Shown here piece after piece: positions 1 through 64,000 of a stretch of DNA of 64,000 nt. The DNA is from Sphingomonas jejuensis (GTDB lineage: Bacteria; Pseudomonadota; Alphaproteobacteria; Sphingomonadales; Sphingomonadaceae). Positions within the stretch are counted from its first letter, which is position 1, and each line of letters starts with the position of its first letter. The notes below the pieces were generated by a model. The model was given only the letters and a program-made list of their open reading frames with translations. It ran no database searches and was not told where the DNA came from. The stretch is taken from assembly GCF_011927695.1 (NCBI RefSeq), contig NZ_JAATJE010000001.1:496001-560000 (forward strand). The letters run 5' to 3'. The translations under genes and the position numbers were made by a program.

Positions 1-138
1 GTGAAGGTGCCGACACTGCGCACCTACCTGAAGCAGATCTTCGCCAAGACCGGCACCGCCCGGCAGGGCGACCTGATCCGGCTGCTGATGACCAGCCTGA
101 TCCGCACGCGGAGCGAGGCGGGCCACAAGTTCATTTGA
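1..138 (+). CDS. LuxR-family transcriptional regulator, C-terminal end (partial)
   Basis: The window opens inside this gene. Only 45 codons are visible before the TGA. They read as the recognition and last helices of a LuxR/GerE-type helix-turn-helix (TLRTYLKQIFAKTGTARQ followed by DLIRLLM), the DNA-binding end of the family. The sensor or receiver part is outside the window, so the signal it answers to is unknown. A 6-bp inverted repeat lies 7 bp after the stop and could be a binding site for this or another regulator. Confidence 0.8.
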   Translation: MKVPTLRTYLKQIFAKTGTARQGDLIRLLMTSLIRTRSEAGHKFI

Positions 139-145
139 TCCGACC

Positions 146-161
146 CCCCATTTAGATGGGG
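146..161. promoter_or_regulatory. CCCCAT-ttag-ATGGGG inverted repeat
   Basis: A perfect 6-bp inverted repeat with a 4-nt loop between the LuxR-type gene and the DUF4394 gene. No T-run follows, so it is a weak terminator candidate. Related C-tract/G-tract repeats lie before the second PEP-CTERM gene (40322-40340) and the acyltransferase gene (63076-63092), which suggests a protein-binding site. The function is inferred. Confidence 0.4.
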
Positions 162-207
162 AATATACCCCCGGATGGAAAAGCGGCTTCGACCAAGCGG
201 GGAGAGC

Positions 208-233
208 GGAACGCGTTAATCTTGATTAACGTT
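208..233 (+). promoter_or_regulatory. EcfG-type (general stress response) promoter candidate
   Basis: GGAAC at 208-212 and CGTT at 230-233 are separated by 17 bp. This matches the alphaproteobacterial EcfG sigma-factor promoter (GGAAC, 16-17 bp, CGTT) and lies 37 bp before the DUF4394 start. The spacer contains a GTTAAT-cttg-ATTAAC palindrome, so a second factor may overlap. Confidence 0.6.
214..231. promoter_or_regulatory. CGTTAAT-cttg-ATTAACG palindrome
   Basis: A perfect 7-bp inverted repeat around a 4-nt centre, inside the spacer of the EcfG-like promoter. The same 6-bp arms with a 4-nt centre recur at 62992-63007 before the acyltransferase gene. It contains TTAA and TTAAC halves 6 bp apart, one base short of the CtrA spacing, so CtrA binding is uncertain. 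Confidence 0.4.
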
Positions 234-270
234 CCCTTCTCGTTGGGTATCATCAACAAGGGGTTGCACC

Positions 271-1134
271 ATGCGTAAGATGACGATTGTTACCGCTATC
301 GCCCTGTCGGCCGTCGCGGTGCCGGCCAGCGCCGCCACGCTGTTCGGCGTCGACGAGCAGAACAACCTGGTCACCATCAACAGCGCCGCGCCGGGCACCA
401 CCGTGTCGTCGCGGTTGATCACGGGCACGGAGGCGACGCTGCTCGCGCTCGACTTCCGTTCGGCCAACGGTCAGCTCTATGGCCTCGGCAGCGACCTGAG
501 GCTCTACACCATCAACACCGCCACCGCCGCTGCCACGGCGATCGGCGGACCGCTCGCGCTGACGGGCACGAACTTCGGGTTCGATTTCAACCCGACGATC
601 GACCGCATTCGCATCGTCAGCAACACGGGCGCCAACTACGTCATCAATCCCAATGATGGCTCGATCCAGCTGGTGGCGACGCCCGTCGCCTACGGCGCTG
701 GCGATCCGAATGCGGGTACGACGCCGAACGTGACCGCGCTGGCCTACACGCCTGCCGCGCAGACCGGGAACACCGCAGACAGCCAGCTGTACGCCATCGA
801 CAGCTCAGGCACGAATGACGTGCTGGCGCGGCTCGCAAACAACACGGGCGTGCTGACCACGGTCGGCGCGACTGGCGTCAACTTCGGCCCGCGCGACAGC
901 TTCGACATCGACTCGCTCGGCGTCGGCTATGCGCAGGACGGCCGCGGGCTGTACCAGGTGAACCTGCAGACGGGCGCGTTCAGCTTCCTGGGACAGACCG
1001 ATCGTTCGCTGTTCGGCCTGTCCGCAGCGCCGGCGGCCGTGCCGGAGCCGGCCACCTGGGCGATGATGATCGGCGGCTTCGGGCTGGTCGGGTCGGCGCT
1101 GCGTCGTCGCCGTTCGTCGGCCGTGACCGCCTGA
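271..1134 (+). CDS. DUF4394 protein with PEP-CTERM sorting signal
   Basis: This is a 287-residue secreted protein. It has an N-terminal signal peptide ending near PASAA and a DUF4394 body recognisable from LFGVDEQNNLVTI and repeated G-x-D/N beta-propeller-like segments. The C-terminal tail is VPEPATWAMMIGGFGLVG followed by an RRRR cluster, a PEP-CTERM signal of the sphingomonad WAMMI type that an exosortase should cut and anchor. No exosortase is in the window. The ATG is preceded by AAGGGG. An EcfG-like promoter and two inverted repeats lie upstream, and a terminator hairpin follows. The exported location is well supported; the molecular role of DUF4394 is unknown. Confidence 0.85.
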   Translation: MRKMTIVTAIALSAVAVPASAATLFGVDEQNNLVTINSAAPGTTVSSRLITGTEATLLALDFRSANGQLYGLGSDLRLYTINTATAAATAIGGPLALTGTNFGFDFNPTIDRIRIVSNTGANYVINPNDGSIQLVATPVAYGAGDPNAGTTPNVTALAYTPAAQTGNTADSQLYAIDSSGTNDVLARLANNTGVLTTVGATGVNFGPRDSFDIDSLGVGYAQDGRGLYQVNLQTGAFSFLGQTDRSLFGLSAAPAAVPEPATWAMMIGGFGLVGSALRRRRSSAVTA

Positions 1135-1158
1135 TCGGGACGATCCTGTAACATCGGG

Positions 1159-1191
1159 ACGGGGTGGCAGCGATGCCGCCCCGTTTCCGTT
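1159..1191 (+). terminator. Intrinsic terminator of the DUF4394 gene
   Basis: Ten-bp arms ACGGGGTGGC (1159-1168) and GCCGCCCCGT (1175-1184) pair with one G-T wobble, followed by a T-rich stretch. It sits between the convergent DUF4394 and parE genes. Confidence 0.6.
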
Positions 1192-3173
1192 CAGGCGTCG
1201 ATCGCGTCTTCCTCGATCCGGGCGGCATTGTCCTGGATGAAGCGGAAGCGATGCTCCGGGCTCTTGCCCATCAGCCGGTCGACGAGATCGCGAACGCCGG
1301 CCCGCTCCTCATATTCCTGCGGCAGCGTGATGCGCAGCATGGAACGCGACTTCGGGTCCATCGTGGTCTCGCGCAGCTGCCCCGGGTTCATCTCGCCCAG
1401 CCCCTTGAAGCGGGCGACCTCCACCTTCTTGCCCTTGAACTCGGTCCGCTCCAGCTCCGCGCGGTGCGCATCGTCGCGAGCATAGGCGCTCTTGGCGCCG
1501 GCCACGAGCCGGTAGAGTGGCGGCTGCGCAAGGTAGAGGTGCCCCTGCCGGACGAGGTCGGGCATTTCCTGGAAGAAGAAGGTCATCAGCAGCGTGGCGA
1601 TATGCGCGCCGTCGACATCGGCGTCCGTCATGATCACGATGCGCTCATAGCGCAGGTCGTCGGATCGGAAACGGTCCCGCGTGCCGCAGCCCAGTGCCTG
1701 GATCAGGTCGGCGATCTCGTTGTTTGCACCGATCTTGGCGGTGGCGGCGGACGCCACGTTCAGGATCTTGCCGCGGATCGGCAGCACGGCCTGCGTCTTC
1801 CTGTCGCGCGCCTGCTTGGCAGAGCCGCCCGCGCTGTCGCCTTCGACGATGAACAGCTCGGTCCCCTGCGGCCCTTCGGACGCGCAATCGGTCAGCTTGC
1901 CGGGCAGGCGCAGCTTCCTGGCGCTGGTGGCGGTCTTGCGCTTCACCTCGCGCTCGGCCTTGCGGCGGAGCCGGTCGTCCATCCGGTCGAGCACGAAGGC
2001 GAGCAGCGCGCGCCCGCGGTCCATGTTGTCCGAGAGGAAATGGTCGAACTGGTCGCGGATCGCCCCTTCCACCAGTCGGGCGGCTTCGGGGCTGGTCAAC
2101 CGATCCTTTGTCTGGCTCTGAAACTGCGGATCGCGGATGAAGACGGACAGCATCAGCTCCGACGAGACCACCACGTCCTCGGCCGCCAGCTCCTTCACGC
2201 GCCGACCCTGGCCGATCAGCTCGCCAAAGCCACGCAGCCCCTTGGTCAGCGCGGCGCGCAGCCCCGTTTCATGCGTGCCGCCATCCGGCGTCGGGATGGT
2301 ATTGCAGTAGTAGCTGTGGCCGCCGTCCGAGAAGAGCGGCCACGCAACCGCCCATTCGACGCGGCCCTGATCGTCGGGAAAGGACTGCCGGCCAGCAAAG
2401 AAGTCGGCGGTGGCGCATTCGCGGCCGCCGACCTGCTCCCGCAGATGATCGGACAGGCCGCCCGGAAACTGGAACACGGCCTCCGCCGGGGTGGCGTCGC
2501 CCGCCTCGATCAGGGACGGATCGCACCGCCAGCGGATCTCCACGCCGGCGAACAGATACGCCTTTGAGCGGGCAAGCCGGTGCAGGCGCGCAGGCTCGAA
2601 ACGAAGCTCGCCAAAAATCTCCGGATCGGGGGTGAAGGCCACGGTGGTGCCGCGACGGTTGGGCGCGGCGCCGACCTCCTCGATCGGCCCAAGTGTCTGC
2701 CCCTTGGCGAAGCGCTGGCGATAAAGCGTGCGGTTGCGCGCGACCTCCACCACCGTGTCCTCGCTCAGCGCATTGACGACGCTGACGCCGACGCCGTGCA
2801 GGCCGCCGGAGGTGGCATAGGCCTTCCCCTCGAACTTCCCGCCGGAATGGAGGGTTGAGAGGATCACCTCCAGCGCCGACTTGCCCGGATATTTGGGGTG
2901 CGGATCGACGGGGATGCCGCGGCCGTTGTCGGAGATGGTGAGCCGGTTGCCGGCATCCAGCACCATCTCGATCCGGCTGGCATGACCGGCGACTGCCTCG
3001 TCCATCGAGTTGTCGAGCACCTCTGCTGCCAGATGGTGCAGCGCGCGGGCATCGGTTCCGCCGACATACATCCCGGGGCGGCGGCGCACCGGCTCCAGCC
3101 CTTCGAGCACCTCGATCGAGGAAGCATCATAGCTGTCGGTCGTGGCGGGCGGGCGCCCGAACAGGTCGGTCAT
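1191..3173 (-). CDS. parE: DNA topoisomerase IV subunit B
   Basis: This is the 660-residue ATPase subunit of topoisomerase IV, which decatenates daughter chromosomes together with ParC (not in the window). The GHKL ATPase motifs are in order: DNSMDEAV, DNGRGIPV and GGLHGVG. A transducer domain follows, then the TOPRIM part with EGDSAGG and DADVDGAHI. The length fits ParE (about 630-670) and not the longer GyrB. The chosen start is MTDLFGRP; an in-frame ATG 11 codons upstream adds residues without similarity. It is a single gene, convergent with the DUF4394 gene and divergent from the Phd-PAS gene. Confidence 0.95.
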   Translation of the reverse strand: MTDLFGRPPATTDSYDASSIEVLEGLEPVRRRPGMYVGGTDARALHHLAAEVLDNSMDEAVAGHASRIEMVLDAGNRLTISDNGRGIPVDPHPKYPGKSALEVILSTLHSGGKFEGKAYATSGGLHGVGVSVVNALSEDTVVEVARNRTLYRQRFAKGQTLGPIEEVGAAPNRRGTTVAFTPDPEIFGELRFEPARLHRLARSKAYLFAGVEIRWRCDPSLIEAGDATPAEAVFQFPGGLSDHLREQVGGRECATADFFAGRQSFPDDQGRVEWAVAWPLFSDGGHSYYCNTIPTPDGGTHETGLRAALTKGLRGFGELIGQGRRVKELAAEDVVVSSELMLSVFIRDPQFQSQTKDRLTSPEAARLVEGAIRDQFDHFLSDNMDRGRALLAFVLDRMDDRLRRKAEREVKRKTATSARKLRLPGKLTDCASEGPQGTELFIVEGDSAGGSAKQARDRKTQAVLPIRGKILNVASAATAKIGANNEIADLIQALGCGTRDRFRSDDLRYERIVIMTDADVDGAHIATLLMTFFFQEMPDLVRQGHLYLAQPPLYRLVAGAKSAYARDDAHRAELERTEFKGKKVEVARFKGLGEMNPGQLRETTMDPKSRSMLRITLPQEYEERAGVRDLVDRLMGKSPEHRFRFIQDNAARIEEDAIDA

Positions 3174-3312
3174 GCTCCCACCGTTATACGGGGCATCGGG
3201 CGGCACGCCAAGCGACCTGCCGATCGGTCCGGACCGAAGCGTTCGGAAGGATAATCGTCAGCGCTTCGCCGCCATCCAAGCGGCTGATCACGAAGGAAAG
3301 TCGGAGCTGAGA

Positions 3313-4197
3313 ATGTTGAGCGACGCGGACGGGGCCACGCGGGCCACCGCAGCGGAGGTGTGCCGCAATTTCGGGCTGTGGCAGGACCGGGCGATGCGCG
3401 GACCGGTCCTGGTTACCAATCACGGCCGACCGAAAACCGTGCTTCTGTCCATCGAGAATTACGAGCGGCGCTGCGACGCGAGCGGAGAGGTGGTCGGGCC
3501 CGCCGCGATGGCGGTGGAGCGGATGGCGCAGGGTTTCGTCATGTTTGACGAGCGCTTGCGGCTGATCAGCGCCAACCGGGCCGCCTGCGACCATTGGAGC
3601 AGCGCCGTGGCGGCGATGCAGGGCCTGTCTGTCGCCGAGCTGTTCGGGCGCAACAGCGCCGCTGCAGTGGAGCGCATGCTGATGCGCGTCAGCGTGACGC
3701 ACGAGGCGCGCCGTGCGGAGATTGCCGACGCGACCGGAGACCGGACGCTCGACCTCCATGCCTTTCCAACCGACCGCGGCGTGGCGCTGCTGTTCGATGT
3801 GCTCGATCCCGCCGCGATCCGGGCGGCGGCTGAGCGTGACGCCCTGGTGGCGCTCATCGACGACGCAGGGGCGGCCACCGCACGGATCAACCTGCGGGGC
3901 TGCCTGGTCGAGGCCGGTGCGGGCTTTGCTGCGCTGTGCGGCGATCCGGGCGCATCCCGGACGCTTGCGGACCTGGTCGGCAGCGACGATCGCGACGCGG
4001 TGGCCGATATGGCGGAACGCGTACTGTCCGCCGGCGAGACGCTGCGGCTTTCCGTCCGGCTCTCCGGACCGGCGCACGGGCGGAGCGCAATGCTTGCCGT
4101 GTCGCCCACGCGGTCGCCGGCGCATGCGATCACCGGCGCGGTGGTGATGGTGACGCCGATGCAGGCTGCACCGGCGTCGCTCAGGATGGTCGGCTGA
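3313..4197 (+). CDS. Phd/YefM-like domain fused to PAS domains, putative regulator
   Basis: This is a 294-residue protein. Residues about 8-53 resemble the Phd/YefM antitoxin DNA-binding fold: an AAEVCRNFG helix, then GPVLVTNHGRPKTVLLSIENY, which corresponds to the antitoxin hallmark '...V-I-T-x-HG-K-P-A-V-L-I...Y'. The rest looks like two PAS modules: about 65-165, with GFVMFDERLRLISANRAA, and about 178-275, starting DALVALIDDAG. There is no kinase, GGDEF or receiver domain and no toxin gene alongside. The start was set by GGAG six bases before ATG 3313; an upstream in-frame ATG would overlap parE. The inference is a single-component sensor that binds DNA through an antitoxin-type domain. 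Its ligand and targets are unknown. Confidence 0.7.
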   Translation: MLSDADGATRATAAEVCRNFGLWQDRAMRGPVLVTNHGRPKTVLLSIENYERRCDASGEVVGPAAMAVERMAQGFVMFDERLRLISANRAACDHWSSAVAAMQGLSVAELFGRNSAAAVERMLMRVSVTHEARRAEIADATGDRTLDLHAFPTDRGVALLFDVLDPAAIRAAAERDALVALIDDAGAATARINLRGCLVEAGAGFAALCGDPGASRTLADLVGSDDRDAVADMAERVLSAGETLRLSVRLSGPAHGRSAMLAVSPTRSPAHAITGAVVMVTPMQAAPASLRMVG

Positions 4198-4203
4198 CCG
4201 GGA

Positions 4204-4887
4204 TCAGCGGCGCGGGCCGCCAAAGGGCAGCGGCGGCGGTGCCCGCCGATCGCGCCGCGGGATCTGCGCCTGATAGGCGCTGCTGCAATGGTCGACGCAG
4301 TAGGGGAAGCCCGGGTTGGCCGGCTCGCCGCAGAAGTGGAAATCGGGTTCGCCCGGGTGGCCGATCGGCCACTTGCAGATGCGGTCGTTCAGCTCCAGCA
4401 GCGACGTCTTGCCCGCCATGTCGGCGCCCGGGCGTGCGGGAACCAGGCGGCGGGGCGGAGCAGGGGTCGCTGGCGGCTGCTGCTCGCCCGGCGTCTGCCG
4501 GACGAAGCCGCCCGGGCCGATCGAGCGGAACTGCGGCTGCGCGGCCCTGACCTCGGCGGCCGTCTCGTTCGCATCCTCCTCGGCCTCTTCGGCCTCGTCC
4601 TCGACAGCGGCGATCTCGGCCGGGGAGGGCTCCGCCTCGTTGCTGTCGGTGGCAAAGGGCGCGGCCAACGCGTCCGGTGTCTCGCCCGACTGGATGTCGG
4701 CCACCACCGGCGCCTTTGTGTCCTTTTCTTTCACCGGCGACGGGCGGGCCTGCAGGCCCAGCCGATGCGCCTTGCCGATCACGGCGTTGCGGCTGACGCC
4801 GCCCAGCTCCTCGGCGATCTGGCTGGCGGTCAGGCCCTTTTCCCACATCGTCTTCAGCTGATCGATGCGCTCGTCAGTCCAGGCCAT
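4204..4887 (-). CDS. gcrA: GcrA cell cycle regulator
   Basis: This is a 227-residue protein opening with MAWTDERIDQLKTMWEKG, then TASQIAEELGG and SRNAVIGKAHRLGL, the GcrA signature HTH. GcrA binds sigma-70 RNA polymerase and activates promoters carrying CcrM-methylated GANTC sites in alphaproteobacteria. The middle (about 55-150) is acidic and low in complexity (Glu/Ala/Asp). The C-terminal part carries CKWPIG and HFCGEP with cysteine-rich CVDHC, the sigma-binding end. It ends 6 bp from the stop of the convergent Phd-PAS gene. The intact HTH and C-terminal domain make the call secure. Confidence 0.93.
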   Translation of the reverse strand: MAWTDERIDQLKTMWEKGLTASQIAEELGGVSRNAVIGKAHRLGLQARPSPVKEKDTKAPVVADIQSGETPDALAAPFATDSNEAEPSPAEIAAVEDEAEEAEEDANETAAEVRAAQPQFRSIGPGGFVRQTPGEQQPPATPAPPRRLVPARPGADMAGKTSLLELNDRICKWPIGHPGEPDFHFCGEPANPGFPYCVDHCSSAYQAQIPRRDRRAPPPLPFGGPRR

Positions 4888-4958
4888 TGTCGTCCTTCTT
4901 CAGGTGATCTGTTCCGGCGGCTTGCGGGCCGGGGAGGCACCCGGTAGGCGTGCCGGCC

Positions 4959-5786
4959 ATGCCCGACCAGCGCAGTCCCGGAACGCTTCCCCCCTTCGGC
5001 GAGGCCGCCATCGGCCGCGTCAACTGGCCGGGGTTGAAGGCGCTCTATGTGAAGGAGGTGCGCCGTTTCTTCAAGGTGCAGCTCCAAACCGTGTGGGCGC
5101 CGGCGATCACCACCCTGCTGTTCCTCGCCATCTTCACCGTGGCGCTTGGCGGACGCAGCCGCACGGTGATGGGCGTTCCCTTCGCGGATTTCATCGCGCC
5201 GGGCCTGATCGTCATGGGAATGATGCAGAACGCCTTCGCCAACTCGTCCTTTTCGCTGCTGGTCGGCAAGATCCAGGGGACGATCGTCGATTACCTGATG
5301 CCGCCCCTGTCCACGCTGGAGCTTCTCGCCGGGCTGGTGCTGGCCGCCGTGACGCGCGCGGTGCTTGTGGGGTTTGCGGTCTGGCTGGCGATGCTGCTGT
5401 GGCCGGGCGTCCATGTGGTGCCGACGCATGGCTGGGCGATCCTGTGGTTCGGGCTGGGCGGCGCCGGCTTCCTGGCCTTCCTGGGCGTGCTCACTTCGAT
5501 CTGGGCGGAAAAGTTCGATCATGCCGCCGCCGTCACCAATTTCGTGGTGGCGCCGCTGTCGCTGCTGTCGGGTACCTTCTATTCCGTGGATGCGCTGGCG
5601 CCCGTGTTCCGCACGATCAGCCACGCCAACCCGTTCTTCTACATCATCTCCGGCTTCCGTTACGGGTTCCTGAGCGAGGCCGACTCAAACGTGGTGCTGG
5701 GCGCGGGCCTGCTGCTTGCCATCAACATCGGCATGGGCCTGCTCTGCTACGCGCTGCTGAGAAGCGGGTGGAAGCTGAAGAACTGA
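4959..5786 (+). CDS. ABC-2 type transporter permease
   Basis: This is a 275-residue integral inner-membrane protein. It has six hydrophobic segments and the ABC-2 (YadH/NodJ) layout: a cytoplasmic start (LKALYVKEVRRFFKV), a first helix APAITTLLFLAIF, and a late 'NPFFYIISGFRYG' loop typical of the family. Such permeases pair with a separate ATPase to export lipids, polysaccharide or drugs. No ATPase gene adjoins it here, so the partner must be elsewhere. ATG 4959 was preferred; a GTG three codons upstream is possible. It is divergent from gcrA with a short shared upstream region. Confidence 0.85.
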   Translation: MPDQRSPGTLPPFGEAAIGRVNWPGLKALYVKEVRRFFKVQLQTVWAPAITTLLFLAIFTVALGGRSRTVMGVPFADFIAPGLIVMGMMQNAFANSSFSLLVGKIQGTIVDYLMPPLSTLELLAGLVLAAVTRAVLVGFAVWLAMLLWPGVHVVPTHGWAILWFGLGGAGFLAFLGVLTSIWAEKFDHAAAVTNFVVAPLSLLSGTFYSVDALAPVFRTISHANPFFYIISGFRYGFLSEADSNVVLGAGLLLAINIGMGLLCYALLRSGWKLKN

Positions 5787-5790
5787 TCCG

Positions 5791-6177
5791 TCAGCCGGCG
5801 AGGATCAGCGATCGCAGCGACCGGTCCCGCAGCATCAGTCCGACCCAGGCAGACAAACCGATCCCGGCCAGGAACAGGATGTGGAGGTTCAAGCCGGGAT
5901 AGATGCGTGCCACCGTTGCAAGCGCGCCGCCGACGAAGCCGGTGATGAGGATGGCACCCACCATGCGGGTACGCGGGAGCAGATAAAGGAACGATGCCGC
6001 GAGCGCGGTGAGGCCGATGATCGGGGCGCTCGCTAGCCGCCAACCGGTCGCCTGGAACTCGGCCGCGAGGAGTTGCGGCGCGAAGATCAGCATGCCGGCA
6101 TCGATCAACAGGTGGAGCCCCACGAGCCAGCTGACGATCTGACCGATCAGCCGCTGACGATCGCTGACGTCGTCCAT
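5791..6177 (-). CDS. DoxX-like small membrane protein
   Basis: This is a 128-residue protein with four predicted membrane helices (IVSWLVGLHLLIDAGMLIF; IIGLTALAASFLYLL; VGAILITGFVGGALA; ILFLAGIGLSAWVGLML). The size and pattern fit DoxX-like family proteins (DUF4281/DoxX_2 type), which are common and mostly uncharacterised. The start MDDVSDRQ was chosen because the in-frame upstream codons read as non-coding. It is convergent with the ABC permease, four bases apart, and divergent from argD. No function can be stated beyond membrane location. Confidence 0.6.
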   Translation of the reverse strand: MDDVSDRQRLIGQIVSWLVGLHLLIDAGMLIFAPQLLAAEFQATGWRLASAPIIGLTALAASFLYLLPRTRMVGAILITGFVGGALATVARIYPGLNLHILFLAGIGLSAWVGLMLRDRSLRSLILAG

Positions 6178-6261
6178 CGCATTCGTCCCCCTGACAGAAT
6201 GACTCGCTGCGACCCCGTTCCCGGCAGGATGACACAAGCGCGGGCGCTGGCAAGCGGCGAG

Positions 6262-6289
6262 TTGACCGGCATCGGCGAGCGACTAATAA
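6262..6289 (+). promoter_or_regulatory. Sigma-70-type promoter of the argD operon
   Basis: TTGACC (6262-6267), a 16-bp spacer and TAATAA (6284-6289) look like a good housekeeping promoter. Transcription would begin near 6296, directly at the base of the terminator-like hairpin at 6298-6323. The start site is inferred. Confidence 0.5.
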
Positions 6290-6297
6290 GCATCGAC

Positions 6298-6323
6298 AGG
6301 CGGCCCGGCATGGCCGCCTTTTT
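6298..6323 (+). terminator. Promoter-proximal terminator hairpin in the argD leader
   Basis: Arms AGGCGGCC (6298-6305) and GGCCGCCT (6312-6319) with a 6-nt loop and five Ts (6319-6323) form a textbook intrinsic terminator. It lies 55 bp before the argD ATG and just after the promoter, so it would act as an attenuator or make a short leader RNA. The same arrangement precedes trcR. Confidence 0.6.
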
Positions 6324-6378
6324 GCGTTTGCCGGAGTCCGCACCCGACCATTTCGTTCGTTTCGAAGGAGTTTCAGCG

Positions 6379-7569
6379 ATGGCCATCACCCCGCTCATGC
6401 CCGTCTACCCGCGCTGCGGGGTGCGACCGGTGCGCGGCGAGGGCTGCCACCTGATCGACGAAAGCGGCGCGCGGCTCCTCGATTTCGCGAGCGGCATCGC
6501 GGTCAACCTCCTGGGTCACAGCCACCCGGGCCTCATCGAGGCGATCCAGCGGCAGGCCGCGACGCTGATGCACGTGTCCAACCTTTATGGCAGCCCGCAG
6601 GGCGAGGCGCTGGCGCAGCGGCTGGTCGACAACACCTTTGCCGACACGGTGTTCTTCACCAACTCGGGCGCCGAGGCGGTGGAGTGCGCGATCAAGACAG
6701 CGCGTCGCTTCCACCATGCCAACGGCAATCCGGAGCGGCACACGCTCATCACCTTCAAGAACGCCTTTCATGGCCGCACGATCGGCACGATCAGCGCGAC
6801 CGATCAGGAAAAGCTCAGGAGCGGGTTCGATCCGCTGCTGGGAGGCTTCACCGTCGTCGCTTTTGACGATCTCGCCGCAGCCGAGGCGGCAGTGGACGAG
6901 AACACGGCGGGTTTCCTGGTGGAGCCGATCCAGGGCGAGGGCGGTATCCGCCCGGCGTCGCGCGAGTTCCTGCAGGGCCTGCGCCGGATCTCGGATGACA
7001 AGGGGCTGCTGCTCGTCCTCGACGAGGTGCAGTGCGGCTACGGCCGGACCGGCAAGCTGTTCGCGCACGAGCTCTACGGCGTCACCCCCGATATCATGGC
7101 GGTGGCGAAGGGCATTGGCGGCGGCTTCCCGCTCGGCGCCTGCCTTGCGACCGAGCATGCCGCCAGGGGAATGGTGATCGGAACGCACGGGTCCACCTAC
7201 GGCGGCAATCCGCTGGCGATGGCTGCGGGCGAGGCGGTGCTGGACGCAGTGCTTGCCGACGGCTTCCTGGAGAATGTCACGCGCATGGGCGAGCGGCTTC
7301 GCGGCGCCTTGGAGCAGATGATCCCCAACCATGATCACCTGTTCGAAGGCGTGCGCGGCACCGGCCTGATGCTCGGCCTGAAGATGAAGTCGGACAGCCG
7401 GCGCTTCGTCGCGCACCTGCGCGACGAGCATGGGCTGCTGACCGTCGCGGCGGGCGAGAATGTCGTCCGCATCCTGCCGCCGCTGGTGATCGGCGAGGAG
7501 CATGTCGCCGAATTCGTCGAAAAGCTGTCGGCGGCGGCCCGTGTCTATGTGCCGGCTGCCGACGAGTAG
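6379..7569 (+). CDS. argD: Acetylornithine/succinyldiaminopimelate aminotransferase
   Basis: This is a 396-residue PLP class-III aminotransferase that makes N-acetylornithine in arginine synthesis; many homologues also act in lysine synthesis. Visible marks are the family entry [16 protein letters not shown], the [15 protein letters not shown] loop, the [11 protein letters not shown] aspartate that binds the PLP nitrogen, and [13 protein letters not shown] with the Schiff-base lysine, followed by [13 protein letters not shown] 6379 has AAGGAG eight bases upstream; longer in-frame extensions are unlikely. It leads a run with GFA, argF and hslO. Confidence 0.95.
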
Positions 7570-7578
7570 GAGGACGCC

Positions 7579-7926
7579 ATGATCCAGGGAAGCTGTCACT
7601 GCGGCGCGGTCCGGTTCGAGGCGCCAACTCCCGACACGCTGACACGGTGCAACTGCACCTACTGCGACCGCGTCGGCGCATTATGGGGCTATTCGACGCC
7701 GGCCGATTTCACGCTGTTGAGCGACGAGGAGGCACTTCTCACCTACGCGCCCAACAGCACGCAGCATTACAGCTGCGCCACCTGCGGCATGGTGACGCAT
7801 CAGCTTTCGCAGGACTTCGAGGCGAACGACGGCTCGATGAAGGCCGGCTACAATGTCCGCATGGCACAGGATCTCGATCGCTCAACGATCAGGATCATCG
7901 ATCTCGACGGGCGGCATCAATGGTGA
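7579..7926 (+). CDS. GFA / CENP-V family protein
   Basis: This is a 115-residue zinc-binding protein of the glutathione-dependent formaldehyde-activating (GFA) fold. The cysteine pattern is family-typical: [11 protein letters not shown] near residue 5, [10 protein letters not shown] near 27 and CATCGM near 68. Members range from glutathione S-hydroxymethyl transferases to proteins of no known activity. AGGAGG lies just before the ATG. It sits between argD and argF and overlaps the argF start by 7 bp, so it should be translated with the arginine genes. Whether it takes part in arginine metabolism is not known. Confidence 0.85.
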
Positions 7927-8855
7927 CAGTGCGCCATTTCCGCGACCTGGCCGATGCCGGCTCCGCCGGCCTGCGCGCGATCCTGGACGAGGCGCATCGG
8001 CGCAAGGCTGCGCGCGCCGGCTGGCCGAAGGGCAGGGTGGACGCCGACGCACCGCTCGCCGGGCATGTTCTGGCGACGGTGTTCGAGAAAAGCTCGACCC
8101 GCACGCGCGTGTCGTTCGACATGGCGATGCGGCAGCTCGGCGGCTCGGCGCTGGTGCTGGACAGCGGATCGACGCAGCTTGGACGTGGCGAGACGATCGC
8201 CGATACCGCGCGCGTCCTCAGCCGTTTCGTGGATGGCATAACCCTCCGCACCGATGATCATGCCAAGCTGATCGAGTTCGCGGCGGAGGCAAGCGTGCCG
8301 GTCGTGAACGCGCTCACCGATCGGTCGCACCCCTGCCAGATCGTGGCGGACCTGCAGACGCTTGAGGAACATGGGCTGACGCTTCCCGGCAGCCGCTGGG
8401 CGTGGCTGGGCGACGGCAACAATGTGCTTCATTCGATCGTCGAGGCGGCGGGCCTGCTTGGCTTCCACGTCTCGGTGGGCGTGCCCGAAGGTTATGATCC
8501 GGACCGGGGCATTTGCGATGACGCACGGGCGCGCGGCGCCGGCATCACCATCCACCGCGATGCCGCAAGCGCTGTGGCCGGTGCCGACGTGATCGTCACC
8601 GACAGCTGGATCTCGATGGGCCAGGCGCATGCCGACGAGAAGCTGGCGGCGATGATGCCGTTCCAGGTGACGGACGCGCTTATGGAAAAGGCGGCCCGCA
8701 ATGCCCACTTCCTGCACTGCCTCCCCGCGCATCGCGGTGAGGAGGTGACGGCCAGCGTGATCGACGGTCCCCGTTCGCTCGTGTTCGACGAGGCGGAGAA
8801 CCGGTTGCACGCACAGAAGGCCGTTCTTCTCTGGTGCTTCGGGATGATCGGGTGA
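7920..8855 (+). CDS. argF: Ornithine carbamoyltransferase
   Basis: This 311-residue enzyme joins carbamoyl phosphate and ornithine into citrulline. The carbamoyl-phosphate loop SSTRTR (residues 58-63), the HPCQ motif, the ornithine-side DSWISMGQ and the catalytic [10 protein letters not shown] near the C-terminus are all present. The length is normal for OTC. The start [10 protein letters not shown] overlaps the end of the GFA gene by 7 bp, and hslO begins on a GTG overlapping the argF stop, so translation is chained from argD to queE. Confidence 0.95.
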
Positions 8856-9781
8856 CGAACGAGACAAAGCAGGTGGATGCTGCGCGCACGGACATGGACC
8901 GGAGCCTTGGTTTCGCCATTCCGGATCGCAACGCCCGCGGCCGGCTGGTGCGGCTGGGGCCGGCGCTGGACAAGGTGCTGGCGGCGCACGCCTATCCCCC
9001 CGTGCTGGAGCGCGTGCTGGCGGAGGCGCTGGTGCTGACCGCGCTGCTGGGCGCGACGCTGAAGGATGAAGGCGGCCAGATGACGATGCAGGCGCAGACC
9101 GGCGGCGGGGCTGTCGACCTGCTCGTCTGCGATTATCGCGGCGGCGAGGTGCGCGGTTATCTGAAGCATGATCCGGACAAGCTGGCCGAGCTGCCGGCCG
9201 ACCCGTCGCTGTTCGCGCTGTTCGGCTCCGGCTATCTTGCGATCACCTTCGACGGTGCTGCGGGGCAGCGTTATCAGGGGATCGTGCCCCTGGACGGTTC
9301 CTCGCTGGCCGAGGCCGCCGAAAGCTATTTCGAGCAGTCCGAGCAGATCCCCAGCCTGGTGCGGATCGCCGTTGGCCATCAGGACGGCGGATGCGTGGCG
9401 GGTGGCCTGCTGATGCAGCATCTGGCGGAAGGGGAGGAAGGGCGCGAGCGGCTTCACACCCGGCTCGATCATCCCGAATGGGGCCATGTCGAGACACTGG
9501 GATCGACGGTGAAGGCGGACGAGCTGCTCGACGGTGACCTGCCGCTGGAGACGATCGTATGGCGCTTGTTCCATGACGAGGGCGAGGTCAGGGTGCTGGG
9601 TGGCGCGGCGCTGACCAATGCCTGCCGCTGCGATCCTGAGCATGTCGCCGACGTGATCTCCCGCTTTCCCGAGGAAGAACGGCGTGACATGGCCGATGCT
9701 GACGGCATCATCCGCGTCGATTGCGCCTTTTGCGCCAGCGTGTGGCCGATTCCGCTGTCGTCGCTGGCGCCGGCGCAATGA
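8852..9781 (+). CDS. hslO: Hsp33 redox-regulated chaperone
   Basis: This is a 309-residue cytoplasmic holdase activated by oxidation. The C-terminal redox switch is intact: CRC near residue 263 and CAFC near 294 are the four zinc cysteines. The N-terminal domain carries [12 protein letters not shown] and the [10 protein letters not shown] segment. A GTG at 8852 overlapping the argF TGA was preferred as start; ATG 8894 ([10 protein letters not shown]) is the alternative. It overlaps queC by 4 bp. An oxidative-stress chaperone next to argF is a common alphaproteobacterial order. Confidence 0.93.
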
Positions 9782-10482
9782 GCGGGACGGCACCGTTCGC
9801 CGTCGTTCTCCTGTCGGGCGGCATGGACTCCATGACCGTCGCGGCGATGGCGAAGGAAGCGGGATTTCGGCTGCTGGCGCTGACCGTCGACTACAATCAG
9901 CGGCATCGTGTAGAGATCGCGGCGGCCGGTCGGATCGCGGCCAAGCTGGGGGCGGAAAGGCACATCGTCGTGCCGCTTGACCTGCGCGGCTTCGGCGGAT
10001 CGGCGCTCACCGCCGACATCGACGTGCCGAAGGACGGCGTGAAGGAAGGCGTCATCCCGCCCACCTATGTGCCCGCGCGCAACACGCTGTTCCTGTCGCT
10101 TGCGCTGGGCTGGGCGGAGGCGGCGGGTGCGCGCGACCTGTTCGTCGGCGTCCATGCGCTCGATTACAGCGGCTACCCCGATTGCCGGCCGGAGTTCCTG
10201 CGCGCGTTCGAGGCGCTGGCTGCCGTCGCCACCAAGGCCGGGGTGGAAGGGGAACGCTTCACCGTCCATGCCCCGCTGATCGACATGACGAAGGCCGATA
10301 TCGCGCGCGAGGCTGATCGGCTCGGGCTTGATGCCGGCATGAGCTGGTCCTGCTACGATCCCGCGCCGGCGCCGTCCGGCCAGGCGGTGCACTGCGGCCT
10401 CTGCGACGCCTGCCGCTTGCGTCACGGCGGCTTCGTCGCCGCCGGCCTGTCCGATCCGACGGTCTACGCAGCCCGGCCATGA
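9778..10482 (+). CDS. queC: 7-cyano-7-deazaguanine synthase
   Basis: This is a 234-residue ATP-dependent enzyme turning 7-carboxy-7-deazaguanine into preQ0 for queuosine. The PP-loop [10 protein letters not shown] is near residue 12. [11 protein letters not shown] follows, and the C-terminal zinc site SWSCYDP...[11 protein letters not shown] supplies the four cysteines. ATG 9778 overlaps the hslO stop (ATGA), and the stop overlaps queE in the same way. The pair queC-queE covers two successive precursor steps; queD and queF are not in the window. Confidence 0.95.
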
Positions 10483-11114
10483 GCTATGCCGTCAAGGAGA
10501 TGTTCCTGACGCTCCAGGGGGAAGGGCGGCAGGCGGGGCGGCGCGCAGTGTTCGTACGCATGGCAGGCTGCAACCTGTGGTCAGGCCGCGAGGAGGATCG
10601 CGCCACCGCACAGTGCCGGTTCTGCGACACCGACTTCGTGGGGCTGGACGGTGACGGCGGCGGACGGTTTCGCGATGCCGATGCGCTCGCCTCCGCCGCG
10701 CGCGCGCTGTGGGGCGATGCGTCCGGCGAACGTCCCTATGTGGTGGTGACGGGGGGTGAGCCGCTGTTGCAGCTGGATCCACCGCTGATCGACGCCTTTC
10801 ATGCAGCAGGGTTCGAGCTGGCGGTGGAAAGCAACGGCACGATCGCCGCGCCGCCCGGGATCGACTGGCTCTGCATCAGCCCCAAGGCCGGCACCGACGT
10901 GGTGCAGCGCGCGGGTGACGAGCTGAAGCTCGTCTGGCCGCAGCCCGGGATCGATCCGGCCGCGCTGGAGGCGTGGGATTTTTCCCATCACCTCGTTCAG
11001 CCGATGGACGGCGCCAATCGCCAGGCGGCGGAGGATGCCGCGGTGGCGCTGGTGATGGAGCGGCCGCGCTGGCGGCTCACGCTCCAGAACCACAAGGCAC
11101 TGGGACTGCGCTGA
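10479..11114 (+). CDS. queE: 7-carboxy-7-deazaguanine synthase
   Basis: This is a 211-residue radical SAM enzyme that contracts the 6-carboxy-tetrahydropterin ring to 7-carboxy-7-deazaguanine. It opens with the family entry [14 protein letters not shown]. The cluster-binding cysteines are in the long-spaced QueE pattern: MAGCNLWSG, then 14 residues later [18 protein letters not shown] is the SAM-binding GGE motif. It starts on ATGA overlapping queC. The stop is 6 bp from the convergent secreted-protein gene. Confidence 0.94.
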
Positions 11115-11120
11115 AGCGCC

Positions 11121-11780
11121 TCAGCGCGCCCGGCCGCCGCATTGGCGGCGCAGGCGATCGCGACGGTCAAAGCAGTCGGGGCCCAGCACGCGGGCGAACT
11201 GGACCTGCTGCACGCTCGCGGCGGGGAACTGCTGCTCGCCGCCGGGAAGCAGGCTGCGCCGCAGCTCAAGCAGTCGCTGCTGCGCCACGCGCCACAGCTC
11301 GCCGCGCGGGGCGAACAGCGCCTGCCGCCCGACCTGCGCGGCCGTGGCGCAGAAGGTCAGCTGCCCGCGCACGGTCGAGAAGCCGTTGTAGGTGCGATCG
11401 CCGAACTTGTCGAAGTTGGACTGGCCCTGGCGCCGGTCGATGCGCCGGAAATAGCCGAGCAGCGTCTGATAGGCGTCCGCCAGCTCCACCCGGTGATGGT
11501 TGATCAGGTGGTTGTACTGGTTGAGCGTCAACAGCGTGGGATCGAACTGGCACTGCAGCGCTGCCACGTTCAGGCCGGTGCGCATGTTCCAGAGCACGCC
11601 GGCGCGCAGTTCCTCCGGCGTGGCGCCGGGAAGCGAAAAGCCGATGTTCGGCTCGTCCCCGCGAGCGGCGGGCGAGGTCAGGTCAGGGGCCTTCCAGAAG
11701 AATTGCGCGGAAGCAGGTGTTGCGGCGGCGCACGCCGCCAAAGCGAAGGCGGCGATCCGCCCGAGCCAAGTCGAAGCCAT
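11121..11780 (-). CDS. Secreted protein of unknown function
   Basis: This is a 219-residue protein with a clear signal peptide (MASTWLGRIAAFALAACAAATPASAQ). The mature part is rich in aromatic residues and arginine (FFWKAPDL; GYFRRIDRR; TYNGFSTVRGQLTFCATAAQ) and has three cysteines after the signal peptide (in ALQCQF, LTFCATA and GPDCF), so a disulfide is possible. I do not recognise a named domain. The pattern resembles small periplasmic proteins seen across sphingomonads. ATG 11780 was chosen because it begins the signal peptide. It is monocistronic and convergent with queE. Confidence 0.6.
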   Translation of the reverse strand: MASTWLGRIAAFALAACAAATPASAQFFWKAPDLTSPAARGDEPNIGFSLPGATPEELRAGVLWNMRTGLNVAALQCQFDPTLLTLNQYNHLINHHRVELADAYQTLLGYFRRIDRRQGQSNFDKFGDRTYNGFSTVRGQLTFCATAAQVGRQALFAPRGELWRVAQQRLLELRRSLLPGGEQQFPAASVQQVQFARVLGPDCFDRRDRLRRQCGGRAR

Positions 11781-11948
11781 CTTGATCCTCTCGAACCGGT
11801 TCCGCCTTGCTATCGCGGGACATGGTGAACGCCAAGGATTTTGCTGGGATTCCACGCACAAGCGGGTGCGGGTGAGTCCTTCCGGCAACGCGGGGGCGGA
11901 ACGATCGCGCCCTGCTGCACGCAGCCGGGGTTCGGAGCACGCGCCACG

Positions 11949-11980
11949 AAAAAGGGCCGCCCGGACGATCCGGACGGCCC
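11949..11980 (-). terminator. Intrinsic terminator of the Met/Asn-rich lipoprotein gene
   Basis: Arms GGGCCGCCCGG (11954-11964) and CCGGACGGCCC (11970-11980) pair with one mismatch. On the minus strand the hairpin is followed by five Ts (the A-run 11949-11953). It lies 42 bp past the lipoprotein stop. Confidence 0.75.
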
Positions 11981-12021
11981 CTTCAAACCAGCGGCACCCG
12001 CGGATGCGGGCGCCAGGCCGA

Positions 12022-12315
12022 TTACATGGCGTTGCCGCTCATGTTGTTCGACATCATGTCGCCCGACATGTTGTTCGACATCATGCTGTCGTTCGACATC
12101 ATGGTGTCATTCGACATCATCATGTCGTTGCCCATCGCGCCGTCGACGCCGGTCATGTTGTCGGTGGTGGTGCCGTCCATCATGCCCATGTCGTTCATGT
12201 CGGTCGTGACGGTGTTCGAGGTGTTGACCGTCTCGGTGCCGCCGCAGGCCGCGACCAGCAGGGCCGCACCGGCAACCGCGGAACCGGTCATCAGCTTGGA
12301 AAGAATTGCACGCAT
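12022..12315 (-). CDS. Met/Asn/Asp-rich repeat lipoprotein
   Basis: This is a 97-residue protein. An N-terminal lipoprotein signal ends in the lipobox LVAAC, with the acylated cysteine at residue 24. The mature chain is almost all Met, Asn, Asp, Ser, Gly and Thr. It carries repeated MMSND/MMSNN units in the last 45 residues and no cysteine or aromatic residue. Methionine-rich exported segments can bind Cu(I) or Ag(I), but this is only an analogy here. The chosen start, MRAILSKLMT, begins the signal peptide. A strong terminator follows. It is not part of an operon, and no known family was recognised. Confidence 0.6.
   Translation of the reverse strand: MRAILSKLMTGSAVAGAALLVAACGGTETVNTSNTVTTDMNDMGMMDGTTTDNMTGVDGAMGNDMMMSNDTMMSNDSMMSNNMSGDMMSNNMSGNAM
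12041..12126. repeat. Tandem imperfect repeat within the Met/Asn-rich gene
   Basis: Four to five imperfect copies of a unit close to TTGTTCGACATCATG lie in tandem, spaced by 13-28 bp. They encode the MMSND/MMSNN peptide units. Such repeats can expand or contract by slippage. Confidence 0.6.
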
Positions 12316-12404
12316 TTGAAGCTCCCTATTTCTCGCGATTTGGCCGGCCGGGTGACCCGCGAGAACCAAATCGTCTCAACCGATAGACACAAAATCTTCA
12401 CCCC

Positions 12405-13067
12405 TCAAGAGTTCTTCTTTCGGGGGAGGCGTGCGAGGAACGCTTCGGAACGCATTTGGAGCCATGCGTCGAATTGGGCGACCGTGGCATCTTTCCCCAA
12501 GGCTTTCAAGCTGGTGACGGGGTAGTCGGGCAGCCCGCACGGCACGATGCCCCCGAAGTGCGACAGATCGGGTGCGATGTTGACCGACAAACCGTGCATG
12601 GTGACCCATCGCCGGACACGCACGCCGATGGCGCCGATCTTGGCCTCCACCCCGCCGGCAAGGTCCGTCCAGATGCCGACCCGTCCGTCGACCGCGCGTG
12701 CGGGAACCCCGGCATCGGCCAGCGCGGCGATCACCCAGTCCTCCAGCGCGTGGACGAAGCCCCGCACGTCGCGGCCGCGCGTGCCCAGGTCCAGCATCAG
12801 GTAGACGACGCGCTGGCCGGGTCCATGATAGGTGTAACGGCCACCCCGTCCGCTCGGATGGACGGGGAAGCGCCGGTCGATCAGCTCGGCGGGATCTGCG
12901 CTGGTTCCAGCGGTGTAGAGCGGCGGGTGCTCGACCAGCCAGATCAGCTCGCGCGCGCGACCCTCCGCGATCGCGGCGGCGCGATCCTCCATGATACGCA
13001 CGGCCTCGTCATAGTCGGTCAGGCCGGCTGACACCTGCCATTCGACGCCATCCACCTCAGCCAGCAT
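12405..13067 (-). CDS. lipB: Octanoyltransferase (lipoate biosynthesis)
   Basis: This 220-residue enzyme transfers octanoyl from acyl carrier protein to lipoyl domains, before LipA inserts sulfur. Family motifs are in order: [35 protein letters not shown] with the catalytic lysine, MHGLSVN, and GIVPCGLP with the catalytic cysteine. The start [10 protein letters not shown] was chosen; longer upstream reading is unsupported and would overlap the divergent membrane-protein gene. lipA is not nearby. Confidence 0.94.
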
Positions 13068-13149
13068 GATGCGGACTTGGCGGCTCGGGCGATTTGCTGC
13101 AAGCCTCCCGATCAACATGCCGAACCGGCGGAAAAGGGGAACGCTGCCG

Positions 13150-13965
13150 ATGCAAAGCCTGTCGATCGATCGCGCATGGACCGAAACGCGCCAGCGGGTG
13201 TTCGCCAATGCTGCGCTGTTGTGGCCGATCGCGTTCACGCTGCTCGCGCTGCCGGGGGTCATCTTCCAGTATCTGGTGCTACAGCCGCGCTTGGAGGCCT
13301 TCGCGGCGTCGGGCAACACCGACTTCACTGTGTTCGAAGGATCCTGGTACCTTTGGGGGCTGCCGGTCATCGCGCTGCTGATCGTCGGCACGGTCGCGGT
13401 GCTGCTTCTGACGGGAAGGTCGGGCGTGTCGGTCGGCGAGGCGCTGGCGGTCGGTCTCAGGCGCAGCGTTCCCTTGTTCATCGCAATGCTGCTGCTCGGG
13501 GTCGTGGCGGGTGCGGCGGCCGGCGTGATCGGCGGCATCCTCACCGCGACGATGGGGGCCGTGGGCGCGGCGATCGGACGGCTGCTGCTCCTCATCCTGT
13601 TTGCCTATGGCGGCGTGCGCATCGGCTTCCTCAGCCCCGCGGTCGCGGCCTACGAAGGCGTCGGCCCCATCGCGATCCTCCGGCGCAGCTGGGCGCTCAG
13701 CCGCGGCAATTTCTGGCGCCTGTTTGGCATTCTCCTGGTGCTCGTCGTCGTGTCGTTCATCGTGAGTGTTTTTGTCACCATCGTGTTCGGCATCGTCGTG
13801 TCGCTGGCATCGGGCGGTCAGCCGGGGCCGGTGGGAACGCTCCTGACCCTGCTGGTCAGCGGCCTTCTGAACGCCGTGATCTCCGTCTTCTTCACCGTCA
13901 TGGCGGGGCAGATCTACCGCCAGCTTGCCGGCGATCCACGAGAGGCGGAGAAGCTGTCCGCCTGA
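13150..13965 (+). CDS. Multi-pass membrane protein, GDPD membrane-domain-like
   Basis: This is a 271-residue integral membrane protein with about six hydrophobic helices (for example [52 protein letters not shown]). The pattern and the loop [16 protein letters not shown] resemble the membrane domain found beside glycerophosphoryl diester phosphodiesterases and in YciC-like proteins. There is no catalytic domain. ATG 13150 starts the first conserved segment ([13 protein letters not shown]). It is convergent with the halogenase gene, 7 bp away. The function is unknown. Confidence 0.65.
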
Positions 13966-13972
13966 CTTCCCG

Positions 13973-15466
13973 TCAGGCGGCGGCCCCGCAATAACTCGCG
14001 ACATAGGCGGCATGGTTCGGCATGCCGGCAACCGACTTCCTGACCGTCTCGCGCAATGTCGACAGCAGTCTGGCGAGCTCGTCATCGCTCAGCTTCTCGG
14101 CGATGGGATGGTGGCTGCGCGGCACGATGCCCTGACCCATCATCACCTGAACCCAGCTGTTCTCGCCGAACAGCTCCTCGTTGCGGCGGAACACGCGACC
14201 GGTTTCGCGGAACAGCTCGATTTTCTGGGTGAGCGTGTCGGGCACATCCATGTCCGCGCACTGCCGCCAGAAGGCGCTGTCACGCCGTTCTGTTGCCTTG
14301 TAGTGCAGGACGAGGAAGTCGCGGATCTGCACCATGTCGACCATCTGCTGGTCGTTGAACTCGGCGACGTCACGCGCGCTGATCCCGTCCGTAGGGAACA
14401 TGCGGATCAGGCGCAGGACCGCGCGCTGGATAAGGTGGATGCTGGTCGATTCCAGCGGCTCCATGAACCCGCCCGACAGGCCGATCGCCACGCAGTTGCG
14501 GTGCCATTGCCGCCGCCTCGCACCCGTGACGAAGCGGAGGCGGTTGGGCTCGGTCAGCGTAGGGCCTTCGATGTTGCCGAGCAGCCGTGCCAGCGCCGCC
14601 TCATGATCGAGATAGCGGGTGCAGTAGACGATCCCATTGCCCGTGCGATGCTGCAGCGGGATACGCCATTGCCAGCCCGCGTCATGCGCCATCGCACGGG
14701 TGTACGGCACCGGCGGTGCCAGGCTCTCGGTCTGCACCGCGATCGCCGCGTCGCATGGAAGATAATGGGTCCAATCGTCGAACCCGGCATGGAGCGCGCC
14801 GTCGATCAGCAGCGCGCGAAAGCCGGTGCAATCGATGAACAGGTCGCCATCGATCCGCCGGCCGCCATCGAGCATCAGCGCGGCAATGTCGCCGCTCTCG
14901 CCGTCAAGCTCGACGGCGGTGATGCGCCCTTCCACCCGCACCGTCCCGTCGCCTTCCGCCATGCGCCGCAGAAAACCGGCGTAGCGGGCGGAATCGAGCT
15001 GATAGGCGTAGTTGGCCTGGTCTCCCGGCAGATGGCCGAACCGACCTTCCAGGGCAGCGACAAGCTCCAGGCAATACTCGTCATAGGGCGCATCATGGCC
15101 GCGCTCGAGGCCGCTCAGCCAGAAATGCTGGAAGCCGGCAGACCAATGGTCGCGGCCGGTCAGGCCGAAGGAATGGAAGTAGCTGTGGCCCAGCTGCTTC
15201 CAGTCGTCGAACAGGATGCCGAGTTTGAAGGTGGCCTGCGTCTCGCGCATGAACTCGGCCTCGTTGATGCCGAGCAGCCGGTTGAACGCGATCAAGGGCG
15301 GGATCGTGGATTCGCCGACACCGACGGTGCCGATCGCTTCCGATTCCACCAGCGTGACCTGGACGGTGCGGCCCATGGTGCGCGCGATCGCCGCGGCCGT
15401 CATCCAGCCGGCAGTGCCGCCGCCGGCTACGACGACCCGGCAGATCCGCGGAGCATCCACAGTCAT
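13973..15466 (-). CDS. Flavin-dependent tryptophan-halogenase family protein (1)
   Basis: This is a 497-residue FAD enzyme. GGGTAGW (16-22) binds FAD. K81, in ATFKLG, aligns with the halogenase lysine thought to carry the chloramine or hypohalous acid. WQWRIP (265-270) is the family WxWxIP motif, so the protein looks catalytically complete. The free-standing halogenases known from this group act on indole-type substrates in vitro, but the natural substrate of those encoded beside TonB receptors is not established. It is last of a tightly overlapping minus-strand run: it starts 4 bp inside the cupin gene. The flavin reductase is not in the window. Confidence 0.85.
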   Translation of the reverse strand: MTVDAPRICRVVVAGGGTAGWMTAAAIARTMGRTVQVTLVESEAIGTVGVGESTIPPLIAFNRLLGINEAEFMRETQATFKLGILFDDWKQLGHSYFHSFGLTGRDHWSAGFQHFWLSGLERGHDAPYDEYCLELVAALEGRFGHLPGDQANYAYQLDSARYAGFLRRMAEGDGTVRVEGRITAVELDGESGDIAALMLDGGRRIDGDLFIDCTGFRALLIDGALHAGFDDWTHYLPCDAAIAVQTESLAPPVPYTRAMAHDAGWQWRIPLQHRTGNGIVYCTRYLDHEAALARLLGNIEGPTLTEPNRLRFVTGARRRQWHRNCVAIGLSGGFMEPLESTSIHLIQRAVLRLIRMFPTDGISARDVAEFNDQQMVDMVQIRDFLVLHYKATERRDSAFWRQCADMDVPDTLTQKIELFRETGRVFRRNEELFGENSWVQVMMGQGIVPRSHHPIAEKLSDDELARLLSTLRETVRKSVAGMPNHAAYVASYCGAAA

Positions 15467-16500
15467 TGGCTGAGCGCCCGCAGCAGATAGGCGCGCAGCC
15501 GCCCGGCGCTCTCCGGCGTCAGCGGATCGAGCACGCTGCGCGCGCCTTCGGGGATATGGGCTGTCACGGCCGTCCCGTCACCGAAGATGTAGTGGTCGAA
15601 CATATCGCGCCAGTGCCGCTTCTCGTCTTCGGGCAGGTCGCGGATCGCGAGCAGGGCGTGGTTCAGCGCATCCTGCGGGTTCCCCATCCAGCGCGGCGTG
15701 TCCTTCCACCAATAGTTCACCAGCACGTTGAACGCGGCCAGCCCCTCCACATGGTGCCACCACATGGACGGGATGAAGATCGCGTCGCCCGCGTTCAGGT
15801 CGGCGACCTGCGCGTGCTCCAGCGCCTCGCGGAACCGCGGATGTCGGGCGTGGTCGGGATGGTGCAGGTCGACCATGCTGACGGCACGTCCCGCCGGGGT
15901 GTGGTCGATCGGTCCCAGGTAGAGGTTGCGGAACTGGTCGCGCGGGAACAGCGTGAACCGCCGCCGCCCGACCGCGACGCAGGCCAGGTTCCGCGGCAGG
16001 TCGTTGTGCGCGGCAATGCGCGTCCGGGTGCCGATCCAGATGCTGGCGATCGGTTGGCGCGCACCCAGGTCGACATGGTTGGCGGCATGCAGGCCGTCGA
16101 AGAACTGGTGCACGTCGACCGACGCGAGATAGATGGGCCGCGCATCGGCCGCGCCGTCCTCCCGCGCGATCTGCGCGAAGATGTCGGCGAGCTTCGCGCG
16201 CGCCATGCGGAAGTTCATCTGCATGGCGTCGTCGTAGAACAGCCTGCCGCCGCTCTCCGCCGTGCCGACGGATACGGTGAACGGCACGTCGCGCGCATGT
16301 TCGACCAGATAGGCCCGCGCGTCCGCGGCGGACCGCCGCCCCGCCTCGACCAGAGGCCAGTCGGACACCAGGCCGCGCACCACGAACGGCTTCGTTGCGC
16401 TGGCGAGCAGCCGGTCGAGCGCAGCCTGGTCGGCAACCGCAACCTCCGGCACGGCGGCGAGGCCGGCGAAGATGCCGGGGTCGGCGTCAGCCATCGGCAT
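15463..16500 (-). CDS. Cupin-like (JmjC-type) Fe(II)/2-oxoglutarate oxygenase-like protein
   Basis: This is a 345-residue protein of the cupin_8/JmjC fold. The entry segment KPFVVRGLVSDWP is typical. An iron facial triad is plausible: AHNDLPRN gives His and Asp, and IFIPSMWWHHVEG gives the distal His. It could therefore hydroxylate a protein or small molecule, though its substrate is unknown. It overlaps SapC by 14 bp (or 8 bp if the second ATG is used) and halogenase 1 by 4 bp. In sphingomonads and xanthomonads this protein travels with SapC, halogenases and TonB receptors. Confidence 0.8.
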   Translation of the reverse strand: MPMADADPGIFAGLAAVPEVAVADQAALDRLLASATKPFVVRGLVSDWPLVEAGRRSAADARAYLVEHARDVPFTVSVGTAESGGRLFYDDAMQMNFRMARAKLADIFAQIAREDGAADARPIYLASVDVHQFFDGLHAANHVDLGARQPIASIWIGTRTRIAAHNDLPRNLACVAVGRRRFTLFPRDQFRNLYLGPIDHTPAGRAVSMVDLHHPDHARHPRFREALEHAQVADLNAGDAIFIPSMWWHHVEGLAAFNVLVNYWWKDTPRWMGNPQDALNHALLAIRDLPEDEKRHWRDMFDHYIFGDGTAVTAHIPEGARSVLDPLTPESAGRLRAYLLRALSQ

Positions 16501-17206
16501 TGCGCTGGTTCTTCCGCGCCACCAGCTCCGCGATGCGGCCGAGCGAGGCGACCGCCATGAAGATCGGCATCAGGTGGCCTTCGCCATGAAGCGCGCCGAG
16601 CGCATCCGGCCCCAGTGCGGCCAGCTTCTGCTCGTCGATGGCATGGTAGCCGACCAGACGGTTGATGGACCCGTCGTCCAACTCGATCTCGAGCGTGAAG
16701 GGTTCGAGCAGGTTGTGCTGCCGAAGCGCGGCGAAGAAGGCGGCGGACTCGCGATAGCCCGCGTCGAGCTCGCCCAGAAGCTCGGCCACCTCCTCCAGAT
16801 AGGGCGTCGGGCGGCCGTCCCCGTCGAACACCCGAATTCCCTCGCCATCGCCGCTGATCCGCGGGCTGGCGGTGTCGACATGCACCTGCCGCACGTCGCT
16901 GTCGGGGGCGGCATGGCCGATCAGGAAGGGCTGGATGGCCAACGCCAGCGGCCGGTACCGCGCGTCCCACCGATCCCCTTTAAGAAACAGGTTCTCGCCA
17001 TTCTCGAACCCGAACAGCGCGAGCGCCACGAAGTCGGTCCGCTCCTGATTCATGCGGAAGAGGATCGGGTACTCGTCCTGCACACGCCGGAACTCGGCGG
17101 GAACCACCAGGCTGGTCATCACCGCATCGCCAAGCGCCGCCCCGCGCTCGGCGCGCACGCGAAGGTCCCGGTGCCGGTCGGAGCCGAGCAGCTGATGAGC
17201 GGTCAT
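16487..17206 (-). CDS. SapC family protein
   Basis: This is a 239-residue protein of the SapC family, recognisable from [34 protein letters not shown] and [15 protein letters not shown]. It has no signal peptide or membrane helix. The family name derives from a Campylobacter S-layer secretion gene, but in Gram-negative carbohydrate loci the role is unknown. The start [10 protein letters not shown] overlaps the halogenase 2 stop by 4 bp; a weaker downstream start is [10 protein letters not shown]. It lies between halogenase 2 and the cupin-like gene. Confidence 0.85.
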
Positions 17207-18798
17207 GTGAGCTGTGTCTCCAGGGACGCGGGCGCCGTCGCGGCCCTCAGCGCGTCCAGATAGGCGCGGTTGGTGGGAAGGCTCGCCGCCAGGCCGCGCC
17301 CGCGCTCCGCCACCTGCCTGAGCAGCCGCCCGGCCGCGCCCTGACCTTCGGGCCGGACCAGCGGGGGAGGGGGCGGGGGAAAGCCCATGCCGTAGAGCAC
17401 ATATTGGTAGCTCGCCGCCGGGAACAGCTCCTCGGCAAGCGGCAGGTCGCGGCGCGACGGCGCGCGATGCCGCCACAGCCGCATCATGGCAGCGAGGCGA
17501 GGCGGCACGCTGTCGGCCGTGCGATGCGCGAGCCAATAGGGTTCGCTCCGTTCGCTCAGAACATAATGCAGCTTCAGGAACTCGACGATGCGGTCCCATC
17601 GTTCCCGAAACAACGCGTTGAAGCGGTCCGCCTGGATCGCCATGGTCTCTCGGTCGGGTGGGAAATCATCGAGCAGGGCATCCAGCGACAGCTCGATCAG
17701 GACGATGGCCGACGCCTCCAGCGGCTCCAGAAAGCCCGCCGACAGGCCCAACGCCAGGCAGTTGCGCTCCCAGAAGCGCGCGCGGTGGCCGGAGCGGAAC
17801 GCAAGCCGGCGAAAGGCGGCGGGGCTGATCGTGGATCCCGGAACCGCTTGGGCGATGTAAGCCGCCAAGACCTCCGCTGCCTCGTCGTCATCCATAAACG
17901 CAGAGGCATAGACGCAACCGATCCCCCGCCGGGTGGGAAGGCCGATGTCCCAGATCCAGCCCGCCCGATGCGCCGTCGCGTCGGTCTGCGAGGCGATCAT
18001 GCTGTCGGCCGCAACCGGAACCTGGGCGGCAAGCGCGCGGTCGTTCGGCAGGATGTCCCTCCGATCCACGAACGGCACGTCCAGCGCGCCGCCGATCAGC
18101 ATCGCGGCATGGCCGGTGCAGTCGATGAACAGGTCGCCGGACACCGCGCCCGCGTCCCGCAGCACGACGCCCGCGATGTCGCCGTCGGGTGTCCGCTCGA
18201 CCGCCAGCACATGGTCGCGCAGGTGGCGAACACCCAGCGCCTGCGCCCGCCGCGTCAGCAGCGCTGCCAGCTTGCCCGCGTCGAGGTGGTAACCATAATT
18301 CAGCGCGCCGGAATAATCGGGCATCGCGCGCTGCCGCGGTGCCAGATGGTCGCGGCAGATGCGCGCCTGCGTGGTGGCGTGATCGGCAAAGGGGCCGTCT
18401 GCTCGCGCGGCCCAGTCCTGCACCACCGCCTGCGGATCGGCCTCGGGCGGAGGCGTGAAGGGGTGAAGGTAGCTGTCGCCCGCCGCGCCCGTGCGCCAGC
18501 CGATGAACCGCGATCCCTGCTTGAAGGACGCATCGCAGGCGAGGAGGAAGTCGCTTTCTGCGATGCCGATCCGTTCCAGCGTACGGCGCATGGTGGGCCA
18601 GGTGCCCTCGCCGACGCCGATCGTGGGGATGTCGGGGGACTCGATGATGGTGACGGTCAGCGGATCGGCGAGGGCCTTGTCGATCCGCGCAGCGATGACG
18701 CAGGCCGCTAGCCAGCCGGCCGTGCCGCCGCCGACGATCACGACGCGGCGAACGGGCCGGCTCGGCTGCGGAGGGGCTGTCCGATCCTCGTGCATCAA
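17203..18798 (-). CDS. Flavin-dependent tryptophan-halogenase family protein (2)
   Basis: This is a 531-residue paralogue of the halogenase at 13973-15466. It keeps GGGTAGW (23-29) for FAD, K93 in SFKQG at the catalytic lysine position, and W281-I-W283 in the WxWxIG form of the halogenase signature. The variant residue after the second Trp and the extra loops suggest a different substrate from halogenase 1. A Pro-rich stretch (six consecutive Pro) lies in the last 60 residues. It is first of the four-gene run after the TonB receptor, 69 bp past the receptor stop, with a terminator between them. Confidence 0.85.
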
Positions 18799-18823
18799 CC
18801 GTGGGTCTGCTCTCGCCCGGCGG

Positions 18824-18852
18824 AAAAAGCCACCCCGCCGCTGCGGGGTGGC
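18824..18852 (-). terminator. Terminator between the TonB receptor and the halogenase run
   Basis: Perfect 10-bp arms GCCACCCCGC (18829-18838) and GCGGGGTGGC (18843-18852) are followed on the minus strand by five Ts (A-run 18824-18828). It should cap most receptor transcripts, with read-through giving lower levels of the four downstream genes. Confidence 0.8.
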
Positions 18853-18867
18853 TCCTGCCGGATCGGA

Positions 18868-21800
18868 TCAGAAGTTGAAGCGAACACCCGCGGAATAGCG
18901 CGCGAAGCCCGGCTGCGAGAAGGTAACGAAGTTGTCCGATCGACGATGACCCCGCCGGCTGGCGTTGGTCAGGTTGATCGCCTCCACGAAGCCCGTCAGC
19001 CCCGGCACGAACTCGTAGCTCGCGCTGGCGTCGACCTGCCCGTAATCCTCGACATAGGTCGGGTTCGGATTGCCACCGGCATAGAACTCTGCGCGCCAGT
19101 TGTAGGCGACGCGCGCCTGCAGCCCACCACGGTCATAGTAGAGCACCGCATTGGCGCTGTCGCTCAGGCCCGCCAGCGCAAACTGGCCGACATTGGGGTC
19201 CAGCGCATTATCGAAGTCGGTGTCACCGCGCACCACCGTGTAGTTCAGGATCGTACCAAAGCCCGTGTCCCAGAAGCTGTGCTGGATCGCGAACTCGAAG
19301 CCGTCGATCGTCGCTGTCTGATCGGAGTTGAAGGGCGTGCCGACCCGGAAGTCGACAAGGCCGTCTTCCGCCAGGCCGAAGATCCGACCCGTGTAGCGAC
19401 CGTTCTGGTCCAGCACCGGCTGGCCCTGAGCGTCGCGGGCGACTTCCACGCCATTGGTGAAGTTGCGCAGGATATAGTCGCGGATCAGGCCCACGTCCGT
19501 GGTTCCGCCCAGCGCCGCCTGCGCGGCCCTGAATCGGGGCCCGTCAGCGGGATTGCGCAGGTCGAACGCACTCCGCTCGACCTCCTGCGAGTTGATGAAG
19601 TTGCTCACCCGCTTCCGGAAATAGCCGGCCGAGACGTAGCTGGTATCGTCGTAATACCACTCTGCCGAAAGATCGATGTTCTTCGACAGGAAGGGAACCA
19701 GGTTCGGGTTGCCCTGCTGCCCGCCGCCACCGGCGATGCCGAACTGCCGGCTGAGGGTCAGGCCGCCCTGCAGGCTGCCGTAATCGGCCCGCGTGATGGT
19801 GTGGCTGTAGGACGCGCGAAGCTTCAGGCCGTCCAGCGGCTCCACGTCCACGTCGATCGCCGGCAGCCAGTTGTCGTAGCTGCCCTTGTTCGGCAGGAAG
19901 TCCGTCGAGGAGCCGTAGATGATGTTGAACTCGCCCACCGCGACCCATGCGGTGCCGGTCGGGATCGGCGTCAGCGAGGTCGATTCTACGTTCGTCTGGT
20001 CATAGCGGACGCCCGCGATGATGTGAGCGTCGCGACCGAGCACGTCGAATTCCATGTTCGCCTGGATGAATGGCGAGATGGTCTTTTCCGTGATCCGGCG
20101 GTCCGTATCGAAGGTCGCAAGGCAGCCGTCGCCGAGCGGGGTTCCGCCGAGCGGCCGGCTGCAGATGCCGAAGCGATCCTCGAGCAGGTTGACCAGCCGC
20201 GCGATGTCGAAGCTGTAGAAGGCCGGGATGATGCCGTCGCCGGACCCGGACACGCCCTTGAACTTGTCGGGCAGGGTGACGAGCTCGAAGATGTCGTCCG
20301 GCAGATCAGCCGGGGTGCCGAGGCCGCCCCAGGTGTCGTTCTGGATGAAGCCATAGGCCGAACGCACGCGGTTCTCGACATAGGAGAAGCCGACATCGAT
20401 CGAGTCGAGGAAATCCCCGTCATGATCGTAACGGCCCGACAGCTGGACCTGGTTGATCTCGTCCTTGAAGTAAGCGTTGCGGAACGAGTTGCCGGTGGCG
20501 TTGATCCGCGATGCGTCAAGCGCGTCGATGCCCGGCTGCATGATGTAGGAGATGATCGGCAGCTCCTTGGTGAAGTCCACCGTCTGGGACTGCACGCCGA
20601 AGACCGCGGTGCCCACCGACATGCTGCTGCCGAAGTTGTTGGACGGCTTCGATTCTGCCGTGGAATGGTGCGCGTCGAGCACGACGGTGACGCCGCCCGG
20701 CGCCTCCCAAGTCAGGTTGCCGCCCAGCGACTTGTTTTCGCTGACGTTGGCGGTCAGCGCGCCCGAATAGGACAGGTCCTTACCCGGCCCGAACCGCTCC
20801 GTGTAGAACACTGGACCGGCCACGGGGCCGTCCGTCCACTGGGTGGTGGTGTCGCCGAAGTTGAACCAAATGCCCACGCTGTTGTCGCGCGCTTCCACCT
20901 TGTTGCGTGAATAGGTGAAATCCACGGTCGCGGTCAGGGCGTCGGCGGGGCGGAATTGCAGAACCGCCTGCCCGTTGATGCGCTCACGCTCGAAATTGTT
21001 GATGTTGTAGGCCGCGCTCTGCGGGATCTCGTACACATCGGTCGGGCCGGGGCGGTTGATGACGTTCGGCCCTTCCGGCCCGAGCGTGCCCCAGTCGTTC
21101 TCCGTGCCAAGGAAGGCGTTGCCGAAGCCGACGGAGCCGGTGTTCGTGCGGGCGTTGCGCTTCTGGTAGATGCCGGTCACCAGCACGCCGAACTGGTCGT
21201 CGCTGCCGAAGGTCGAGCTGATGATGCCCGACACTTCCGGGGTGATGCTCTGATCGTCGTCCTGCGACGTGTCGAGCACACCGCGCACCGCGATCGACCC
21301 GCGCAGGCCGGGACGATCCAGCGGACGGGGCGTGCGGATGTTGATGGTGGAACCGATGCCGCCCGACGGCACGGCGGCACGGCCGGTCTTGTAGACCTCC
21401 ACCGCGGCGATGCCTTCGGAAGCGAGATTGGCGAAGTCGAACGAGCGTGATGCGGGCGGGCTGGCGCCGTCACCCAGCGTCGACGTCGGCATCTGGCGGC
21501 CGTTGAGCGTTACCAGGTTATATTCCGGACCGAAGCCGCGGACGGTGACGGTGGAGCCTTCGCCGTTCGATCGATCGATCGACACACCGGTGATGCGCTG
21601 GAGCGACTCGGCCAGGTTGGTGTCGGGGAACTTGCCGATGTCCTCGGCCGAGATCGCGTCGACGACGCCCTGGCCATTGCGCTTCAGATCAACGGCCGCC
21701 TGAAGCGAGGCGCGGATGCCGGTGATGACGATCTCCTCGCCGCTATCCTCCTCGATGCCGGGGGTGGGCTGGATCTCGGACGGGCCGGTGTTGCCGAGCG

Positions 21801-21900
21801 TCGATGCCGCGTCCTGCGCGTGCGCGGCGGCCGGCATCAGCGCCAGCATGGATGCGCCAACAGCGAAACGAGACAGCGAGCGAGCGTTGAAGCTCCGCAT
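18868..21900 (-). CDS. TonB-dependent receptor
   Basis: This is a 1010-residue outer-membrane importer. The signal peptide ends at AHAQ. A TonB-box-like region (GEEIVITGIRAS) near residue 55 is followed by the plug domain (LAESLQRITGVSIDR, VTVRGFGPEYN, VTLNGRQMP) and a beta-barrel that ends in the classical terminal Phe (YSAGVRFNF). This is the long form used by sphingomonads and xanthomonads for carbohydrates and similar substrates. GGAGG precedes the ATG, and a TGAACGTTCA operator lies 49 bp upstream, so control by the LacI protein at 23962 is likely. The ligand cannot be read from the sequence. Confidence 0.93.
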   Translation of the reverse strand: MRSFNARSLSRFAVGASMLALMPAAAHAQDAASTLGNTGPSEIQPTPGIEEDSGEEIVITGIRASLQAAVDLKRNGQGVVDAISAEDIGKFPDTNLAESLQRITGVSIDRSNGEGSTVTVRGFGPEYNLVTLNGRQMPTSTLGDGASPPASRSFDFANLASEGIAAVEVYKTGRAAVPSGGIGSTINIRTPRPLDRPGLRGSIAVRGVLDTSQDDDQSITPEVSGIISSTFGSDDQFGVLVTGIYQKRNARTNTGSVGFGNAFLGTENDWGTLGPEGPNVINRPGPTDVYEIPQSAAYNINNFERERINGQAVLQFRPADALTATVDFTYSRNKVEARDNSVGIWFNFGDTTTQWTDGPVAGPVFYTERFGPGKDLSYSGALTANVSENKSLGGNLTWEAPGGVTVVLDAHHSTAESKPSNNFGSSMSVGTAVFGVQSQTVDFTKELPIISYIMQPGIDALDASRINATGNSFRNAYFKDEINQVQLSGRYDHDGDFLDSIDVGFSYVENRVRSAYGFIQNDTWGGLGTPADLPDDIFELVTLPDKFKGVSGSGDGIIPAFYSFDIARLVNLLEDRFGICSRPLGGTPLGDGCLATFDTDRRITEKTISPFIQANMEFDVLGRDAHIIAGVRYDQTNVESTSLTPIPTGTAWVAVGEFNIIYGSSTDFLPNKGSYDNWLPAIDVDVEPLDGLKLRASYSHTITRADYGSLQGGLTLSRQFGIAGGGGQQGNPNLVPFLSKNIDLSAEWYYDDTSYVSAGYFRKRVSNFINSQEVERSAFDLRNPADGPRFRAAQAALGGTTDVGLIRDYILRNFTNGVEVARDAQGQPVLDQNGRYTGRIFGLAEDGLVDFRVGTPFNSDQTATIDGFEFAIQHSFWDTGFGTILNYTVVRGDTDFDNALDPNVGQFALAGLSDSANAVLYYDRGGLQARVAYNWRAEFYAGGNPNPTYVEDYGQVDASASYEFVPGLTGFVEAINLTNASRRGHRRSDNFVTFSQPGFARYSAGVRFNF

Positions 21901-21945
21901 GAGTTCCTCCCCTTATTGATCTGGCTCGCTTGTTGTCGCGGCCTG

Positions 21946-21959
21946 GTTGTGAACGTTCA
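21946..21959 (-). promoter_or_regulatory. Putative LacI-family operator before the TonB receptor gene
   Basis: TGAACGTTCA is a perfect 10-bp palindrome extended to a 14-bp match (GTTGTGAACGTTCA) with the site at 23890-23903. It ends 49 bp before the receptor ATG and has the same orientation as the other site. It is an even palindrome with a central CG, as LacI-family operators usually are. Confidence 0.65.
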
Positions 21960-22074
21960 TTTCCGAAAAGCGCGCGAGATTGTCAAGATGTTCGGATTGG
22001 GTGGACGGCAGCTCCCGCGGCGCTGGCGCCCATTTGCAACAGGGCGGCCGATCGCGCCGGCCGCCCCTCTGCGC

Positions 22075-23850
22075 TCAGGGATAGTGGAGCAGCGTCTGGC
22101 GGATCGCGCCCGGCCGCGCGGCGTCGCCCGCCTCGTTCACCAGATGCGCGATCGTGCCCTTGCCCCCGCCCAGCGAGATGATGGTGACATGGTCGATCCG
22201 GACGCCCGGCCGTCGCGGCACCTCCACCGCGCTTTCCAGCACGATCGACGGATCGGCCGTGAAGTTGGCATAGATGCCCATCGCGGTGGCCTTATGGTCC
22301 TGCACATGCGGCGCGACCTTGTACGCCGCCCAGCCGCGGGTGTTGCCGGCCATATAGGCCGCCTGGCTTGGTGGATCGTAGGGTAGTTCGTTCTGGTAGA
22401 AGAGGGTTCGCCCTCGCTCTCCGTTCCAGAGCGTCTGGTATTTCTGGTAATGCTCCACGAACAACCCGGTGAGCGTCACGTCGTTGCCGTTGACGACCAG
22501 GCCCTGGTCGCCCGTGCTCTCGTCCCAGCCGACATGCACCCGCCCGCCCGCGCGGTCGCCATGGTCCGCGCGCCAGATCCACAGGTGGTCGCCCAGCACA
22601 TGGTGGCTGTTGATCTCCAGCGAGGTTGTCGCATTGCCAACGGTCGCGCCGCCCACGCGGAAGTAGAGATCGGACAGGCTGACCGGGTTGGCGCGGAAGT
22701 CGCCGGATGCGCCACGCGGGCCGATCTCCAGCAGCACGGGCGACAACGCCGGCCCGGCATCGAACATCACCCCCGCCACCACGACGCCCGCGACATCGTC
22801 AACCGTCATTGCCTTGGTGCCGCCGTTCGCCAGCAGCGTGGCGAGGCCCAGGCCCAGCACCACCGTACCGGCCTCCATGACACGGATCGGCGCGTCCAGA
22901 GGATAAACGCCAGGCGTCAGCAGCAGGTGCTGCCCCGCGCTCAGGGCGAGGTTGATCTCGGCCGCCGACATGCCCGGCTGTGCGATCAGGAAGCGATCGA
23001 GCGGGATCGTGCGGCCGAGACCCGGGCCAGCGCCCCAACTCGGTCCCCGCGCATCGCGGCGTACGGCCGGCACGAACACTCCCCAGCGCCCGTCGGCATC
23101 GATGTGGAGAAAGGGCTTTTCGCGGATCAGCGGCACGGCGGGCAGGGTGGTGAAGGGCGGCTCCGGAAAGCTGGTCGGCGGCGCGCCCTCGACGCCTGCG
23201 AACACCATGTTCCAGTTGGATCCCTCCCATGCGCCGATCGCGCTGGTGCGGGTCAGCCACTGCTGTTGGGATCCGGAGCGCACCGTCCCGTCGATGCGGC
23301 TGTCCGCGATCAGCCCGCCGCTGGACCAGCCGCCATCGTCCAGCGCCAGGTCGCCATGGAGGTGCATGCGGCGATAGGGTGCGGCCTGCGACACGGCCCA
23401 GCGGTCGGCGCCGTCCGGCGGACGCACGGCCATGTTCTCCACGCCACGCCAGAAATTGACCAGCGCCATGCCGTTGTTCCAGTCCGCCTCGCAGTGGACA
23501 TGGCCGTCGATCACGACCTCGCCCGGCACCCGCCCGAGCCCCGCGACCTGGGTGAAGAAGCCGACGTTGATGTCGAGCGGATAGCGTCCGGGCTTCGCCA
23601 GCACGGCATAGCGCCGGTCGGTGAAGTGCGCGCGTTCCTGCTCCCGGAAGATCGCGTCCAGCCGCGCCTGAAGCGCGGCCGGTGGCGTGTCGGGGTCCAG
23701 CACGACCACATAGGGTCCGAGGTCCGGATCGGCTTCGGTCGTGGCGGCGCGTGGTCGCGGCGTCGTTGCGCACCCCGTCACCGCGGCGGCACCAAGTCCC
23801 GCGATCACCGCGCGACGGCCAACCCCGCGCCCGCCGTCAAGCTTCGTCAT
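22075..23850 (-). CDS. Exported right-handed beta-helix protein, putative carbohydrate-active
   Basis: This is a 591-residue protein. The N-terminus has an RR pair followed by AVIAGLGAAAVTGC, which looks like a Tat or Sec lipoprotein signal with lipobox VTGC. The body is full of short beta-helix turns (KPGRYPLDINVGFF; TPGVYPLDAPIRV; EINSHHVLGDHLWIW) and Trp/His-rich patches (WNNGMALVNFWRG; QDHKATAMGIYANF). It resembles actinobacterial secreted proteins that databases label 'adenylyl cyclase' or 'coagulation factor 5/8-like'; I see no cyclase residues and do not accept that label. A glycan hydrolase or lyase is the best guess from the fold and the LacI/TonB neighbours. No catalytic residues could be assigned. 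Confidence 0.55.
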   Translation of the reverse strand: MTKLDGGRGVGRRAVIAGLGAAAVTGCATTPRPRAATTEADPDLGPYVVVLDPDTPPAALQARLDAIFREQERAHFTDRRYAVLAKPGRYPLDINVGFFTQVAGLGRVPGEVVIDGHVHCEADWNNGMALVNFWRGVENMAVRPPDGADRWAVSQAAPYRRMHLHGDLALDDGGWSSGGLIADSRIDGTVRSGSQQQWLTRTSAIGAWEGSNWNMVFAGVEGAPPTSFPEPPFTTLPAVPLIREKPFLHIDADGRWGVFVPAVRRDARGPSWGAGPGLGRTIPLDRFLIAQPGMSAAEINLALSAGQHLLLTPGVYPLDAPIRVMEAGTVVLGLGLATLLANGGTKAMTVDDVAGVVVAGVMFDAGPALSPVLLEIGPRGASGDFRANPVSLSDLYFRVGGATVGNATTSLEINSHHVLGDHLWIWRADHGDRAGGRVHVGWDESTGDQGLVVNGNDVTLTGLFVEHYQKYQTLWNGERGRTLFYQNELPYDPPSQAAYMAGNTRGWAAYKVAPHVQDHKATAMGIYANFTADPSIVLESAVEVPRRPGVRIDHVTIISLGGGKGTIAHLVNEAGDAARPGAIRQTLLHYP

Positions 23851-23889
23851 GATACTCTCCCTGTTTTGCGAGCAGGGGGTACCGGCCCC

Positions 23890-23903
23890 GTTGTGAACGT
23901 TCA
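23890..23903 (-). promoter_or_regulatory. Putative LacI-family operator in the beta-helix/lacI divergent region
   Basis: This is a second copy of GTTGTGAACGTTCA with the palindrome TGAACGTTCA. It lies 43 bp before the beta-helix ATG and 58 bp before the LacI-type gene, so it can serve both the target gene and autoregulation. Confidence 0.65.
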
Positions 23904-23961
23904 ACCGCCCGCGACTTGCGGAACCGGCAAGGTTGCTGGCAGAGGCGGTGGCGGGGAGACC

Positions 23962-25026
23962 ATGTCGCCGATGCGCCGCCAGACCGTGACCATCAAACAT
24001 GTCGCAGCCGAAGCCGGCGTGTCGCTGCAGACCGTGTCCCGGGTGATCAACAAGGAGCCGCACGTCCGCCCCGCGGTGCTGGAGCGGGTGGAGGCGGCGG
24101 TCGCCAAGCTCGGCTATGTGCCCAGCCTTGCCGCCCGGCGCATGGGCGGATCACGCTCCTACCTCATCCTCGCGCTCAACGATCGGGATCGCACGATCGA
24201 GGGGTGGCAGTCCGACGGCGGCACCGACTGGGTCGACCAGATGCTGCTGGGCGGCATGCTCAAATGCGCCGAGCACGGCTATCGCATGATCTTTGAGCTG
24301 GTGGACACGCATGCCGCGCATGTGGAGCGGGAGATCAGCGCCGCCATCTCCTCGCTTCATCCGGACGGCATCATCCTCACTCCGCCGCACGGCGACAATC
24401 CCGTCATCACTGACCTGCTGACCCGGCTGCGCGTGCCCTTCGCCCGGATCGGATCGGCCGGGGAGGGGGCGGGCTTCTCGATCGCGATGGACGAGGCCGC
24501 GGCCGCGGCGGCGGCGACGGACCATCTCGTCCAACTCGGCCACAGCCGCATCGGCTTCGTGACCGGCAGCGACGAGTATGCGCTGTCCGTAACAAGGTTG
24601 GAGGGGTGGCGCCGCGCGATGGCGGCGGCCGGGCTTGCCGCGGGCGATGATCTCGTCCGCCACGGCGACTTCACCTTCCGGTCGGGCGCGGCTGCGGCGG
24701 AAACGCTGGTGAGCGGGCCGCAGCCCGTCACCGCCATTGTGGCCAGCAACGACCAGATGGCGCTCGCCGCGCTGCACGTGGCGCAGGACCGCGGGCTCGC
24801 CGTGCCCGGCGACCTGTCGATCATCAGCTTCGACGACACCCCGATTACGCGCTTCAGCGTCCCGCCATTGACCGCCATCGCACAGCCGATCGCGGCCATG
24901 GCGTCGCGCGCGGCCGAGCTGCTGATCGAGGCGCGCGGCCAGCCGGCGGAGACGGCGGAGGCGAGCGTTCTGCCCTTTCGCCTCGTGGCACGCGCCTCGA
25001 CCGGCCCGGTACGCGCCGACGGCTAG
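23962..25026 (+). CDS. LacI-family transcriptional regulator
   Basis: This is a 354-residue repressor. The N-terminal HTH reads TIKHVAAEAGVSLQTVSRVI (about residues 9-28), followed by the hinge helix SLAARRMG. The periplasmic-binding-type sugar domain has QLGHSRIGFVTG, IVASNDQMALAAL and LSIISFDDTPI. GGGGAG precedes ATG 23962. It is divergent from the beta-helix gene across the TGAACGTTCA site and is the obvious candidate for binding it. The inducer is likely a sugar or oligosaccharide released by, or imported with, the locus products. Its stop overlaps the convergent GNAT gene by 4 bp. Confidence 0.92.
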   Translation: MSPMRRQTVTIKHVAAEAGVSLQTVSRVINKEPHVRPAVLERVEAAVAKLGYVPSLAARRMGGSRSYLILALNDRDRTIEGWQSDGGTDWVDQMLLGGMLKCAEHGYRMIFELVDTHAAHVEREISAAISSLHPDGIILTPPHGDNPVITDLLTRLRVPFARIGSAGEGAGFSIAMDEAAAAAAATDHLVQLGHSRIGFVTGSDEYALSVTRLEGWRRAMAAAGLAAGDDLVRHGDFTFRSGAAAAETLVSGPQPVTAIVASNDQMALAALHVAQDRGLAVPGDLSIISFDDTPITRFSVPPLTAIAQPIAAMASRAAELLIEARGQPAETAEASVLPFRLVARASTGPVRADG

Positions 25027-25607
25027 CGCAGCGCCGGGACGTGGGGTGCGCTGTCGGGCGGCAACAGCCCCACGGCGCGCGGATCGGCAAATGTCTCGAC
25101 CCACTGCTGCGTCGGCCGGAATCCCTGGTGCCGGTAGAAGCCGAGCGCGCGGGGATGGTCCAGCGTGCACGTGGCGACGCGCACCCGCTCGACGCCCGGC
25201 CGCCAGAGCTGCGCCAGCGCGTGGGTCATCAGCCAGCCGCCACCGCCGCGGCCCACCCATTCCGGCACCAGGCCGAAATAGGACAGCTCGCCCACCGGCG
25301 CATGGCGGAAATCGAGTTCCAGGAAGCCGACCTCGACCCCGGACCGGTCCACGGCGGCGCTCACCTCGATCGCCGGATCGTCGAGGATCGCGCGCAGCTG
25401 CGCGTCCGGCATCGCAAGGCGCGAATACCATAGCCAGGGCCCGCCCACCCGGCGGAACAGCGCGCGATAGGCATCCAGTCCGGGCCGGCGCCAGCGTTCC
25501 AGCCGGAGAGGGGATGGCGGCAGCGGGCGGGGCGCCGGCCGCGCCGTCATCTCAAGCACGGTGACGACGGTTGCGACCTGACCCGCCGGGATGGTCGTGC
25601 GCGCCAC
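25023..25607 (-). CDS. GNAT family N-acetyltransferase
   Basis: This is a 194-residue acetyltransferase-like protein. VGFLELDFR, GELSYFGLVPEWVGRGGGGWLM (motif A, acetyl-CoA pyrophosphate loop) and DHPRALGFYRHQGF (motif B) define the GNAT fold. The substrate is not evident. The GTG at 25607 begins 3 bp after the hemF stop; ATG 25550 (MTARPAPRP) is an equally possible start, since residues before it show no domain. It is last in a trmL-hemF-GNAT run. Confidence 0.8.
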   Translation of the reverse strand: MARTTIPAGQVATVVTVLEMTARPAPRPLPPSPLRLERWRRPGLDAYRALFRRVGGPWLWYSRLAMPDAQLRAILDDPAIEVSAAVDRSGVEVGFLELDFRHAPVGELSYFGLVPEWVGRGGGGWLMTHALAQLWRPGVERVRVATCTLDHPRALGFYRHQGFRPTQQWVETFADPRAVGLLPPDSAPHVPALR

Positions 25608-25610
25608 CGC

Positions 25611-26453
25611 TCAGGCCCAGGTCGCGCGCGGCGGCAGGCTCATCAGGATCGCATCGACATTGCCGCCGGTCTTCAGGCCGAACAGCGTGCCGCGATCATA
25701 GACGAGGTTGAATTCGGCATAGCGGCCGCGCCACTCCAGCTGACGCCGCACGTCGGCATCGTCATAGGGCGCCAGTCGCCGGTGCCGGACGATGGCGGCG
25801 AACGACGACAGGAACGCATCGCCGACCGCGATCTGGAACGCCAGGTGGCTGTCGAAGTCGCCTTCGAGATGATCGAAGAAGATGCCGCCGACGCCGCGGT
25901 GGACGCCGCGGTGCGGGATGAAGAAATAGTCGTCGGCCCAGGCCTTGAACCGATCATAGTCCCCGGGCGGGCCGCCGGCGCACGCGCCGCGCATGGCCGC
26001 GTGGAAGGCCTCGGTGTCCTCGGCGTAGGGGATCGGCGGGTTGAGGTCGGCGCCTCCCCCGTGCCAGCGCTTGGTCGTGTTCAGGAACCGCAGGTTCATG
26101 TGAACGGCGGGCACGTGCGGGTTCATCATGTGCGCGACCAGGCTGATGCCGGTGGCAAAGAAGCGCGGATCATCCGCCGCGCCGTGGATCGTCCGGCCGA
26201 ACTCCTCGCCCAGCGACCCTGCGACCGTGGACACGTTGACGCCGACCTTCTCGAACACCGCGCCGGTCATCAGGCCGCGCACGCCGCCGCCGCCGGGTGA
26301 CCCGTCGGGATCCAGCCGGTCCCACGGGAGGAAGGTGAAGCGCGCGTCGCTGCCGGTCTCCGACTCGATCGACTCGAACTCGGCGCAGATGCGGTCGCGC
26401 AGCGCCTCGAACGCGGCGCGGGCGGCGGCCTGTTCGGGATCGAGCTCGGTCAT
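25611..26453 (-). CDS. hemF: Oxygen-dependent coproporphyrinogen III oxidase
   Basis: This 280-residue enzyme decarboxylates coproporphyrinogen III to protoporphyrinogen IX in haem synthesis, using O2. Family segments are FEKVGVNVSTV, HMMNPHVPAVHMNLRFL with the conserved histidines, GGGADLNPPIPY, and RRGRY-type RGRYAEFNLVYDRGT with FGLKTGGNVDAILMSLPP at the C-terminus. ATG 26453 overlaps the trmL stop by 4 bp. Using the aerobic enzyme fits an organism with the bc1 chain encoded next door. Confidence 0.95.
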   Translation of the reverse strand: MTELDPEQAAARAAFEALRDRICAEFESIESETGSDARFTFLPWDRLDPDGSPGGGGVRGLMTGAVFEKVGVNVSTVAGSLGEEFGRTIHGAADDPRFFATGISLVAHMMNPHVPAVHMNLRFLNTTKRWHGGGADLNPPIPYAEDTEAFHAAMRGACAGGPPGDYDRFKAWADDYFFIPHRGVHRGVGGIFFDHLEGDFDSHLAFQIAVGDAFLSSFAAIVRHRRLAPYDDADVRRQLEWRGRYAEFNLVYDRGTLFGLKTGGNVDAILMSLPPRATWA

Positions 26454-26899
26454 CGGGGAAGGGCTCCGGTCTGGCAAAGGGCTTCGTGGACGGCAATGCC
26501 GGTGGCGACCGACAGGTTGAGCGAACGCAGCCCGGGTGCGATCGGGATGCGCGCCGCGATCGCCGCGGCCGCGCGTGCAACCGGTGTCGCGCCCGACCCC
26601 TCCGATCCCATCAGCAGGATGTCGTCGGCCGAAAAGGCGACGTCGGACAGCGCGGTGTCGCCGTGGGTGGTGAGGAGAACGATGCGGCCGGGCCGCGCCG
26701 CCCGGAACGCCGCCCAATCGGCATGGCGGCTGACATCCACGCGGTCGGCATAGTCCATGCCGGCGCGCCGCACCCGCGCATCGCTCCAGGCGAAGCCCAA
26801 CGGTTCGATGATGTCGACCGGCACCGCGAAGCAGGCGGCAAGCCGCAGCACGGCGCCCACGTTGCCGGCGATTTCCGGCTGTTCCAGCGCGATCCGCAT
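26450..26899 (-). CDS. trmL: tRNA (cytidine/uridine-34-2'-O)-methyltransferase
   Basis: This is a 149-residue SPOUT methyltransferase that modifies the wobble ribose of tRNA-Leu. Motifs are IALEQPEIAGNVGAVLRLA (N-terminal), ILLMGSEGSG and LRSLNLSVATGIAVHEAL, the knotted SAM site. The length equals that of E. coli TrmL. It is first in a coupled run with hemF, and divergent from petA across 184 bp. Confidence 0.93.
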   Translation of the reverse strand: MRIALEQPEIAGNVGAVLRLAACFAVPVDIIEPLGFAWSDARVRRAGMDYADRVDVSRHADWAAFRAARPGRIVLLTTHGDTALSDVAFSADDILLMGSEGSGATPVARAAAAIAARIPIAPGLRSLNLSVATGIAVHEALCQTGALPR

Positions 26900-27083
26900 G
26901 CGTCCCTTTGGCGCGCGGGCCGCCGGCTCACAAGCCTGTCAAATTGATGTTGGCAAGTTGGCGGGGTGGAGGCTATCAGGCCGCCGACCGCCGTCGTGAT
27001 GGACGGCCGCGCTTTGGAACAACCCGGAACGGATTCGGACAGCCAGGGCGCGAGGACTTGTTGCGCAAGGGCTTTATCGAACC

Positions 27084-27689
27084 ATGGCCACGACGACCGA
27101 TCACGGCGGGCTTCCGGACAACACGCCGCGCGAAGGGCTGGGAGACACCCCCGTCACGTCCGCGGGCGACGCCGTTCGTCGCCGTGACTTCATCAACATC
27201 GCCGCCGTCAGCTTCGCGGGCGTCGGCGCGGGCGTTGTGGCGCTGCCGCTGATCAACCAGATGAACCCGGCGGCCGACGTGCTTGCGCTGTCCACGATCG
27301 AGGTGGACGTGTCGCAGATCCCGGCCGGCCAGGCGGTCAAGACGGAGTTCCGCCGCCAGCCGCTGTTCGTGCGCCACCTGACCCCGCAGGAAATCGCCGC
27401 CGCCAACGCGGTGTCCGTCGCGTCGCTGCGCGATCCGCAGACGCTCGCCGAGCGCACCAAGGAGGGCAAAAGCCAGTGGCTCGTCACCATGGGCGTATGC
27501 ACCCATCTGGGCTGCGTCCCGCTCGGCGCGGCGGAAGGTGAGAACCGCGGTGAGTTCGGCGGCTATTTCTGCCCGTGCCACGGGTCGCACTACGACACCG
27601 CGGCGCGCATCCGGAAGGGGCCGGCGCCGCTGAACCTCGAGGTGCCGGAATATGCATTCACGTCCGACACCGTGATCCAAGTCGGCTGA
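27084..27689 (+). CDS. petA: Ubiquinol-cytochrome c reductase, Rieske iron-sulfur subunit
   Basis: This is the 201-residue Rieske subunit of complex III. The N-terminal twin-arginine anchor [20 protein letters not shown] sits near residue 33. The 2Fe-2S ligands are CTHLGC (near 138) and CPCHGS (near 162). It passes electrons from quinol to cytochrome c1. The Shine-Dalgarno site is weak. It is the first gene of petA-petB-petC, all co-directional with gaps of 13 and 15 bp. Confidence 0.96.
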
Positions 27690-27702
27690 GGAAGACAGAA
27701 AG

Positions 27703-29013
27703 ATGAGCTTTCCCTGGGCTGAGCAGTACAAGCCGAAGCACCCGCTGATGCAGTGGGTGGATGACCGGCTTCCGGTGCCGCGGCTGGTCTACAACGCGGT
27801 GGGCGCGGGCTATCCAGTGCCGCGCAACCTCAACTTCTTCTGGAACTTCGGCGTGCTCGCGGGCGCGGCCCTGGCCGTGCAGATCATCACCGGCATCGTG
27901 CTGGCGATGAGCTATGCCGCCAATGCCGGCGTCGCGTTCGACAGCGTCGAGCGCATCATGCGCGACGTCAACTCCGGCTGGCTGCTGCGCTATGCGCACG
28001 CCAACGGCGCGTCGATGTTCTTCATCGTGGTCTACCTCCACATCTTCCGCGGCCTCTACTACGGATCGTACAAGGCCCCGCGTGAGATGGTGTGGCTCCT
28101 TGGTCTGGTCATCTACCTGCTGATGATGGCCACCGCCTTCATGGGCTATGTGCTTCCCTGGGGCCAGATGAGCTTCTGGGGTGCCAAGGTGATCACCGGC
28201 CTGTTCTCGGCCATCCCGCTGGTCGGCGAGCCGATTCAAGTGTGGCTGCTCGGCGGCTTCGCGCCGGATAACGCCGCGCTCAACCGCTTCTTCTCGCTCC
28301 ACTACCTGCTGCCGTTCGTCATCGCCGGCGTGATCGTGCTCCACATTTGGGCGCTGCACATCCCGGGGTCGAACAATCCGACCGGCATCGAGGTGAAGGG
28401 TCCGCAGGATACCGTGCCCTTCCACCCCTATTACACGGCCAAGGACGGCTTCGGGTTGGGCGTGTTCCTGCTGGTGTTCGCCGCGTTGATCTTCTTCGCG
28501 CCGAACTTCCTGGGCCATCCGGACAACTACATCCCGGCCAACCCGCTCTCCACGCCCGCGCACATCGTGCCCGAATGGTATTTCTGGCCCTTCTACGCGA
28601 TCCTGCGCGCCTTCACCGTCGACATCCTGTTCGTGCCCGCAAAGCTGATGGGCGTGCTGGCGATGTTCTCGGCCATCCTGCTGCTGTTCTTCCTGCCGTG
28701 GCTCGACCGGTCGCCGGTGCGCTCCAGCAACTATCGCCCGATCTACAAGAAGTTCTTCTGGTTCGGCCTCATCCCGACGGTGCTCGCACTAGGCTACCTG
28801 GGCGGCGCGCCGGCTGAAGAGCCCTACGTCATGCTGTCGCAGTTCTTCGCGGCCTATTATTTCGCACACTTCCTCATCATCATTCCGATCATCTCGCGCA
28901 TCGAGCGTCCGCTCCCCATGCCGGGTTCGATCACGGACGCGGTGCTGAAGGGGCAGAGCGGCTCCACCATCTCGACCAGCACGCAGACCGCGCAGACGGC
29001 GCCGGCGGCTTAA
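27703..29013 (+). CDS. petB: Cytochrome b of the bc1 complex
   Basis: This is a 436-residue membrane protein with eight helices that carries haems bL and bH and the quinol sites. The PEWY-type motif is visible ([16 protein letters not shown]). Histidine ligands lie in helices B and D ([22 protein letters not shown] is split across them; [13 protein letters not shown]). [15 protein letters not shown] is the Qo-site cd helix. The Ser/Thr/Gln-rich C-terminal tail of about 30 residues is unremarkable for alphaproteobacteria. It sits between petA and petC. Confidence 0.97.
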
Positions 29014-29028
29014 GGGGAACGACGTCTC

Positions 29029-29883
29029 ATGGTTCGCATTGTCGGCATCCTCGTCGGCCTCGGCTTCGTCGGCGCGCTGCTGATCTCGCTCGTCTCGGGC
29101 CTGATCACCTACATCTCGGAGCCCGCCGTGGAGACGGCGGAGCACGCCTTCCACCTCCATCCCAAGGAGGTGCACTTCGCATCGGACGGCCCGACCGGCC
29201 ATTTTGATCGCCAGCAGCTGCAGCGCGGCTTTAAGGTGTATCGCGAGGTCTGCTCGGCCTGCCATTCGATGCGGCTGGTGGCCTTCCGCGATCTGGAGGC
29301 GCTGGGCTACAGCGAGGCCGAGGTGAAGGCGATCGCCACCCAGTGGCCGGTGCCGTCGCCCTCGATCAACCCCGACACGGGCGAGGCCGCGACGCGTCCG
29401 TCGGTCCCGGCCGATCGCATCCCGCCGCCCTACCCGAACGAGGTCGCCTCGCGCGCGGCGAACAACAATGCGCTGCCGCCCGACCTGTCGCTGATCTCCA
29501 AGTCGCGCCATGGCGGCGCCGCCTACATCTACTCGCTCCTGACCGGATACCGCGATCCCGCGACCTACCGGAACGAAGAGGGTGAGGCGCTGCCGGCCGA
29601 GAGCCAGCCGGGCCAGGGGCTGCACTTCAATCCCTATTTCGCGAACCTCAACATCGCGATGGCGCCGCCGCTGACCTCCACCGGTCAGGTGACCTATGCG
29701 GATGGCACCACGTCCACCGTCGATCAGATGGCGCGCGACGTGTCGGCCTTCCTGGTGTGGACGGCGGAGCCGAAGCTGGAGAGCCGCCACTCGACCGGCA
29801 TCGCGGTGATGATCTTCCTGCTGATCTTCACCGGCCTGGCCTGGATGGCGTACCGCAACATCTGGGCGGGCGTGAAGCACTAA
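29029..29883 (+). CDS. petC: Cytochrome c1 of the bc1 complex
   Basis: This is a 284-residue membrane-anchored c-type cytochrome. An N-terminal hydrophobic segment is followed by the haem site CSACH (near residue 76), with the Met ligand probably in the NIAMAPPL segment. One C-terminal helix (AVMIFLLIFTGLAWMAY) anchors the protein. It hands electrons from the Rieske centre to soluble or membrane cytochrome c. It is last gene of petABC, followed by a strong terminator. Confidence 0.96.
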   Translation: MVRIVGILVGLGFVGALLISLVSGLITYISEPAVETAEHAFHLHPKEVHFASDGPTGHFDRQQLQRGFKVYREVCSACHSMRLVAFRDLEALGYSEAEVKAIATQWPVPSPSINPDTGEAATRPSVPADRIPPPYPNEVASRAANNNALPPDLSLISKSRHGGAAYIYSLLTGYRDPATYRNEEGEALPAESQPGQGLHFNPYFANLNIAMAPPLTSTGQVTYADGTTSTVDQMARDVSAFLVWTAEPKLESRHSTGIAVMIFLLIFTGLAWMAYRNIWAGVKH

Positions 29884-29906
29884 GGCCGATCCAGCCGATC
29901 ATCTGG

Positions 29907-29940
29907 CGGGGCGGACGGGGCGGTGGCCTCGTCCGCCCCG
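29907..29940 (+). terminator. Terminator of petABC
   Basis: Perfect 10-bp arms CGGGGCGGAC (29907-29916) and GTCCGCCCCG (29931-29940), with a 14-nt loop, are followed by TTGCCGTT. The T-run is poor, so termination may be partial. It also faces the convergent MaoC gene. Confidence 0.6.
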
Positions 29941-29947
29941 TTGCCGT

Positions 29948-30400
29948 TCAGGACGGCCGCGTGCGGACCATCACCAGCGCGGTGAAGCGGCAGACCGGCT
30001 CGTCACCCTGCCGCAGCACGGTGGTACGGACCTGAAGGCGCCCCAGACCCGGCCGTCCTTCGGACAGGCGCGCGTCGATCACCTCCGTTTCCAGGGACAG
30101 CAGGTCGCCGGGCTTGACCGGCTTCAGCCATCGCAATTCATCGATGCCGGAGGCGCCGAGCGCAGCCGGGTCGCCGCCCTCCGGCATCTCCGCGACCAGC
30201 ATCGCCATCGCCATTGCGGTGACATGCCACCCGCTCGCCGTCAGCCCACCGAAATAGGGGTGCGCGCGCCCGCCTTCTTCCGACAGGTGAAAGGGCTGCG
30301 GGTCATAGCGCCTGGCGAAATCGACGACCCCCTGTGCGGTGACCTCGTAGCGGCCGAAGCGCCGGACCTGACCAACCTGATAGTCCTCGAACCATGGCAT
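29948..30400 (-). CDS. MaoC family (hot-dog) dehydratase-like protein
   Basis: This is a 150-residue single hot-dog protein. FARRYDPQPFHLSEE is the hydratase-2 signature, with Asp and His as the catalytic pair (D-x-x-x-x-H). GLTASGWHVTAMAM and KPVKPGDLLSLETEVI are the expected following segments. Such proteins hydrate enoyl-CoA substrates in fatty-acid or polyhydroxyalkanoate routes; the exact substrate is not readable. It is a lone gene, convergent with petC. Confidence 0.85.
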   Translation of the reverse strand: MPWFEDYQVGQVRRFGRYEVTAQGVVDFARRYDPQPFHLSEEGGRAHPYFGGLTASGWHVTAMAMAMLVAEMPEGGDPAALGASGIDELRWLKPVKPGDLLSLETEVIDARLSEGRPGLGRLQVRTTVLRQGDEPVCRFTALVMVRTRPS

Positions 30401-30424
30401 GCGCGGCTTCCTTCTCGTGGGGCC

Positions 30425-30720
30425 TCAAATCGCGCCGGGACCCTGCGGGAATGTCTTCACCTCGAAGATGTGGCCATCCGGCGAGCGAAATTAGAGCCAT
30501 TCATGTCCGTTCGACGAATCGATCTCACCGATGATCTCGGCTCCGCCACGGATCAGCTCCTCGCGTGCCGCACGGACGTCATCCACTTCGAAAGCGACGG
30601 TGGGTGGCGTGTTGAGGGGCGGCCACGTCCATAGCAGCCGAAGATCTCCAGCTCCTGCCCCTCAGCGACGCGCATAATCGCCCGTGCCGATCCCCACCCC
30701 GGAAAGGCCCCGGACCCGCA
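30425..30720 (-). pseudogene. Decayed VOC/glyoxalase-like gene
   Basis: The minus strand still encodes a recognisable VOC tail, but in two frames. Frame A gives ARAIMRVAEGQELEIFGCYG. After a C-run at 30616-30619, frame B gives LNTPPTVAFEVDDV, REELIRGGAEIIGEI and HEWL, then an in-frame TAA (30491-30493), then FRSPDGHIFEVKTF to the TGA at 30425. One added C would restore the first join. The N-terminal 25 or so residues are missing, because the piece abuts the ychF stop. These lesions argue for a dead gene. Confidence 0.75.
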
Positions 30721-31821
30721 TCAAACGTTGAAGCGGAACAGCAGCACGTCGCCGTCGGCGACCACATAATCCTTGCCTTCGGAGCGGAGCTTGCCCGCAT
30801 CGCGCGCGCCCGTTTCGCCGCCCAGCGCGACATAGTCGTCATAGGCGATCGTCTCGGCACGGATGAAGCCGCGCTCGAAGTCGGAGTGGATGACGCCCGC
30901 CGCCTCGGGCGCGCGCGCGCCCTTGAACACGGTCCAGGCGCGCGCCTCCTTCGGCCCCACCGTGAAGAAGGTGATGAGGTCGAGCAGCGCGTAACCGGCA
31001 CGGATCACGCGCGCGAGGCCGGTCTCCTCCAGCCCCAGGTCCGACAGGAACTCGGCCCGGTCGGCGGGGTCGAGTGTGACGATCTCCGCCTCGATCGCGG
31101 CGGACACCACCACCGCCTGCGCGCCTTCCGCCGCTGCCTTCTCGAACACGCGGGCGGACAGTGCATTGCCGTTGGCGGCATCGCTCTCGTCGACATTGCA
31201 GACATAGAGCACGGGCTTACCGGTCAGCAGCTGCGCCTGCTCAAGGATGCGTCGCTCCTCCTCGTCTCCGACGCTGGTCAGCCGCGCGGGCTTGCCGTCG
31301 CGCAGAAGGTCGAGCGCACGGCCCAGCACCACGGCGGCGGCCTTGGCGTCCTTGTCGCCCTGCTGCCCCTTTTTGGCGAGGTTGGGCACGCGCTTCTCGA
31401 GGCTTTCCAGGTCCGCCAGCATCAGCTCGGTCTCGACCGTCTCGGCATCGGCGATCGGGTCGACCTTGCCCTCGACATGGGTAACGTCGCCGTCCTCGAA
31501 GCAGCGGAGCACATGGACGATCGCGTCCACCTCCCGGATGTTGCCCAGAAACTGGTTGCCCAACCCCTCGCCCTTCGACGCGCCCCGCACCAGCCCGGCG
31601 ATGTCGACGAAGCCGAGCTGCGTCTCGATGGTCTTGGCCGAGTTTGCGATCGCCGCCAGCTTGGTAATGCGCGGGTCGGGCACGGCGACTTGGCCGACAT
31701 TGGGTTCGATCGTGCAGAAGGGATAGTTGGCCGCCTGCGCCGCGGCCGTTTCCGTCAGCGCGTTGAAGAGCGTCGACTTGCCGACGTTCGGCAGTCCGAC
31801 GATGCCGCAGCGGAAACCCAT
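30721..31821 (-). CDS. ychF: YchF/OLA1 family redox-responsive ATPase
   Basis: This is a 366-residue Obg-class P-loop protein that prefers ATP. It has G1 GLPNVGKST at residue 8, G3 VDIAGLVRGAS, the altered G4 (NVDE in YVCNVDE) typical of YchF, a coiled coil (about 130-200) and a C-terminal TGS domain ending in FRFNV. It binds ribosomes and is linked to stress and translation control. The start MGFRCGIVGLP is standard for the family. Its stop is directly followed by the VOC remnant. Confidence 0.96.
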   Translation of the reverse strand: MGFRCGIVGLPNVGKSTLFNALTETAAAQAANYPFCTIEPNVGQVAVPDPRITKLAAIANSAKTIETQLGFVDIAGLVRGASKGEGLGNQFLGNIREVDAIVHVLRCFEDGDVTHVEGKVDPIADAETVETELMLADLESLEKRVPNLAKKGQQGDKDAKAAAVVLGRALDLLRDGKPARLTSVGDEEERRILEQAQLLTGKPVLYVCNVDESDAANGNALSARVFEKAAAEGAQAVVVSAAIEAEIVTLDPADRAEFLSDLGLEETGLARVIRAGYALLDLITFFTVGPKEARAWTVFKGARAPEAAGVIHSDFERGFIRAETIAYDDYVALGGETGARDAGKLRSEGKDYVVADGDVLLFRFNV

Positions 31822-31992
31822 GATCGATCCTTGATTGAAGCGCAGGGCGGAGGCGCCCGGTCGCGGGGGAATAGCGATGCGGCCACCGGATTGCCAGTTG
31901 CCACGCATGTCGGCGCGCGGGCAGGGGAGACGGGTGACGCAGCACCGCCGCCCGACCGCCGCTCCGCCCCGCAGCGGCCGAAGGCTCGCGGC

Positions 31993-33648
31993 TTGATCGT
32001 CTATGGCGATCAGGAGCGGTGGTCGACCGTCGCCGAAGAATGCGCCCGCATCGTCGCGGCTCGGGCGTCGCTCACGGGGGCGGGGCTCGACTGGCACGGC
32101 GCCCTTGCCCGATTGCTTCTGGAGGTCGCCGGGCTGCTGCAGGGCATCGCCGACCTCGAAATGGAGCAGGCTGGGGGGCGCGACACCGGGTCGCCGCGCC
32201 AAGGTGGGCTGATGCGCACGCTGATCACGCTGGCGGGGGCGCTCGACCGCTCCTGGCAGAGCGGCTTTGCCGATCAGTCGCTGCCGCCGCTCGATCTCTG
32301 CGCCGCCACCGACGAGCCGATCTGCGTCCGCAGGCCCGAAGGCTTCGCCTTCTACGCGCTCTATCCGGAACTCCATGCCGCCGCCGCCCGCGTGCTTGAG
32401 CCGGGAACGCAGGTGATCGGCCTGCGCAGCATCGGCACCGCGCTCGCCCCCATCGTTGCGGCTGCGGCAGGCAGCGATGCCGCAGCGACGCTCCGGCCGG
32501 TCGGGCATCCGTTCGGCCGCGCGCCGGCGGTCGGTGAGACGTTGGCCACCAAAATTACCACCGGAGCGGTCGCGATCGTCGACGAAGGCCCGGGGCTGTC
32601 CGGCAGCTCGATCCTCGGCACGGTTGATTGGCTGGAGGAGCGGGGCGTCGGGCTCGACCACATTGCGGTTCTTCCCAGTCACGCCGGTTCCCCCGGCCAC
32701 GCGGCGAGCGAGCACGGTCGCGCGCGCTGGAGCCGCTTGAGGCGGTACGTCGCCTCCTTTGACGACGTGGTGCTGGAGGGGCGCAACCCGCTCGCCAGCT
32801 GGTTCCAAGACCTGACCGGCCCGCCTTTGGCCCCGCTGGAGGATGTCGCCGGCGGCCGGTGGCGCCGGCATGTCGGACGGCCGGACCTGCCGGCACATCC
32901 CGGACGCGAGGCGCTGAAATGGCGGCTCGTCGCGGCAGGCGGCACCTTTCGCATCAAGTTCATCGGCCTAGATGCGGCCGGTGTGGCGGCTGGCGAGCGC
33001 GCTCGCTTCCTGGCCGAACGGGGACTGACGGTGGCGCCGCTCGCCCTGCGCTACGGCATGCTCCTGGAACGCTGGATCGACGATGCGATGTTCGGCCTGC
33101 CACCCGCCAGGAACCTCGATCTCCTGACCCGCTACCTCCGCGCGCGGGCGAACATGCCACCGCCGACACATGCCGGTGCCTCGCTCCGGACGCTTTCCAA
33201 AATGGCGCGCTTCAACCTCGCCACGGTCGTCGGGGAGGAGGCGGCGGCGGCGCTGCTTGCGCCATGGGGGGACGACCGGCTTGGCCGTCTTCAGGCGACG
33301 GTGCGACCGATCCATGTCGACGGGCGGCTGCATGACTGGGAATGGCTGCAGGTCGGCGGTCGCGTGCTGAAGACCGATGCGATCGACCATTCCCAGGCGC
33401 ACGATCTGGTCGGGCCGCAGGATGTCGCCTGGGACGTGGCTGGCGCGGCGATCGAGCATCACCTGGACGACGCTCAGGCCGATGCCTTGGCGGCCGCCCT
33501 AGGTACATCGGCGGAGCTCGTCGCCTTCTGTCGCCTGGCCTACCTCGCCTTCCAGCTCGGCTGGTGGTCCGAAACCGACGATCCCCAGGGCCGCGAACAG
33601 GCCCGGCGCTATGCCGCGCTTGCGCGTGAGATGGCCGAACAGCGTTAG
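31993..33648 (+). CDS. PRTase-like domain fused to a kinase-like domain, function unknown
   Basis: This is a protein of about 551 residues. The middle (about 140-240) resembles a phosphoribosyltransferase fold: VIGLRSIGTALAPIVAAAAG, then AIVDEGPGLSGSS in the position of a PRPP loop. The C-terminal third looks like a phosphotransferase lobe: FRIKFIGLD, YGMLLERWIDD, RPIHVDGRLHDWEWL, LKTDAIDHSQ and DVAWDVAGAAIE. The start is uncertain: no ATG lies before residue 55, and TTG 31993 is the best in-frame choice with a weak GAAGG upstream. It stands alone and is convergent with the DUF389 gene. Codon use looks native. No known pathway was recognised. Confidence 0.6.
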   Translation: MIVYGDQERWSTVAEECARIVAARASLTGAGLDWHGALARLLLEVAGLLQGIADLEMEQAGGRDTGSPRQGGLMRTLITLAGALDRSWQSGFADQSLPPLDLCAATDEPICVRRPEGFAFYALYPELHAAAARVLEPGTQVIGLRSIGTALAPIVAAAAGSDAAATLRPVGHPFGRAPAVGETLATKITTGAVAIVDEGPGLSGSSILGTVDWLEERGVGLDHIAVLPSHAGSPGHAASEHGRARWSRLRRYVASFDDVVLEGRNPLASWFQDLTGPPLAPLEDVAGGRWRRHVGRPDLPAHPGREALKWRLVAAGGTFRIKFIGLDAAGVAAGERARFLAERGLTVAPLALRYGMLLERWIDDAMFGLPPARNLDLLTRYLRARANMPPPTHAGASLRTLSKMARFNLATVVGEEAAAALLAPWGDDRLGRLQATVRPIHVDGRLHDWEWLQVGGRVLKTDAIDHSQAHDLVGPQDVAWDVAGAAIEHHLDDAQADALAAALGTSAELVAFCRLAYLAFQLGWWSETDDPQGREQARRYAALAREMAEQR

Positions 33649-35120
33649 GAAGGGGTTGCCGTCGTCGTCCAGCTGAGTGCCGCGCCGCCAACCGGTCCGG
33701 TCCCGGGGCCGCGGGTTGTTACGACGCCGCGCTCGCCGAGCGCGGCGCTCAGCAGCCCGACCTGAGCCGTGCTGCCGGAAATGCTGATGCCGTAGCCGAG
33801 CCGCGCGGCGCCCCATGCGGCTGTGTCGACGGCGCCCTGGTCGAACGCCTCGCCGACGAACGCAACGGTCGGGGGCGCCACCGGGGGTGGTACCAGCTCC
33901 ACCGTCCATCCCGACGCCGCCGCCCGCGCTTCCAGCGCGCGATAGGTGGCCAGCGTGGCGCCCGGCAGCGGTGCGGCCGGCGTGCGGATCCGGCGCGCCG
34001 CGTCGTCGACCATCAGGCTGTCCCGGCCCACTCCCATGATCGCCGCCACCTCGCGGGCGGTCGCCTCCGCCTCGCTCTCGATGCTGCTTGGGGTGGCGCG
34101 CGCTTGTGCTGCCTGGATCACCGCTGCACCCGCGTCGCTGGCGTCGGTGCCGACGCGATATTGCTGAATGCGGACGTCCACCTGACGATCAAGGCTGGAC
34201 TGCAGCGCGGTGCGCGCCTGCTGCTCGGCATCGCCGCGATAGCGCGGGGTCAGCACCACCGCGCTCACCCGGATCGGATCGCGCGCGAAATCCAGGTCCA
34301 GCTGGCTGACACGGGCCTGGCTCGGAAACAGCTGCTCGATCGCGCGGCGCGATGTGCTGCCGGCGCGGCCTTCCCAGGCAAGCTGGCGCAGCGACAGCCC
34401 CAGCGGGATCGCAAGCGCTGCCAGCGTGACGATCACCACCGTCAGCTGCATGGCCGTCTGATTGGGGGAAAGCTTCGGGCCGAAGCTGTAGAGCCGCGCC
34501 ATCACGGCGGCGGTCAGCGCGATCGTGACGAAGTTGGTGACGAACAGCAGCAGCGCCCCGCCGAACACGGGGCCGTTCAGCGTGGCGAGCCCGAAACCGA
34601 CGGTGGCGAGCGGCGGCATCAGCGCGGTCGCGATCGCCACGCCCACGATCGTCCCGGCCCGCCCGCGAATGGTCGCGTAGGATCCGGCAAGCGCCGAGAA
34701 CAAGGCGACGAGCAGGTCGAACAGGTTTGGCCGCGTGCGGGCGGCAAGCTCCGCCGTCAGGTTCTTCAGCGGCGACAACAGCACGATCGCGGCGCAGAAC
34801 AGCACGGCCAGCGCGGAGCCGGCCAGCAGCGCGAACAGCGCTCGGCGGATCTGCTTGGCATCCACTGTCGCCAGCGCGAAGCCCAGGCCGATGATCGGGC
34901 CCATCAGCGGAGAGATCAGCATCGCGCCGATCACCACCGCCGGTGAGGACAAGAGCAGCCCCAGCACCGCGATGCCGGCCGACATGGTCGTCATGAAAAG
35001 GTAGCGCGCGGACCAGCCGGCGTCGTCGTGCACACGCTCGTTTACATCGACATGGTCGACCGATCGGATCACTCGCGAGCGCCAATATCGGTCCGCAAGC
35101 GCGGTCGCACCAGCAATCAT
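33645..35120 (-). CDS. DUF389 (TIGR00341-like) membrane protein
   Basis: This is a 491-residue protein. The first half holds six or seven helices of DUF389, recognisable from VVIGAMLISPLMGPIIGLGFAL and ATALMPPLATVGFGLAT. The second half is soluble, with a periplasmic or cytoplasmic alpha/beta region (VVLTPRYRGDAEQQARTAL; EAEATAREVAAIMGV). DUF389 proteins are widespread, with no agreed function. It is convergent with the PRTase-like gene, with overlapping stop codons, and is separated from clpA by a terminator. Confidence 0.85.
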   Translation of the reverse strand: MIAGATALADRYWRSRVIRSVDHVDVNERVHDDAGWSARYLFMTTMSAGIAVLGLLLSSPAVVIGAMLISPLMGPIIGLGFALATVDAKQIRRALFALLAGSALAVLFCAAIVLLSPLKNLTAELAARTRPNLFDLLVALFSALAGSYATIRGRAGTIVGVAIATALMPPLATVGFGLATLNGPVFGGALLLFVTNFVTIALTAAVMARLYSFGPKLSPNQTAMQLTVVIVTLAALAIPLGLSLRQLAWEGRAGSTSRRAIEQLFPSQARVSQLDLDFARDPIRVSAVVLTPRYRGDAEQQARTALQSSLDRQVDVRIQQYRVGTDASDAGAAVIQAAQARATPSSIESEAEATAREVAAIMGVGRDSLMVDDAARRIRTPAAPLPGATLATYRALEARAAASGWTVELVPPPVAPPTVAFVGEAFDQGAVDTAAWGAARLGYGISISGSTAQVGLLSAALGERGVVTTRGPGTGPVGGAALSWTTTATPS

Positions 35121-35167
35121 GCTGCCGGTCTTAGCGTCGGTTTTCGGCCGTTGTCACCTGCAACGGC

Positions 35168-35198
35168 AAAGGGCGGACCCGCCGCAGCGGATCCGCCC
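35168..35198 (-). terminator. Terminator of clpA
   Basis: Seven-bp arms GGGCGGA (35171-35177) and TCCGCCC (35192-35198), with additional GG/CC pairing inside, are followed on the minus strand by TTT (35168-35170). It lies 12 bp past the clpA stop. Confidence 0.6.
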
Positions 35199-35209
35199 CC
35201 ATGCCGGGA

Positions 35210-37534
35210 TCAGGCGTCGGCTTCGGTCTTGGCGCCGCCCTTCTTGCGCTTCGCCTTGGGCGCGGCGCCGACCATCTCGAACACGAGCTGGTCGTCCTTC
35301 AGCTTCACCTTGACCTCGCCGCCATGGACGAGCTTGCCGAACAGCAGTTCCTCGGCCAGCGGCTGCTTGATTTTCTCCTGGATCAGGCGGCCCATCGGTC
35401 GCGCGCCATACAGCTTGTCATAGCCCTTGGCGGTCAGCCACTGCTTGGCTTCGTCGTCCAGCGTGATGTGCACGTCGCGGTCGGCCAGCTGCAGCTCCAG
35501 CTGCAGGATGAACTTGTCGACCACGCGGGCGACGACTTCAGGCGGCAGATAGCCGAACGGCACGATCGCATCGAGGCGGTTGCGGAACTCCGGCGTGAAC
35601 ATCCGCTGCACCGCCTGCTCGTCCTCGCCCTCGCGCGTCAGCTGGCCGAAACCCACAGTCTCGCGCGCCATGTCGGACGCGCCGGCATTGGTCGTCATGA
35701 TCAGGATGGAGTTCCTGAAATCGACGGTCTTGCCGTGGTGATCGGTCAGCTTGCCGTTGTCCATCACCTGCAGGAGGATGTTGAACAGATCCGGATGCGC
35801 CTTCTCGATCTCGTCTAGCAGCAGCACCGAATGCGGGTTCTGGTCGACCGCGTCGGTGAGGAGCCCGCCCTGGTCGTAGCCGACATAGCCCGGGGGCGCA
35901 CCGATCAGCCGGCTGACCGAATGCCGCTCCATATATTCGGACATGTCAAACCGCTGCAGCGGAATGCCGAGGATGGAGGCGAGCTGGCGCGCGACCTCCG
36001 TCTTGCCCACGCCGGTCGGACCGGTGAACAGGTAGTTGCCGATCGGCTTGTCCGGATCGCGCAGGCCCGCACGGCTCAGCTTGATCGCGGAGGACAGCTT
36101 CTCGATCGCGGCGTTCTGCCCGAACACCACCCGCTTCAGGTCGGTCTCGAGCGTTTCCAGCTGCTGCTTGTCGTCGGCCGACACGCTCTTCGGCGGGATC
36201 CGCGCCATGGTGGCGATGACCTGCTCGATCTCCTTGGGCGTGATCACCTTCTTGCGCTTGGACGGCACCACCAGCATCTGCATCGCGCCGACCTCGTCGA
36301 TCACGTCGATCGCCTTGTCGGGCAGCTTGCGGTCGTTGATGTAGCGCGCGGACAGCTCCACCGCCGACTTGATCGCATCGGGCGTGTAGCGGACCTTGTG
36401 GTGCCCTTCGAACGCGGAGCGGAGCCCGGCCAGGATCTTGATCGTGTCCTCGACCGACGGCTCGTTGACGTCGATCTTCTGGAACCGGCGCAAGAGCGCG
36501 CGATCCTTCTCGAAGTGGTTCCGGAACTCCTTGTAGGTGGTCGAACCGATGCAGCGGATGGTGCCGCCCGACAGCGCCGGCTTCAGCAGGTTGGACGCGT
36601 CCATCGCGCTGCCGGACGTTGCGCCCGCGCCAATCACCGTGTGAATCTCGTCGATGAACAGGATCGCGTGCGGCAGCTTTTCGAGCTCGTTCACGACCTG
36701 CTTCAGCCGCTCCTCGAAATCGCCGCGATAGCGCGTGCCGGCAAGCAGCGCGCCCATGTCGAGCGAATAGATCACCGCCGGCTTCAGCACGTCGGGCACG
36801 TCGCCCTCGATGATCTTGCGCGCCAGACCTTCGGCGATCGCCGTCTTCCCGACACCGGGATCACCCACATAGAGCGGGTTGTTCTTCGACCGGCGGCACA
36901 GGATCTGCACCGTGCGGTCGACCTCCGACGAACGGCCGATCAGCGGGTCGACCTTGCCGTCCTTGGCCTTCTCGTTGAGGTCGACGCAGAACTGCTTCAG
37001 CGCAGATTCCTGCTTCTTGCCGCCGTCCGCCTTGGTTTCCTTGGCGTCGTCCTTGTCCGCCGCGCCCTTCACCTCGCGCGGCTCGGCGGGCTGGCCGCCC
37101 TTGCCGACGCCGTGGCTGATGAAGCTGACCGCATCCAGCCGGTTCATGTCCTGCTGCTGCAAGAAATAAACGGCATAGCTTTCCCGCTCGGAGAACAGCG
37201 CGACGAGCACGTTGGCGCCCGTCACGTCCTCGCGGCCGGACGACTGCACGTGCAGGATCGCGCGCTGGACCACGCGCTGAAAGCCGCTGGTGGGCGACGG
37301 ATCGGTCTCGCTGTCGACGCGCAGCGCCTCCAGCTCGGTATCGAGATATTGTGTGACGGCGTCCTTCAGCTCGCCGAGATCCACGCCGCAGCCGGCCATC
37401 ACCTTGGCGGCATCGACGTCATCGATCAGGGCGAGCAGCAGATGCTCGAGCGTGGCATATTCGTGGCGGCGGCCGGACGCGTTGGTTAGCGCCTTGTGCA
37501 AGGTGGTCTCGAGCGCGGGGGCGAAAGAGGGCAT
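35210..37534 (-). CDS. clpA: ATP-dependent Clp protease ATP-binding subunit ClpA
   Basis: This is a 774-residue AAA+ unfoldase that feeds ClpP. The N-terminal ClpN repeat domain (EYATLEHLLLALIDD) is the ClpS-binding part. There are two ATPase modules: Walker A GDPGVGKT (D1) and GPTGVGKT (D2). A ClpP-binding IGF/L-type loop lies in the D2 part, and the C-terminal tail is Lys/Ala-rich. There is no middle coiled coil, so it is not ClpB. clpS, often upstream, is absent here. It is monocistronic, with a terminator after it. Confidence 0.96.
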   Translation of the reverse strand: MPSFAPALETTLHKALTNASGRRHEYATLEHLLLALIDDVDAAKVMAGCGVDLGELKDAVTQYLDTELEALRVDSETDPSPTSGFQRVVQRAILHVQSSGREDVTGANVLVALFSERESYAVYFLQQQDMNRLDAVSFISHGVGKGGQPAEPREVKGAADKDDAKETKADGGKKQESALKQFCVDLNEKAKDGKVDPLIGRSSEVDRTVQILCRRSKNNPLYVGDPGVGKTAIAEGLARKIIEGDVPDVLKPAVIYSLDMGALLAGTRYRGDFEERLKQVVNELEKLPHAILFIDEIHTVIGAGATSGSAMDASNLLKPALSGGTIRCIGSTTYKEFRNHFEKDRALLRRFQKIDVNEPSVEDTIKILAGLRSAFEGHHKVRYTPDAIKSAVELSARYINDRKLPDKAIDVIDEVGAMQMLVVPSKRKKVITPKEIEQVIATMARIPPKSVSADDKQQLETLETDLKRVVFGQNAAIEKLSSAIKLSRAGLRDPDKPIGNYLFTGPTGVGKTEVARQLASILGIPLQRFDMSEYMERHSVSRLIGAPPGYVGYDQGGLLTDAVDQNPHSVLLLDEIEKAHPDLFNILLQVMDNGKLTDHHGKTVDFRNSILIMTTNAGASDMARETVGFGQLTREGEDEQAVQRMFTPEFRNRLDAIVPFGYLPPEVVARVVDKFILQLELQLADRDVHITLDDEAKQWLTAKGYDKLYGARPMGRLIQEKIKQPLAEELLFGKLVHGGEVKVKLKDDQLVFEMVGAAPKAKRKKGGAKTEADA

Positions 37535-37644
37535 TGGTTACTCCTCCGGGGCGCGGGGGGTGGCGCTCCCGTCCCATGCTATGTCGGGACGGCGGGGCCG
37601 CGCATCAAGGATCAGGTGGGCCGCCAGGTGGGGGCGACCGCGGT

Positions 37645-37842
37645 TCATCGCCGAAACAGCGCGTCGGCGCTGGCGCGCTGGTCCGTGGCGGCATTGATGC
37701 GCGCCCGCGTGCGTGCGATCTCCCCCTCCAGCGCGGCGATGCGGGCATCGAGTTCGGCGATCGACAGCGGGGACAGGTCCTGGGCGAGGAGCGCAACCAG
37801 GGGGTCGTTCGCACGGCGCGGCAGGCTGTCGTCCGAGTCCAT
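37645..37842 (-). CDS. DUF1192 family small protein
   Basis: This is a 65-residue protein. MDSDDSLPRRANDPL is followed by the DUF1192 helix pair (LSIAELDARIAALEGEIARTRA), a predicted coiled coil. The family is small and alphaproteobacterial with no known role. The second in-frame ATG (37842) was taken as start because the family begins MD-x-D-D. It is divergent from the quinone oxidoreductase gene, 70 bp apart, a conserved arrangement in this group as far as I recall. Confidence 0.8.
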   Translation of the reverse strand: MDSDDSLPRRANDPLVALLAQDLSPLSIAELDARIAALEGEIARTRARINAATDQRASADALFRR

Positions 37843-37912
37843 GTCCGACAGCGTTGACCGGGGCGAGGTCGCTGTCAATAAACCCCTTCGCTCAAAAGGG
37901 GAGGCGCTCCGG

Positions 37913-38926
37913 ATGACCGTTCATTCGCCGTCGGATATGCTCGCGATCGATCCCGATGCGGCCGGCGGGCCTGAGGTGCTCAGGCCCGTGCGCCGCCCGG
38001 TGCCGGCACCTGCCGCCGGCGAGGTTCTGGTTCGCGTCGCGGCCGCCGGCGTCAACCGGCCGGACGTTATGCAGCGGAAGGGGCTCTACCCGCCGCCCCC
38101 CGGCGCCCCGTCGATCCCCGGGCTGGAAATCGCCGGCACGGTGGTGGCCCTGGGGGAAGGGGTGGACACGCTGTCGGTCGGCGCGGAGGTCGCGGCGCTG
38201 GTGTCGGGCGGCGGCTATGCCGAATGGTGCACCGCGCCCGCCGGACAGTGCCTGCCGATCCCGGCCGGACTGTCGATGGTGGAGGCGGCCGCGCTTCCCG
38301 AAACGCTGTTCACCGTCTGGAGCAACCTGTTCGAGCGCGCGTACGCGACCGCGGGTGAGCGCGTGCTGGTGCATGGCGGCACCAGCGGCATCGGCACCAT
38401 GGCGATCAAGCTCGGCGGGCTGTTCGGCCTGGAGGTGATCGTCACCTGCGGCTCCGACGACAAATGCGCGGCCGCCCGCGCCCTCGGCGCCACCCACGCC
38501 ATCAACTACCGCATGTCTGACTTCGTGGAGGAGGTCGCCCACCTGACCGGGGGCGAGGGCGTCCACGTCGTGCTCGACATGGTCGGTGGCGACTATGTGC
38601 CGCGAAACCTCAAATGCCTGGCCCCCGACGGCCGCCACGTCTCCATCGCCGTGCAGCGCGGCGCCCGGGCGGAGATCAGCATCGCGGACGTGATGATGCG
38701 CCGCCTGACGCTCACCGGCTCCACCCTCCGCGCGCGCCCGGTAGGCTTCAAGACGCTGGTCGCAGACGAGATCGCGCGGGAGGTATGGCCGCATGTTGCC
38801 GACGGTCGCCTCCGGCCCGAGATCGACCGGGTCTTCCCGCTCGCGGAGGCCGCGGAGGCGCACCGGCGAATGGAAGACGGCGACCATGTCGGCAAGATCG
38901 TGCTGTCGGTCGCCGGTCAGGAATAG
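37913..38926 (+). CDS. NAD(P)H-quinone oxidoreductase (zinc-independent MDR)
   Basis: This is a 337-residue medium-chain dehydrogenase/reductase. It has the NADPH-binding VLVHGGTSGIGTMAIKLG (Gly-rich, near residue 145), the N-terminal GVNRPDVMQRKGLYPPPPGAPSIPGLE signature of the PIG3/qor branch, and no zinc-cysteine lobe. It reduces quinones with one or two electrons. ATG 37913 has GGAGG-like bases upstream. The substrate range cannot be read. Confidence 0.9.
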   Translation: MTVHSPSDMLAIDPDAAGGPEVLRPVRRPVPAPAAGEVLVRVAAAGVNRPDVMQRKGLYPPPPGAPSIPGLEIAGTVVALGEGVDTLSVGAEVAALVSGGGYAEWCTAPAGQCLPIPAGLSMVEAAALPETLFTVWSNLFERAYATAGERVLVHGGTSGIGTMAIKLGGLFGLEVIVTCGSDDKCAAARALGATHAINYRMSDFVEEVAHLTGGEGVHVVLDMVGGDYVPRNLKCLAPDGRHVSIAVQRGARAEISIADVMMRRLTLTGSTLRARPVGFKTLVADEIAREVWPHVADGRLRPEIDRVFPLAEAAEAHRRMEDGDHVGKIVLSVAGQE

Positions 38927-38967
38927 CCCCGGCCGTTCGGCCGGACCCCCGCCGTCCGCCCCGTTCC

Positions 38968-39304
38968 TCAGTGCGGCGCCAGCCCCAGTTCGACGCCGGT
39001 CTTGTCGTGCAGCGCGAACCGGTCGACGATGTCCGCGCTCGCCCGGTTGTAGCCGACCACCTCGACCTGCCGTCCCTCGCGACGCAGGCGCGCGACGATC
39101 TTGTCGAGCGCGCCGACACCGGAGATGTCCCAGAAATGGGCCCCGCTCACGTCGATGCGGATGTGCCGGGCACTGTTCTCGGCGGCAAAGGCCCGCGTGA
39201 ACCGGTCAACGGACGCGAAGAAGATCTCGCCTGTCACGCGGTACGTGGCGTTTGGCGCCGTCGGTGAACCACTGGCGGCGATAGGCTGTGATGTCGAATG
39301 TCAT
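38968..39304 (-). pseudogene. Collapsed SulP anion transporter gene (N-terminus joined to STAS domain)
   Basis: Read on the minus strand from 39304, MTFDITAYRRQWFTD is the expected cytoplasmic start of a SulP permease. A few codons later, in another frame, comes TYRVTGEIFFASVDRF and a complete STAS domain (HIRIDVSGAHFWDISGVGAL) to the stop at 38968. All transmembrane segments (about 400 residues) are missing and the frame is shifted. The STAS part could still be made as an 89-residue protein from the GTG at 39237. The simplest reading is an internal deletion that destroyed the transporter. Confidence 0.75.
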
Positions 39305-39469
39305 TGAGAAATCCACAACAGGGCACGGGCGCCGACCGGCGCCTTCGATGATCGTGCATGTTGTTGTCCGGCGGATCGGCGGCCGGAGTAGCCACCCGGG
39401 ATTGCACCGGGTCCTTGCGAATGGATGCTCCCCTAGACGCCTTCCGCGCAAAGGCAAGTGGCGCGCGAC

Positions 39470-39498
39470 TTGCCCCGGACCCTGGCTGCGTCTATCTT
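39470..39498 (+). promoter_or_regulatory. Sigma-70-type promoter of trcR
   Basis: TTGCCC (39470-39475), 17 bp and TATCTT (39493-39498) resemble a housekeeping promoter. Transcription would start near 39505, just before the hairpin at 39512. This is inferred from spacing only. Confidence 0.45.
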
Positions 39499-39511
39499 CC
39501 CGCCATGCACC

Positions 39512-39540
39512 GGCCGCTCCGTGAAGGGGCGGCCCTTTTT
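39512..39540 (+). terminator. Promoter-proximal terminator hairpin in the trcR leader
   Basis: Arms GGCCGCTCC (39512-39520) and GGGGCGGCC (39526-39534), with one wobble pair, are followed by CTTTTT. The T-run ends 6 bp before the GGAG ribosome site of trcR, so folding would stop transcription or hide the start. It has the same layout as the argD leader. Confidence 0.6.
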
Positions 39541-39557
39541 GTACCTGGAGACTTTCA

Positions 39558-40226
39558 GTGGCCCAGCCGCTCATGCCCCATGCGACCGCATCCTGGCTGG
39601 TCGACAACACGTCCCTGTCGTTTCAGCAGATCGCGGAGTTCTGCGGCCTCCACGTGCTGGAGGTGCAGGCGATCGCCGACGACACCGCCGCGACCAAGCT
39701 GACCGGTCGCGATCCCGTCCGCGCGCACGAGCTCGCGCAGGAGGAGATCGACAAGGCGCAGGCGAACCCGGACTACCGCATGGTCATGTCCAAGGGGCCG
39801 GAGCAGGTGCGCCGTACCAAGGGGCCGCGCTACACGCCCGTGTCCAAGCGGGCGGAAAAGCCGGATGGCATCGCCTGGATCATCCGCAACCATCCGGAAG
39901 TGTCGGACGGCACCATCAGCAAGCTGATCGGCACCACGAAGACGACCATCGCCGCGATCCGCGATCGCAGCCACTGGAACATCTCCAACATCACGCCGAA
40001 GGATCCGGTGACGCTGGGCCTCACCACGCAGCGCGAACTCGACGCGGCGGTGGCGAAGGCGGCGAAGGCCGCCGGCACGGAAGCGCCTGTCGACAGCCGC
40101 CTGGAGGGCGACCGTGCGGCGCTGATCGAGGAGCTGCGCGCCCAGCGCGACCGCATCAACGCGGGCGAGGTGGAGCCGACCAGCCCGTTTGGCGCCTTCC
40201 CGGATCCTTTCCGACCGCGCAACTGA
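39558..40226 (+). CDS. trcR: Cell cycle transcriptional regulator TrcR (DUF1013)
   Basis: This is a 222-residue protein of the DUF1013 family, conserved in alphaproteobacteria and named TrcR. The N-terminal ASWLVDNTSLSFQQIAEFCG and the central WIIRNHPEVSDGTISKLIG and TKTTIAAIRDRSHWN are two HTH-like units. The start is GTG 39558, with GGAG nine bases upstream. An ATG five codons in is the alternative. A terminator-like hairpin immediately precedes the ribosome site. A basic, helical C-terminal region (about 165-205) ends in PFGAFPDPF. Confidence 0.88.
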   Translation: MAQPLMPHATASWLVDNTSLSFQQIAEFCGLHVLEVQAIADDTAATKLTGRDPVRAHELAQEEIDKAQANPDYRMVMSKGPEQVRRTKGPRYTPVSKRAEKPDGIAWIIRNHPEVSDGTISKLIGTTKTTIAAIRDRSHWNISNITPKDPVTLGLTTQRELDAAVAKAAKAAGTEAPVDSRLEGDRAALIEELRAQRDRINAGEVEPTSPFGAFPDPFRPRN

Positions 40227-40321
40227 GCCTACGGTGGGGCGCGGCTCGCCGACCCGCGTCCCATAACTGCATAGGCCGCATGCTTAATCGAGGTTTACCT
40301 TCGGGCCTCAGCTGCTAAGCA

Positions 40322-40340
40322 CCCCCTGCAACCAAGGGGG
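40322..40340. promoter_or_regulatory. CCCCCT-n7-AGGGGG inverted repeat at the second PEP-CTERM gene
   Basis: Perfect 6-bp arms (40322-40327 and 40335-40340) overlap the purine-rich ribosome site of the gene at 40351. It is similar in type to the repeats at 146-161 and 63076-63092. It could fold in the mRNA and mask translation, or bind a protein. Confidence 0.35.
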
Positions 40341-40350
40341 GATGCTTAAC

Positions 40351-41214
40351 ATGATGATTCGTGCGGCTTTCGCTGCCACCACTCTGCTCGCCTTCGCCAC
40401 GCCGGTCATGGCGCAGACCGTCACCAACGGCGATATCAGGACGATCGCGGGCGGGACCACCACCACCGACGCAACCGGGACGCGCACCACCAATCCGGGC
40501 GCCCGCCAGACGGCCGTCCAGCCGGGCAACATGACCTGGTATCAGGCCAATCTCGGCGGCGGTGCCACGCTCGGCGTCACCACCGATTATGCGCGCGGCG
40601 GCAATGGTTCGGTGTTCTTCAACACGGCCTCCGGCGACAGCAAGGCTGACCTGCAGTACAATCTCGGCGGCCTGATCGAGCTCGGATCGCTTCAGTCCGT
40701 CTCGTTCGACTGGTTCCGTGATCCGGCGTCGGACACGGGTGCGGCTTTCGCGCCGGTGCTGCGGTTCGAGATGTTCAAGGACGGCTCCTATGCCGGCTCG
40801 CTCGTCCTGGAGAATGTCTACCAGAACCAGACCAATGCCGTCGAAGGCAGCTGGCAGACGCTCAGCGCGACGCGCAGCAGCGGCATCTTCTGGGCCACGC
40901 GCGACGCGCTGGGCCCGACCTTCGCCAACGCGAACGGCGGCCAGCTGACGCTTGATCAGTGGATCGCCCGTAACTCCGGATCGAGCCTGGCGGTCGGCGC
41001 GATCAACATCGGCGTGGGATCGGGCTGGAGCGGCACGTTCCGCGGCGCGGTCGACAACGTCCAGTTCGCCTTCGGTGACGGTCCGGCCGGCGATTTCAAC
41101 TTCGAGGTCGCGGCGGCTGCCGTGCCGGAGCCGGCGACCTGGGCGATGATGATCGCGGGCTTCGGCATGGTCGGCATGGCCGCGCGCCGTGGCCGCGCCG
41201 TGGTCGCCGCCTGA
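40351..41214 (+). CDS. PEP-CTERM sorting-domain protein
   Basis: This is a 287-residue exported protein with a signal peptide (AAFAATTLLAFATPVMA) and a Thr/Gly-rich start to the mature chain. The body is beta-rich (LGVTTDYARGGNGSVFFN; LQSVSFDWFRD). The C-terminal signal VPEPATWAMMIAGFGMVG with a basic end (RRGR) is nearly identical to that of the DUF4394 protein at 271. The body resembles the lectin/laminin-like PEP-CTERM proteins but no specific domain was recognised. ATG 40351 has AAGGGGGG nine bases upstream; ATG 40342 abuts it and is less likely. A strong terminator follows. Confidence 0.8.
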   Translation: MMIRAAFAATTLLAFATPVMAQTVTNGDIRTIAGGTTTTDATGTRTTNPGARQTAVQPGNMTWYQANLGGGATLGVTTDYARGGNGSVFFNTASGDSKADLQYNLGGLIELGSLQSVSFDWFRDPASDTGAAFAPVLRFEMFKDGSYAGSLVLENVYQNQTNAVEGSWQTLSATRSSGIFWATRDALGPTFANANGGQLTLDQWIARNSGSSLAVGAINIGVGSGWSGTFRGAVDNVQFAFGDGPAGDFNFEVAAAAVPEPATWAMMIAGFGMVGMAARRGRAVVAA

Positions 41215-41239
41215 ACCCAGCGGCACGTTGATCGAGGAA

Positions 41240-41268
41240 GGGCGCGGCCGCAACGCCGCGCCCTTTTT
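41240..41268 (+). terminator. Intrinsic terminator of the PEP-CTERM gene
   Basis: Perfect 9-bp arms GGGCGCGGC (41240-41248) and GCCGCGCCC (41255-41263) with a 6-nt loop and five Ts. It separates two convergent genes. Confidence 0.85.
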
Positions 41269-41280
41269 CATGCCTGCCGC

Positions 41281-42669
41281 CTATTCCGTGGCGGCAGGGC
41301 TCGCCTGGTCGAGCATCACCGTCTTCAAATTCATGAACTCGTGCAGGCCGTGCGACGAAAGCTCGCGTCCGTGGCCCGATCGCTTCACCCCGCCGAACGG
41401 CGCCTTCGGGTCGGACGCCAGCATCGCGTTGATGGCGACCATACCGGCTTCCAAGTCGCGCGTCAGGCGCTCCTGCTCGGCCGCATCGGTGGTCCAGATG
41501 CTGCTGCCGAGGCCGAACGGCACGTCGTTGGCGATGCGGATCGCCTCGTCGATGTCGGCGGCGCGGAACAGCATGGCGACCGGACCAAAGAATTCCTCGC
41601 GCGCGATTTCCTCGTCCAGCGGCACGTCCTCCAGCACGGTTGGCGGATAATACCAGCCCGGACCGTCCGGTGCGTCGCCGACGCTCGACACCGTGGCGCC
41701 GGCGGCCTTTGCGCGCTCCACCTGCTCGCGGATGTCCTTCAGGCCCTGTTCGCTGGACAAGGGCCCCATGTCGGTCCCGTCGGCGGTCGGGTCGCCCACC
41801 CTGACCGCCTTCATCCCGGCCAGAAAGCGCTCGCGGAACCGGTCATAGACGTCCGCGTGCACGATCATGCGCTTGGCGCAGATGCAGCTCTGCCCCGCAT
41901 TCTGGATGCGCGCCGTCACCGCCACCCTGGCCGCCTGCTCGATGTCGGCCGACGGCATGACGATGAACGGGTCGGACCCGCCCAGTTCCAGCACCACCTT
42001 CTTCAGGTTGCGGCCGGCGCGCTCGGCCACCTGGATGCCCGCGCCCTCGCTCCCCGTCAGCGTCACCGCCGCCACGCGCGGATCGTCGATGATCGCGCCG
42101 ACGGCCGACGACGGAATGTGCAGGTTCTGGAACAGCCCGTCCGCGCCGCCCGCCTCGCGCACCATGTCCTCGATCGCCTGGGCGGTGCCCGGCACGTTGC
42201 TGGCATGCTTGAGCAGCCCGACATTGCCGGCAAGCAGCGTCGGCGCCATGAACCGCACCACCTGCCAATATGGAAAGTTCCACGGCATGATCGCCAGCAC
42301 GGGGCCGAGCGGGTACCAGCGCGCCGCCGCCGCCTTGCCGTCGCCCAGGTCGATGCGCCGTTCCTCCAGCATGGCGGGGCCGTGTTCCGCATAATGGCGG
42401 AAGGCCGCGATGCACTTGTCCACCTCCGCCTTTGCCGAACCGAGCGTCTTGCCCATCTCGAAGGTCGCGATTGCCGCCAGCCGGTCGCGGTTCGCCTCGA
42501 ACCGGTCGCCGATCGCGCTGAGCAGCGCGGCGCGCTCCGCCACCGGCGTCAACCGCCATTCGGCATAGGCCGCCGCGGCACGGGCGATCCGCTGCTCGAT
42601 GGCGTCGGCGTCCAGTTCGGGGAAGCTGTCGCCGGTCTCGCCCGTTGCCGGGTTCCGTTGCTGGAACAT
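41281..42669 (-). CDS. NAD(P)-dependent aldehyde dehydrogenase, succinate-semialdehyde type
   Basis: This is a 462-residue aldehyde dehydrogenase. MPWNFPYWQVVRF and ELGGSDPFIV (catalytic Glu) are followed by NAGQSCICAKR (catalytic Cys) and EEFFGPVAMLF. The short form and the opening FQQRNPATGE match the NAD-dependent succinate-semialdehyde dehydrogenase group. The preferred start is the second ATG (MFQQRN), two codons after the first possible one. It is a single gene, convergent with the PEP-CTERM gene. The exact aldehyde is not certain. Confidence 0.88.
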   Translation of the reverse strand: MFQQRNPATGETGDSFPELDADAIEQRIARAAAAYAEWRLTPVAERAALLSAIGDRFEANRDRLAAIATFEMGKTLGSAKAEVDKCIAAFRHYAEHGPAMLEERRIDLGDGKAAAARWYPLGPVLAIMPWNFPYWQVVRFMAPTLLAGNVGLLKHASNVPGTAQAIEDMVREAGGADGLFQNLHIPSSAVGAIIDDPRVAAVTLTGSEGAGIQVAERAGRNLKKVVLELGGSDPFIVMPSADIEQAARVAVTARIQNAGQSCICAKRMIVHADVYDRFRERFLAGMKAVRVGDPTADGTDMGPLSSEQGLKDIREQVERAKAAGATVSSVGDAPDGPGWYYPPTVLEDVPLDEEIAREEFFGPVAMLFRAADIDEAIRIANDVPFGLGSSIWTTDAAEQERLTRDLEAGMVAINAMLASDPKAPFGGVKRSGHGRELSSHGLHEFMNLKTVMLDQASPAATE

Positions 42670-42774
42670 GTGCACTCTCCTGATGGCTGAAGCCCCTAAA
42701 CGCGGCGCGCGCCGATCGGATCAGGGCCGGTCCGCTCGCTTGACCGCTCAGGCCGCGCTCGCCACAAGCCGGGG

Positions 42775-43026
42775 ATGAGCAGCGACCCCGACGCCCAGAC
42801 CGCCGACCTGTCTTTCGAGGATGCGCTGAAGCGGCTGGAGGCGATCGTCGCCCAGCTGGAAACCGGCGAGATCCCGCTGGACCAGGCCATCACCCTTTAC
42901 GCGGAAGGCGACCGGCTCCGCGCCCGCTGTGACGAGCGGCTGGCCGCCGCGCAGGCGCGGATCGACAAGATCAGCCTTGGTTCGGACGGGCAGCCCCGCG
43001 GTTTGCAGCCCTTTGACGCGGGCTGA
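42775..43026 (+). CDS. xseB: Exodeoxyribonuclease VII small subunit
   Basis: This is an 83-residue small subunit of the ssDNA-specific nuclease. LSFEDALKRLEAIVAQLETGEIPLD and SLxxYxxGxxL-type ITLYAEGDRLRARCDERL are the family helices. It starts the run xseB-ispA-coaD and ends 4 bp before the ispA GTG, a common neighbour pair. The large subunit xseA is not in the window. Confidence 0.95.
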   Translation: MSSDPDAQTADLSFEDALKRLEAIVAQLETGEIPLDQAITLYAEGDRLRARCDERLAAAQARIDKISLGSDGQPRGLQPFDAG

Positions 43027-43030
43027 TCCG

Positions 43031-43933
43031 GTGGCGACCCCGCTGCCCGCCGACCTGCGCGCCGCCATGGCGCAGATCGCCGCCGCCGTTGATGCGGAAT
43101 TCGACGCGCTGCTGCCCGTGCCCGACGATGCGCGCCGCCCGCTCTACGAAGCCATGCGCCATGCCGCGATCGGCGGTGGCAAGCGGCTGCGCCCGCTTCT
43201 CGTGTGCGCCAGCGCGCAGCTGTTCAACGTCGATCCGCAGGCCGCGCTGCGCACCGGCACCGCGATCGAGGCGATCCACGTCTACTCGCTGATCCACGAC
43301 GATCTGCCGGCGATGGACGACGACGACATGCGCCGCGGCAAGCCCACCGTGCACAAGGCCTTCGACGAGGCCACCGCCATCCTCGCCGGCGACAGCCTTC
43401 ATGCGCTCGCCTTCGGGCTGGTCGCCGATCCCGACACGCACCCCGATCCGTTCGTCCGGGCCGAGCTCGCGCTGGAGCTTGCGCGCGCGTCCGGCCCGGC
43501 CGGCATGGCGGGCGGGCAGATGATGGATCTTGTCGCCGACGGCGCCGGCTTCGACCTCGCCACCGTCACCCGCCTGCAGGCGCTGAAGACCGGTGCGCTG
43601 ATCGGCGTCTGTCTGGAGGCCGGTGCGATTTTGGGGCGCGTGCCGCCGGAAGGGCGGGCCGGGCTCAGGGGCTATGCCCGCGACCTCGGGCTCGCCTTCC
43701 AGATCGCCGACGATCTCCTCGATGTGGAAGGCGATGCCGCCGCGGTCGGCAAGGCGGTCGGCAAGGATGCGGCGGCCGGCAAGGCCACCTTCCTGTCGCT
43801 CCTCGGCGTCGACCGCGCGCGCGCTCAGGCGTCGATGCTGGTCGACCAGGCGGTCGAGCATCTCCACGGCTTCGGGGCGGAGGCGGACCTGCTCCGGCAG
43901 GTCGCCCGCTACGCGGTGGAGCGCGACCGTTGA
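43031..43933 (+). CDS. ispA: Farnesyl diphosphate synthase (polyprenyl synthase)
   Basis: This is a 300-residue trans-prenyltransferase. The first Asp-rich motif DDLPAMDDDD (90-99) and the second (DDLLD near 227) bind Mg-diphosphate. GGGKRLRP (48-55) binds isopentenyl diphosphate. It makes the C15 precursor for ubiquinone, undecaprenol and carotenoids. The start is GTG 43031, four bases after the xseB stop. The stop overlaps the coaD TTG start. dxs, often next in other genomes, is absent here. Confidence 0.94.
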   Translation: MATPLPADLRAAMAQIAAAVDAEFDALLPVPDDARRPLYEAMRHAAIGGGKRLRPLLVCASAQLFNVDPQAALRTGTAIEAIHVYSLIHDDLPAMDDDDMRRGKPTVHKAFDEATAILAGDSLHALAFGLVADPDTHPDPFVRAELALELARASGPAGMAGGQMMDLVADGAGFDLATVTRLQALKTGALIGVCLEAGAILGRVPPEGRAGLRGYARDLGLAFQIADDLLDVEGDAAAVGKAVGKDAAAGKATFLSLLGVDRARAQASMLVDQAVEHLHGFGAEADLLRQVARYAVERDR

Positions 43934-44433
43934 GCCGGATCGGGGTCTATCCGGGCACGTTCGACCCCATCACGCTCGGTCACATGGACATCATCCGCCG
44001 CGCCACCAAGCTGGTCGACCGGCTGGTGGTGGGCGTCACCACCAATGCGTCCAAGTCGCCGATGTTCTCGGTGGAGGAGCGCATCGCCGCCGTTGAGCGC
44101 GAGGTGGCGGGCATCGACGACGCCGCCATCCAGGTGGTGTCGTTCGACACGCTCCTGATGAGCTTCGCCGAGGCGCAGGGCGCGACCATGATCGTGCGGG
44201 GCCTCCGCGCGGTCGCCGACTTCGAATATGAGTATCAGATGGCCGGCATGAACCAGCAGCTGAACGACCGGATCGAGACGGTCTTCCTGATGGCCGACGT
44301 GTCCCTGCAGCCGATCGCCAGCCGGCTGGTGAAGGAGATCGCCTTGTTCGGCGGCACCATCGGCAAGTTCGTCAGCCCCGCTGTGGAGCGCGACGTGCTT
44401 GCGCGGCTGGCTGAGCAGCGGGCGCGGGCCTGA
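43930..44433 (+). CDS. coaD: Phosphopantetheine adenylyltransferase
   Basis: This 167-residue enzyme performs the penultimate step of coenzyme A synthesis. The nucleotidyltransferase motif GTFDPITLGH (T/HxGH) is at residues 9-18, with SRLVKEIALFGG near the C-terminus. It starts on TTG 43930, whose last two bases are shared with the ispA stop (TTGA), a translational coupling. No ATG start fits. Confidence 0.95.
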   Translation: MSRIGVYPGTFDPITLGHMDIIRRATKLVDRLVVGVTTNASKSPMFSVEERIAAVEREVAGIDDAAIQVVSFDTLLMSFAEAQGATMIVRGLRAVADFEYEYQMAGMNQQLNDRIETVFLMADVSLQPIASRLVKEIALFGGTIGKFVSPAVERDVLARLAEQRARA

Positions 44434-44510
44434 CCGGTTCACGCGCCGTCAAGCCGCCACATTCTACCGCCAGTGTCGCAACAACCCCAGTCACATAGGA
44501 ACCAGCCCGG

Positions 44511-45287
44511 ATGCGCCTTTTCGGCAGTCTGATCGCGCTCTCCCTCGCCGTTGCCGCACCCGCGCACGCCCAAGGCCAGCGGCAGGCGCCGCCGCCGTCG
44601 GTGGAGGAATTGAGCCAGCAGGAGGAAGCCCGCCGCACGGCCGAGCGCATCGCGCGCGAGGATGCGGAGCGTCCGGCCGCCACCAACGAGGTGCCGGCGG
44701 CGACGCCCGACAACATCTGGGTGCTCGACCTCTCGAACGGGCAGCGCGTGACGGTGCAGCTGCGCCCCGACAAGGCGCCCAACCATGTCGAGCGTATCAA
44801 GACGCTGACCCGGCAGGGCTTCTACAATGGGCTGACCTTCCACCGCGTCATCGACGGCTTCATGGCGCAGGGCGGCGATCCGGAGGGCACCGGACAGGGC
44901 GGGTCGCAGCTTCCCGATCTTGTGGCCGAGTTCAACGACATGCCGCATGTCCGCGGCACGGTGTCGGCGGCACGCACCAACGAGCCGAACACGGCCAACA
45001 GCCAGTTCTTCATCGTGTTGATGCCGCGCCTCAGCCTCGACAACAACTACACCGCGTTCGGCCGCGTGCTGACCGGCATGCAGGGTGTCGATGCCATCGC
45101 CAAGGGTGAGCCGCCGGCCGAGCCCACCCGCATTGCCCGCGCCTATATCCAGGCCGATGGCGTGCCCGATGCGGTGGCCACCCTGGCGCCGCCCGCGGCC
45201 GCGCCGGCGCCCGCGCCGGGTGCCCCCACCATCGTCACCGTGCCGTTGCCGGTTCAGCGCCCGGCCGGGGCGTCGCCCAGCAACTAA
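44511..45287 (+). CDS. Exported cyclophilin-type peptidyl-prolyl isomerase
   Basis: This is a 258-residue protein with a signal peptide ([21 protein letters not shown]), then a Gln/Pro/Glu-rich linker (about 22-65). The cyclophilin domain contains [25 protein letters not shown] and NSQFFIVL with the catalytic Arg, Phe and Gln. The C-terminus is Pro/Ala-rich. It should act in the periplasm on outer-membrane protein folding. It lies 13 bp before queA. Confidence 0.92.
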
Positions 45288-45300
45288 GGGTGCCGCGGCC

Positions 45301-46332
45301 GTGAAGGTCGACCTTTTCGATTTCGACCTTCCGCCCGAACGCATCGCGCTGCGTCCGGCCCGGCCGCGCGATGCCGCGCGCATGCTGGTGCTCGAAGGGG
45401 ACCGGATGGTGGATGCCGGGGTGGCAGACCTGCCGCGCCACCTGCGCTCCGGCGATTGCCTGGTCTTCAACGACACCCGGGTCATCCCGGCCCAGCTTCA
45501 CGGCCGCCGGGGCGATGCGACCGTCGGCGCGACGCTGCACAAACGGGCCGGCGCGCGGTCCTGGCATGCCTTCGTCAAGGGCGCCAAGCGCCTGCGCACG
45601 GCCGACAGGATCGATTTCGGCGCCGATGTCGCGGCTGTGGTCGACGACAAGGCCGACGACGGCAGCGTGCTGCTGCGCTTCGAAGGCGATGCTCCTGTTG
45701 AATTGCTGCTGGAACGCGCGGGACAGATGCCGCTGCCGCCTTACATCGCGGCCCGGCGCGGCACCGATGCCGCCGACGCCGACGATTACCAGACGATGTT
45801 CGCCGGCCCCGGCGGCGCGGTGGCGGCGCCGACCGCCGGCCTGCATTTCACCCCGGCGCTGCTTGCTGCGCTGGCGGATGCAGGGATCGGGCACGAGACG
45901 CTGACCTTGCACGTCGGCGCCGGCACCTTCCTTCCGGTCAAGGCGGACGATACCGACGATCACCGGATGCATGCCGAATGGGGCCGGATCGATGCCGCGG
46001 CGGCGGACCGCATGAACGCCGTGCGCGCGGGCGGCGGGCGGCTGATCGCCGTCGGCACCACGTCGCTCAGGCTTCTCGAAAGCGCGGTGGGCGATCATGG
46101 CCGTATCCAGTCGTTCGAAGGGGACACCGCGATCTTCATCACCCCCGGCTACCGCTTCCGGGCCATCGACGGGCTCCTGACCAACTTCCACCTGCCGCGA
46201 TCGACCCTGTTCATGCTGGTCTCGGCGCTGATGGGGCGGGATCGAATGCAGGCCGCCTATGCGCACGCCATCGCCAGCGGCTACCGCTTCTATTCCTATG
46301 GCGATGCCAGCCTGCTGCTGCCGGCCGCCTGA
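45301..46332 (+). CDS. queA: S-adenosylmethionine:tRNA ribosyltransferase-isomerase
   Basis: This 343-residue enzyme moves the ribosyl part of SAM onto preQ1-modified tRNA to give epoxyqueuosine. Family blocks are [50 protein letters not shown] and [18 protein letters not shown]. It starts on GTG 45301 (VKVDLFDF), the standard family N-terminus. tgt follows 16 bp later. The pair performs the tRNA-linked half of queuosine synthesis. Confidence 0.95.
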
Positions 46333-46348
46333 CCTGAAAGCCGCAGCC

Positions 46349-47464
46349 ATGACCCGCTTCGCCTTTTCCGTTCACGCGACCGATGGGCGTGCCCGCACCG
46401 GTGAGATCGCGATGCAGCGCGGCATCATCCGCACGCCGGCCTTCATGCCGGTCGGCACCGCCGCGACGGTCAAGTCGCTGAAGCCTGCCACCGTCCGCGC
46501 GGCAGGCGCCGACATCATCCTGGGCAACACCTATCACCTGATGCTGCGTCCCGGCGCCGAGCGTGTCGCGCGACTGGGCGGGCTGCACCGCTTCATGGGC
46601 TGGGACCGGCCGATCCTGACCGACAGCGGCGGCTATCAGGTGATGAGCCTGTCGGACCTGACCAAGCGGGACGAACAAGGCGTCGCGTTCAAGTCGCATC
46701 TGGACGGCAGCCGCCACCTTCTCACGCCCGAACGCTCCACCGAGATCCAGCGACTGCTCGGCTCGGACATCGTGATGGCCTTTGATGAGCTGGTGCCGAC
46801 CACGTCCACGCATGAGGTGCAGGCGGCGGCGATGGAGCGGTCGATGCGCTGGGCACGGCGCTCGCGCGACGCGTTCCTGTCCGGCGGGGATCATGCCGCC
46901 GCGGCCGCGCAGTTCGGCATCCAGCAGGGCGCGCTCGACGAAGGCTTGAGGAAGTCGTCGGCCGACGCGCTCGTCGACATCGGCTTCGACGGTTACGCGA
47001 TCGGCGGGCTTGCGGTGGGGGAGGGGCAGGCGGCGATGTTCGGCGTGCTCGACTATGCCCCCGCACAGCTGCCGGCGGACCGGCCCCGCTACCTCATGGG
47101 CGTCGGCAAGCCCGATGATATCGTCGGCGCGGTGGAGCGCGGCGTCGACATGTTCGATTGCGTGCTGCCGACGCGCAGCGGGCGCACGGGCCAGGCCTTC
47201 ACCTGGGACGGCCCTCTCAACATCCGCAACGCGAAGTTCGCAGAGGATCAGAGCCCGCTCGATCCCGACAGCCCGGTGGCGGAATGGTCCAAGGCCTATC
47301 TCCACCATCTGGTGCGCTCGGGCGAGATCCTGGGCGCCATGCTGATGACGGAGCATAATATCTGGTTCTACCAGCAGCTCATGGCCGGGCTGCGCGCCGC
47401 GATCGTTGAAGGGCGGCTTGCCGCCTTCGCGGCTGCCTTCCGGGCACGCTACGGGCGAGGCTGA
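46349..47464 (+). CDS. tgt: tRNA-guanine transglycosylase, lacking the zinc cysteines
   Basis: This 371-residue TIM-barrel enzyme exchanges G34 for preQ1 in tRNA. The catalytic residues are intact: D92 in TDSGGYQ and D270 in MFDCVLPTR. The C-terminal zinc site is not. Where the family has DP-x-CxCxxC, this protein reads DPDSPVAEW (305-313), three residues shorter and without cysteine; only the fourth ligand, H336 in MTEHN, remains. FAEDQSP before it and SKAYLHHL after it align cleanly, so this is not a reading error of a few bases. It is probably a zinc-free but active variant. Confidence 0.93.
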
Positions 47465-47521
47465 CCGGCGGCGGAGGAGCCGCCATCGACGGGGCGGGCG
47501 CCGCTCCCTACATGCTGGCTC

Positions 47522-49792
47522 ATGAAAAAGACCCCCGGCCTGCCGTCGCGCGAGCAGATCCTCGACTTCATCAGCACCTCGGATCAGCCCGCCGGCAAGC
47601 GGGAGATCGCCCGTGCGTTCGGCCTGCACGGGGCGGACAAGATCGCGCTGAAGGCGCTCCTGAAGGATATGGCGGATGAAGGGCTGATCGACGCCTCGCC
47701 CGGCCGCGCCTTCCATCAGGCCGGTGGCGTCCCCAAGGTCACGGTGCTCAAGATCGTCGATGTGGACGACAGCGGCCAGGCGTTCGCGGTCCCCGCCGCC
47801 TGGGAGGCGTCGGCCCCGCCGCCGCGGCTGCGGGTGCGGGAAAAGGCGCGAAAGGGCGCGCTCGGCGTCGGCGATCGCATCCTCGCGCGCACGGAGGAGG
47901 CAGGGTCCGGCTGGATCGCGCATCCGCTGAAGAAGCTCGCCGCCACGGCCGAGCTGATGCTGGGCGTGCTCCATCAGGAAGGCGACGTGCTGTGGCTGCG
48001 CAGCGTCGACAAGCGCGAACGCCGCGACGTCCGCGTGTCCGATGCCGGCGGCGCGGCCGCGGGCGACCTCGTGCTGGCCGAAAAGGCCGGGCGCCCGCCC
48101 CGCATCACCGCCCGCGTGACGGAGCGGCTCGGCGACCCGTTTGAGCCGCGCAGCTTCTCGCTGATCGCCATCCATAAGCACGGCATTCCCGACCAGTTCG
48201 GCGACGGCGTGGAGGAGGAAGCGGCGCTGGTCGCCCGCCTCGACACCGGTCCGTTGGGGGAGGGCGGGCGTGAAGATCTCCGCCACCTGCCGCTGCTTGC
48301 GATCGACCCGGAGGATGCCCGCGATCACGACGACGCCGTCTGGGCCGCGCCGGACGAGGATCCGGACAACGCCGGCGGCTTTGTCGCGGCCGTCGCGATC
48401 GCCGATGTCGGCTTCTATGTCCGCCCCGGCAGCCTGCTCGACCGCGAGGCCCGCCGCCGCGGCAACAGCGTCTATTTCCCCGACCGCGTCGTGCCGATGC
48501 TGCCGGAGGTTCTGTCGGCCGACGTCTGCTCGCTGAAGGAAGGCGAGGACCGCGCGTCGATGGTCTGCCATCTCCAGGTGGCGCCGGATGGCAAGCTCAA
48601 GTCGTGGCGCTTCGCCCGCGCCCTGGTCCGCATCCGCCACAACCTCGCCTATGAGGAGGCGCAGCGGCTGGTGGACGAGGACGCCGGCGATGACCTCACC
48701 GCCATCCTGAAGCAGCTCTGGGCCTGCTGGCGGGCGCTGGCAAAGGCCCGCGACGCGCGCGAGCCGCTGGACCTCGACCTGCCCGAACGCCGCGTCGTGC
48801 TCGACGAGAAGGGCCGCATACTGTCCGTCGCCCCGCGTGAGCGGCTGGATGCGCACCGTTTGATCGAGGACTACATGATCGCCGCCAACGTCGCCGCCGC
48901 CAAGGCGCTGGAGGCGAAGAAGGCTCCGGTCATGTACCGCATCCACGAGCCGCCGAGCCGCGAGAAGCTCGTCGCCCTAAAGGATTATCTCGCCACCTTC
49001 GGCGTGTCTGTCGCGCTCGGTCAGGTGGTGACGCCCGCCACCTTCAATCGCCTGCTCGCCAGGGTCGGCGACATCGACCAGCGCCCGCAGATCATGGAGC
49101 AGGTGCTGCGATCGCAGACCCAGGCCTATTACGGCCCCGCCAATGTCGGCCATTTCGGGCTGTCGCTCGGCAGCTACGCGCATTTCACATCGCCCATCCG
49201 CCGCTACGCCGACCTCCTGGTCCACCGCGCGCTTGCCGGCGCCCATGGCCTCGCGCTGCCCCGGCCGAAGCTGGTCGGCGGCGGCGCGGTGGCGGAGATC
49301 CCCGCCTCCACCGCGCTGTCCACCGACGATCAGGCCGATCTTGCCCGCATCGGCGAGGTGATCAGCCGGCACGAACGCCGCGCGATGGAGGCCGAGCGCG
49401 AGACAGTCGATCGCTACGTCGCCGCCTATCTGTCGATCAAGGTGGGTGAGGAGGTCGACGTGCGCATCACCGGCGTGCAGCCGTTCGGCTTCTTCGCGAC
49501 GGTGGAGGGGCTGGGCGGCGACGGGCTGGTACCCGCTTCCTCGCTCGGGCCCGACTGGTATCGCTATGACGAGGCGGGGCAGCGGCTGGTCTCCGCGGAC
49601 GGCGACACCGTGTACGCGTCGGGTCAGCGGCTGAAGCTGCGGCTGGCCGAAGCCAACCCGATCAGCGGCGCGCTGCGGTTCGAGCTGCCCGACGCCCCCC
49701 GCAGCCGCGACCGCACCGGCGTCGGGGAGCGTGCGCCCCGTCCCATGAAGCGCCGCGGACGCCCCGCCAACATCCGTCACAAGAACCGCTGA
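47522..49792 (+). CDS. rnr: Ribonuclease R
   Basis: This is a 756-residue 3'-5' exoribonuclease that degrades structured RNA. A winged-helix start (KKTPGLPSREQILDFI) is followed by cold-shock domains, the RNB catalytic block with DPEDARDHDDAVWA (Mg-binding aspartates) and RRRGNSVYFPDRVVPMLP, and a C-terminal S1 domain (VDVRITGVQPFGFFATVEG). The tail is basic. It is separated from tgt by 57 bp and co-directional. Confidence 0.96.
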   Translation: MKKTPGLPSREQILDFISTSDQPAGKREIARAFGLHGADKIALKALLKDMADEGLIDASPGRAFHQAGGVPKVTVLKIVDVDDSGQAFAVPAAWEASAPPPRLRVREKARKGALGVGDRILARTEEAGSGWIAHPLKKLAATAELMLGVLHQEGDVLWLRSVDKRERRDVRVSDAGGAAAGDLVLAEKAGRPPRITARVTERLGDPFEPRSFSLIAIHKHGIPDQFGDGVEEEAALVARLDTGPLGEGGREDLRHLPLLAIDPEDARDHDDAVWAAPDEDPDNAGGFVAAVAIADVGFYVRPGSLLDREARRRGNSVYFPDRVVPMLPEVLSADVCSLKEGEDRASMVCHLQVAPDGKLKSWRFARALVRIRHNLAYEEAQRLVDEDAGDDLTAILKQLWACWRALAKARDAREPLDLDLPERRVVLDEKGRILSVAPRERLDAHRLIEDYMIAANVAAAKALEAKKAPVMYRIHEPPSREKLVALKDYLATFGVSVALGQVVTPATFNRLLARVGDIDQRPQIMEQVLRSQTQAYYGPANVGHFGLSLGSYAHFTSPIRRYADLLVHRALAGAHGLALPRPKLVGGGAVAEIPASTALSTDDQADLARIGEVISRHERRAMEAERETVDRYVAAYLSIKVGEEVDVRITGVQPFGFFATVEGLGGDGLVPASSLGPDWYRYDEAGQRLVSADGDTVYASGQRLKLRLAEANPISGALRFELPDAPRSRDRTGVGERAPRPMKRRGRPANIRHKNR

Positions 49793-49809
49793 CGCTGCGT
49801 TACAAACCA

Positions 49810-49827
49810 ATGACAGTTAGATGACAA
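49810..49827 (-). promoter_or_regulatory. Pho-box-like direct repeat (reverse orientation)
   Basis: The minus strand reads TTGTCAT-CTAA-CTGTCAT: two 7-bp half-sites 4 bp apart, one mismatch from the PhoB consensus. It lies 61 bp before the small secreted-protein gene. Confidence 0.45.
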
Positions 49828-49840
49828 TTATGTTGCAACG

Positions 49841-49858
49841 CTGTCATGAAAGAGTCAT
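49841..49858 (+). promoter_or_regulatory. Pho-box-like direct repeat (forward orientation)
   Basis: CTGTCAT-GAAA-GAGTCAT has the same 7-4-7 layout with two mismatches in the second half. It overlaps a possible promoter (TTGCAA, 17 bp, CATCTT). Together with the site at 49810 it suggests phosphate-dependent control. Confidence 0.4.
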
Positions 49859-49887
49859 CTTCTCTTCAAGGAAGAGGAGATGTCACG

Positions 49888-50229
49888 ATGAACAAGCTGA
49901 TTGTCGCCGCGGCGGTGATGGCGGGCGGTCTGGGCGCCCCGGCGATGGCGCAGAGCCATTATGGCGCGCAGGCGCTGCTCGCCGGGCGGGACGATCTTGC
50001 CCGCACGATCATCCAGGCGCGGCTCGCCGCTGAACCGAACGAGCCGTCCGCGCTGCTCAACGCCGCCCTGCTCGCCCAGCGTTCGGGCCGCCATGCGGAA
50101 TCGCGTGCCTTCTACGCGCAGGTGCTCGGCGGAGAGAATGTCGCGCTCGACGTGGCGGACGGCCGCACGATGATGTCGCACGACATCGCGCGCCGCGGCC
50201 TCGCCCTGTCGCAGGTCGCCAGCCGCTAG
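49888..50229 (+). CDS. Small exported TPR-like protein
   Basis: This is a 113-residue protein with a signal peptide (MNKLIVAAAVMAGGLGAPAMAQ). The mature part looks like two tetratricopeptide-like helix pairs: AQALLAGRDDLARTIIQARL, then PSALLNAALLAQRSGRHAESRAFYAQVL. The preferred start is the ATG at 49888, preceded by AGAGGAG; an upstream in-frame ATG would add non-signal residues. Two Pho-box-like elements lie upstream. Probable location is the periplasm. Function unknown. Confidence 0.65.
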   Translation: MNKLIVAAAVMAGGLGAPAMAQSHYGAQALLAGRDDLARTIIQARLAAEPNEPSALLNAALLAQRSGRHAESRAFYAQVLGGENVALDVADGRTMMSHDIARRGLALSQVASR

Positions 50230-50236
50230 GCTGCTC

Positions 50237-50653
50237 TCAGCCGACCCGCTGGAGCATCAATGCCGGCGCCGCCGTCATCGGCTGCGGCGCCGGCAAGGCG
50301 AACAGCGCACGCCCGTCGCCGTCCAGGATGCGGGCGGTCAGCCGCAGCGGCGCGCCCTCTCGCGCCTGATAGGCAACGGTGAAGCGGATCGGCACCTGCA
50401 GGCCGTCGGTCGCCTGTCGATAGCGGCCGAGCACCTCGCCCGCCGCGCCCAGCACCTGGACCTCCACCACCGCGTCCGGCAACAAGGCCATGCGCTCGCG
50501 ATAGGCCACCGTGCCGCTGACGGACCCCGTCACCAGCCGCCCCGCCGGCTGCTGCGGGCGCGGCGCGCTGACGGGTTCGGGCGGCCGTCCGGCCGGCACG
50601 CAGCCTGCCAGCAGCATGGCTCCACTCGCGACCAACAGCTTGCGCACCGCCAT
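50237..50653 (-). CDS. YbaY-type lipoprotein
   Basis: This is a 138-residue lipoprotein with lipobox LLAGC (near residue 18) and a Pro-rich linker. One domain (VSGTVAYRERMALLPDAVVEVQV; IRFTVAYQA; LTARILDGDGRALF) matches the YbaY/META-associated beta fold. The family is poorly understood and envelope-associated. The start MAVRKLLVAS begins the signal peptide. It lies 4 bp after dcd on the same strand and may share its transcript. Confidence 0.8.
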   Translation of the reverse strand: MAVRKLLVASGAMLLAGCVPAGRPPEPVSAPRPQQPAGRLVTGSVSGTVAYRERMALLPDAVVEVQVLGAAGEVLGRYRQATDGLQVPIRFTVAYQAREGAPLRLTARILDGDGRALFALPAPQPMTAAPALMLQRVG

Positions 50654-50657
50654 CTCC

Positions 50658-51212
50658 TCAAAGCTTCGGGAGCGTGACGCCCCGCTGTCCCATATATTTG
50701 CCGGCGCGGTCGGCATAGCTGACCTCGCACGGCTCGTTGCCCTTCAGGAACAGGAACTGGCACGCGCCTTCGTTGGCGTAGACCTTGGCGGGCAGCGGCG
50801 TGGTGTTCGAAAACTCCAGCGTCACATGTCCTTCCCAGCCGGGTTCCAGCGGCGTCACGTTCACGATGATGCCGCACCGTGCATAGGTCGACTTGCCCAG
50901 GCAGATCACCAGCACGTCGCGCGGCACCCGGAAATATTCCACCGTGCGGGCCAGTGCGAAGCTGTTCGGCGGGATGATGCACACGTCCGTCTTGCGGTCG
51001 ACGAAGCTGTTCGCGGCGAAATCCTTCGGGTCCACCACCGCGTTGTCGACGTTGGTGAAGATCTTGAACTCGTCGGACACCCGCGCGTCATAGCCATAGG
51101 ACGACAGGCCGTAGCTGATGCACCCGTCGCGCCGCTGCGTCTCGACGAACGGGTCGATCATCTGCGTGGTCAGCGCCTGCTCGCGGATCCAGCGGTCTGA
51201 CAGGATGGACAT
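50658..51212 (-). CDS. dcd: dCTP deaminase
   Basis: This is a 184-residue trimeric enzyme converting dCTP to dUTP for thymidylate supply. [25 protein letters not shown], the substrate loop [22 protein letters not shown] with the catalytic Glu, and GACQFLFL are all present. The ending [19 protein letters not shown] is family-typical. The start MSILSD is standard; the longer upstream reading is not supported. Confidence 0.96.
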
Positions 51213-51278
51213 GGGCGTTCTTTCTCCAGGTGGGCCGCGTCTTGCCGGTTTCATGCTGGTGAGCAAGGGGGGAGGGGC

Positions 51279-51740
51279 ATGCGACCGCTGATCGATCTGG
51301 CCTACCGGGCCCGCCGCCGGCTGCTGGCCCTCACCGGCTGGGCCACGGCGGGTGCCAAGGTGATGGTCCATGACCGGTCGGGCCGGCTGCTGCTGGTGCG
51401 CAACCGCTATGGCCGGACGGACCGCTGGGTGCTGCCCGGCGGCGGCATCAAGCGGCGCGAAAGCCCCCAAGCCGCCGGCGCGCGCGAGGTGCTGGAAGAA
51501 ACCGGCTGCCGCGTGACCGGCATGGAGGCGACAGGCGTCTTCCAGTCGAAGGCGGAAGGCCGCCGGGACACGGTGCACCTGTTCAGTGGCGTCACGGACG
51601 ACACCCCCGTGCCGGACGGTGTGGAGATCGCCGAAGCACGCTTCTTCGCGCTGGATGCCCTCCCCAAGGGGCTGTCTCCCGCCACCCGGCGGCGTCTCGA
51701 CGAGATCGCCGGGCGCCGCCAGCCCGACGGCCGCTGGTAG
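51279..51740 (+). CDS. Nudix hydrolase
   Basis: This is a 153-residue hydrolase of nucleoside-diphosphate-linked compounds. The Nudix box spans residues 50-72: GGGIKRRE near 50, then [12 protein letters not shown], with the REVxEExG core metal-binding glutamates. It is preceded by [20 protein letters not shown]. The substrate is unknown. It is divergent from dcd and convergent with cdd, 1 bp from it. Confidence 0.88.
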
Positions 51741-51741
51741 C

Positions 51742-52194
51742 TCAGCCGAGCCCCAGGTCGCGCGGGCCGAACGCGTCGGGCAGCAGGTCGGACAGGCGGT
51801 GGCGCTCCACCGCTCCGCCTGCGCCGCCCGAACAGAAGACCTGAAGGTCCCGGCCGCCCATCTGCGCGGCCTCGTTCAGCACTTGGCGGCACCGGCCGCA
51901 GGGGCGGATGGGATCGGTCCCGCCGATCCCGTCATCGCCCATCATCCCGCCGATGATCGCTACCGCCACGATGTCGCGCAGCCGCCCCTGTGCGCTCGCC
52001 GTCGCGGTGGCCACCGTTTCGGCGCACAACGACAGGCCATAGCTCGCATTCTCGAAATTGGTGCCGGTGATGACCGCTCCGTCGCTGAGCAGCAGCGCCG
52101 CTCCCACCCCGAACCGGGAATAGGGGGCATGGGCATGGACGGCCGCGGCGCGCGCGGCGGCGATCAGCGGATCGGGGTCGATGGCGATGGTCAT
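51742..52194 (-). CDS. cdd: Cytidine deaminase
   Basis: This is a 150-residue homotetrameric pyrimidine-salvage enzyme. Zinc ligands and the catalytic Glu are in CAETVATA (near residue 58) and PCGRCRQVL (near 97); [13 protein letters not shown] is the N-terminal signature. ATG 52194 overlaps the UPF0262 stop by 4 bp, so the two are co-translated. With dcd nearby, the locus handles cytosine nucleotides from both ends. Confidence 0.94.
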
Positions 52195-52673
52195 TGCTTG
52201 ATGTGCAGCACGCAAAGCAGCGTGAACAGCCGGCGCGCGGTTTCGAAGTCCACGTCGATCTTGCCGGCCAGCCGCTCGCGCAGCAGCTCGGCCGCCTCGT
52301 TGTGGATGCCGCGCCGGGCCATGTCGATCGTCTCCGTCTGCTCGGCCGACTGGCTCCTGACCGACCGGTAGTAACTGTCGCAGATCGCGAAATAATCCTT
52401 CACCGGCCGGCGGAACCGGGCCAGCGACAGGATCACCGTCTCCAGCGGCCGGCCGTCGGCGTCGGCGGTGTCGATCGCCAGCCGCCCTTCCTCCACGCGC
52501 AGCTTGATGCGGTACGGCCCACCATGCCCGGCGGCGATGGCACGGTTCGGCGCGAAGTGGTTGCCGGCGATCAGGTCGTCGATCGCGACGCGCTTTTCCT
52601 GTTCGATGTCTTCCGATCGCTTGATGATCGTGCGCTCGTCGAGCGTGATCGCGATGATGCGCGGGTCGGACAT
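52191..52673 (-). CDS. UPF0262 family protein
   Basis: This is a 160-residue protein of the alphaproteobacterial UPF0262 family: MSDPRIIAITLDERTI, PYRIKLRVEEGRLAIDT and FRRPVKDYFAICDSYY. No function is known. It is divergent from dnaB (237 bp shared upstream, with DnaA-box-like sites) and is followed by cdd in the same transcript. Confidence 0.9.
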   Translation of the reverse strand: MSDPRIIAITLDERTIIKRSEDIEQEKRVAIDDLIAGNHFAPNRAIAAGHGGPYRIKLRVEEGRLAIDTADADGRPLETVILSLARFRRPVKDYFAICDSYYRSVRSQSAEQTETIDMARRGIHNEAAELLRERLAGKIDVDFETARRLFTLLCVLHIKQ

Positions 52674-52831
52674 GGCAAAGCTCTAAGGACAGTTCGCGCC
52701 CGGCTCAACGATCCATTGCGCCGCACCGTTCGTCGCAAAGCCGCGGCTGTGGACGATCGTGCCGGCGCAAGGTGCCATTCGCCGGCTCGGCGCAGCGCCG
52801 GTCACCAACGCGCCCACCGGCCGTGAACAGC

Positions 52832-52851
52832 TTATCCACAGCCTTTCCACA
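52832..52851 (+). promoter_or_regulatory. DnaA box pair upstream of dnaB
   Basis: TTATCCACA (52832-52840) is a perfect consensus DnaA box. A second, weaker CTTTCCACA (52843-52851) follows in the same orientation after two bases. They lie 60-79 bp before the dnaB ATG, in the 237-bp UPF0262/dnaB gap that otherwise shows nothing clear. Control of dnaB by DnaA is inferred. Confidence 0.5.
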
Positions 52852-52910
52852 GGCTTGGCGGGCCTTGTCCCCATCTTGCCGCCGCGGCGCTTTGGGCAGA
52901 CAAGGATCGG

Positions 52911-54425
52911 ATGCCCGATACGCTTCGCTTGATTCACTCGGCCGACGAGGCCGCGGCCCAGTCGCTTCCCGCCAACGTCGATGCGGAAGCCGCGCTGCTC
53001 GGCGCGATGATGATCGACAATCGGCTGGCGGAGGAAGTCCAGCTAAAGCTCCGCGCGGAGCATTTCTTCGAGCCGCTGCACGGCCGCATCTACGATGCCA
53101 TCCTGCGGCTGGTCGACAAGGCGATGATCGCGTCGCCCGTCACGCTGAAGCCGATGTTCGACGGCGACGAGGCGATGAAGGAGCTGGGCGGCAGCGGCTA
53201 TCTCGCGCAGCTGACCGGATCGGGCGCGGCGCTGATCGGTGCGCGTGATTTCGCGCAGCAGATCTACGATCTGGCGCTGCTGCGCGCCCTTGTGGGCGTC
53301 GGGCGCGAAATGGTCGACCAGGCGATGGACACCAGCGAGGCCGTCGATCCGAAGAAGCAGATCGAGGGTGCGGAGGTCGCGCTCTACCGCGTGGCGGAGG
53401 AAGGCGGCGAGGGCGGCGGGGTCAAGACCTTCAAGCAGGCGACCCAGATGGCGGTCGAGAACGCCGAAAAGGCCCTGAACGCCGGCGGCGGCCTCAGCGG
53501 CATCACCACCGGCCTCGACACCGTCAATGCCAAGATCGGTGGCCTGCACCGCTCCGACCTGCTGATCCTCGCCGGCCGCCCGGGCATGGGAAAGACCGCG
53601 CTGGCCACCAACATCGCGTTCAATGCCGCGCGCCGCTGGGTCCGCGACATGGAGGACGGGATCGAGGAGAAGCGGTCGGTGGGCGCCAAGGTGGCGTTCT
53701 TCTCGCTCGAAATGTCCGCCGATCAGCTGGCCACCCGTATCCTGTCGGAAAACAGCGGCATCTCGTCGGAGGCGCTGCGCATGGGCAAGATCGGGCAGCA
53801 GGACTTCCGCAACCTCGCCCGCGCGGCCGCCGATCTCGAAACGCTGCCGCTGTTCATCGACGATACGCCCGGCCTCACCATCGCCGCGCTGCGCACCCGC
53901 GCTCGGCGGCTGAAGCGGCGTCACGGCATCGGCCTGATCGTGGTCGACTATCTCCAGCTGCTGCAGGGTGCGGGCAAGGGCGGCAACGACAACCGCGTGC
54001 AGGAGATTTCGGAGATCAGCCGCGGCCTGAAGACGCTCGCCAAGGAGCTGAACGTGCCCGTCCTCGCGCTGTCGCAGCTCAGCCGCGCGGTTGAGCAGCG
54101 CGAGGACAAGCGCCCGCAGCTGTCGGATCTGCGCGAATCCGGCTCGATCGAGCAGGACGCCGACATGGTGCTGTTCGTGTTCCGCGAGGATTACTACCTC
54201 GCCGCGCGAGAACCGAAGGTCGGAATCGACGGCGACGATGCCAAGACCTTCGACGACCATGCCAAGTGGGCGATGGAGATGGAGCGGGTGTTCGGCCTCG
54301 CCGAGCTGATCGTGGCCAAGCAGCGCCACGGTGCGACCGGCAAGGTGAAGCTGAAGTTCGATGCCAAGATCACGCGCTTCAGCGATCATATCGACGATGC
54401 CTACCTGCCTCAGCGCATGAACTAG
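52911..54425 (+). CDS. dnaB: Replicative DNA helicase
   Basis: This is the 504-residue hexameric replication-fork helicase. The N-terminal primase-binding domain (NVDAEAALLGAMMIDN) is followed by the RecA-type domain with Walker A GRPGMGKT (222-229) and FFSLEMSADQLATR. The Walker B is LIVVDYLQLLQG, and SDLRESGSIEQDADMVLF is the H3/H4 region. There is no intein. AAGGA precedes the ATG, and DnaA boxes lie further upstream. The loop VRDMEDGIEEKRSVGAK after Walker A is longer than in E. coli and is common in sphingomonads. Confidence 0.96.
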   Translation: MPDTLRLIHSADEAAAQSLPANVDAEAALLGAMMIDNRLAEEVQLKLRAEHFFEPLHGRIYDAILRLVDKAMIASPVTLKPMFDGDEAMKELGGSGYLAQLTGSGAALIGARDFAQQIYDLALLRALVGVGREMVDQAMDTSEAVDPKKQIEGAEVALYRVAEEGGEGGGVKTFKQATQMAVENAEKALNAGGGLSGITTGLDTVNAKIGGLHRSDLLILAGRPGMGKTALATNIAFNAARRWVRDMEDGIEEKRSVGAKVAFFSLEMSADQLATRILSENSGISSEALRMGKIGQQDFRNLARAAADLETLPLFIDDTPGLTIAALRTRARRLKRRHGIGLIVVDYLQLLQGAGKGGNDNRVQEISEISRGLKTLAKELNVPVLALSQLSRAVEQREDKRPQLSDLRESGSIEQDADMVLFVFREDYYLAAREPKVGIDGDDAKTFDDHAKWAMEMERVFGLAELIVAKQRHGATGKVKLKFDAKITRFSDHIDDAYLPQRMN

Positions 54426-54519
54426 GCGGGCCCGGGTCGGGGGCCGGCGCCAGGGGAAGCAGGGGCCCGACCGCCGCCCGGGTGCGTTTGGAGGGGACCA
54501 CCTGCCGGAGGCTTCCCCC

Positions 54520-54987
54520 ATGCTTTCATCGATCCTGATCGGCGTCGTTGCCGGCGCGCGTGCCATGACGCCGCTGGCGGCGGTCGCCGACGCCGCCCGC
54601 CGCGGTGCCCTTCCACCCGCGAACGGCGCGCCGCCGCTTCTCGATCATCCGCTGGTGTCGGCGGGCACTGCTGCCCTGGCGCTCGGCGAGCTTGCCGGTG
54701 ACAAGATGAAGACCGCGCCCGACCGCATCGTGCCCGCCGGCATCGCGGGACGGCTCGTCACCGGCGCCGTGGCCGGCGCGGCGCTCGCCCCGCGGGATCG
54801 GCAGGCAACTGCGGCGCTCGCCGGGGCGGCGGCGGCGGTGGCCTCCTCGTTCGTGACCTTCCGTGCGCGCATGTGGGCCCTTGATCGTTACGGGCAGACA
54901 ACAACCGGTCTGGTCGAAGACGCCCTGACCGTCGGCAGCGCCTGGTGGATCGTCAACCGCCTGGCACCGTCGCGAGCGTCAACTTGA
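54520..54987 (+). CDS. DUF4126 family membrane protein
   Basis: This is a 155-residue hydrophobic protein. LSSILIGVVAGARAMTPLAAVA and GELAGDKMKTAPDRIVPAGIAGRLVTGA define DUF4126, with three or four membrane segments and a conserved Asp-Lys pair in the loop. The function is unknown. It is convergent with astD, 3 bp away. Confidence 0.85.
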   Translation: MLSSILIGVVAGARAMTPLAAVADAARRGALPPANGAPPLLDHPLVSAGTAALALGELAGDKMKTAPDRIVPAGIAGRLVTGAVAGAALAPRDRQATAALAGAAAAVASSFVTFRARMWALDRYGQTTTGLVEDALTVGSAWWIVNRLAPSRAST

Positions 54988-54990
54988 TCC

Positions 54991-56403
54991 TCAACCGTCG
55001 CTCAGACCCATCCCGATCGACGCGCGGGGCTGCTCCACCTCCGACGAGACCACCGGATAGGCACTGTAGTCGGCGGCGTAGAAGGCACTCGGCCGATGAT
55101 TGCCGCTCATCCCGATGCCGCCGAACGGCGCGCCCGACGACGCGCCGGTGGTCGGCCGGTTCCAGTTGACGATGCCCGCTCGCGCACCTGTCCAGAATCG
55201 CTCGTAGAGCTGAGGGCTTCCCCCGATCAGCGCCGCCGACAGGCCGAAGCGCGTGTTGTTCGCCTCCTGCATCGCCGCGTCGAAATCGGGAACGCGGATC
55301 AACTGAAGCAAGGGCCCGAACAACTCCTCGTCCGGCCGATCGGCAACGTCCGTCACGTCGATCAGCGCCGGGCCCAGGAACGGTCTGTCCGGCTGCGGCC
55401 GCGCAAGGTGCAGGATCGGACGGCCGCCCTTTGTCATCAACGTCATGAACGCCTCGCTCAGCGCGTCGGCGGCGGCATTGTCGATGACCGGTCCCATGAA
55501 GGGCGCCGGGGTGTCGTGCGGCGCGCCCACGATCAGTCGCTTGGTCAGCGTGGTGAGCGCCTCCAGCAACGGCTGGTGCTTGCCGTCTTCCACGATCAGG
55601 CGCCGGGCGGCGGTGCAGCGCTGCCCGGCCGTCATGTAGGCGGACTGCACGATCAGCGCAGCGGCCGATTGGTAGTCGCTGACGTCCCAGCAAATCAGCG
55701 GATTGTTCCCGCCCATCTCAAGCGCGAGCATCTTGCCCGGCGTCTCAGCGAATTGCCGGGCCAGCTTCGCACCCGTCATCGCCGATCCGGTAAACAGCAG
55801 GCCGTCGATCCCGGGATGTGAGGACAGGGCACGACCCACATCCGGCCCGCCCTGCGCCAGGCGCACGATCCCGTCCGGAATGCCTGCCTCACGGTAGCAG
55901 TCGATCAGCATGGCGCCGGTCGCGGGCGTCTTTTCGGACGGCTTGAACACCACCGCATTACCGGCGATCAGCGCAGGAACGATGTGGCCGTTCGGCAAAT
56001 GGGCCGGAAAATTATAGGGGCCGAGCACCGCGAGCACGCCGTGGGGACGGTGTCGGAGCTTGTTGCGCTGCCCCATCGCTCCATCAAGCGTGCGGTGGCC
56101 GGTCCGCTCGGCATAGGCCTTGACCGAGATGTCGACCTTGGCAACCACACTGTCGACCTCGGTCTTGGCCTCCCACAGCGGCTTTCCTGTCTCCCGGGCG
56201 ATCAGGTCTGCCAGCGCCTCGGCCCTGACCCGTACGACGTTGGCGAAGCGGCGGACGCATTCGATGCGGAAGGTGACCGGCTTGGCGCTCCATGGCGCAA
56301 GCGCCTCCCGCGCCGCGGCGATCTCGGCATCGACATCGCTCGACAACCCTTCCCACAGGACCTCGCCTGTCGCCGGCTCGTACGAGATCAATCTTTCCGC
56401 CAT
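54991..56403 (-). CDS. astD: Succinylglutamate-semialdehyde dehydrogenase
   Basis: This is a 470-residue aldehyde dehydrogenase of the arginine succinyltransferase pathway. PYNFPAHLPNGHIVPALIAG (near 145) and KPSEKTPATG are AstD-typical. LEMGGNNPLI holds the catalytic Glu, and AGQRCTAARR the catalytic Cys. astA, astB and astE are not in the window, so full arginine catabolism cannot be claimed. It lies 47 bp after selO on the same strand. Confidence 0.88.
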   Translation of the reverse strand: MAERLISYEPATGEVLWEGLSSDVDAEIAAAREALAPWSAKPVTFRIECVRRFANVVRVRAEALADLIARETGKPLWEAKTEVDSVVAKVDISVKAYAERTGHRTLDGAMGQRNKLRHRPHGVLAVLGPYNFPAHLPNGHIVPALIAGNAVVFKPSEKTPATGAMLIDCYREAGIPDGIVRLAQGGPDVGRALSSHPGIDGLLFTGSAMTGAKLARQFAETPGKMLALEMGGNNPLICWDVSDYQSAAALIVQSAYMTAGQRCTAARRLIVEDGKHQPLLEALTTLTKRLIVGAPHDTPAPFMGPVIDNAAADALSEAFMTLMTKGGRPILHLARPQPDRPFLGPALIDVTDVADRPDEELFGPLLQLIRVPDFDAAMQEANNTRFGLSAALIGGSPQLYERFWTGARAGIVNWNRPTTGASSGAPFGGIGMSGNHRPSAFYAADYSAYPVVSSEVEQPRASIGMGLSDG

Positions 56404-56450
56404 CGCCACTCCTTTGGTCGCTTTGTCCCGATCATGCGCCGTCGCGCCGG

Positions 56451-57827
56451 TCAAGCACCTCTGCGGGCGAGCGCATCGCCCATTCGCCGCACGGCCGCCA
56501 CCTTCGCATGAAGGGGCGCCCAGTCGTCCTGCTCCGCGATGGGACGCCAAAGCGCCTCCACCTCGTCGATCAGCATGGCGCAGGGCTCGGCATCGGACCA
56601 GTAAGGGTGGTCAAGCGCATCGGGGGTCGCGCGTCCCTCCAGTGCGGCTGCAAGCGGAGTGAACGCGGGATGCGCGTAGTCCTGTTTCGCGCGCCGCAAA
56701 CGACCCCCACGCCAATCAAAGAAAAAGCGGTCGAGCGGCACCTGGCTTTCGAATAGCGCGGTCTCGATCCGAGATGCCAGAACCGCATCTGCATCGCCAT
56801 CGCGCGCCACGATGCCAAGCCGCCAGAACAGCCGCTCCACCAACGCCGCGCGGTAGAGGGCGGCAAACCGTCCGAGCACCGGCTCCAACGCAGAAACATC
56901 GGTCATGAGGCTGAGCGCGGAGGCAAGCTGCGCGACGTCCCACCAGATCGCCTCCGCCTGGCGGGCGAAGGCATAGAGGCCGGTATGGTCGAAATAGGCG
57001 GCGGTGAACCCCGGATCGAAAGCCGGCGCAAATCGCCAAGGGCCATAATCGAAGCTCTCTCCCGTTACGTTGATGTTGTCGCTGTTGAGCACACCATGCA
57101 CGAAGCCGGCAGCCATGTAGCTGCCTGCCAGCCGCGCCGTGCGGGCGACAACCAGTTCAAGCAGGCGGACCGGATCGTCGCCCTGCTTTTCGAACAGGTT
57201 GGCAAGTACATAGCCTGCCAGCGCCTTGAGACCGTGCACATCGCGCGAATATGCCAGCCGCTGGAACGTGCCGATGCGAATATGTCCGTGGCTCAGCCGC
57301 ACCAGCACGGCGGAGCGCGTCGGCGACGGCTCGTCACCGCGGTGAAGCTCTTCGCCGGTTTCAATGAGGGAAAGGGTGCGCGACGTCTCGACCCCCAACG
57401 CCTCCAACATCTCGGTCGCCAAAATTTCCCGAACGCCGCCCTTCAGCGTCAGCCGCCCGTCTCCGAAGCGGCTCCACGGCGTCTGCCCTGATCCCTTCGT
57501 GGCAAGGTCCATGAGGCGGCCGTCTGCAGCCCGGAACTGTGCGTAGAGAAAGCCGCGTCCGTCGCCAATGTCTGGATTGTAGCTTCGGAACTGATGACCA
57601 TGGTAGCGAAGGGCGAGCGGACAGGGGAGGCTACCCTCGAACGGCTCGAACCTAGCGAAGCGCTGCACCCAGGCTTCGTCGTCAATCCTGTCAAGTCCAA
57701 GCTCCGCCGCCGCGCGATCGTTGCGGTAGCGCAACACGGCTTGAGGAAAGTCGGCCGGAGCCACGGGATCGTAGAAGTCTCCGCCCAACGTCTCGATGAT
57801 GCGGGCGGGTTGCGGGCAGTCGACCAT
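56451..57827 (-). CDS. selO: Protein adenylyltransferase SelO
   Basis: This is a 458-residue pseudokinase-fold enzyme that transfers AMP to protein Ser/Thr/Tyr residues, linked to oxidative stress. The core reads LALRYHGHQF, DLATKGSGQTPWSR, DGRLTLKGGVREIL, GVLNSDNINVTG (metal-binding Asn-Asp) and DYGPWRFAPAFDPGF. ATG 57827 (MVDCPQPARI) was preferred over ATG 57866, which would overlap the divergent hydrolase start. It shares a short intergenic region with that gene. Confidence 0.93.
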   Translation of the reverse strand: MVDCPQPARIIETLGGDFYDPVAPADFPQAVLRYRNDRAAAELGLDRIDDEAWVQRFARFEPFEGSLPCPLALRYHGHQFRSYNPDIGDGRGFLYAQFRAADGRLMDLATKGSGQTPWSRFGDGRLTLKGGVREILATEMLEALGVETSRTLSLIETGEELHRGDEPSPTRSAVLVRLSHGHIRIGTFQRLAYSRDVHGLKALAGYVLANLFEKQGDDPVRLLELVVARTARLAGSYMAAGFVHGVLNSDNINVTGESFDYGPWRFAPAFDPGFTAAYFDHTGLYAFARQAEAIWWDVAQLASALSLMTDVSALEPVLGRFAALYRAALVERLFWRLGIVARDGDADAVLASRIETALFESQVPLDRFFFDWRGGRLRRAKQDYAHPAFTPLAAALEGRATPDALDHPYWSDAEPCAMLIDEVEALWRPIAEQDDWAPLHAKVAAVRRMGDALARRGA

Positions 57828-57864
57828 CCCGCGATATGGGGGGCGGGCAAGGAGCAGCGCAACC

Positions 57865-58743
57865 ATGGGGGACGGACTGGACTGGCACGATGGCTATGTC
57901 TGGTCGGCCGACGGTGTGCGGCTTCACCACCGCGACCAGCCCGGACCGAAGGATCGCCCGGCCCTGCTCTGCATACCGGGGCTGACCCGCAACGTCCGCG
58001 ATTTCGCGAGCCTTGCGGCTCGGATGAAGGGGCGTCACCGCGTCATCTCCGTGGATCTGCGCGGTCGGGGGGAGAGCGGCTATGCGCGCGACCCGCTCAG
58101 CTACACGCCGCTGACCTATGTGTCGGATCTGGCCCGAGTCCTCGCGGAGCTTCGCCCCGGATCGGTTGTTCCGGTCGGCACCTCCTTGGGCGGCCTTGTC
58201 ACCATGCTGATGGCCGGCGCCGGCGTGGTCGAGATGGCAGGTGCGATCCTGAACGATGTCGGGCCGGAGCTCGATCCGACAGGGCTCGAGCGGATCCGCG
58301 GCTATGTCGGGCGGGGCGGCAGCTATCCGACTTGGCTGCATGCCGCTCGCGCGCTGGCCGACAATCAGCGGGAGGTTCACCCAACCTTTGCGCTCGGCGA
58401 CTGGATCGACGCGGCCAAGCGGGTCATGCGCCTTGAGCCCTCCGGTCGCGTTGCGTTCGACTATGACATGCGCATTGCCGAGCCCTTCCGCTTGCCGGGT
58501 GGGGAGGCGGGCGTCGACCTGTGGCCCGCGTTGGACCGCTTGGCGCCGATCCCTGTCCTTATCTTGCGCGGGGAGCGATCTGATCTGTTGTCGGCCGAGG
58601 TGCAGGCACGAATGGCGGCCCGCCTACCCTATGCAACGGCGGTGACGGTGCCGGGCGTCGGACACGCGCCGACACTGGACGAGCCGGTCGCGGTCGCAGC
58701 CATTGATCGCTTCCTCGATCAGATCGGCCCGGAACCGCGCTGA
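57865..58743 (+). CDS. Alpha/beta hydrolase
   Basis: This is a 292-residue alpha/beta-hydrolase fold protein. The oxyanion region is CIPGLTRNVRDFASLA and the nucleophile elbow is GTSLGGL (Ser near residue 110). VDLRGRGESGYA follows strand 4, and the acid/base end is ILRGERSDLL with VPGVGHAP (catalytic His). It is an esterase or lyase-like hydrolase with an unknown substrate. It is the first of four co-directional genes ending with the flavin oxidoreductase. Its ATG overlaps the alternative selO start on the other strand. Confidence 0.85.
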   Translation: MGDGLDWHDGYVWSADGVRLHHRDQPGPKDRPALLCIPGLTRNVRDFASLAARMKGRHRVISVDLRGRGESGYARDPLSYTPLTYVSDLARVLAELRPGSVVPVGTSLGGLVTMLMAGAGVVEMAGAILNDVGPELDPTGLERIRGYVGRGGSYPTWLHAARALADNQREVHPTFALGDWIDAAKRVMRLEPSGRVAFDYDMRIAEPFRLPGGEAGVDLWPALDRLAPIPVLILRGERSDLLSAEVQARMAARLPYATAVTVPGVGHAPTLDEPVAVAAIDRFLDQIGPEPR

Positions 58744-58790
58744 CCCCCGCGCGCTTGGAGGCGCATCGCCTTTCTGCCGGGGAACTCTTC

Positions 58791-59546
58791 ATGACCACTG
58801 CCGCCGACGCCCACACTGCCCAACGAACGTTGAAGGGGCGGCGCATCGCGGTCACCGGCGGCACCACGGGGATAGGCCGGGCAGCGGCGGTGCTGCTCGC
58901 ATCGGAAGGGGCGCGCTTGTTTGTCTGCGGCCGAAATCCGGATCATCTGGCCGATGTCGTCGCCCGTATCGGGGAAGTCGGCGAAGGCGACGGAATGACC
59001 ACCGACCTTGGCGACGCTGATAACGTGAAGCGCTTCTTCGATGCCGCTCAAAGCAAGCTGGGCGGCCTGGATGTTGCCATCATCAACGCCGCCGTCCCCG
59101 CCAGGGGATTGTCCGATATGACCGAGGAGGAGGTGCGGTATGCACTTGCGGTCAACTTCAGCGCCTATGTCCTCAGCGCCCATGCCGCCATCAAGGCCAT
59201 GGGCGACAATGGTCATATTTTCCTGATTGGGTCGATGTCGGCCCATGTGCTTGGGCCGTCTTCAACCGTTTATGCAGGGATCAAGGCGGGCATCGCCGGC
59301 TTCTCGCAGGCGTTGCGCCGAGAATTGGGCAACAAGGGCATCAAGGTCAGCCTCGTTGAGCCCGGCCTGACCGGCGCCGACTTCCATTATCCCGACATTT
59401 CCGCATCCGAGCAGGCGGAGCGGATAAAGGGTCAGTCGATGCTCCGCGCGGAGGACATTGCGGTGTCCATCCATTTCTGTCTGACGCAGCCGGACCGCAC
59501 CACGATCCAGCAAATCACCGTGGTGCCACGGGTGAACGACGAATGA
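58791..59546 (+). CDS. Short-chain dehydrogenase/reductase
   Basis: This is a 251-residue Rossmann-fold oxidoreductase. The cofactor site is VTGGTTGIGRAAAVLL (near residue 23), with INAAVPARG after strand 4. The catalytic Ser lies in LIGSMSAHV, and YAGIKAGIAG holds the Tyr-x-x-x-Lys pair. ATG 58791 (MTTAADAHT) was preferred to the upstream in-frame ATG. It overlaps the GH130-like gene by 4 bp, so the two are coupled and probably act on related compounds. Confidence 0.88.
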   Translation: MTTAADAHTAQRTLKGRRIAVTGGTTGIGRAAAVLLASEGARLFVCGRNPDHLADVVARIGEVGEGDGMTTDLGDADNVKRFFDAAQSKLGGLDVAIINAAVPARGLSDMTEEEVRYALAVNFSAYVLSAHAAIKAMGDNGHIFLIGSMSAHVLGPSSTVYAGIKAGIAGFSQALRRELGNKGIKVSLVEPGLTGADFHYPDISASEQAERIKGQSMLRAEDIAVSIHFCLTQPDRTTIQQITVVPRVNDE

Positions 59547-60664
59547 CGATGTTTAAGGTCGATCGACTGGTGTTCGAGCCCGCGGATGTTGATCTTGCTC
59601 GTTCGCCGCTCGCGCAAGACCTCGGTGGGCAGACGCACGTCCTCGGCGCCTTCAATCCTGGGCTGACCCGCCTGCCAAATGGCAATCTGCTGATCATGGT
59701 CCGCGTCGCCGAAGCGCTCACCGAGCCCCGACGACATGGCCACATCCACGCGATCCGCTGGGATAACGGCAGCTATGTGCTCGATGCCTACCATGCCGAC
59801 ACTGTCGACAGCACCGATCCGCGCAAGTTCACGCTGATCGGGGAACGGTGGCGGGTCATGGCGCTGACCTCGCTGTCCTGGTTGCTGCCGGTGGAACTCG
59901 ACCCGGATGGGCTCAGCGTCGTCGCAGTTCATTACGATCGCGCGATCGCACCGGGATCGTCGTCGCAATGCTATGGCGTCGAGGATGCACGCATCTCGCG
60001 CGTCGATGGTCGCTACCTGATGACCACCTGCACCGTCAGCCCGGAGCGTCACGCAACCACGCTCTATTCGTCGGAAAATGGGCTGGACTGGCGGTGCGAC
60101 GGGATCGTGCTCGACCATCAGAACAAGGATATGCTGATCTTCGAAGGGACGATCGAGGATCGCTACTGGGCGCAGACCCGGCCGCTCGGCGACCTTTACT
60201 TCGCCTATCCGCCGGGCAGCGAGTGGCGCGCGGGACCGTCCATCAACCTGGCGACGTCACCGGATGCACTTCACTGGCGCCCGCACGAGCAGCCGGGCAT
60301 CCGCCCGCATGCGGGCACCGTTGCCACCGCGCGCATGGGCGGCGGCACGCCCCCGGTCCTTACGGAAGACGGATGGCTGACGCTTTGGCACGGCGTGGAG
60401 CCGCAGGGGGTGGTCGGCATCTATCGGACATATTGGTCGATGCTGGCGCACAACGATCCGGCCAGGGTCGTCCGCACGGATCACGCTGCCTTGCTGGAAG
60501 CGCGCGCTGACCTCACCGCACCCTTGGCAGGCCAGATGTATGTGTCGGACGTCGTTTTCACGACCGGTATCGCGGATGCCGGCGACCATTTCGTCGTCGC
60601 ATCGGGGGAGGCCGACCTTGCCTGCCGGATCACTCATATCCCGAAGGCGCGGTTCGGGCTGTGA
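59543..60664 (+). CDS. GH130-like glycosidase/phosphorylase
   Basis: This is a 373-residue five-bladed beta-propeller protein. FNPGLTRLPNGNLLIMVRV, SSSQCYGVEDARISRVDG (the conserved G-x-E-D-x-R propeller motif), ATTLYSSENGLDW, NKDMLIFEGTIEDRYW and WLTLWHGVEPQGVVGIYRTY fit the GH130 family of mannoside phosphorylases and hydrolases. The catalytic Asp of the family probably lies in the VEDARIS segment. It is coupled by ATGA to the SDR gene upstream. The sugar substrate is unknown. Confidence 0.75.
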   Translation: MTMFKVDRLVFEPADVDLARSPLAQDLGGQTHVLGAFNPGLTRLPNGNLLIMVRVAEALTEPRRHGHIHAIRWDNGSYVLDAYHADTVDSTDPRKFTLIGERWRVMALTSLSWLLPVELDPDGLSVVAVHYDRAIAPGSSSQCYGVEDARISRVDGRYLMTTCTVSPERHATTLYSSENGLDWRCDGIVLDHQNKDMLIFEGTIEDRYWAQTRPLGDLYFAYPPGSEWRAGPSINLATSPDALHWRPHEQPGIRPHAGTVATARMGGGTPPVLTEDGWLTLWHGVEPQGVVGIYRTYWSMLAHNDPARVVRTDHAALLEARADLTAPLAGQMYVSDVVFTTGIADAGDHFVVASGEADLACRITHIPKARFGL

Positions 60665-60733
60665 GCCAGCATCCAGTTTTTTCGCGCCAAAGGTCGCTCG
60701 GCGCATTATGACGCGCCGAGCGAAGGAGTGACG

Positions 60734-62137
60734 ATGTTCAAGGGATTGAAGCCCATTGTCTATAACGGCCGCGAGGTGTGGCCGCTTGTGGAAGGTGGCA
60801 AGGGTGTCGCGGCGACCAACCATGCGTCTGCCGGCGCGTGGGCGGCGGCCGGGGGGATTGGCACCGTCTCTGCCGTGAACGCCGACAGCTACGATCCGGA
60901 TGGCAAGATTATCCCGCAAGTCTATCACGCGCTTACCCGCCGCGAGCGGCACGAGGAGCTGATCCAGTACGCCATCGAGGGCGCTGTACAGCAGGTAAAG
61001 CGCGCATTTGAGATCGCCGGCGGACGCGGCGCGATCAACATCAACGTGCTGTGGGAGATGGGCGGCGCACAGCGCATTCTTCATGGGGTGCTGGAACGGA
61101 CGCGCGGCATGGTGTCCGGCGTCACCTGTGGCGCGGGCATGCCGTACAAGCTCAGTGAGATCGCGGCGTCGTACCAGGTCCACTACCTGCCAATCGTCAG
61201 CTCCGGGCGTGCCTTCCGGGCTTTGTGGAAGCGCGCCTATTCCAAAGCGTCCGAGTGGCTTGCCGCTGTGGTCTACGAGGATCCCTGGCTTGCCGGCGGA
61301 CATAACGGCCTGTCCAACGCAGAAGATCCGCTGGCGCCGCAGGATCCCTACCCGCGTGTGAAGGCGCTGCGCGATACGATGCGGGAAGGCGGCATCTCGG
61401 ACAGCGTGCCGATCGTAATGGCGGGGGGCGTATGGTACCTGCGTGACTGGAACGACTGGATCGATAATCCGGAGCTTGGCGAGATCGCCTTTCAGTTCGG
61501 CACCCGTCCGCTCCTGACGCAGGAAAGCCCCATCCCTGACGAGTGGAAGGCGCGCCTGACCAATATCGAGGAAGGGGAGGTGCTCCTCCACAAGTTTTCG
61601 CCGACAGGCTTCTACTCGTCGGCGGTGCGGAACCCGTTCCTGCGCGCACTGGAGGCGCGGTCCGAACGGCAGATCGCATTCTCCGCACAGGAAGCCGGCG
61701 ATCACCAGTACCAGCTTGATGTCGGCGTGAAGGGCAAGAACTTCTGGGTGACGCGCGGCGACCTTCTGCGCGCACGCGAATGGTACGGCGCCGGCTTCAC
61801 TGATGCCCTCAAGACGCCGGATAACACGCTCGTGTTCGTTACACCGGAAGAGAAGGCAGTCATTCGCAAGGATCAGGCGGACTGCATGGGCTGCCTCAGC
61901 CAATGCTCTTTCTCGGCTTGGGCGGATACGGAGGGTAATTCGACCGGCCGTCTCGCCGATCCGCGCAGCTTCTGCATCCAGAAGACGCTTCAGGACATCG
62001 CGCACGGCGGCGACGTCGAGCAGAATCTGATGTTCGCAGGACATGGTGCCTACAACTTCAAGCGGGATCCCTTCTACTCGAATGGATTCGTGCCCACTGT
62101 CGGCCAGCTGGTCGACAGGATCCTGACGGGCGACTGA
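60734..62137 (+). CDS. NAD(P)H-dependent flavin oxidoreductase (nitronate monooxygenase-like)
   Basis: This is a 467-residue FMN TIM-barrel protein of the NPD/nitronate monooxygenase superfamily: GGKGVAATNHASAGAWAAAGG, VSGVTCGAGMPYKL, HYLPIVSSGRA and SVPIVMAGGVWYLRDW. It is about 120 residues longer than simple NMOs. The C-terminal extension has C384-x2-C387-x3-C391 (CMGCLSQC) and C414, a pattern that could hold an iron-sulfur cluster. ATG 60734 has AAGGAG five bases upstream; GTG 60728 overlaps that site. Its substrate is unknown. Confidence 0.8.
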   Translation: MFKGLKPIVYNGREVWPLVEGGKGVAATNHASAGAWAAAGGIGTVSAVNADSYDPDGKIIPQVYHALTRRERHEELIQYAIEGAVQQVKRAFEIAGGRGAININVLWEMGGAQRILHGVLERTRGMVSGVTCGAGMPYKLSEIAASYQVHYLPIVSSGRAFRALWKRAYSKASEWLAAVVYEDPWLAGGHNGLSNAEDPLAPQDPYPRVKALRDTMREGGISDSVPIVMAGGVWYLRDWNDWIDNPELGEIAFQFGTRPLLTQESPIPDEWKARLTNIEEGEVLLHKFSPTGFYSSAVRNPFLRALEARSERQIAFSAQEAGDHQYQLDVGVKGKNFWVTRGDLLRAREWYGAGFTDALKTPDNTLVFVTPEEKAVIRKDQADCMGCLSQCSFSAWADTEGNSTGRLADPRSFCIQKTLQDIAHGGDVEQNLMFAGHGAYNFKRDPFYSNGFVPTVGQLVDRILTGD

Positions 62138-62144
62138 GACGGGC

Positions 62145-62172
62145 GGGCCGTCTGCCATGTGGCAGGCGGCCC
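62145..62172. terminator. Bidirectional terminator hairpin
   Basis: Arms GGGCCGTCTGCCA (62145-62157) and TGGCAGGCGGCCC (62160-62172) pair with one wobble. It lies 8 bp before the stop of the minus-strand lipoprotein gene and just after the flavin oxidoreductase gene. There is no T-run, so factor-independent termination may be weak. Confidence 0.55.
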
Positions 62173-62179
62173 GGTCCGA

Positions 62180-62377
62180 TCACTCGGGGTCGATCGCGCC
62201 GATCACGCCGCCCGCAACCGCACCCGCCGCAGCACCGTCGCCCACGTCGTTGCCGGTCGCCGCAGCCACACCTGCACCGCCTGCCGTGCCGATGGCCGCG
62301 CCGCGAAGTGTCGGGGACGAACATGCGCCAAGAGCGACGGTCGCCAGCGCGAGCGCTGCCAGAGCAGATGATTTCAT
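62180..62377 (-). CDS. Small glycine-zipper lipoprotein
   Basis: This is a 65-residue protein with lipobox LGAC (Cys near residue 19). The short mature chain is made of Gly/Ala zipper repeats (GAAIGTAGGAGVAAATG; GAAAGAVAGGVIGAI), as in osmotically induced outer-membrane lipoproteins of the OsmB/SlyB type. AGGAGG precedes the ATG. A GGAAC...GTT promoter candidate lies upstream, fitting stress induction. Confidence 0.75.
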   Translation of the reverse strand: MKSSALAALALATVALGACSSPTLRGAAIGTAGGAGVAAATGNDVGDGAAAGAVAGGVIGAIDPE

Positions 62378-62407
62378 GATGACCTCCTGTTTGAAACTGT
62401 TGAGGCT

Positions 62408-62433
62408 AACTCATGTTTGCGGGTCCGCGTTCC
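62408..62433 (-). promoter_or_regulatory. EcfG-like promoter candidate of the glycine-zipper lipoprotein gene
   Basis: On the minus strand GGAAC (62433-62429) is followed 18 bp later by GTT (62410-62408), that is 17 bp to AGTT against the consensus CGTT. It lies about 30 bp before the ATG. Confidence 0.4.
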
Positions 62434-62473
62434 CGCAATTGATCCTTTGGGCAGCCTTTGGCATCGCTCCGTC

Positions 62474-62962
62474 ATGAAGAAAGCATCCGCCTGTCTGGTC
62501 GCCATCAGCCTCGTCGCCACCAGCCTCATCGCCGGCGGGGTCGCCTGGGCGCAGCAGCAGGTGCCCTATTGGGTGTCGATCTCGGCCAGCCAGGCGAGGA
62601 TGCGGACCGGCCCCGGCCGGAACTTCCCGGCCACCTGGCTCTACCAGCGCCCCGGACTTCCGCTGCGCGTCATCGAGACCTTCCCCGCCTGGCGAAAGGT
62701 CGAGGATCCGGACGGCACGCAGGGATGGATGCAGGCGAACCTGTTGAGCGAGCGCCGCACCGCGATGCTGCGGGGAGAGACCCGCGCATTGCGGGCCTTG
62801 CCCGATGCATCCGCGAAGGTGATGTGGCGAGCAGAGCCTGGCGTCATCGGAACGATCGAGCGCTGTGACAGCGGATGGTGCGTGATCGACGTGGGTGGAA
62901 GACGAGGGTTCGTCGAGTCCGCATCGTTGTGGGGCGTGTCGGCCGCCGAGGTGGTCGATTGA
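62474..62962 (+). CDS. Exported SH3-domain protein
   Basis: This is a 162-residue protein with a signal peptide (KASACLVAISLVATSLIAGG...AWA). There are two bacterial SH3-like modules: WVSISASQARMRTGPGRNFP to GWMQANLL, and RALRALPDASAKVMWRAEPG to GWCVIDVGGRRGFVES. Such proteins usually bind peptidoglycan or other envelope partners. ATG 62474 was chosen because it starts the signal peptide. It stands alone. Confidence 0.85.
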   Translation: MKKASACLVAISLVATSLIAGGVAWAQQQVPYWVSISASQARMRTGPGRNFPATWLYQRPGLPLRVIETFPAWRKVEDPDGTQGWMQANLLSERRTAMLRGETRALRALPDASAKVMWRAEPGVIGTIERCDSGWCVIDVGGRRGFVESASLWGVSAAEVVD

Positions 62963-62991
62963 TCCAATTTGGACAGTCCTTGATAAAACTC

Positions 62992-63007
62992 GTTAATTTT
63001 TATTAAC
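62992..63007. promoter_or_regulatory. GTTAAT-tttt-ATTAAC palindrome
   Basis: A perfect 6-bp inverted repeat with a 4-nt centre in an AT-rich promoter region. It has the same arms as the palindrome at 214-231, and is 115 bp before the acyltransferase ATG. Confidence 0.4.
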
Positions 63008-63075
63008 TTACCTGCGTTCAGTCGTTCCATAAACGCTTCAACCCGGTTCGACGCTCAAGCCGGCGAACGATACAA

Positions 63076-63092
63076 CCCCCATCTGAGGGGGG
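63076..63092. promoter_or_regulatory. CCCCC-atctga-GGGGGG inverted repeat
   Basis: Five-bp arms (63076-63080, 63087-63091), 30 bp before the acyltransferase ATG. It belongs to the same type as the repeats at 146-161 and 40322-40340. Confidence 0.4.
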
Positions 63093-63121
63093 CACGTGCA
63101 GTTCTCCGGCGGAGACTGAGT

Positions 63122-64000
63122 ATGCGTGCGCGTGGCGTTCCGGATCGTACCGAGAGTGTACGCGGCTTCGCCTGCATCCTTCTTGTGCTCTACCATGTCG
63201 TCGGATCATCGTCGGACGCCGGCATGCACTTGCCGCAGGATCACGTGCTGCGATCCCTGATGGACTGCCTAGCATTCGTGCGCATGCCGATCTTCACGGC
63301 TCTTTCGGGATATCTGTTTGCTGCCAATCCGCCCCGGCCAGAATCGCTCAGGATCTTCACACTGAAGAAGTTCCGCCGGCTCGGGGTCCCTCTGCTTGTC
63401 GCAACCGCCGTGTTCGGACTTAGCCGGTACGAGATCTATGGCGAACCCTTCGCGCTTCGATCCTTCTTCACCAGCTACCTTCATCTTTGGTTTTTGCAGG
63501 CGCTTCTGCTGCTCTTTGTCGTGTTCGGCATCTGGCATGCCTTGGCCACGCCGAGCCGGGTGCAATTGATGCTGGCGATGCTGTTTGCGTCGCTCGCCAT
63601 GTGGTCGCTTCCATGGTTCGACGGCTTCAGCCTCGGTGGAGCGCTCTACCTGACGCCTTATTTCGTCTTCGGTATACTCATGCGGCACCATCCCGCGCTC
63701 ATCGAAGCTGCCGAATGGCGCATCTTGGCGCTTGGCGTACTGTTGCTCGTCATGTCGACCAAGGCGCTCGGGACCTTCGGCTATGTGCTCGATATTCCGA
63801 CTTCGTCGCTCTTCGCCGTGATCTGCGGCTGCGCAGCGGTGCTGATCCTGATGCAGCGTATGCCGCATGTGCCGATCCTCGCCGCCGTCGGGTCGTTCAG
63901 CTATACCATCTATCTCTGGCACCCGATCTTTGGATCGGCGGCGCGTCAGCTGCTCGAACGGCTCAATGCCTGGCCGATCGGCGTCTTCCTCGCGTCGATG
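63122..64000 (+). CDS. Acyltransferase family membrane protein (partial)
   Basis: The gene runs off the window end; 293 codons are visible. VRGFACILLVLYHVVGSSS near residue 13 is the acyltransferase-3 entry motif with the catalytic His. About eight membrane helices follow (for example LWFLQALLLLFVVFGIW and AVGSFSYTIYLWHPIFG). Such enzymes O-acetylate cell-surface or extracellular polysaccharides. The upstream AT-rich region carries two inverted repeats shared with the DUF4394 promoter. This may be the first gene of an exopolysaccharide region beyond the window. Confidence 0.85.
   Translation, partial: MRARGVPDRTESVRGFACILLVLYHVVGSSSDAGMHLPQDHVLRSLMDCLAFVRMPIFTALSGYLFAANPPRPESLRIFTLKKFRRLGVPLLVATAVFGLSRYEIYGEPFALRSFFTSYLHLWFLQALLLLFVVFGIWHALATPSRVQLMLAMLFASLAMWSLPWFDGFSLGGALYLTPYFVFGILMRHHPALIEAAEWRILALGVLLLVMSTKALGTFGYVLDIPTSSLFAVICGCAAVLILMQRMPHVPILAAVGSFSYTIYLWHPIFGSAARQLLERLNAWPIGVFLASM

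Follow-up and report, generated by a model that had tools for sequence, protein, structure and literature searches.

What do flavin-dependent halogenases act on when their genes lie directly behind a receptor for nutrient uptake? The question is raised by a 64,000-nucleotide stretch of Sphingomonas jejuensis DNA (the window), in which a TonB-dependent receptor (TBDR), halogenase a, SapC, an FIH-like JmjC (Cupin_8) protein and halogenase b occupy positions 13973-21900 of the minus strand. The features considered here are as follows.

13973..15466, minus strand: halogenase b (FDHb), PF04820 (Pfam, 8.9e-183), WQWRIP branch, K81; near-constant member of the run
15463..16500, minus strand: Cupin_8/JmjC oxygenase (PF13621, 9.2e-66) with an FIH-like HxD...H metal site
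16487..17206, minus strand: SapC, PF07277 (Pfam, 2.9e-63; 213.8 bits versus a cut-off of 28.9)
17203..18795, minus strand: halogenase a (FDHa), PF04820 (Pfam and motif check), WIWDIG branch, K93; optional member of the run
18823..18854, minus strand: terminator-like hairpin and T-run between the receptor and the enzymes
18868..21900, minus strand: TonB-dependent receptor, TIGR01782 (TonB-Xanth-Caul; NCBIfam; Pfam Plug and barrel); proposed substrate
20329..20331, minus strand: TGG codon of W524 (QNDTWGGLG), a residue placed where the extracellular-side loop 522-598 begins (DSSP on the model); candidate target of halogenase b
20866..20868, minus strand: codon of W345 (SVGIWFNFG), a loop Trp kept in nearly all module receptors; the other candidate site
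21091..21093, minus strand: codon of W270 (ENDWGTLG), in a second, less conserved D-W-G loop motif
22075..23850, minus strand: protein without a Pfam or NCBIfam match, whose homologue adjoins GH16/GH3 at another locus (L058); glycan context
24025..25026, plus strand: LacI-family regulator of the sugar-responsive type (NCBIfam)

Gene coordinates and profile matches confirmed the run of two halogenases, SapC and a JmjC-like protein behind a TonB receptor that had been described in an earlier, sequence-only reading of the locus. Halogenase a, SapC, the Cupin_8/JmjC protein and halogenase b are the last four genes of the run and do overlap as that reading had stated, by ATGA at the FDHa/SapC and Cup8/FDHb junctions and by about 14 nt between SapC and Cup8; what it had missed is that the receptor and FDHa are separated, by a gap of 70-75 nt that holds the hairpin. 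For FDHa, the ATG at 18795 is a likelier start than the TTG at 18798.

Both halogenases matched PF04820 over their full length (608.7 and 397.4 bits; cut-off, 21). The FAD motif GGGTAG and the EPLE active-site Glu are present in both, and the catalytic Lys is K93 (FKQG) in halogenase a and K81 (FKLG) in halogenase b. The WxWxI motif reads WIWDIG at 281 in the former, where the IP ending is lacking, and WQWRIP at 265 in the latter. The FAD motif, the catalytic lysines and the two WxWxI variants are those read from the sequence before, and the assignment of the two enzymes to different branches was also correct. A regular expression for the third motif, Fx.Px.Sx.G, whose published spacing is uncertain, found no match in either enzyme. 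Catalytic Lys and Glu are retained in nearly all receptor-linked halogenases, with the exception of one degenerate group. Inspection of the N-termini revealed no evident signal peptide in the enzymes.

The solved chains nearest to halogenase b are 6y1w (Xcc4156-type; phmmer, 1.8e-197), 9luq and 6frl (BrvH; 1.7e-138). It is a close homologue of Xcc4156 and BrvH, indole-brominating flavin halogenases without a known substrate, and it has the same FAD motif, catalytic Lys and WxWxIP motif. Relatives brominate free indole and its derivatives in vitro, in line with the previous claim that family members act on indoles, and the active site of Xcc4156 is open and might accept peptides (PMC7336383). 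Halogenase b differs from Xcc4156 in its setting, since it sits in a receptor operon, whereas the structural paper on Xcc4156 makes no mention of TonB receptors or of SapC/JmjC partners (PMC7336383). Halogenase a is a full-length homologue of 9ltb (2e-191) and 2pyx (4.9e-148), its nearest solved chains, as well as of 9lu2 (1.4e-115), all of them chains of the halogenase family.

Of 54 loci fetched independently, nearly all preserve the gene order, indicating that the run is more than a chance arrangement; halogenase a was missing from about 10 of them. The gene set is not confined to this locus: some 50 sphingomonad genomes share its order with one Duganella, one Maricaulis and proteobacteria of other classes. 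Caulobacter vibrioides, too, has PF04820, SapC and Cupin_8 proteins. The arrangement TBDR-(FDHa)-SapC-Cup8-FDHb is kept down to 43% receptor identity. A co-occurrence analysis with TonB receptor subfamilies, suggested previously, was run here and proved strongly positive in linkage, receptor-tree and halogenase-tree tests. The 11 sphingomonad genomes analysed contain 89 halogenases, of which 81 have a TIGR01782 receptor within 10 kb and 74 have one within 5 kb; for the latter, chance gives a mean of 2.7 and a maximum of 15 (2000 circular shifts). In 10 other genomes, 36/40 halogenases lie within 5 kb (shift mean, 2.0). Linkage is thus 18 to 27 times chance. A point against the receptor as substrate is that 11/129 halogenases (about 9%) lack a TIGR01782 receptor inside 10 kb. 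About half of the TIGR01782 receptors have a halogenase (45/88 and 26/51), and a locus can carry up to four.

Across the receptor tree (FastTree), halogenase linkage requires 5 changes versus 30 after shuffling and behaves as a stable, clade-level trait of the receptors. Reciprocally, the halogenase tree follows the receptor clade, with 8 changes against a minimum of 4 and 33 after shuffling, each receptor clade having its own enzyme lineage. Such co-inheritance makes the receptor the most likely substrate of the enzymes. Tryptophans in receptor loops are ordinary carbohydrate contacts, and the genes might simply hitch-hike in sugar-utilisation islands, with no functional coupling and with loop Trps that only bind sugar; Trp columns are, moreover, confounded with receptor clade. 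We consider this very improbable, given the strength of the linkage and a gene order that sphingomonads share with Maricaulis, Duganella and genomes of other classes even where receptor identity falls to 43%.

We then considered the ligand. From the GH16, GH3 and LacI neighbours, the ligand at the present locus is probably a beta-glucan-type oligosaccharide. A LacI-family regulator is present in 55/59 module loci, and Caulobacter MalA and NagA and the Xanthomonas CUT loci likewise combine a TIGR01782-type receptor, a LacI regulator and glycosidases; halogenases are not mentioned for TonB-receptor carbohydrate utilisation loci in PMC1790865 and PMC11658791. Within one genome, halogenase-linked receptors lie in starch-type GH13/GH31, xylan-type GH67/GH43 and hemicellulose-type GH27/SASA loci. 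These glycans share no aromatic ring, which makes ligand modification unlikely, and because the glycan context differs while the receptor is always present, the receptor is the common factor. Modification of the imported ligand, one of the two pathways envisaged by the sequence-only reading, was therefore rejected: the same enzyme family accompanies receptors for unlike glycans in one genome, the enzymes lack an evident signal peptide, and enzyme lineages are specific to receptor clades. The other pathway, modification of a cell-surface peptide, came closer, as the evidence points to a surface protein, specifically the outer-membrane receptor itself.

A small aromatic molecule (indole, a phenolic, or a plant- or algae-derived compound) that enters with the glycan or signals its presence could instead be halogenated or hydroxylated, the receptor sharing only regulation with the enzymes. 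The in vitro bromination of indoles by relatives (PMC7336383) and the frequency of LacI-regulated sugar loci here are compatible with it. We regard this as unlikely, because a diffusible product would need no separate enzyme set per receptor, whereas the linked receptors serve unlike glycans and have their own enzyme lineages with up to four enzymes per locus; nor did the loci listed show genes to make, transport or export an aromatic product. The modified protein might also be a different component of the uptake system, such as TonB, a lipoprotein or a secreted glycosidase, since equal linkage would be expected for any abundant receptor partner. This is rather improbable, given that no partner gene besides the receptor is common to all five linked receptor clades and that the loci vary in their glycosidases and regulators.

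Most likely, then, judging from sequence comparisons, the enzymes modify the receptor itself and not the imported sugar. We reasoned that the run could be a receptor-maturation operon whose enzymes modify the cognate receptor polypeptide before export, a proposal that we hold with about even confidence. It draws directly on what was observed: the genes are linked to receptors and inherited with receptor clades, the catalytic motifs are intact, the ligands are diverse, and the loop Trps show a pattern. The receptor would import the oligosaccharide, probably of the beta-glucan type; both halogenases, SapC and the JmjC oxygenase would remain in the cytoplasm and act on the receptor polypeptide prior to its export. 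Halogenase b would perhaps act on an aromatic side chain destined for an extracellular loop, with Trp524 as the likeliest candidate, and the chemistry could be halogenation or hydroxylation of Trp. We know of no modified TonB receptor. A literature search covering mainly open-access papers found no report of receptor-halogenase or receptor-SapC linkage.

The receptor scored 594 bits against TIGR01782 (NCBIfam membership cut-off, 310), with an AF2 model (pLDDT 77) that matches TonB receptors of solved structure. W524-G is present in 19/19 FDHb-linked receptors versus 1/14 other receptors and is absent from receptors with halogenase a alone. Within the module family, W524 is no better a marker of halogenase b than the D375 and A793 columns are, and a phylogenetic test of W524 against halogenase b comprised only two independent contrasts; at one locus (L064), both halogenases are lost and W524 is retained. 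FDH-linked clades keep invariant loop Trps (LGWGG, [DNT]WG and NWG..SE.WGG), whereas unlinked clades of similar divergence have almost none (p ~0.03, 10 clades). Among the Trps, W345 (W349 when numbered from an upstream stop) is the only visible difference associated with FDHa, being W in 46/46 receptors with the enzyme and in 8/11 without. Because receptors whose only halogenase is FDHb keep this Trp too, it was left unassigned as a halogenase a target. One enzyme per Trp was likewise rejected in the xylan-type clade, where halogenase and Trp counts are uncorrelated (rho 0.27, p 0.31); Trp columns there seem to follow the enzyme orthogroups marginally more closely than the remaining residues do.

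Precedents that work alike exist for both chemistries. QhpG, from the quinohemoprotein amine dehydrogenase system, is a flavoenzyme resembling FAD halogenases; it dihydroxylates a peptidyl Trp while the protein is still in the cytoplasm and awaits export (PMC7876137). MibH, which halogenates Trp in the ribosomal peptide of a lantibiotic, is about 26% identical to Xcc4156 (PMC7336383); its chain, 5uao, is a distant homologue, but unlike the present locus it belongs to a natural-product cluster without a receptor. With the receptor as substrate, the reaction might be a QhpG-like hydroxylation, oxidation or cross-linking of Trp, a minority possibility that overlaps the maturation proposal, which allows either chemistry. 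Protein-Trp dihydroxylation by QhpG (PMC7876137) and the JmjC hydroxylase in the same run fit it. So does the scarcity of bromide in many host habitats. The QhpG profile NF049967 scores weakly against both halogenases (33.4 and 37.3 bits), which are not members at the equivalog cut-off of 240. Against it, both enzymes retain the full halogenase set (WxWxI, Glu and the catalytic Lys), and those relatives of halogenase b whose structures are solved catalyse bromination (PMC7336383). Tentatively, a widespread proteobacterial system might install bromo- or chloro-Trp in extracellular sugar-receptor loops, with halogenases, JmjC and SapC as a clade-tuned kit.

Many genes named "tryptophan halogenase", for which no substrate is known, are taken out of their context and screened as biocatalysts. 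If these halogenases belong to outer-membrane receptors, the natural-substrate question is reduced to a single proteomics experiment. SapC and the present JmjC group would gain a role, post-translational modification would become part of nutrient uptake, a field that rarely takes it into account, and halogenation at the protein level would gain targets in the receptor loops, along with a recognition motif.

The SapC model is confident (pLDDT 94), and neither Foldseek nor VIA-align reported a solved match to its fold; the part played by SapC may be to hold the receptor while it is still unfolded, or to present it. In the Cupin_8/JmjC protein, AHND and WWHH align to the His/Asp/His iron site of FIH, and this metal site is conserved in 54 homologues. 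The protein shares the HxD...H region with FIH/JMJD5-type JmjC hydroxylases (E 2e-18 versus FIH), in an alignment limited to the core, 163-270.

The hairpin at 18823-18854, with its terminator-like 11-bp stem followed by a T-run, lies 3' of the receptor gene and would keep the receptor in excess over the enzymes. A strict search for perfect-stem terminators found one in only 9/59 loci, and an energy-based search detected a comparable hairpin in 32/53 homologous loci versus 1/53 shuffled.

In the window, the halogenase genes lie in a run on the minus strand. The run and its near surroundings are as follows.

18868-21900, minus strand: TonB-dependent receptor (TIGR01782)
18823-18854: strong terminator-like hairpin with a T-run, inside the operon, in the gap between the receptor and halogenase a
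17203-18795, minus strand: halogenase a (FDHa)
16487-17206, minus strand: SapC
15463-16500, minus strand: Cupin_8/JmjC protein (Cup8)
13973-15466, minus strand: halogenase b (FDHb)
22075-23850: 591-aa protein, between the receptor and a LacI regulator

A sequence-only reading had described four overlapping genes behind the receptor. The overlaps were borne out (ATGA at the FDHa/SapC and Cup8/FDHb junctions, ~14 nt between SapC and Cup8), but the receptor itself is set apart from FDHa by 70-75 nt. The halogenase motifs reported there were also found (GGGTAG, K93/K81 and WIWDIG/WQWRIP for FDHa/FDHb), and EPLE is additionally present in both enzymes. Since both proteins start almost at the FAD motif and carry no signal peptide on reading the sequence, they are presumably cytoplasmic. 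The 591-aa protein, which recurs in 10/59 module loci, had no match in Pfam or NCBIfam; from the look of its sequence, our guess would be a glycan-active beta-helix.

Scanning genome contigs with SapC yielded 54 loci, and the order receptor-FDHa-SapC-Cup8-FDHb (the module) is preserved in nearly all of them. FDHa is absent from about 10; FDHb, judged only at loci of sufficient length, is absent from L064 alone. The module is complete in Duganella (L095), and a Maricaulis locus (L093) has every member except FDHa. It also occurs at several SapC loci outside the class, some of them complete (L179, L188, L194, L185 and L190). The module is real, widespread, and strongly non-random. SapC itself is present in 92/249 sampled genomes of the phylum and stands alone at about 8 of the 20 SapC loci from genomes outside the class. 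S. jejuensis also has one solitary SapC, of a second subfamily likewise encountered at those 8 or so loci (L043:8784-9578; contig C1:1260864-1261523), in a housekeeping neighborhood without receptor or halogenase.

The linkage of halogenases to receptors extends beyond the module. Of the six TIGR01782 receptors encoded by S. jejuensis, five adjoin a halogenase, and none of its nine PF04820 proteins is more than 10 kb away from a receptor of this type. In 11 sphingomonad genomes, a TIGR01782 receptor was found within 5 kb of 74/89 halogenases and within 10 kb of 81/89, versus a mean of 2.7 and a maximum of 15 at 5 kb in 2000 circular shifts. Ten other genomes gave 36/40 within 5 kb (2.0 by shifts). 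Because the genomes were picked for having halogenases or SapC, these counts show how the genes are linked when present and say nothing of how often they occur. This linkage is not mentioned in the literature on TonB receptors, sugar loci and halogenase genomics, as covered here with few subscription papers and preprints, and may have been described before. The co-occurrence with receptor subfamilies proposed earlier proved positive on trees estimated by FastTree. On a tree of 44 receptors with and 44 without a halogenase, the halogenase label requires 5 changes (~30 when shuffled), and the carriers fall into five clades; when the adjoining receptor's clade is mapped onto the halogenase tree, 8 changes are needed, where 4 is the minimum and shuffling gives 33 on average. 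Enzyme lineages are thus particular to each receptor clade.

Modification of the imported ligand, one of the proposals of that reading, is unlikely. In S. jejuensis, linked receptors neighbor GH13 and GH31 (starch type, L041), GH67, GH43 and GH9 (xylan type, L039), GH27 and a SASA esterase (L038), or GH3 and peptidase M13 with DUF6445 (L037). Module-type loci carry GH3 (45/59), GH16 (26/59) and a LacI regulator (55/59), which suggests a beta-glucan ligand. None of these dissimilar glycans offers an aromatic expected to suit a flavin halogenase, and the ligand is not the factor common to linked receptors.

Modification of the receptor would predict residues that are retained in linked receptors but not in unlinked ones. 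FDHb-linked receptors have more Trp (12.8 versus 9.3 per receptor) and Trp-Gly (2.2 versus 0.7) than others, by p values that are blind to kinship. One to six Trps are invariant in linked clades versus 0-1 in unlinked clades of similar divergence (p ~0.03, ten clades). Those of the linked clades include loop motifs: LGWGG in the maltodextrin type, [DNT]WG in the module type and NWG..SE.WGG in the xylan type. In the receptor model (pLDDT 77), W524, W345 and W270 map to the end that bears long loops, away from the short turns, which was taken as the extracellular side. Among module-type receptors and their kin, Trp-Gly at W524 occurs in 19/19 with FDHb versus 1/14 without. Since D375 and A793 also track FDHb, the independent contrasts for W524 number only two, and the L064 receptor retains W524 although no halogenase is nearby, W524 is a candidate site of modification only. 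L064 (6952-11732, Allosphingosinicella), with receptor, SapC and Cup8, amounts to a natural knockout; its receptor keeps W345 as well, but not W270.

A hairpin with a T-run right behind the receptor gene was detected in 32/53 homologous loci versus 1/53 shuffled, with stems unlike in sequence between loci. Were some transcripts to end there, the cell would make a lot of receptor but only small amounts of enzyme, as would suit catalysts acting on the receptor.

Close homologues are Xcc4156 (6y1w), 9luq and BrvH (6frl) for FDHb, and 9ltb, 2pyx and 9lu2 for FDHa. The active site of Xcc4156 is open, and peptides have been proposed as possible substrates (PMC7336383). QhpG, which structurally resembles FAD halogenases, dihydroxylates peptidyl Trp in the cytoplasm ahead of export (PMC7876137); both window halogenases score far below its family cutoff, so the likeness is one of working only. 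The JmjC protein is alignable to FIH across the HxD...H core. Receptor maturation is the best reading of the module, with the chances for and against about evenly balanced; that the modification is halogenation of a receptor Trp is a more doubtful proposition.

SapC has a confident predicted model (pLDDT 94), for which the structure searches run found no matching solved structure; this does not prove a new fold. The phage family phrog_2928 (tryptophan halogenase) matches FDHa and FDHb (E, 1e-85 to 1e-92), and therefore phages carry relatives. A DUF6445 (PF20043) gene directly follows the halogenase in some receptor loci (L037:11766-12434 and L179:11402-12106), making these proteins a candidate further member of the enzyme kit. 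Loci of the xylan-type clade hold up to four enzymes, one of a degenerate type in which the catalytic Lys is missing, often together with the FAD and WxWxI motifs. Kept beside active paralogues (L039:12036-13454, C1:1609059-1610363; also L119, L100, L165, L154, L133, L109 and L155), it is perhaps a non-catalytic recognition subunit.

Follow-up and report, generated by a model that had tools for sequence, protein, structure and literature searches.

What does a single protein chain that seems to join a phosphoribosyltransferase (PRTase) to a kinase do in Sphingomonas jejuensis, and to which pathway does it belong? The question is raised by an open frame at 31993-33648 (+) of a 64,000-nucleotide stretch of contig NZ_JAATJE010000001.1 (the whole stretch is hereafter called the window), which had been read, from its letters alone, as a PRTase-like and kinase-like fusion with no known pathway.

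Results

The fusion gene, delimited by its open frame, its relatives, their alignment and their start codons, comprises 551 codons plus a stop and begins with TTG. Both motifs quoted in the original prediction, AIVDEGPGLSGSS and HDWEWL...LKTDAIDHSQ...DVAWDVAG, are present in this frame and count among the best-conserved regions of the family. The missing ATG start, also pointed out at that time, is accounted for: the start is the TTG, fixed by the aligned starts of relatives, 29/29 assessable ones having ATG or GTG at the same start residue. Among 30 assessable rows (2 of the 32 are left out of the count, one running into a contig end and one being a MAG copy with a frameshift, which joins the alignment at residue 14), the aligned codon is ATG in 23, GTG in 6 and TTG in 1, that of the window, and a shared N-terminal motif follows. 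Because they are conserved across relatives, the gene and its start can be considered established. On a reading of the sequence, an AAGG about 8 bases 5' of the TTG may serve as a ribosome site, and an open frame of 920/1010 codons reaching further upstream was rejected as a gene, being a shadow frame antisense to ychF. Both genes that flank the fusion gene lie on the minus strand, namely ychF (Pfam YchF-GTPase_C; start complementary to 31821) on one side and a gene for a DUF389 protein on the other. Between ychF and the fusion gene there is a divergent intergenic region (31822-31992), their starts being about 171 bases apart. Among the ordinary housekeeping neighbours are the genes for cytochrome b and cytochrome c1 at 27703-29883.

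A single scan of genome contigs returned 46 pattern stretches, 29 of which encode relatives of the fusion, and 2 further relatives were found among 59 sphingomonad-side relative genomes; 89 plasmid records held a match, 66 of them from Sinorhizobium, and 29 pattern matches on viral contigs included 0 relatives. These relatives align over the whole or most of the length of the window's fusion frame at roughly 30-46% identity. On genome contigs and plasmids the hosts are Methylobacterium, Roseicella, Rubellimicrobium, sphingomonads, Azospirillum, Roseomonas and Methylocaldum, and MAG hosts belong to Myxococcota, Verrucomicrobiales and Ilumatobacteraceae. The gene is kept across Sinorhizobium pSymB-type megaplasmids (63 records; L033 and L081 are S. 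meliloti pSymB), where it is labelled hypothetical protein wherever a gene table exists; the S. meliloti 1021 homologue occupies 253338-255086 of pSymB on the minus strand. One copy (genome G103, L080:18434-19932) lies in two pieces with a gap, possibly reflecting a frameshift or an assembly fault. Weak class-sample matches in G155, G431 and G424 (E 2e-7 to 2e-4) look like shadow frames and were dropped; they yield no single-domain relative. The tree does not group the window's protein with the starred clade of sphingomonads, nor is that protein contained in any starred set of at most half the rows.

The two halves are joined in every complete aligned member. The alignment holds 24 invariant columns, which include P115 E116 G117, G143 R145 I147 G148, D197 E198 G199 P200 G201 S203 G204, W290 R291, E306 and K309; 19 of the 24 lie in the PRTase half, the kinase-half count being depressed by rows truncated there. 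None of the 32 family members has a credible Pfam match (the hits were four isolated ones, each in a single member, the best at E 0.022), the Pfam PRTase and the Pfam APH/choline kinase models each scoring 0/32, and neither NCBIfam nor PADLOC matched any of the 32. A check against the Ter system (PRTase/TRSP models and TerD-type neighbours) gave no Pfam PRTase/TRSP match and no TerD-type gene in the subset of neighbours scanned. The open-access literature searched contained no description of a fusion of phosphoribosyltransferase and choline-kinase/aminoglycoside-phosphotransferase domains. The two-part protein is an undescribed domain architecture without a curated family model.

Modelled in full by AlphaFold2 on the family alignment, the protein reaches a pLDDT of 92.1 and a pTM of 0.91; its first 282 residues, modelled alone, reach a pLDDT of 91.7. 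According to alignment and model, the chain opens with a strand and helical segment of variable length (residues 1-107; 31993-32313, +), which begins with an MxVYGD-like family motif and is followed by the PRTase core (residues 108-257; 32314-32763, +), recognised from the alignment, the model and fold matches and carrying PEGFAFYA, GxRSIGT, RPxGHPxxR and the PRPP loop. The best structural match of the N-terminal half is PRPP synthetase 3mbi_C (Z 12.3, rmsd 2.9, 136 aligned), and 50/50 among the matches listed have the PRTase fold (PRPP synthetases, PRTases and PRTase-like proteins, PyrR, PRPP amidotransferase). The Foldseek ranking of this half is weak, APRT (E 9.1e-4) standing behind two aminotransferase rows; these two top rows, of 2o0r, are spurious (rmsd 18-20). 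The PRPP-loop-like segment D197-S206, DEGPGLSGSS (32581-32610, +), has the acidic pair D197/E198 in 32/32 aligned members, and the signature DExxxx[ST]Gx[ST] likewise occurs in 32/32. The canonical DDxxxTGxT spacing is found in 0/32, as is the canonical PRPP signature, PROSITE PS00103. The model thus shows the N-terminal half as a type I PRTase fold, for which PRPP-dependent transfer is a predicted activity.

The C-terminal half (residues 258-551; 32764-33645, +) was assigned by a PDB profile search, Foldseek and structural alignment. Its model aligns to the choline kinase LicA (4r77_A; VIA Z 17.6, rmsd 4.7, 256 aligned; Foldseek E 5.5e-8), and the profile search against PDB sequences places the choline kinase family on top (E 0.0067); ribosomal S3a rows in that search (E 0.4-1.7) were dropped as chance, as was, separately, an ETF row (E 0.77). 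The LicA and family alignments locate a kinase catalytic loop, D443...E450 W451 (33319-33345, +), and the family alignment a second acidic/histidine motif, D462, H466 and H470 (33376-33402, +). D443 is conserved in 31/31 rows, D462 in 29/30 rows with a residue there, H466 and H470 in 30/30 each, and W480 and D481 in 30/30; E450, in 30/31, aligns to the position of the metal-binding Asn of LicA. The histidine of an HxD motif is not conserved in the kinase half, His441 occurring in 1/32 rows. The model shows a choline-kinase/APH fold with conserved catalytic acids. Structure prediction has therefore recovered, as models, both the PRTase fold and the kinase fold that the original prediction had proposed for the two halves. 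From the alignment, both look constrained as active sites, of unusual kinds; either could be catalytically altered, because the PRPP loop is non-canonical and the catalytic loop of the kinase is without its customary His and Asn.

Neighbourhood comparison and scans identified a recurring set of neighbours, comprising an inositol-3-phosphate synthase, a histidine phosphatase (CobC/MSMEG_4193-like), a TIGR04290 methyltransferase, a beta-xylosidase-like protein, three Glyco_trans_1_2 glycosyltransferases and one GT4, two NAD-dependent epimerases and a UDP-glucuronate decarboxylase-like SDR, with a TIGR04295 B12 radical SAM protein in some loci and inositol-dehydrogenase-like oxidoreductases in some. 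Annotated plasmid records show the same gene set. The fusion gene sits among these genes in 14 loci (L007, L014-L016, L020, L027, L029, L032-L035, L078-L080). The genome of the window carries the whole cluster outside the window (G000:C1:1461131-1472206; L042/L043), with 931,483 bases separating it from the fusion gene; it holds the TIGR04290 methyltransferase, inositol-phosphate synthase, four glycosyltransferases, two epimerases, a UXS-like SDR, the histidine phosphatase and the xylosidase-like protein. A variant of the cluster (L066, L069, L073-L077) has neither inositol-phosphate synthase nor histidine phosphatase in the stretch read and usually has TIGR04295. The open-access literature searched made no mention of TIGR04290, TIGR04295 or Rta_06860, and the main text of S. 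meliloti papers, searched with guessed locus-tag prefixes, yielded nothing on the cluster, the one match elsewhere being SMb20231, an ABC transporter protein.

The fusion gene and the TIGR04290 cluster are genomically linked. TIGR04290 scores over the cut-off in 23 of the 29 genomes holding a fusion locus, compared with 16/385 genomes of the class sample (Fisher p 4e-22, ignoring relatedness). Of the six other fusion genomes, five, all MAGs by title (G442, G456, G462, G463, G464), have no TIGR04290 match, and G451 has one that a contig end truncates. The counts for the fusion and for TIGR04290 are, respectively, 3/385 (omitting three weaker rows) and 16/385 in the class sample, 8/398 and 14/398 in the phylum sample, and 3 and 7 among the 59 relatives, TIGR04290 being present in every fusion genome of each sample. 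The co-occurrence p-values of the three samples (1e-3, 6e-5 and 2e-13) are only a guide, because related genomes are not independent and the window genome is counted in the relatives, class and phylum samples alike. Many TIGR04290 genomes have no fusion (13/16 in the class sample, 6/14 in the phylum sample and most among the relatives too), and the fusion is therefore best regarded as an accessory to the cluster. The genomic-context survey thus replaces the absence of any known pathway, as first stated, with one specific, functionally uncharacterised inositol/glycosyltransferase cluster that the fusion tracks.

A same-strand phosphatase directly adjoins the fusion in 15/29 loci and belongs to either of two unrelated families, histidine phosphatase in 8 and DSP in 7. 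No phosphatase adjoins the fusion in 13/29 loci, nor in the window, and one locus (L032) has a convergent one. The histidine phosphatase next to the fusion (8/29 loci) is of a subfamily other than that of the cluster, and in seven Methylobacterium genomes, Roseicella and a lichen Rhizobiales genome the adjacent phosphatase is additional to the cluster-type one. Methylobacterium and Roseicella genomes combine the histidine phosphatase of the cluster with a second, different one that immediately follows the fusion gene (cluster loci L082, L083, L085-L088, L090 and L091; fusion-side loci L005, L006, L008-L011, L017 and L019). In three Sphingomonas-type loci a DSP is present and no histidine phosphatase was seen, so the DSP could be a replacement there. 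The cluster histidine phosphatase was considered as a fusion-specific partner and rejected, since it occurs in 9 of 17 fusion-negative cluster stretches. In these stretches, which span 13.5-20 kb so that absences may be cuts, it is found in 9/9 with inositol-phosphate synthase and 0/8 without. Because it follows the synthase in this way, the cluster phosphatase probably serves inositol-1-phosphate, making myo-inositol, and it is for this reason no evidence for ribosylation. The fusion-adjacent phosphatases hint at, but do not prove, a step in which a ribosyl 5-phosphate is removed.

In the regions preceding 102 operon heads of these fusion and cluster loci, the strict pattern GGAAC-N15-18-CGTT has 6 sites and 0 antisense, as compared with a mean of 0.43 and a maximum of 3 in 200 Markov resamples. 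A relaxed pattern has 30 sites (resamples mean 2.98, maximum 9) and 21 antisense, an antisense count to which the near-palindromic form of the site and the divergent promoters contribute in part. Such GGAAC-N-CGTT sites resemble the EcfG promoters listed for Sphingomonas melonis in parts of PMC6599016 and suggest, as sequence motifs, that fusion and cluster operons may be under general stress control. EcfG/RpoE2-like sites stand 67-75 bases upstream of the leading gene in fusion or cluster operons at L005:5934, L012:2333, L029:2437 and L072:9039. The 300 bases scanned for the window fusion gene hold no EcfG-like site. A stress link is possible for the fusion and its cluster; it concerns regulation and carries no sign of a nucleotide signal.

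Discussion

Our analyses lead us to favour, tentatively, a reading in which the fusion is a PRPP-dependent two-domain enzyme that carries out tailoring as an optional part of a conserved pathway for an inositol glycan. The PRTase half would transfer ribose-5-phosphate from PRPP to a hydroxyl of inositol or of the glycan, the neighbouring phosphatase may then strip the 5-phosphate, as in known PRPP-dependent ribofuranose transfer, and the kinase half would transfer phosphate from ATP to that acceptor or to the product. A bolder proposal, which we consider rather doubtful, is that the protein is the first representative of a new system of PRPP-dependent O-ribosylation, in which a type I-fold PRTase with a loop signature of its own, fused to a divergent kinase, decorates a stress-regulated inositol glycan whose uncharacterised cluster is common to rhizobia, methylobacteria, sphingomonads, azospirilla and myxobacteria.

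These readings have to be weighed against three others. The PRTase half might bind PRPP or a nucleotide without catalysis, in the manner of PyrR or PurR, and gate a kinase acting on an inositol or glycan intermediate; PyrR is among the best structural matches of the N-terminal half (2igb_A, Z 11.2), though tied with enzymes, and in no member does the PRPP loop follow the canonical signature of the enzymes. However, the acidic pair and the loop glycines are invariant, as in a catalytic site, and such residues often drift once catalysis is lost, which makes a PRPP-sensing regulator an unlikely solution. Equally improbable in our estimation is that an inositol/cyclitol or sugar kinase is the essential part and that the PRTase half is a module handling pyrophosphate or a phospho-sugar, with no ribosylation. 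This would suit the kinase half, which lies closest to a characterised family by both profile and structure, and the inositol-type enzymes that recur in the cluster, but sits poorly with the fusion of the halves in all complete members and with the concentration of invariant columns in the PRTase half, partly truncated as the kinase-half rows are. The stand-alone base or sugar salvage enzyme, or stress-nucleotide enzyme, that was imagined at the outset has found no support. APRT, UPRT and HGPRT are indeed among the fold matches of the PRTase half, but the neighbours scanned include glycosyltransferases, inositol-phosphate synthase and epimerases instead of any nucleobase-pathway gene, and the co-occurrence with TIGR04290 is tight, so that a base/nucleoside salvage or stress-nucleotide role now appears very improbable.

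A domain architecture without a curated model is now tied to a concrete, conserved and testable pathway, and the fusion provides a way into the cluster that underlies the hypothetical equivalogs TIGR04290 and TIGR04295, in hosts that are genetically tractable (S. meliloti 1021, on pSymB, and Methylobacterium). Were ribosylation true, PRPP-driven glycan ribosylation would extend to inositol glycans and be paired with a kinase.

Compared with known systems, the fusion shares the core fold of its N-terminal half and the acidic pair of the PRPP loop with type I PRTases and PRPP synthetases (3mbi, APRT, PyrR), as well as, judging from its position, an RSIGT loop where they have the pyrophosphate loop, but its PRPP loop is one residue longer, and it has a long N-terminal helical segment, a fused kinase and no Pfam match. 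With LicA and other APH-fold kinases it has in common the fold, the catalytic Asp, the second Asp and the WD motif, whereas Glu450 replaces the Asn metal ligand, the HxD His is not conserved and the loop is longer, with its two conserved histidines. The TIGR04290/TIGR04295 cluster, known from NCBIfam as hypothetical equivalogs, is the genomic partner of the fusion and is present in the window genome, but only a minority of such clusters have the fusion, which has no model of its own. The closest functional parallel is offered by CriT of Hib Bcs3, described in portions of PMC10299916 as a PRTase-like domain that transfers O-linked ribose-5-phosphate from PRPP before trimming by a phosphatase, and by the related gPRT-PRP enzymes, described in PMC11127046. 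As in these systems, a PRTase-like domain is found in a glycan gene cluster, often with an adjoining phosphatase. Going by those descriptions, however, the fusion is set apart by its partner: its chain contains no HAD-type phosphatase domain, the second domain having a kinase fold, and on account of this fused kinase it is not a member of the gPRT-PRP/CriT-CrpP family, while the phosphatases near it are of the histidine or DSP type.
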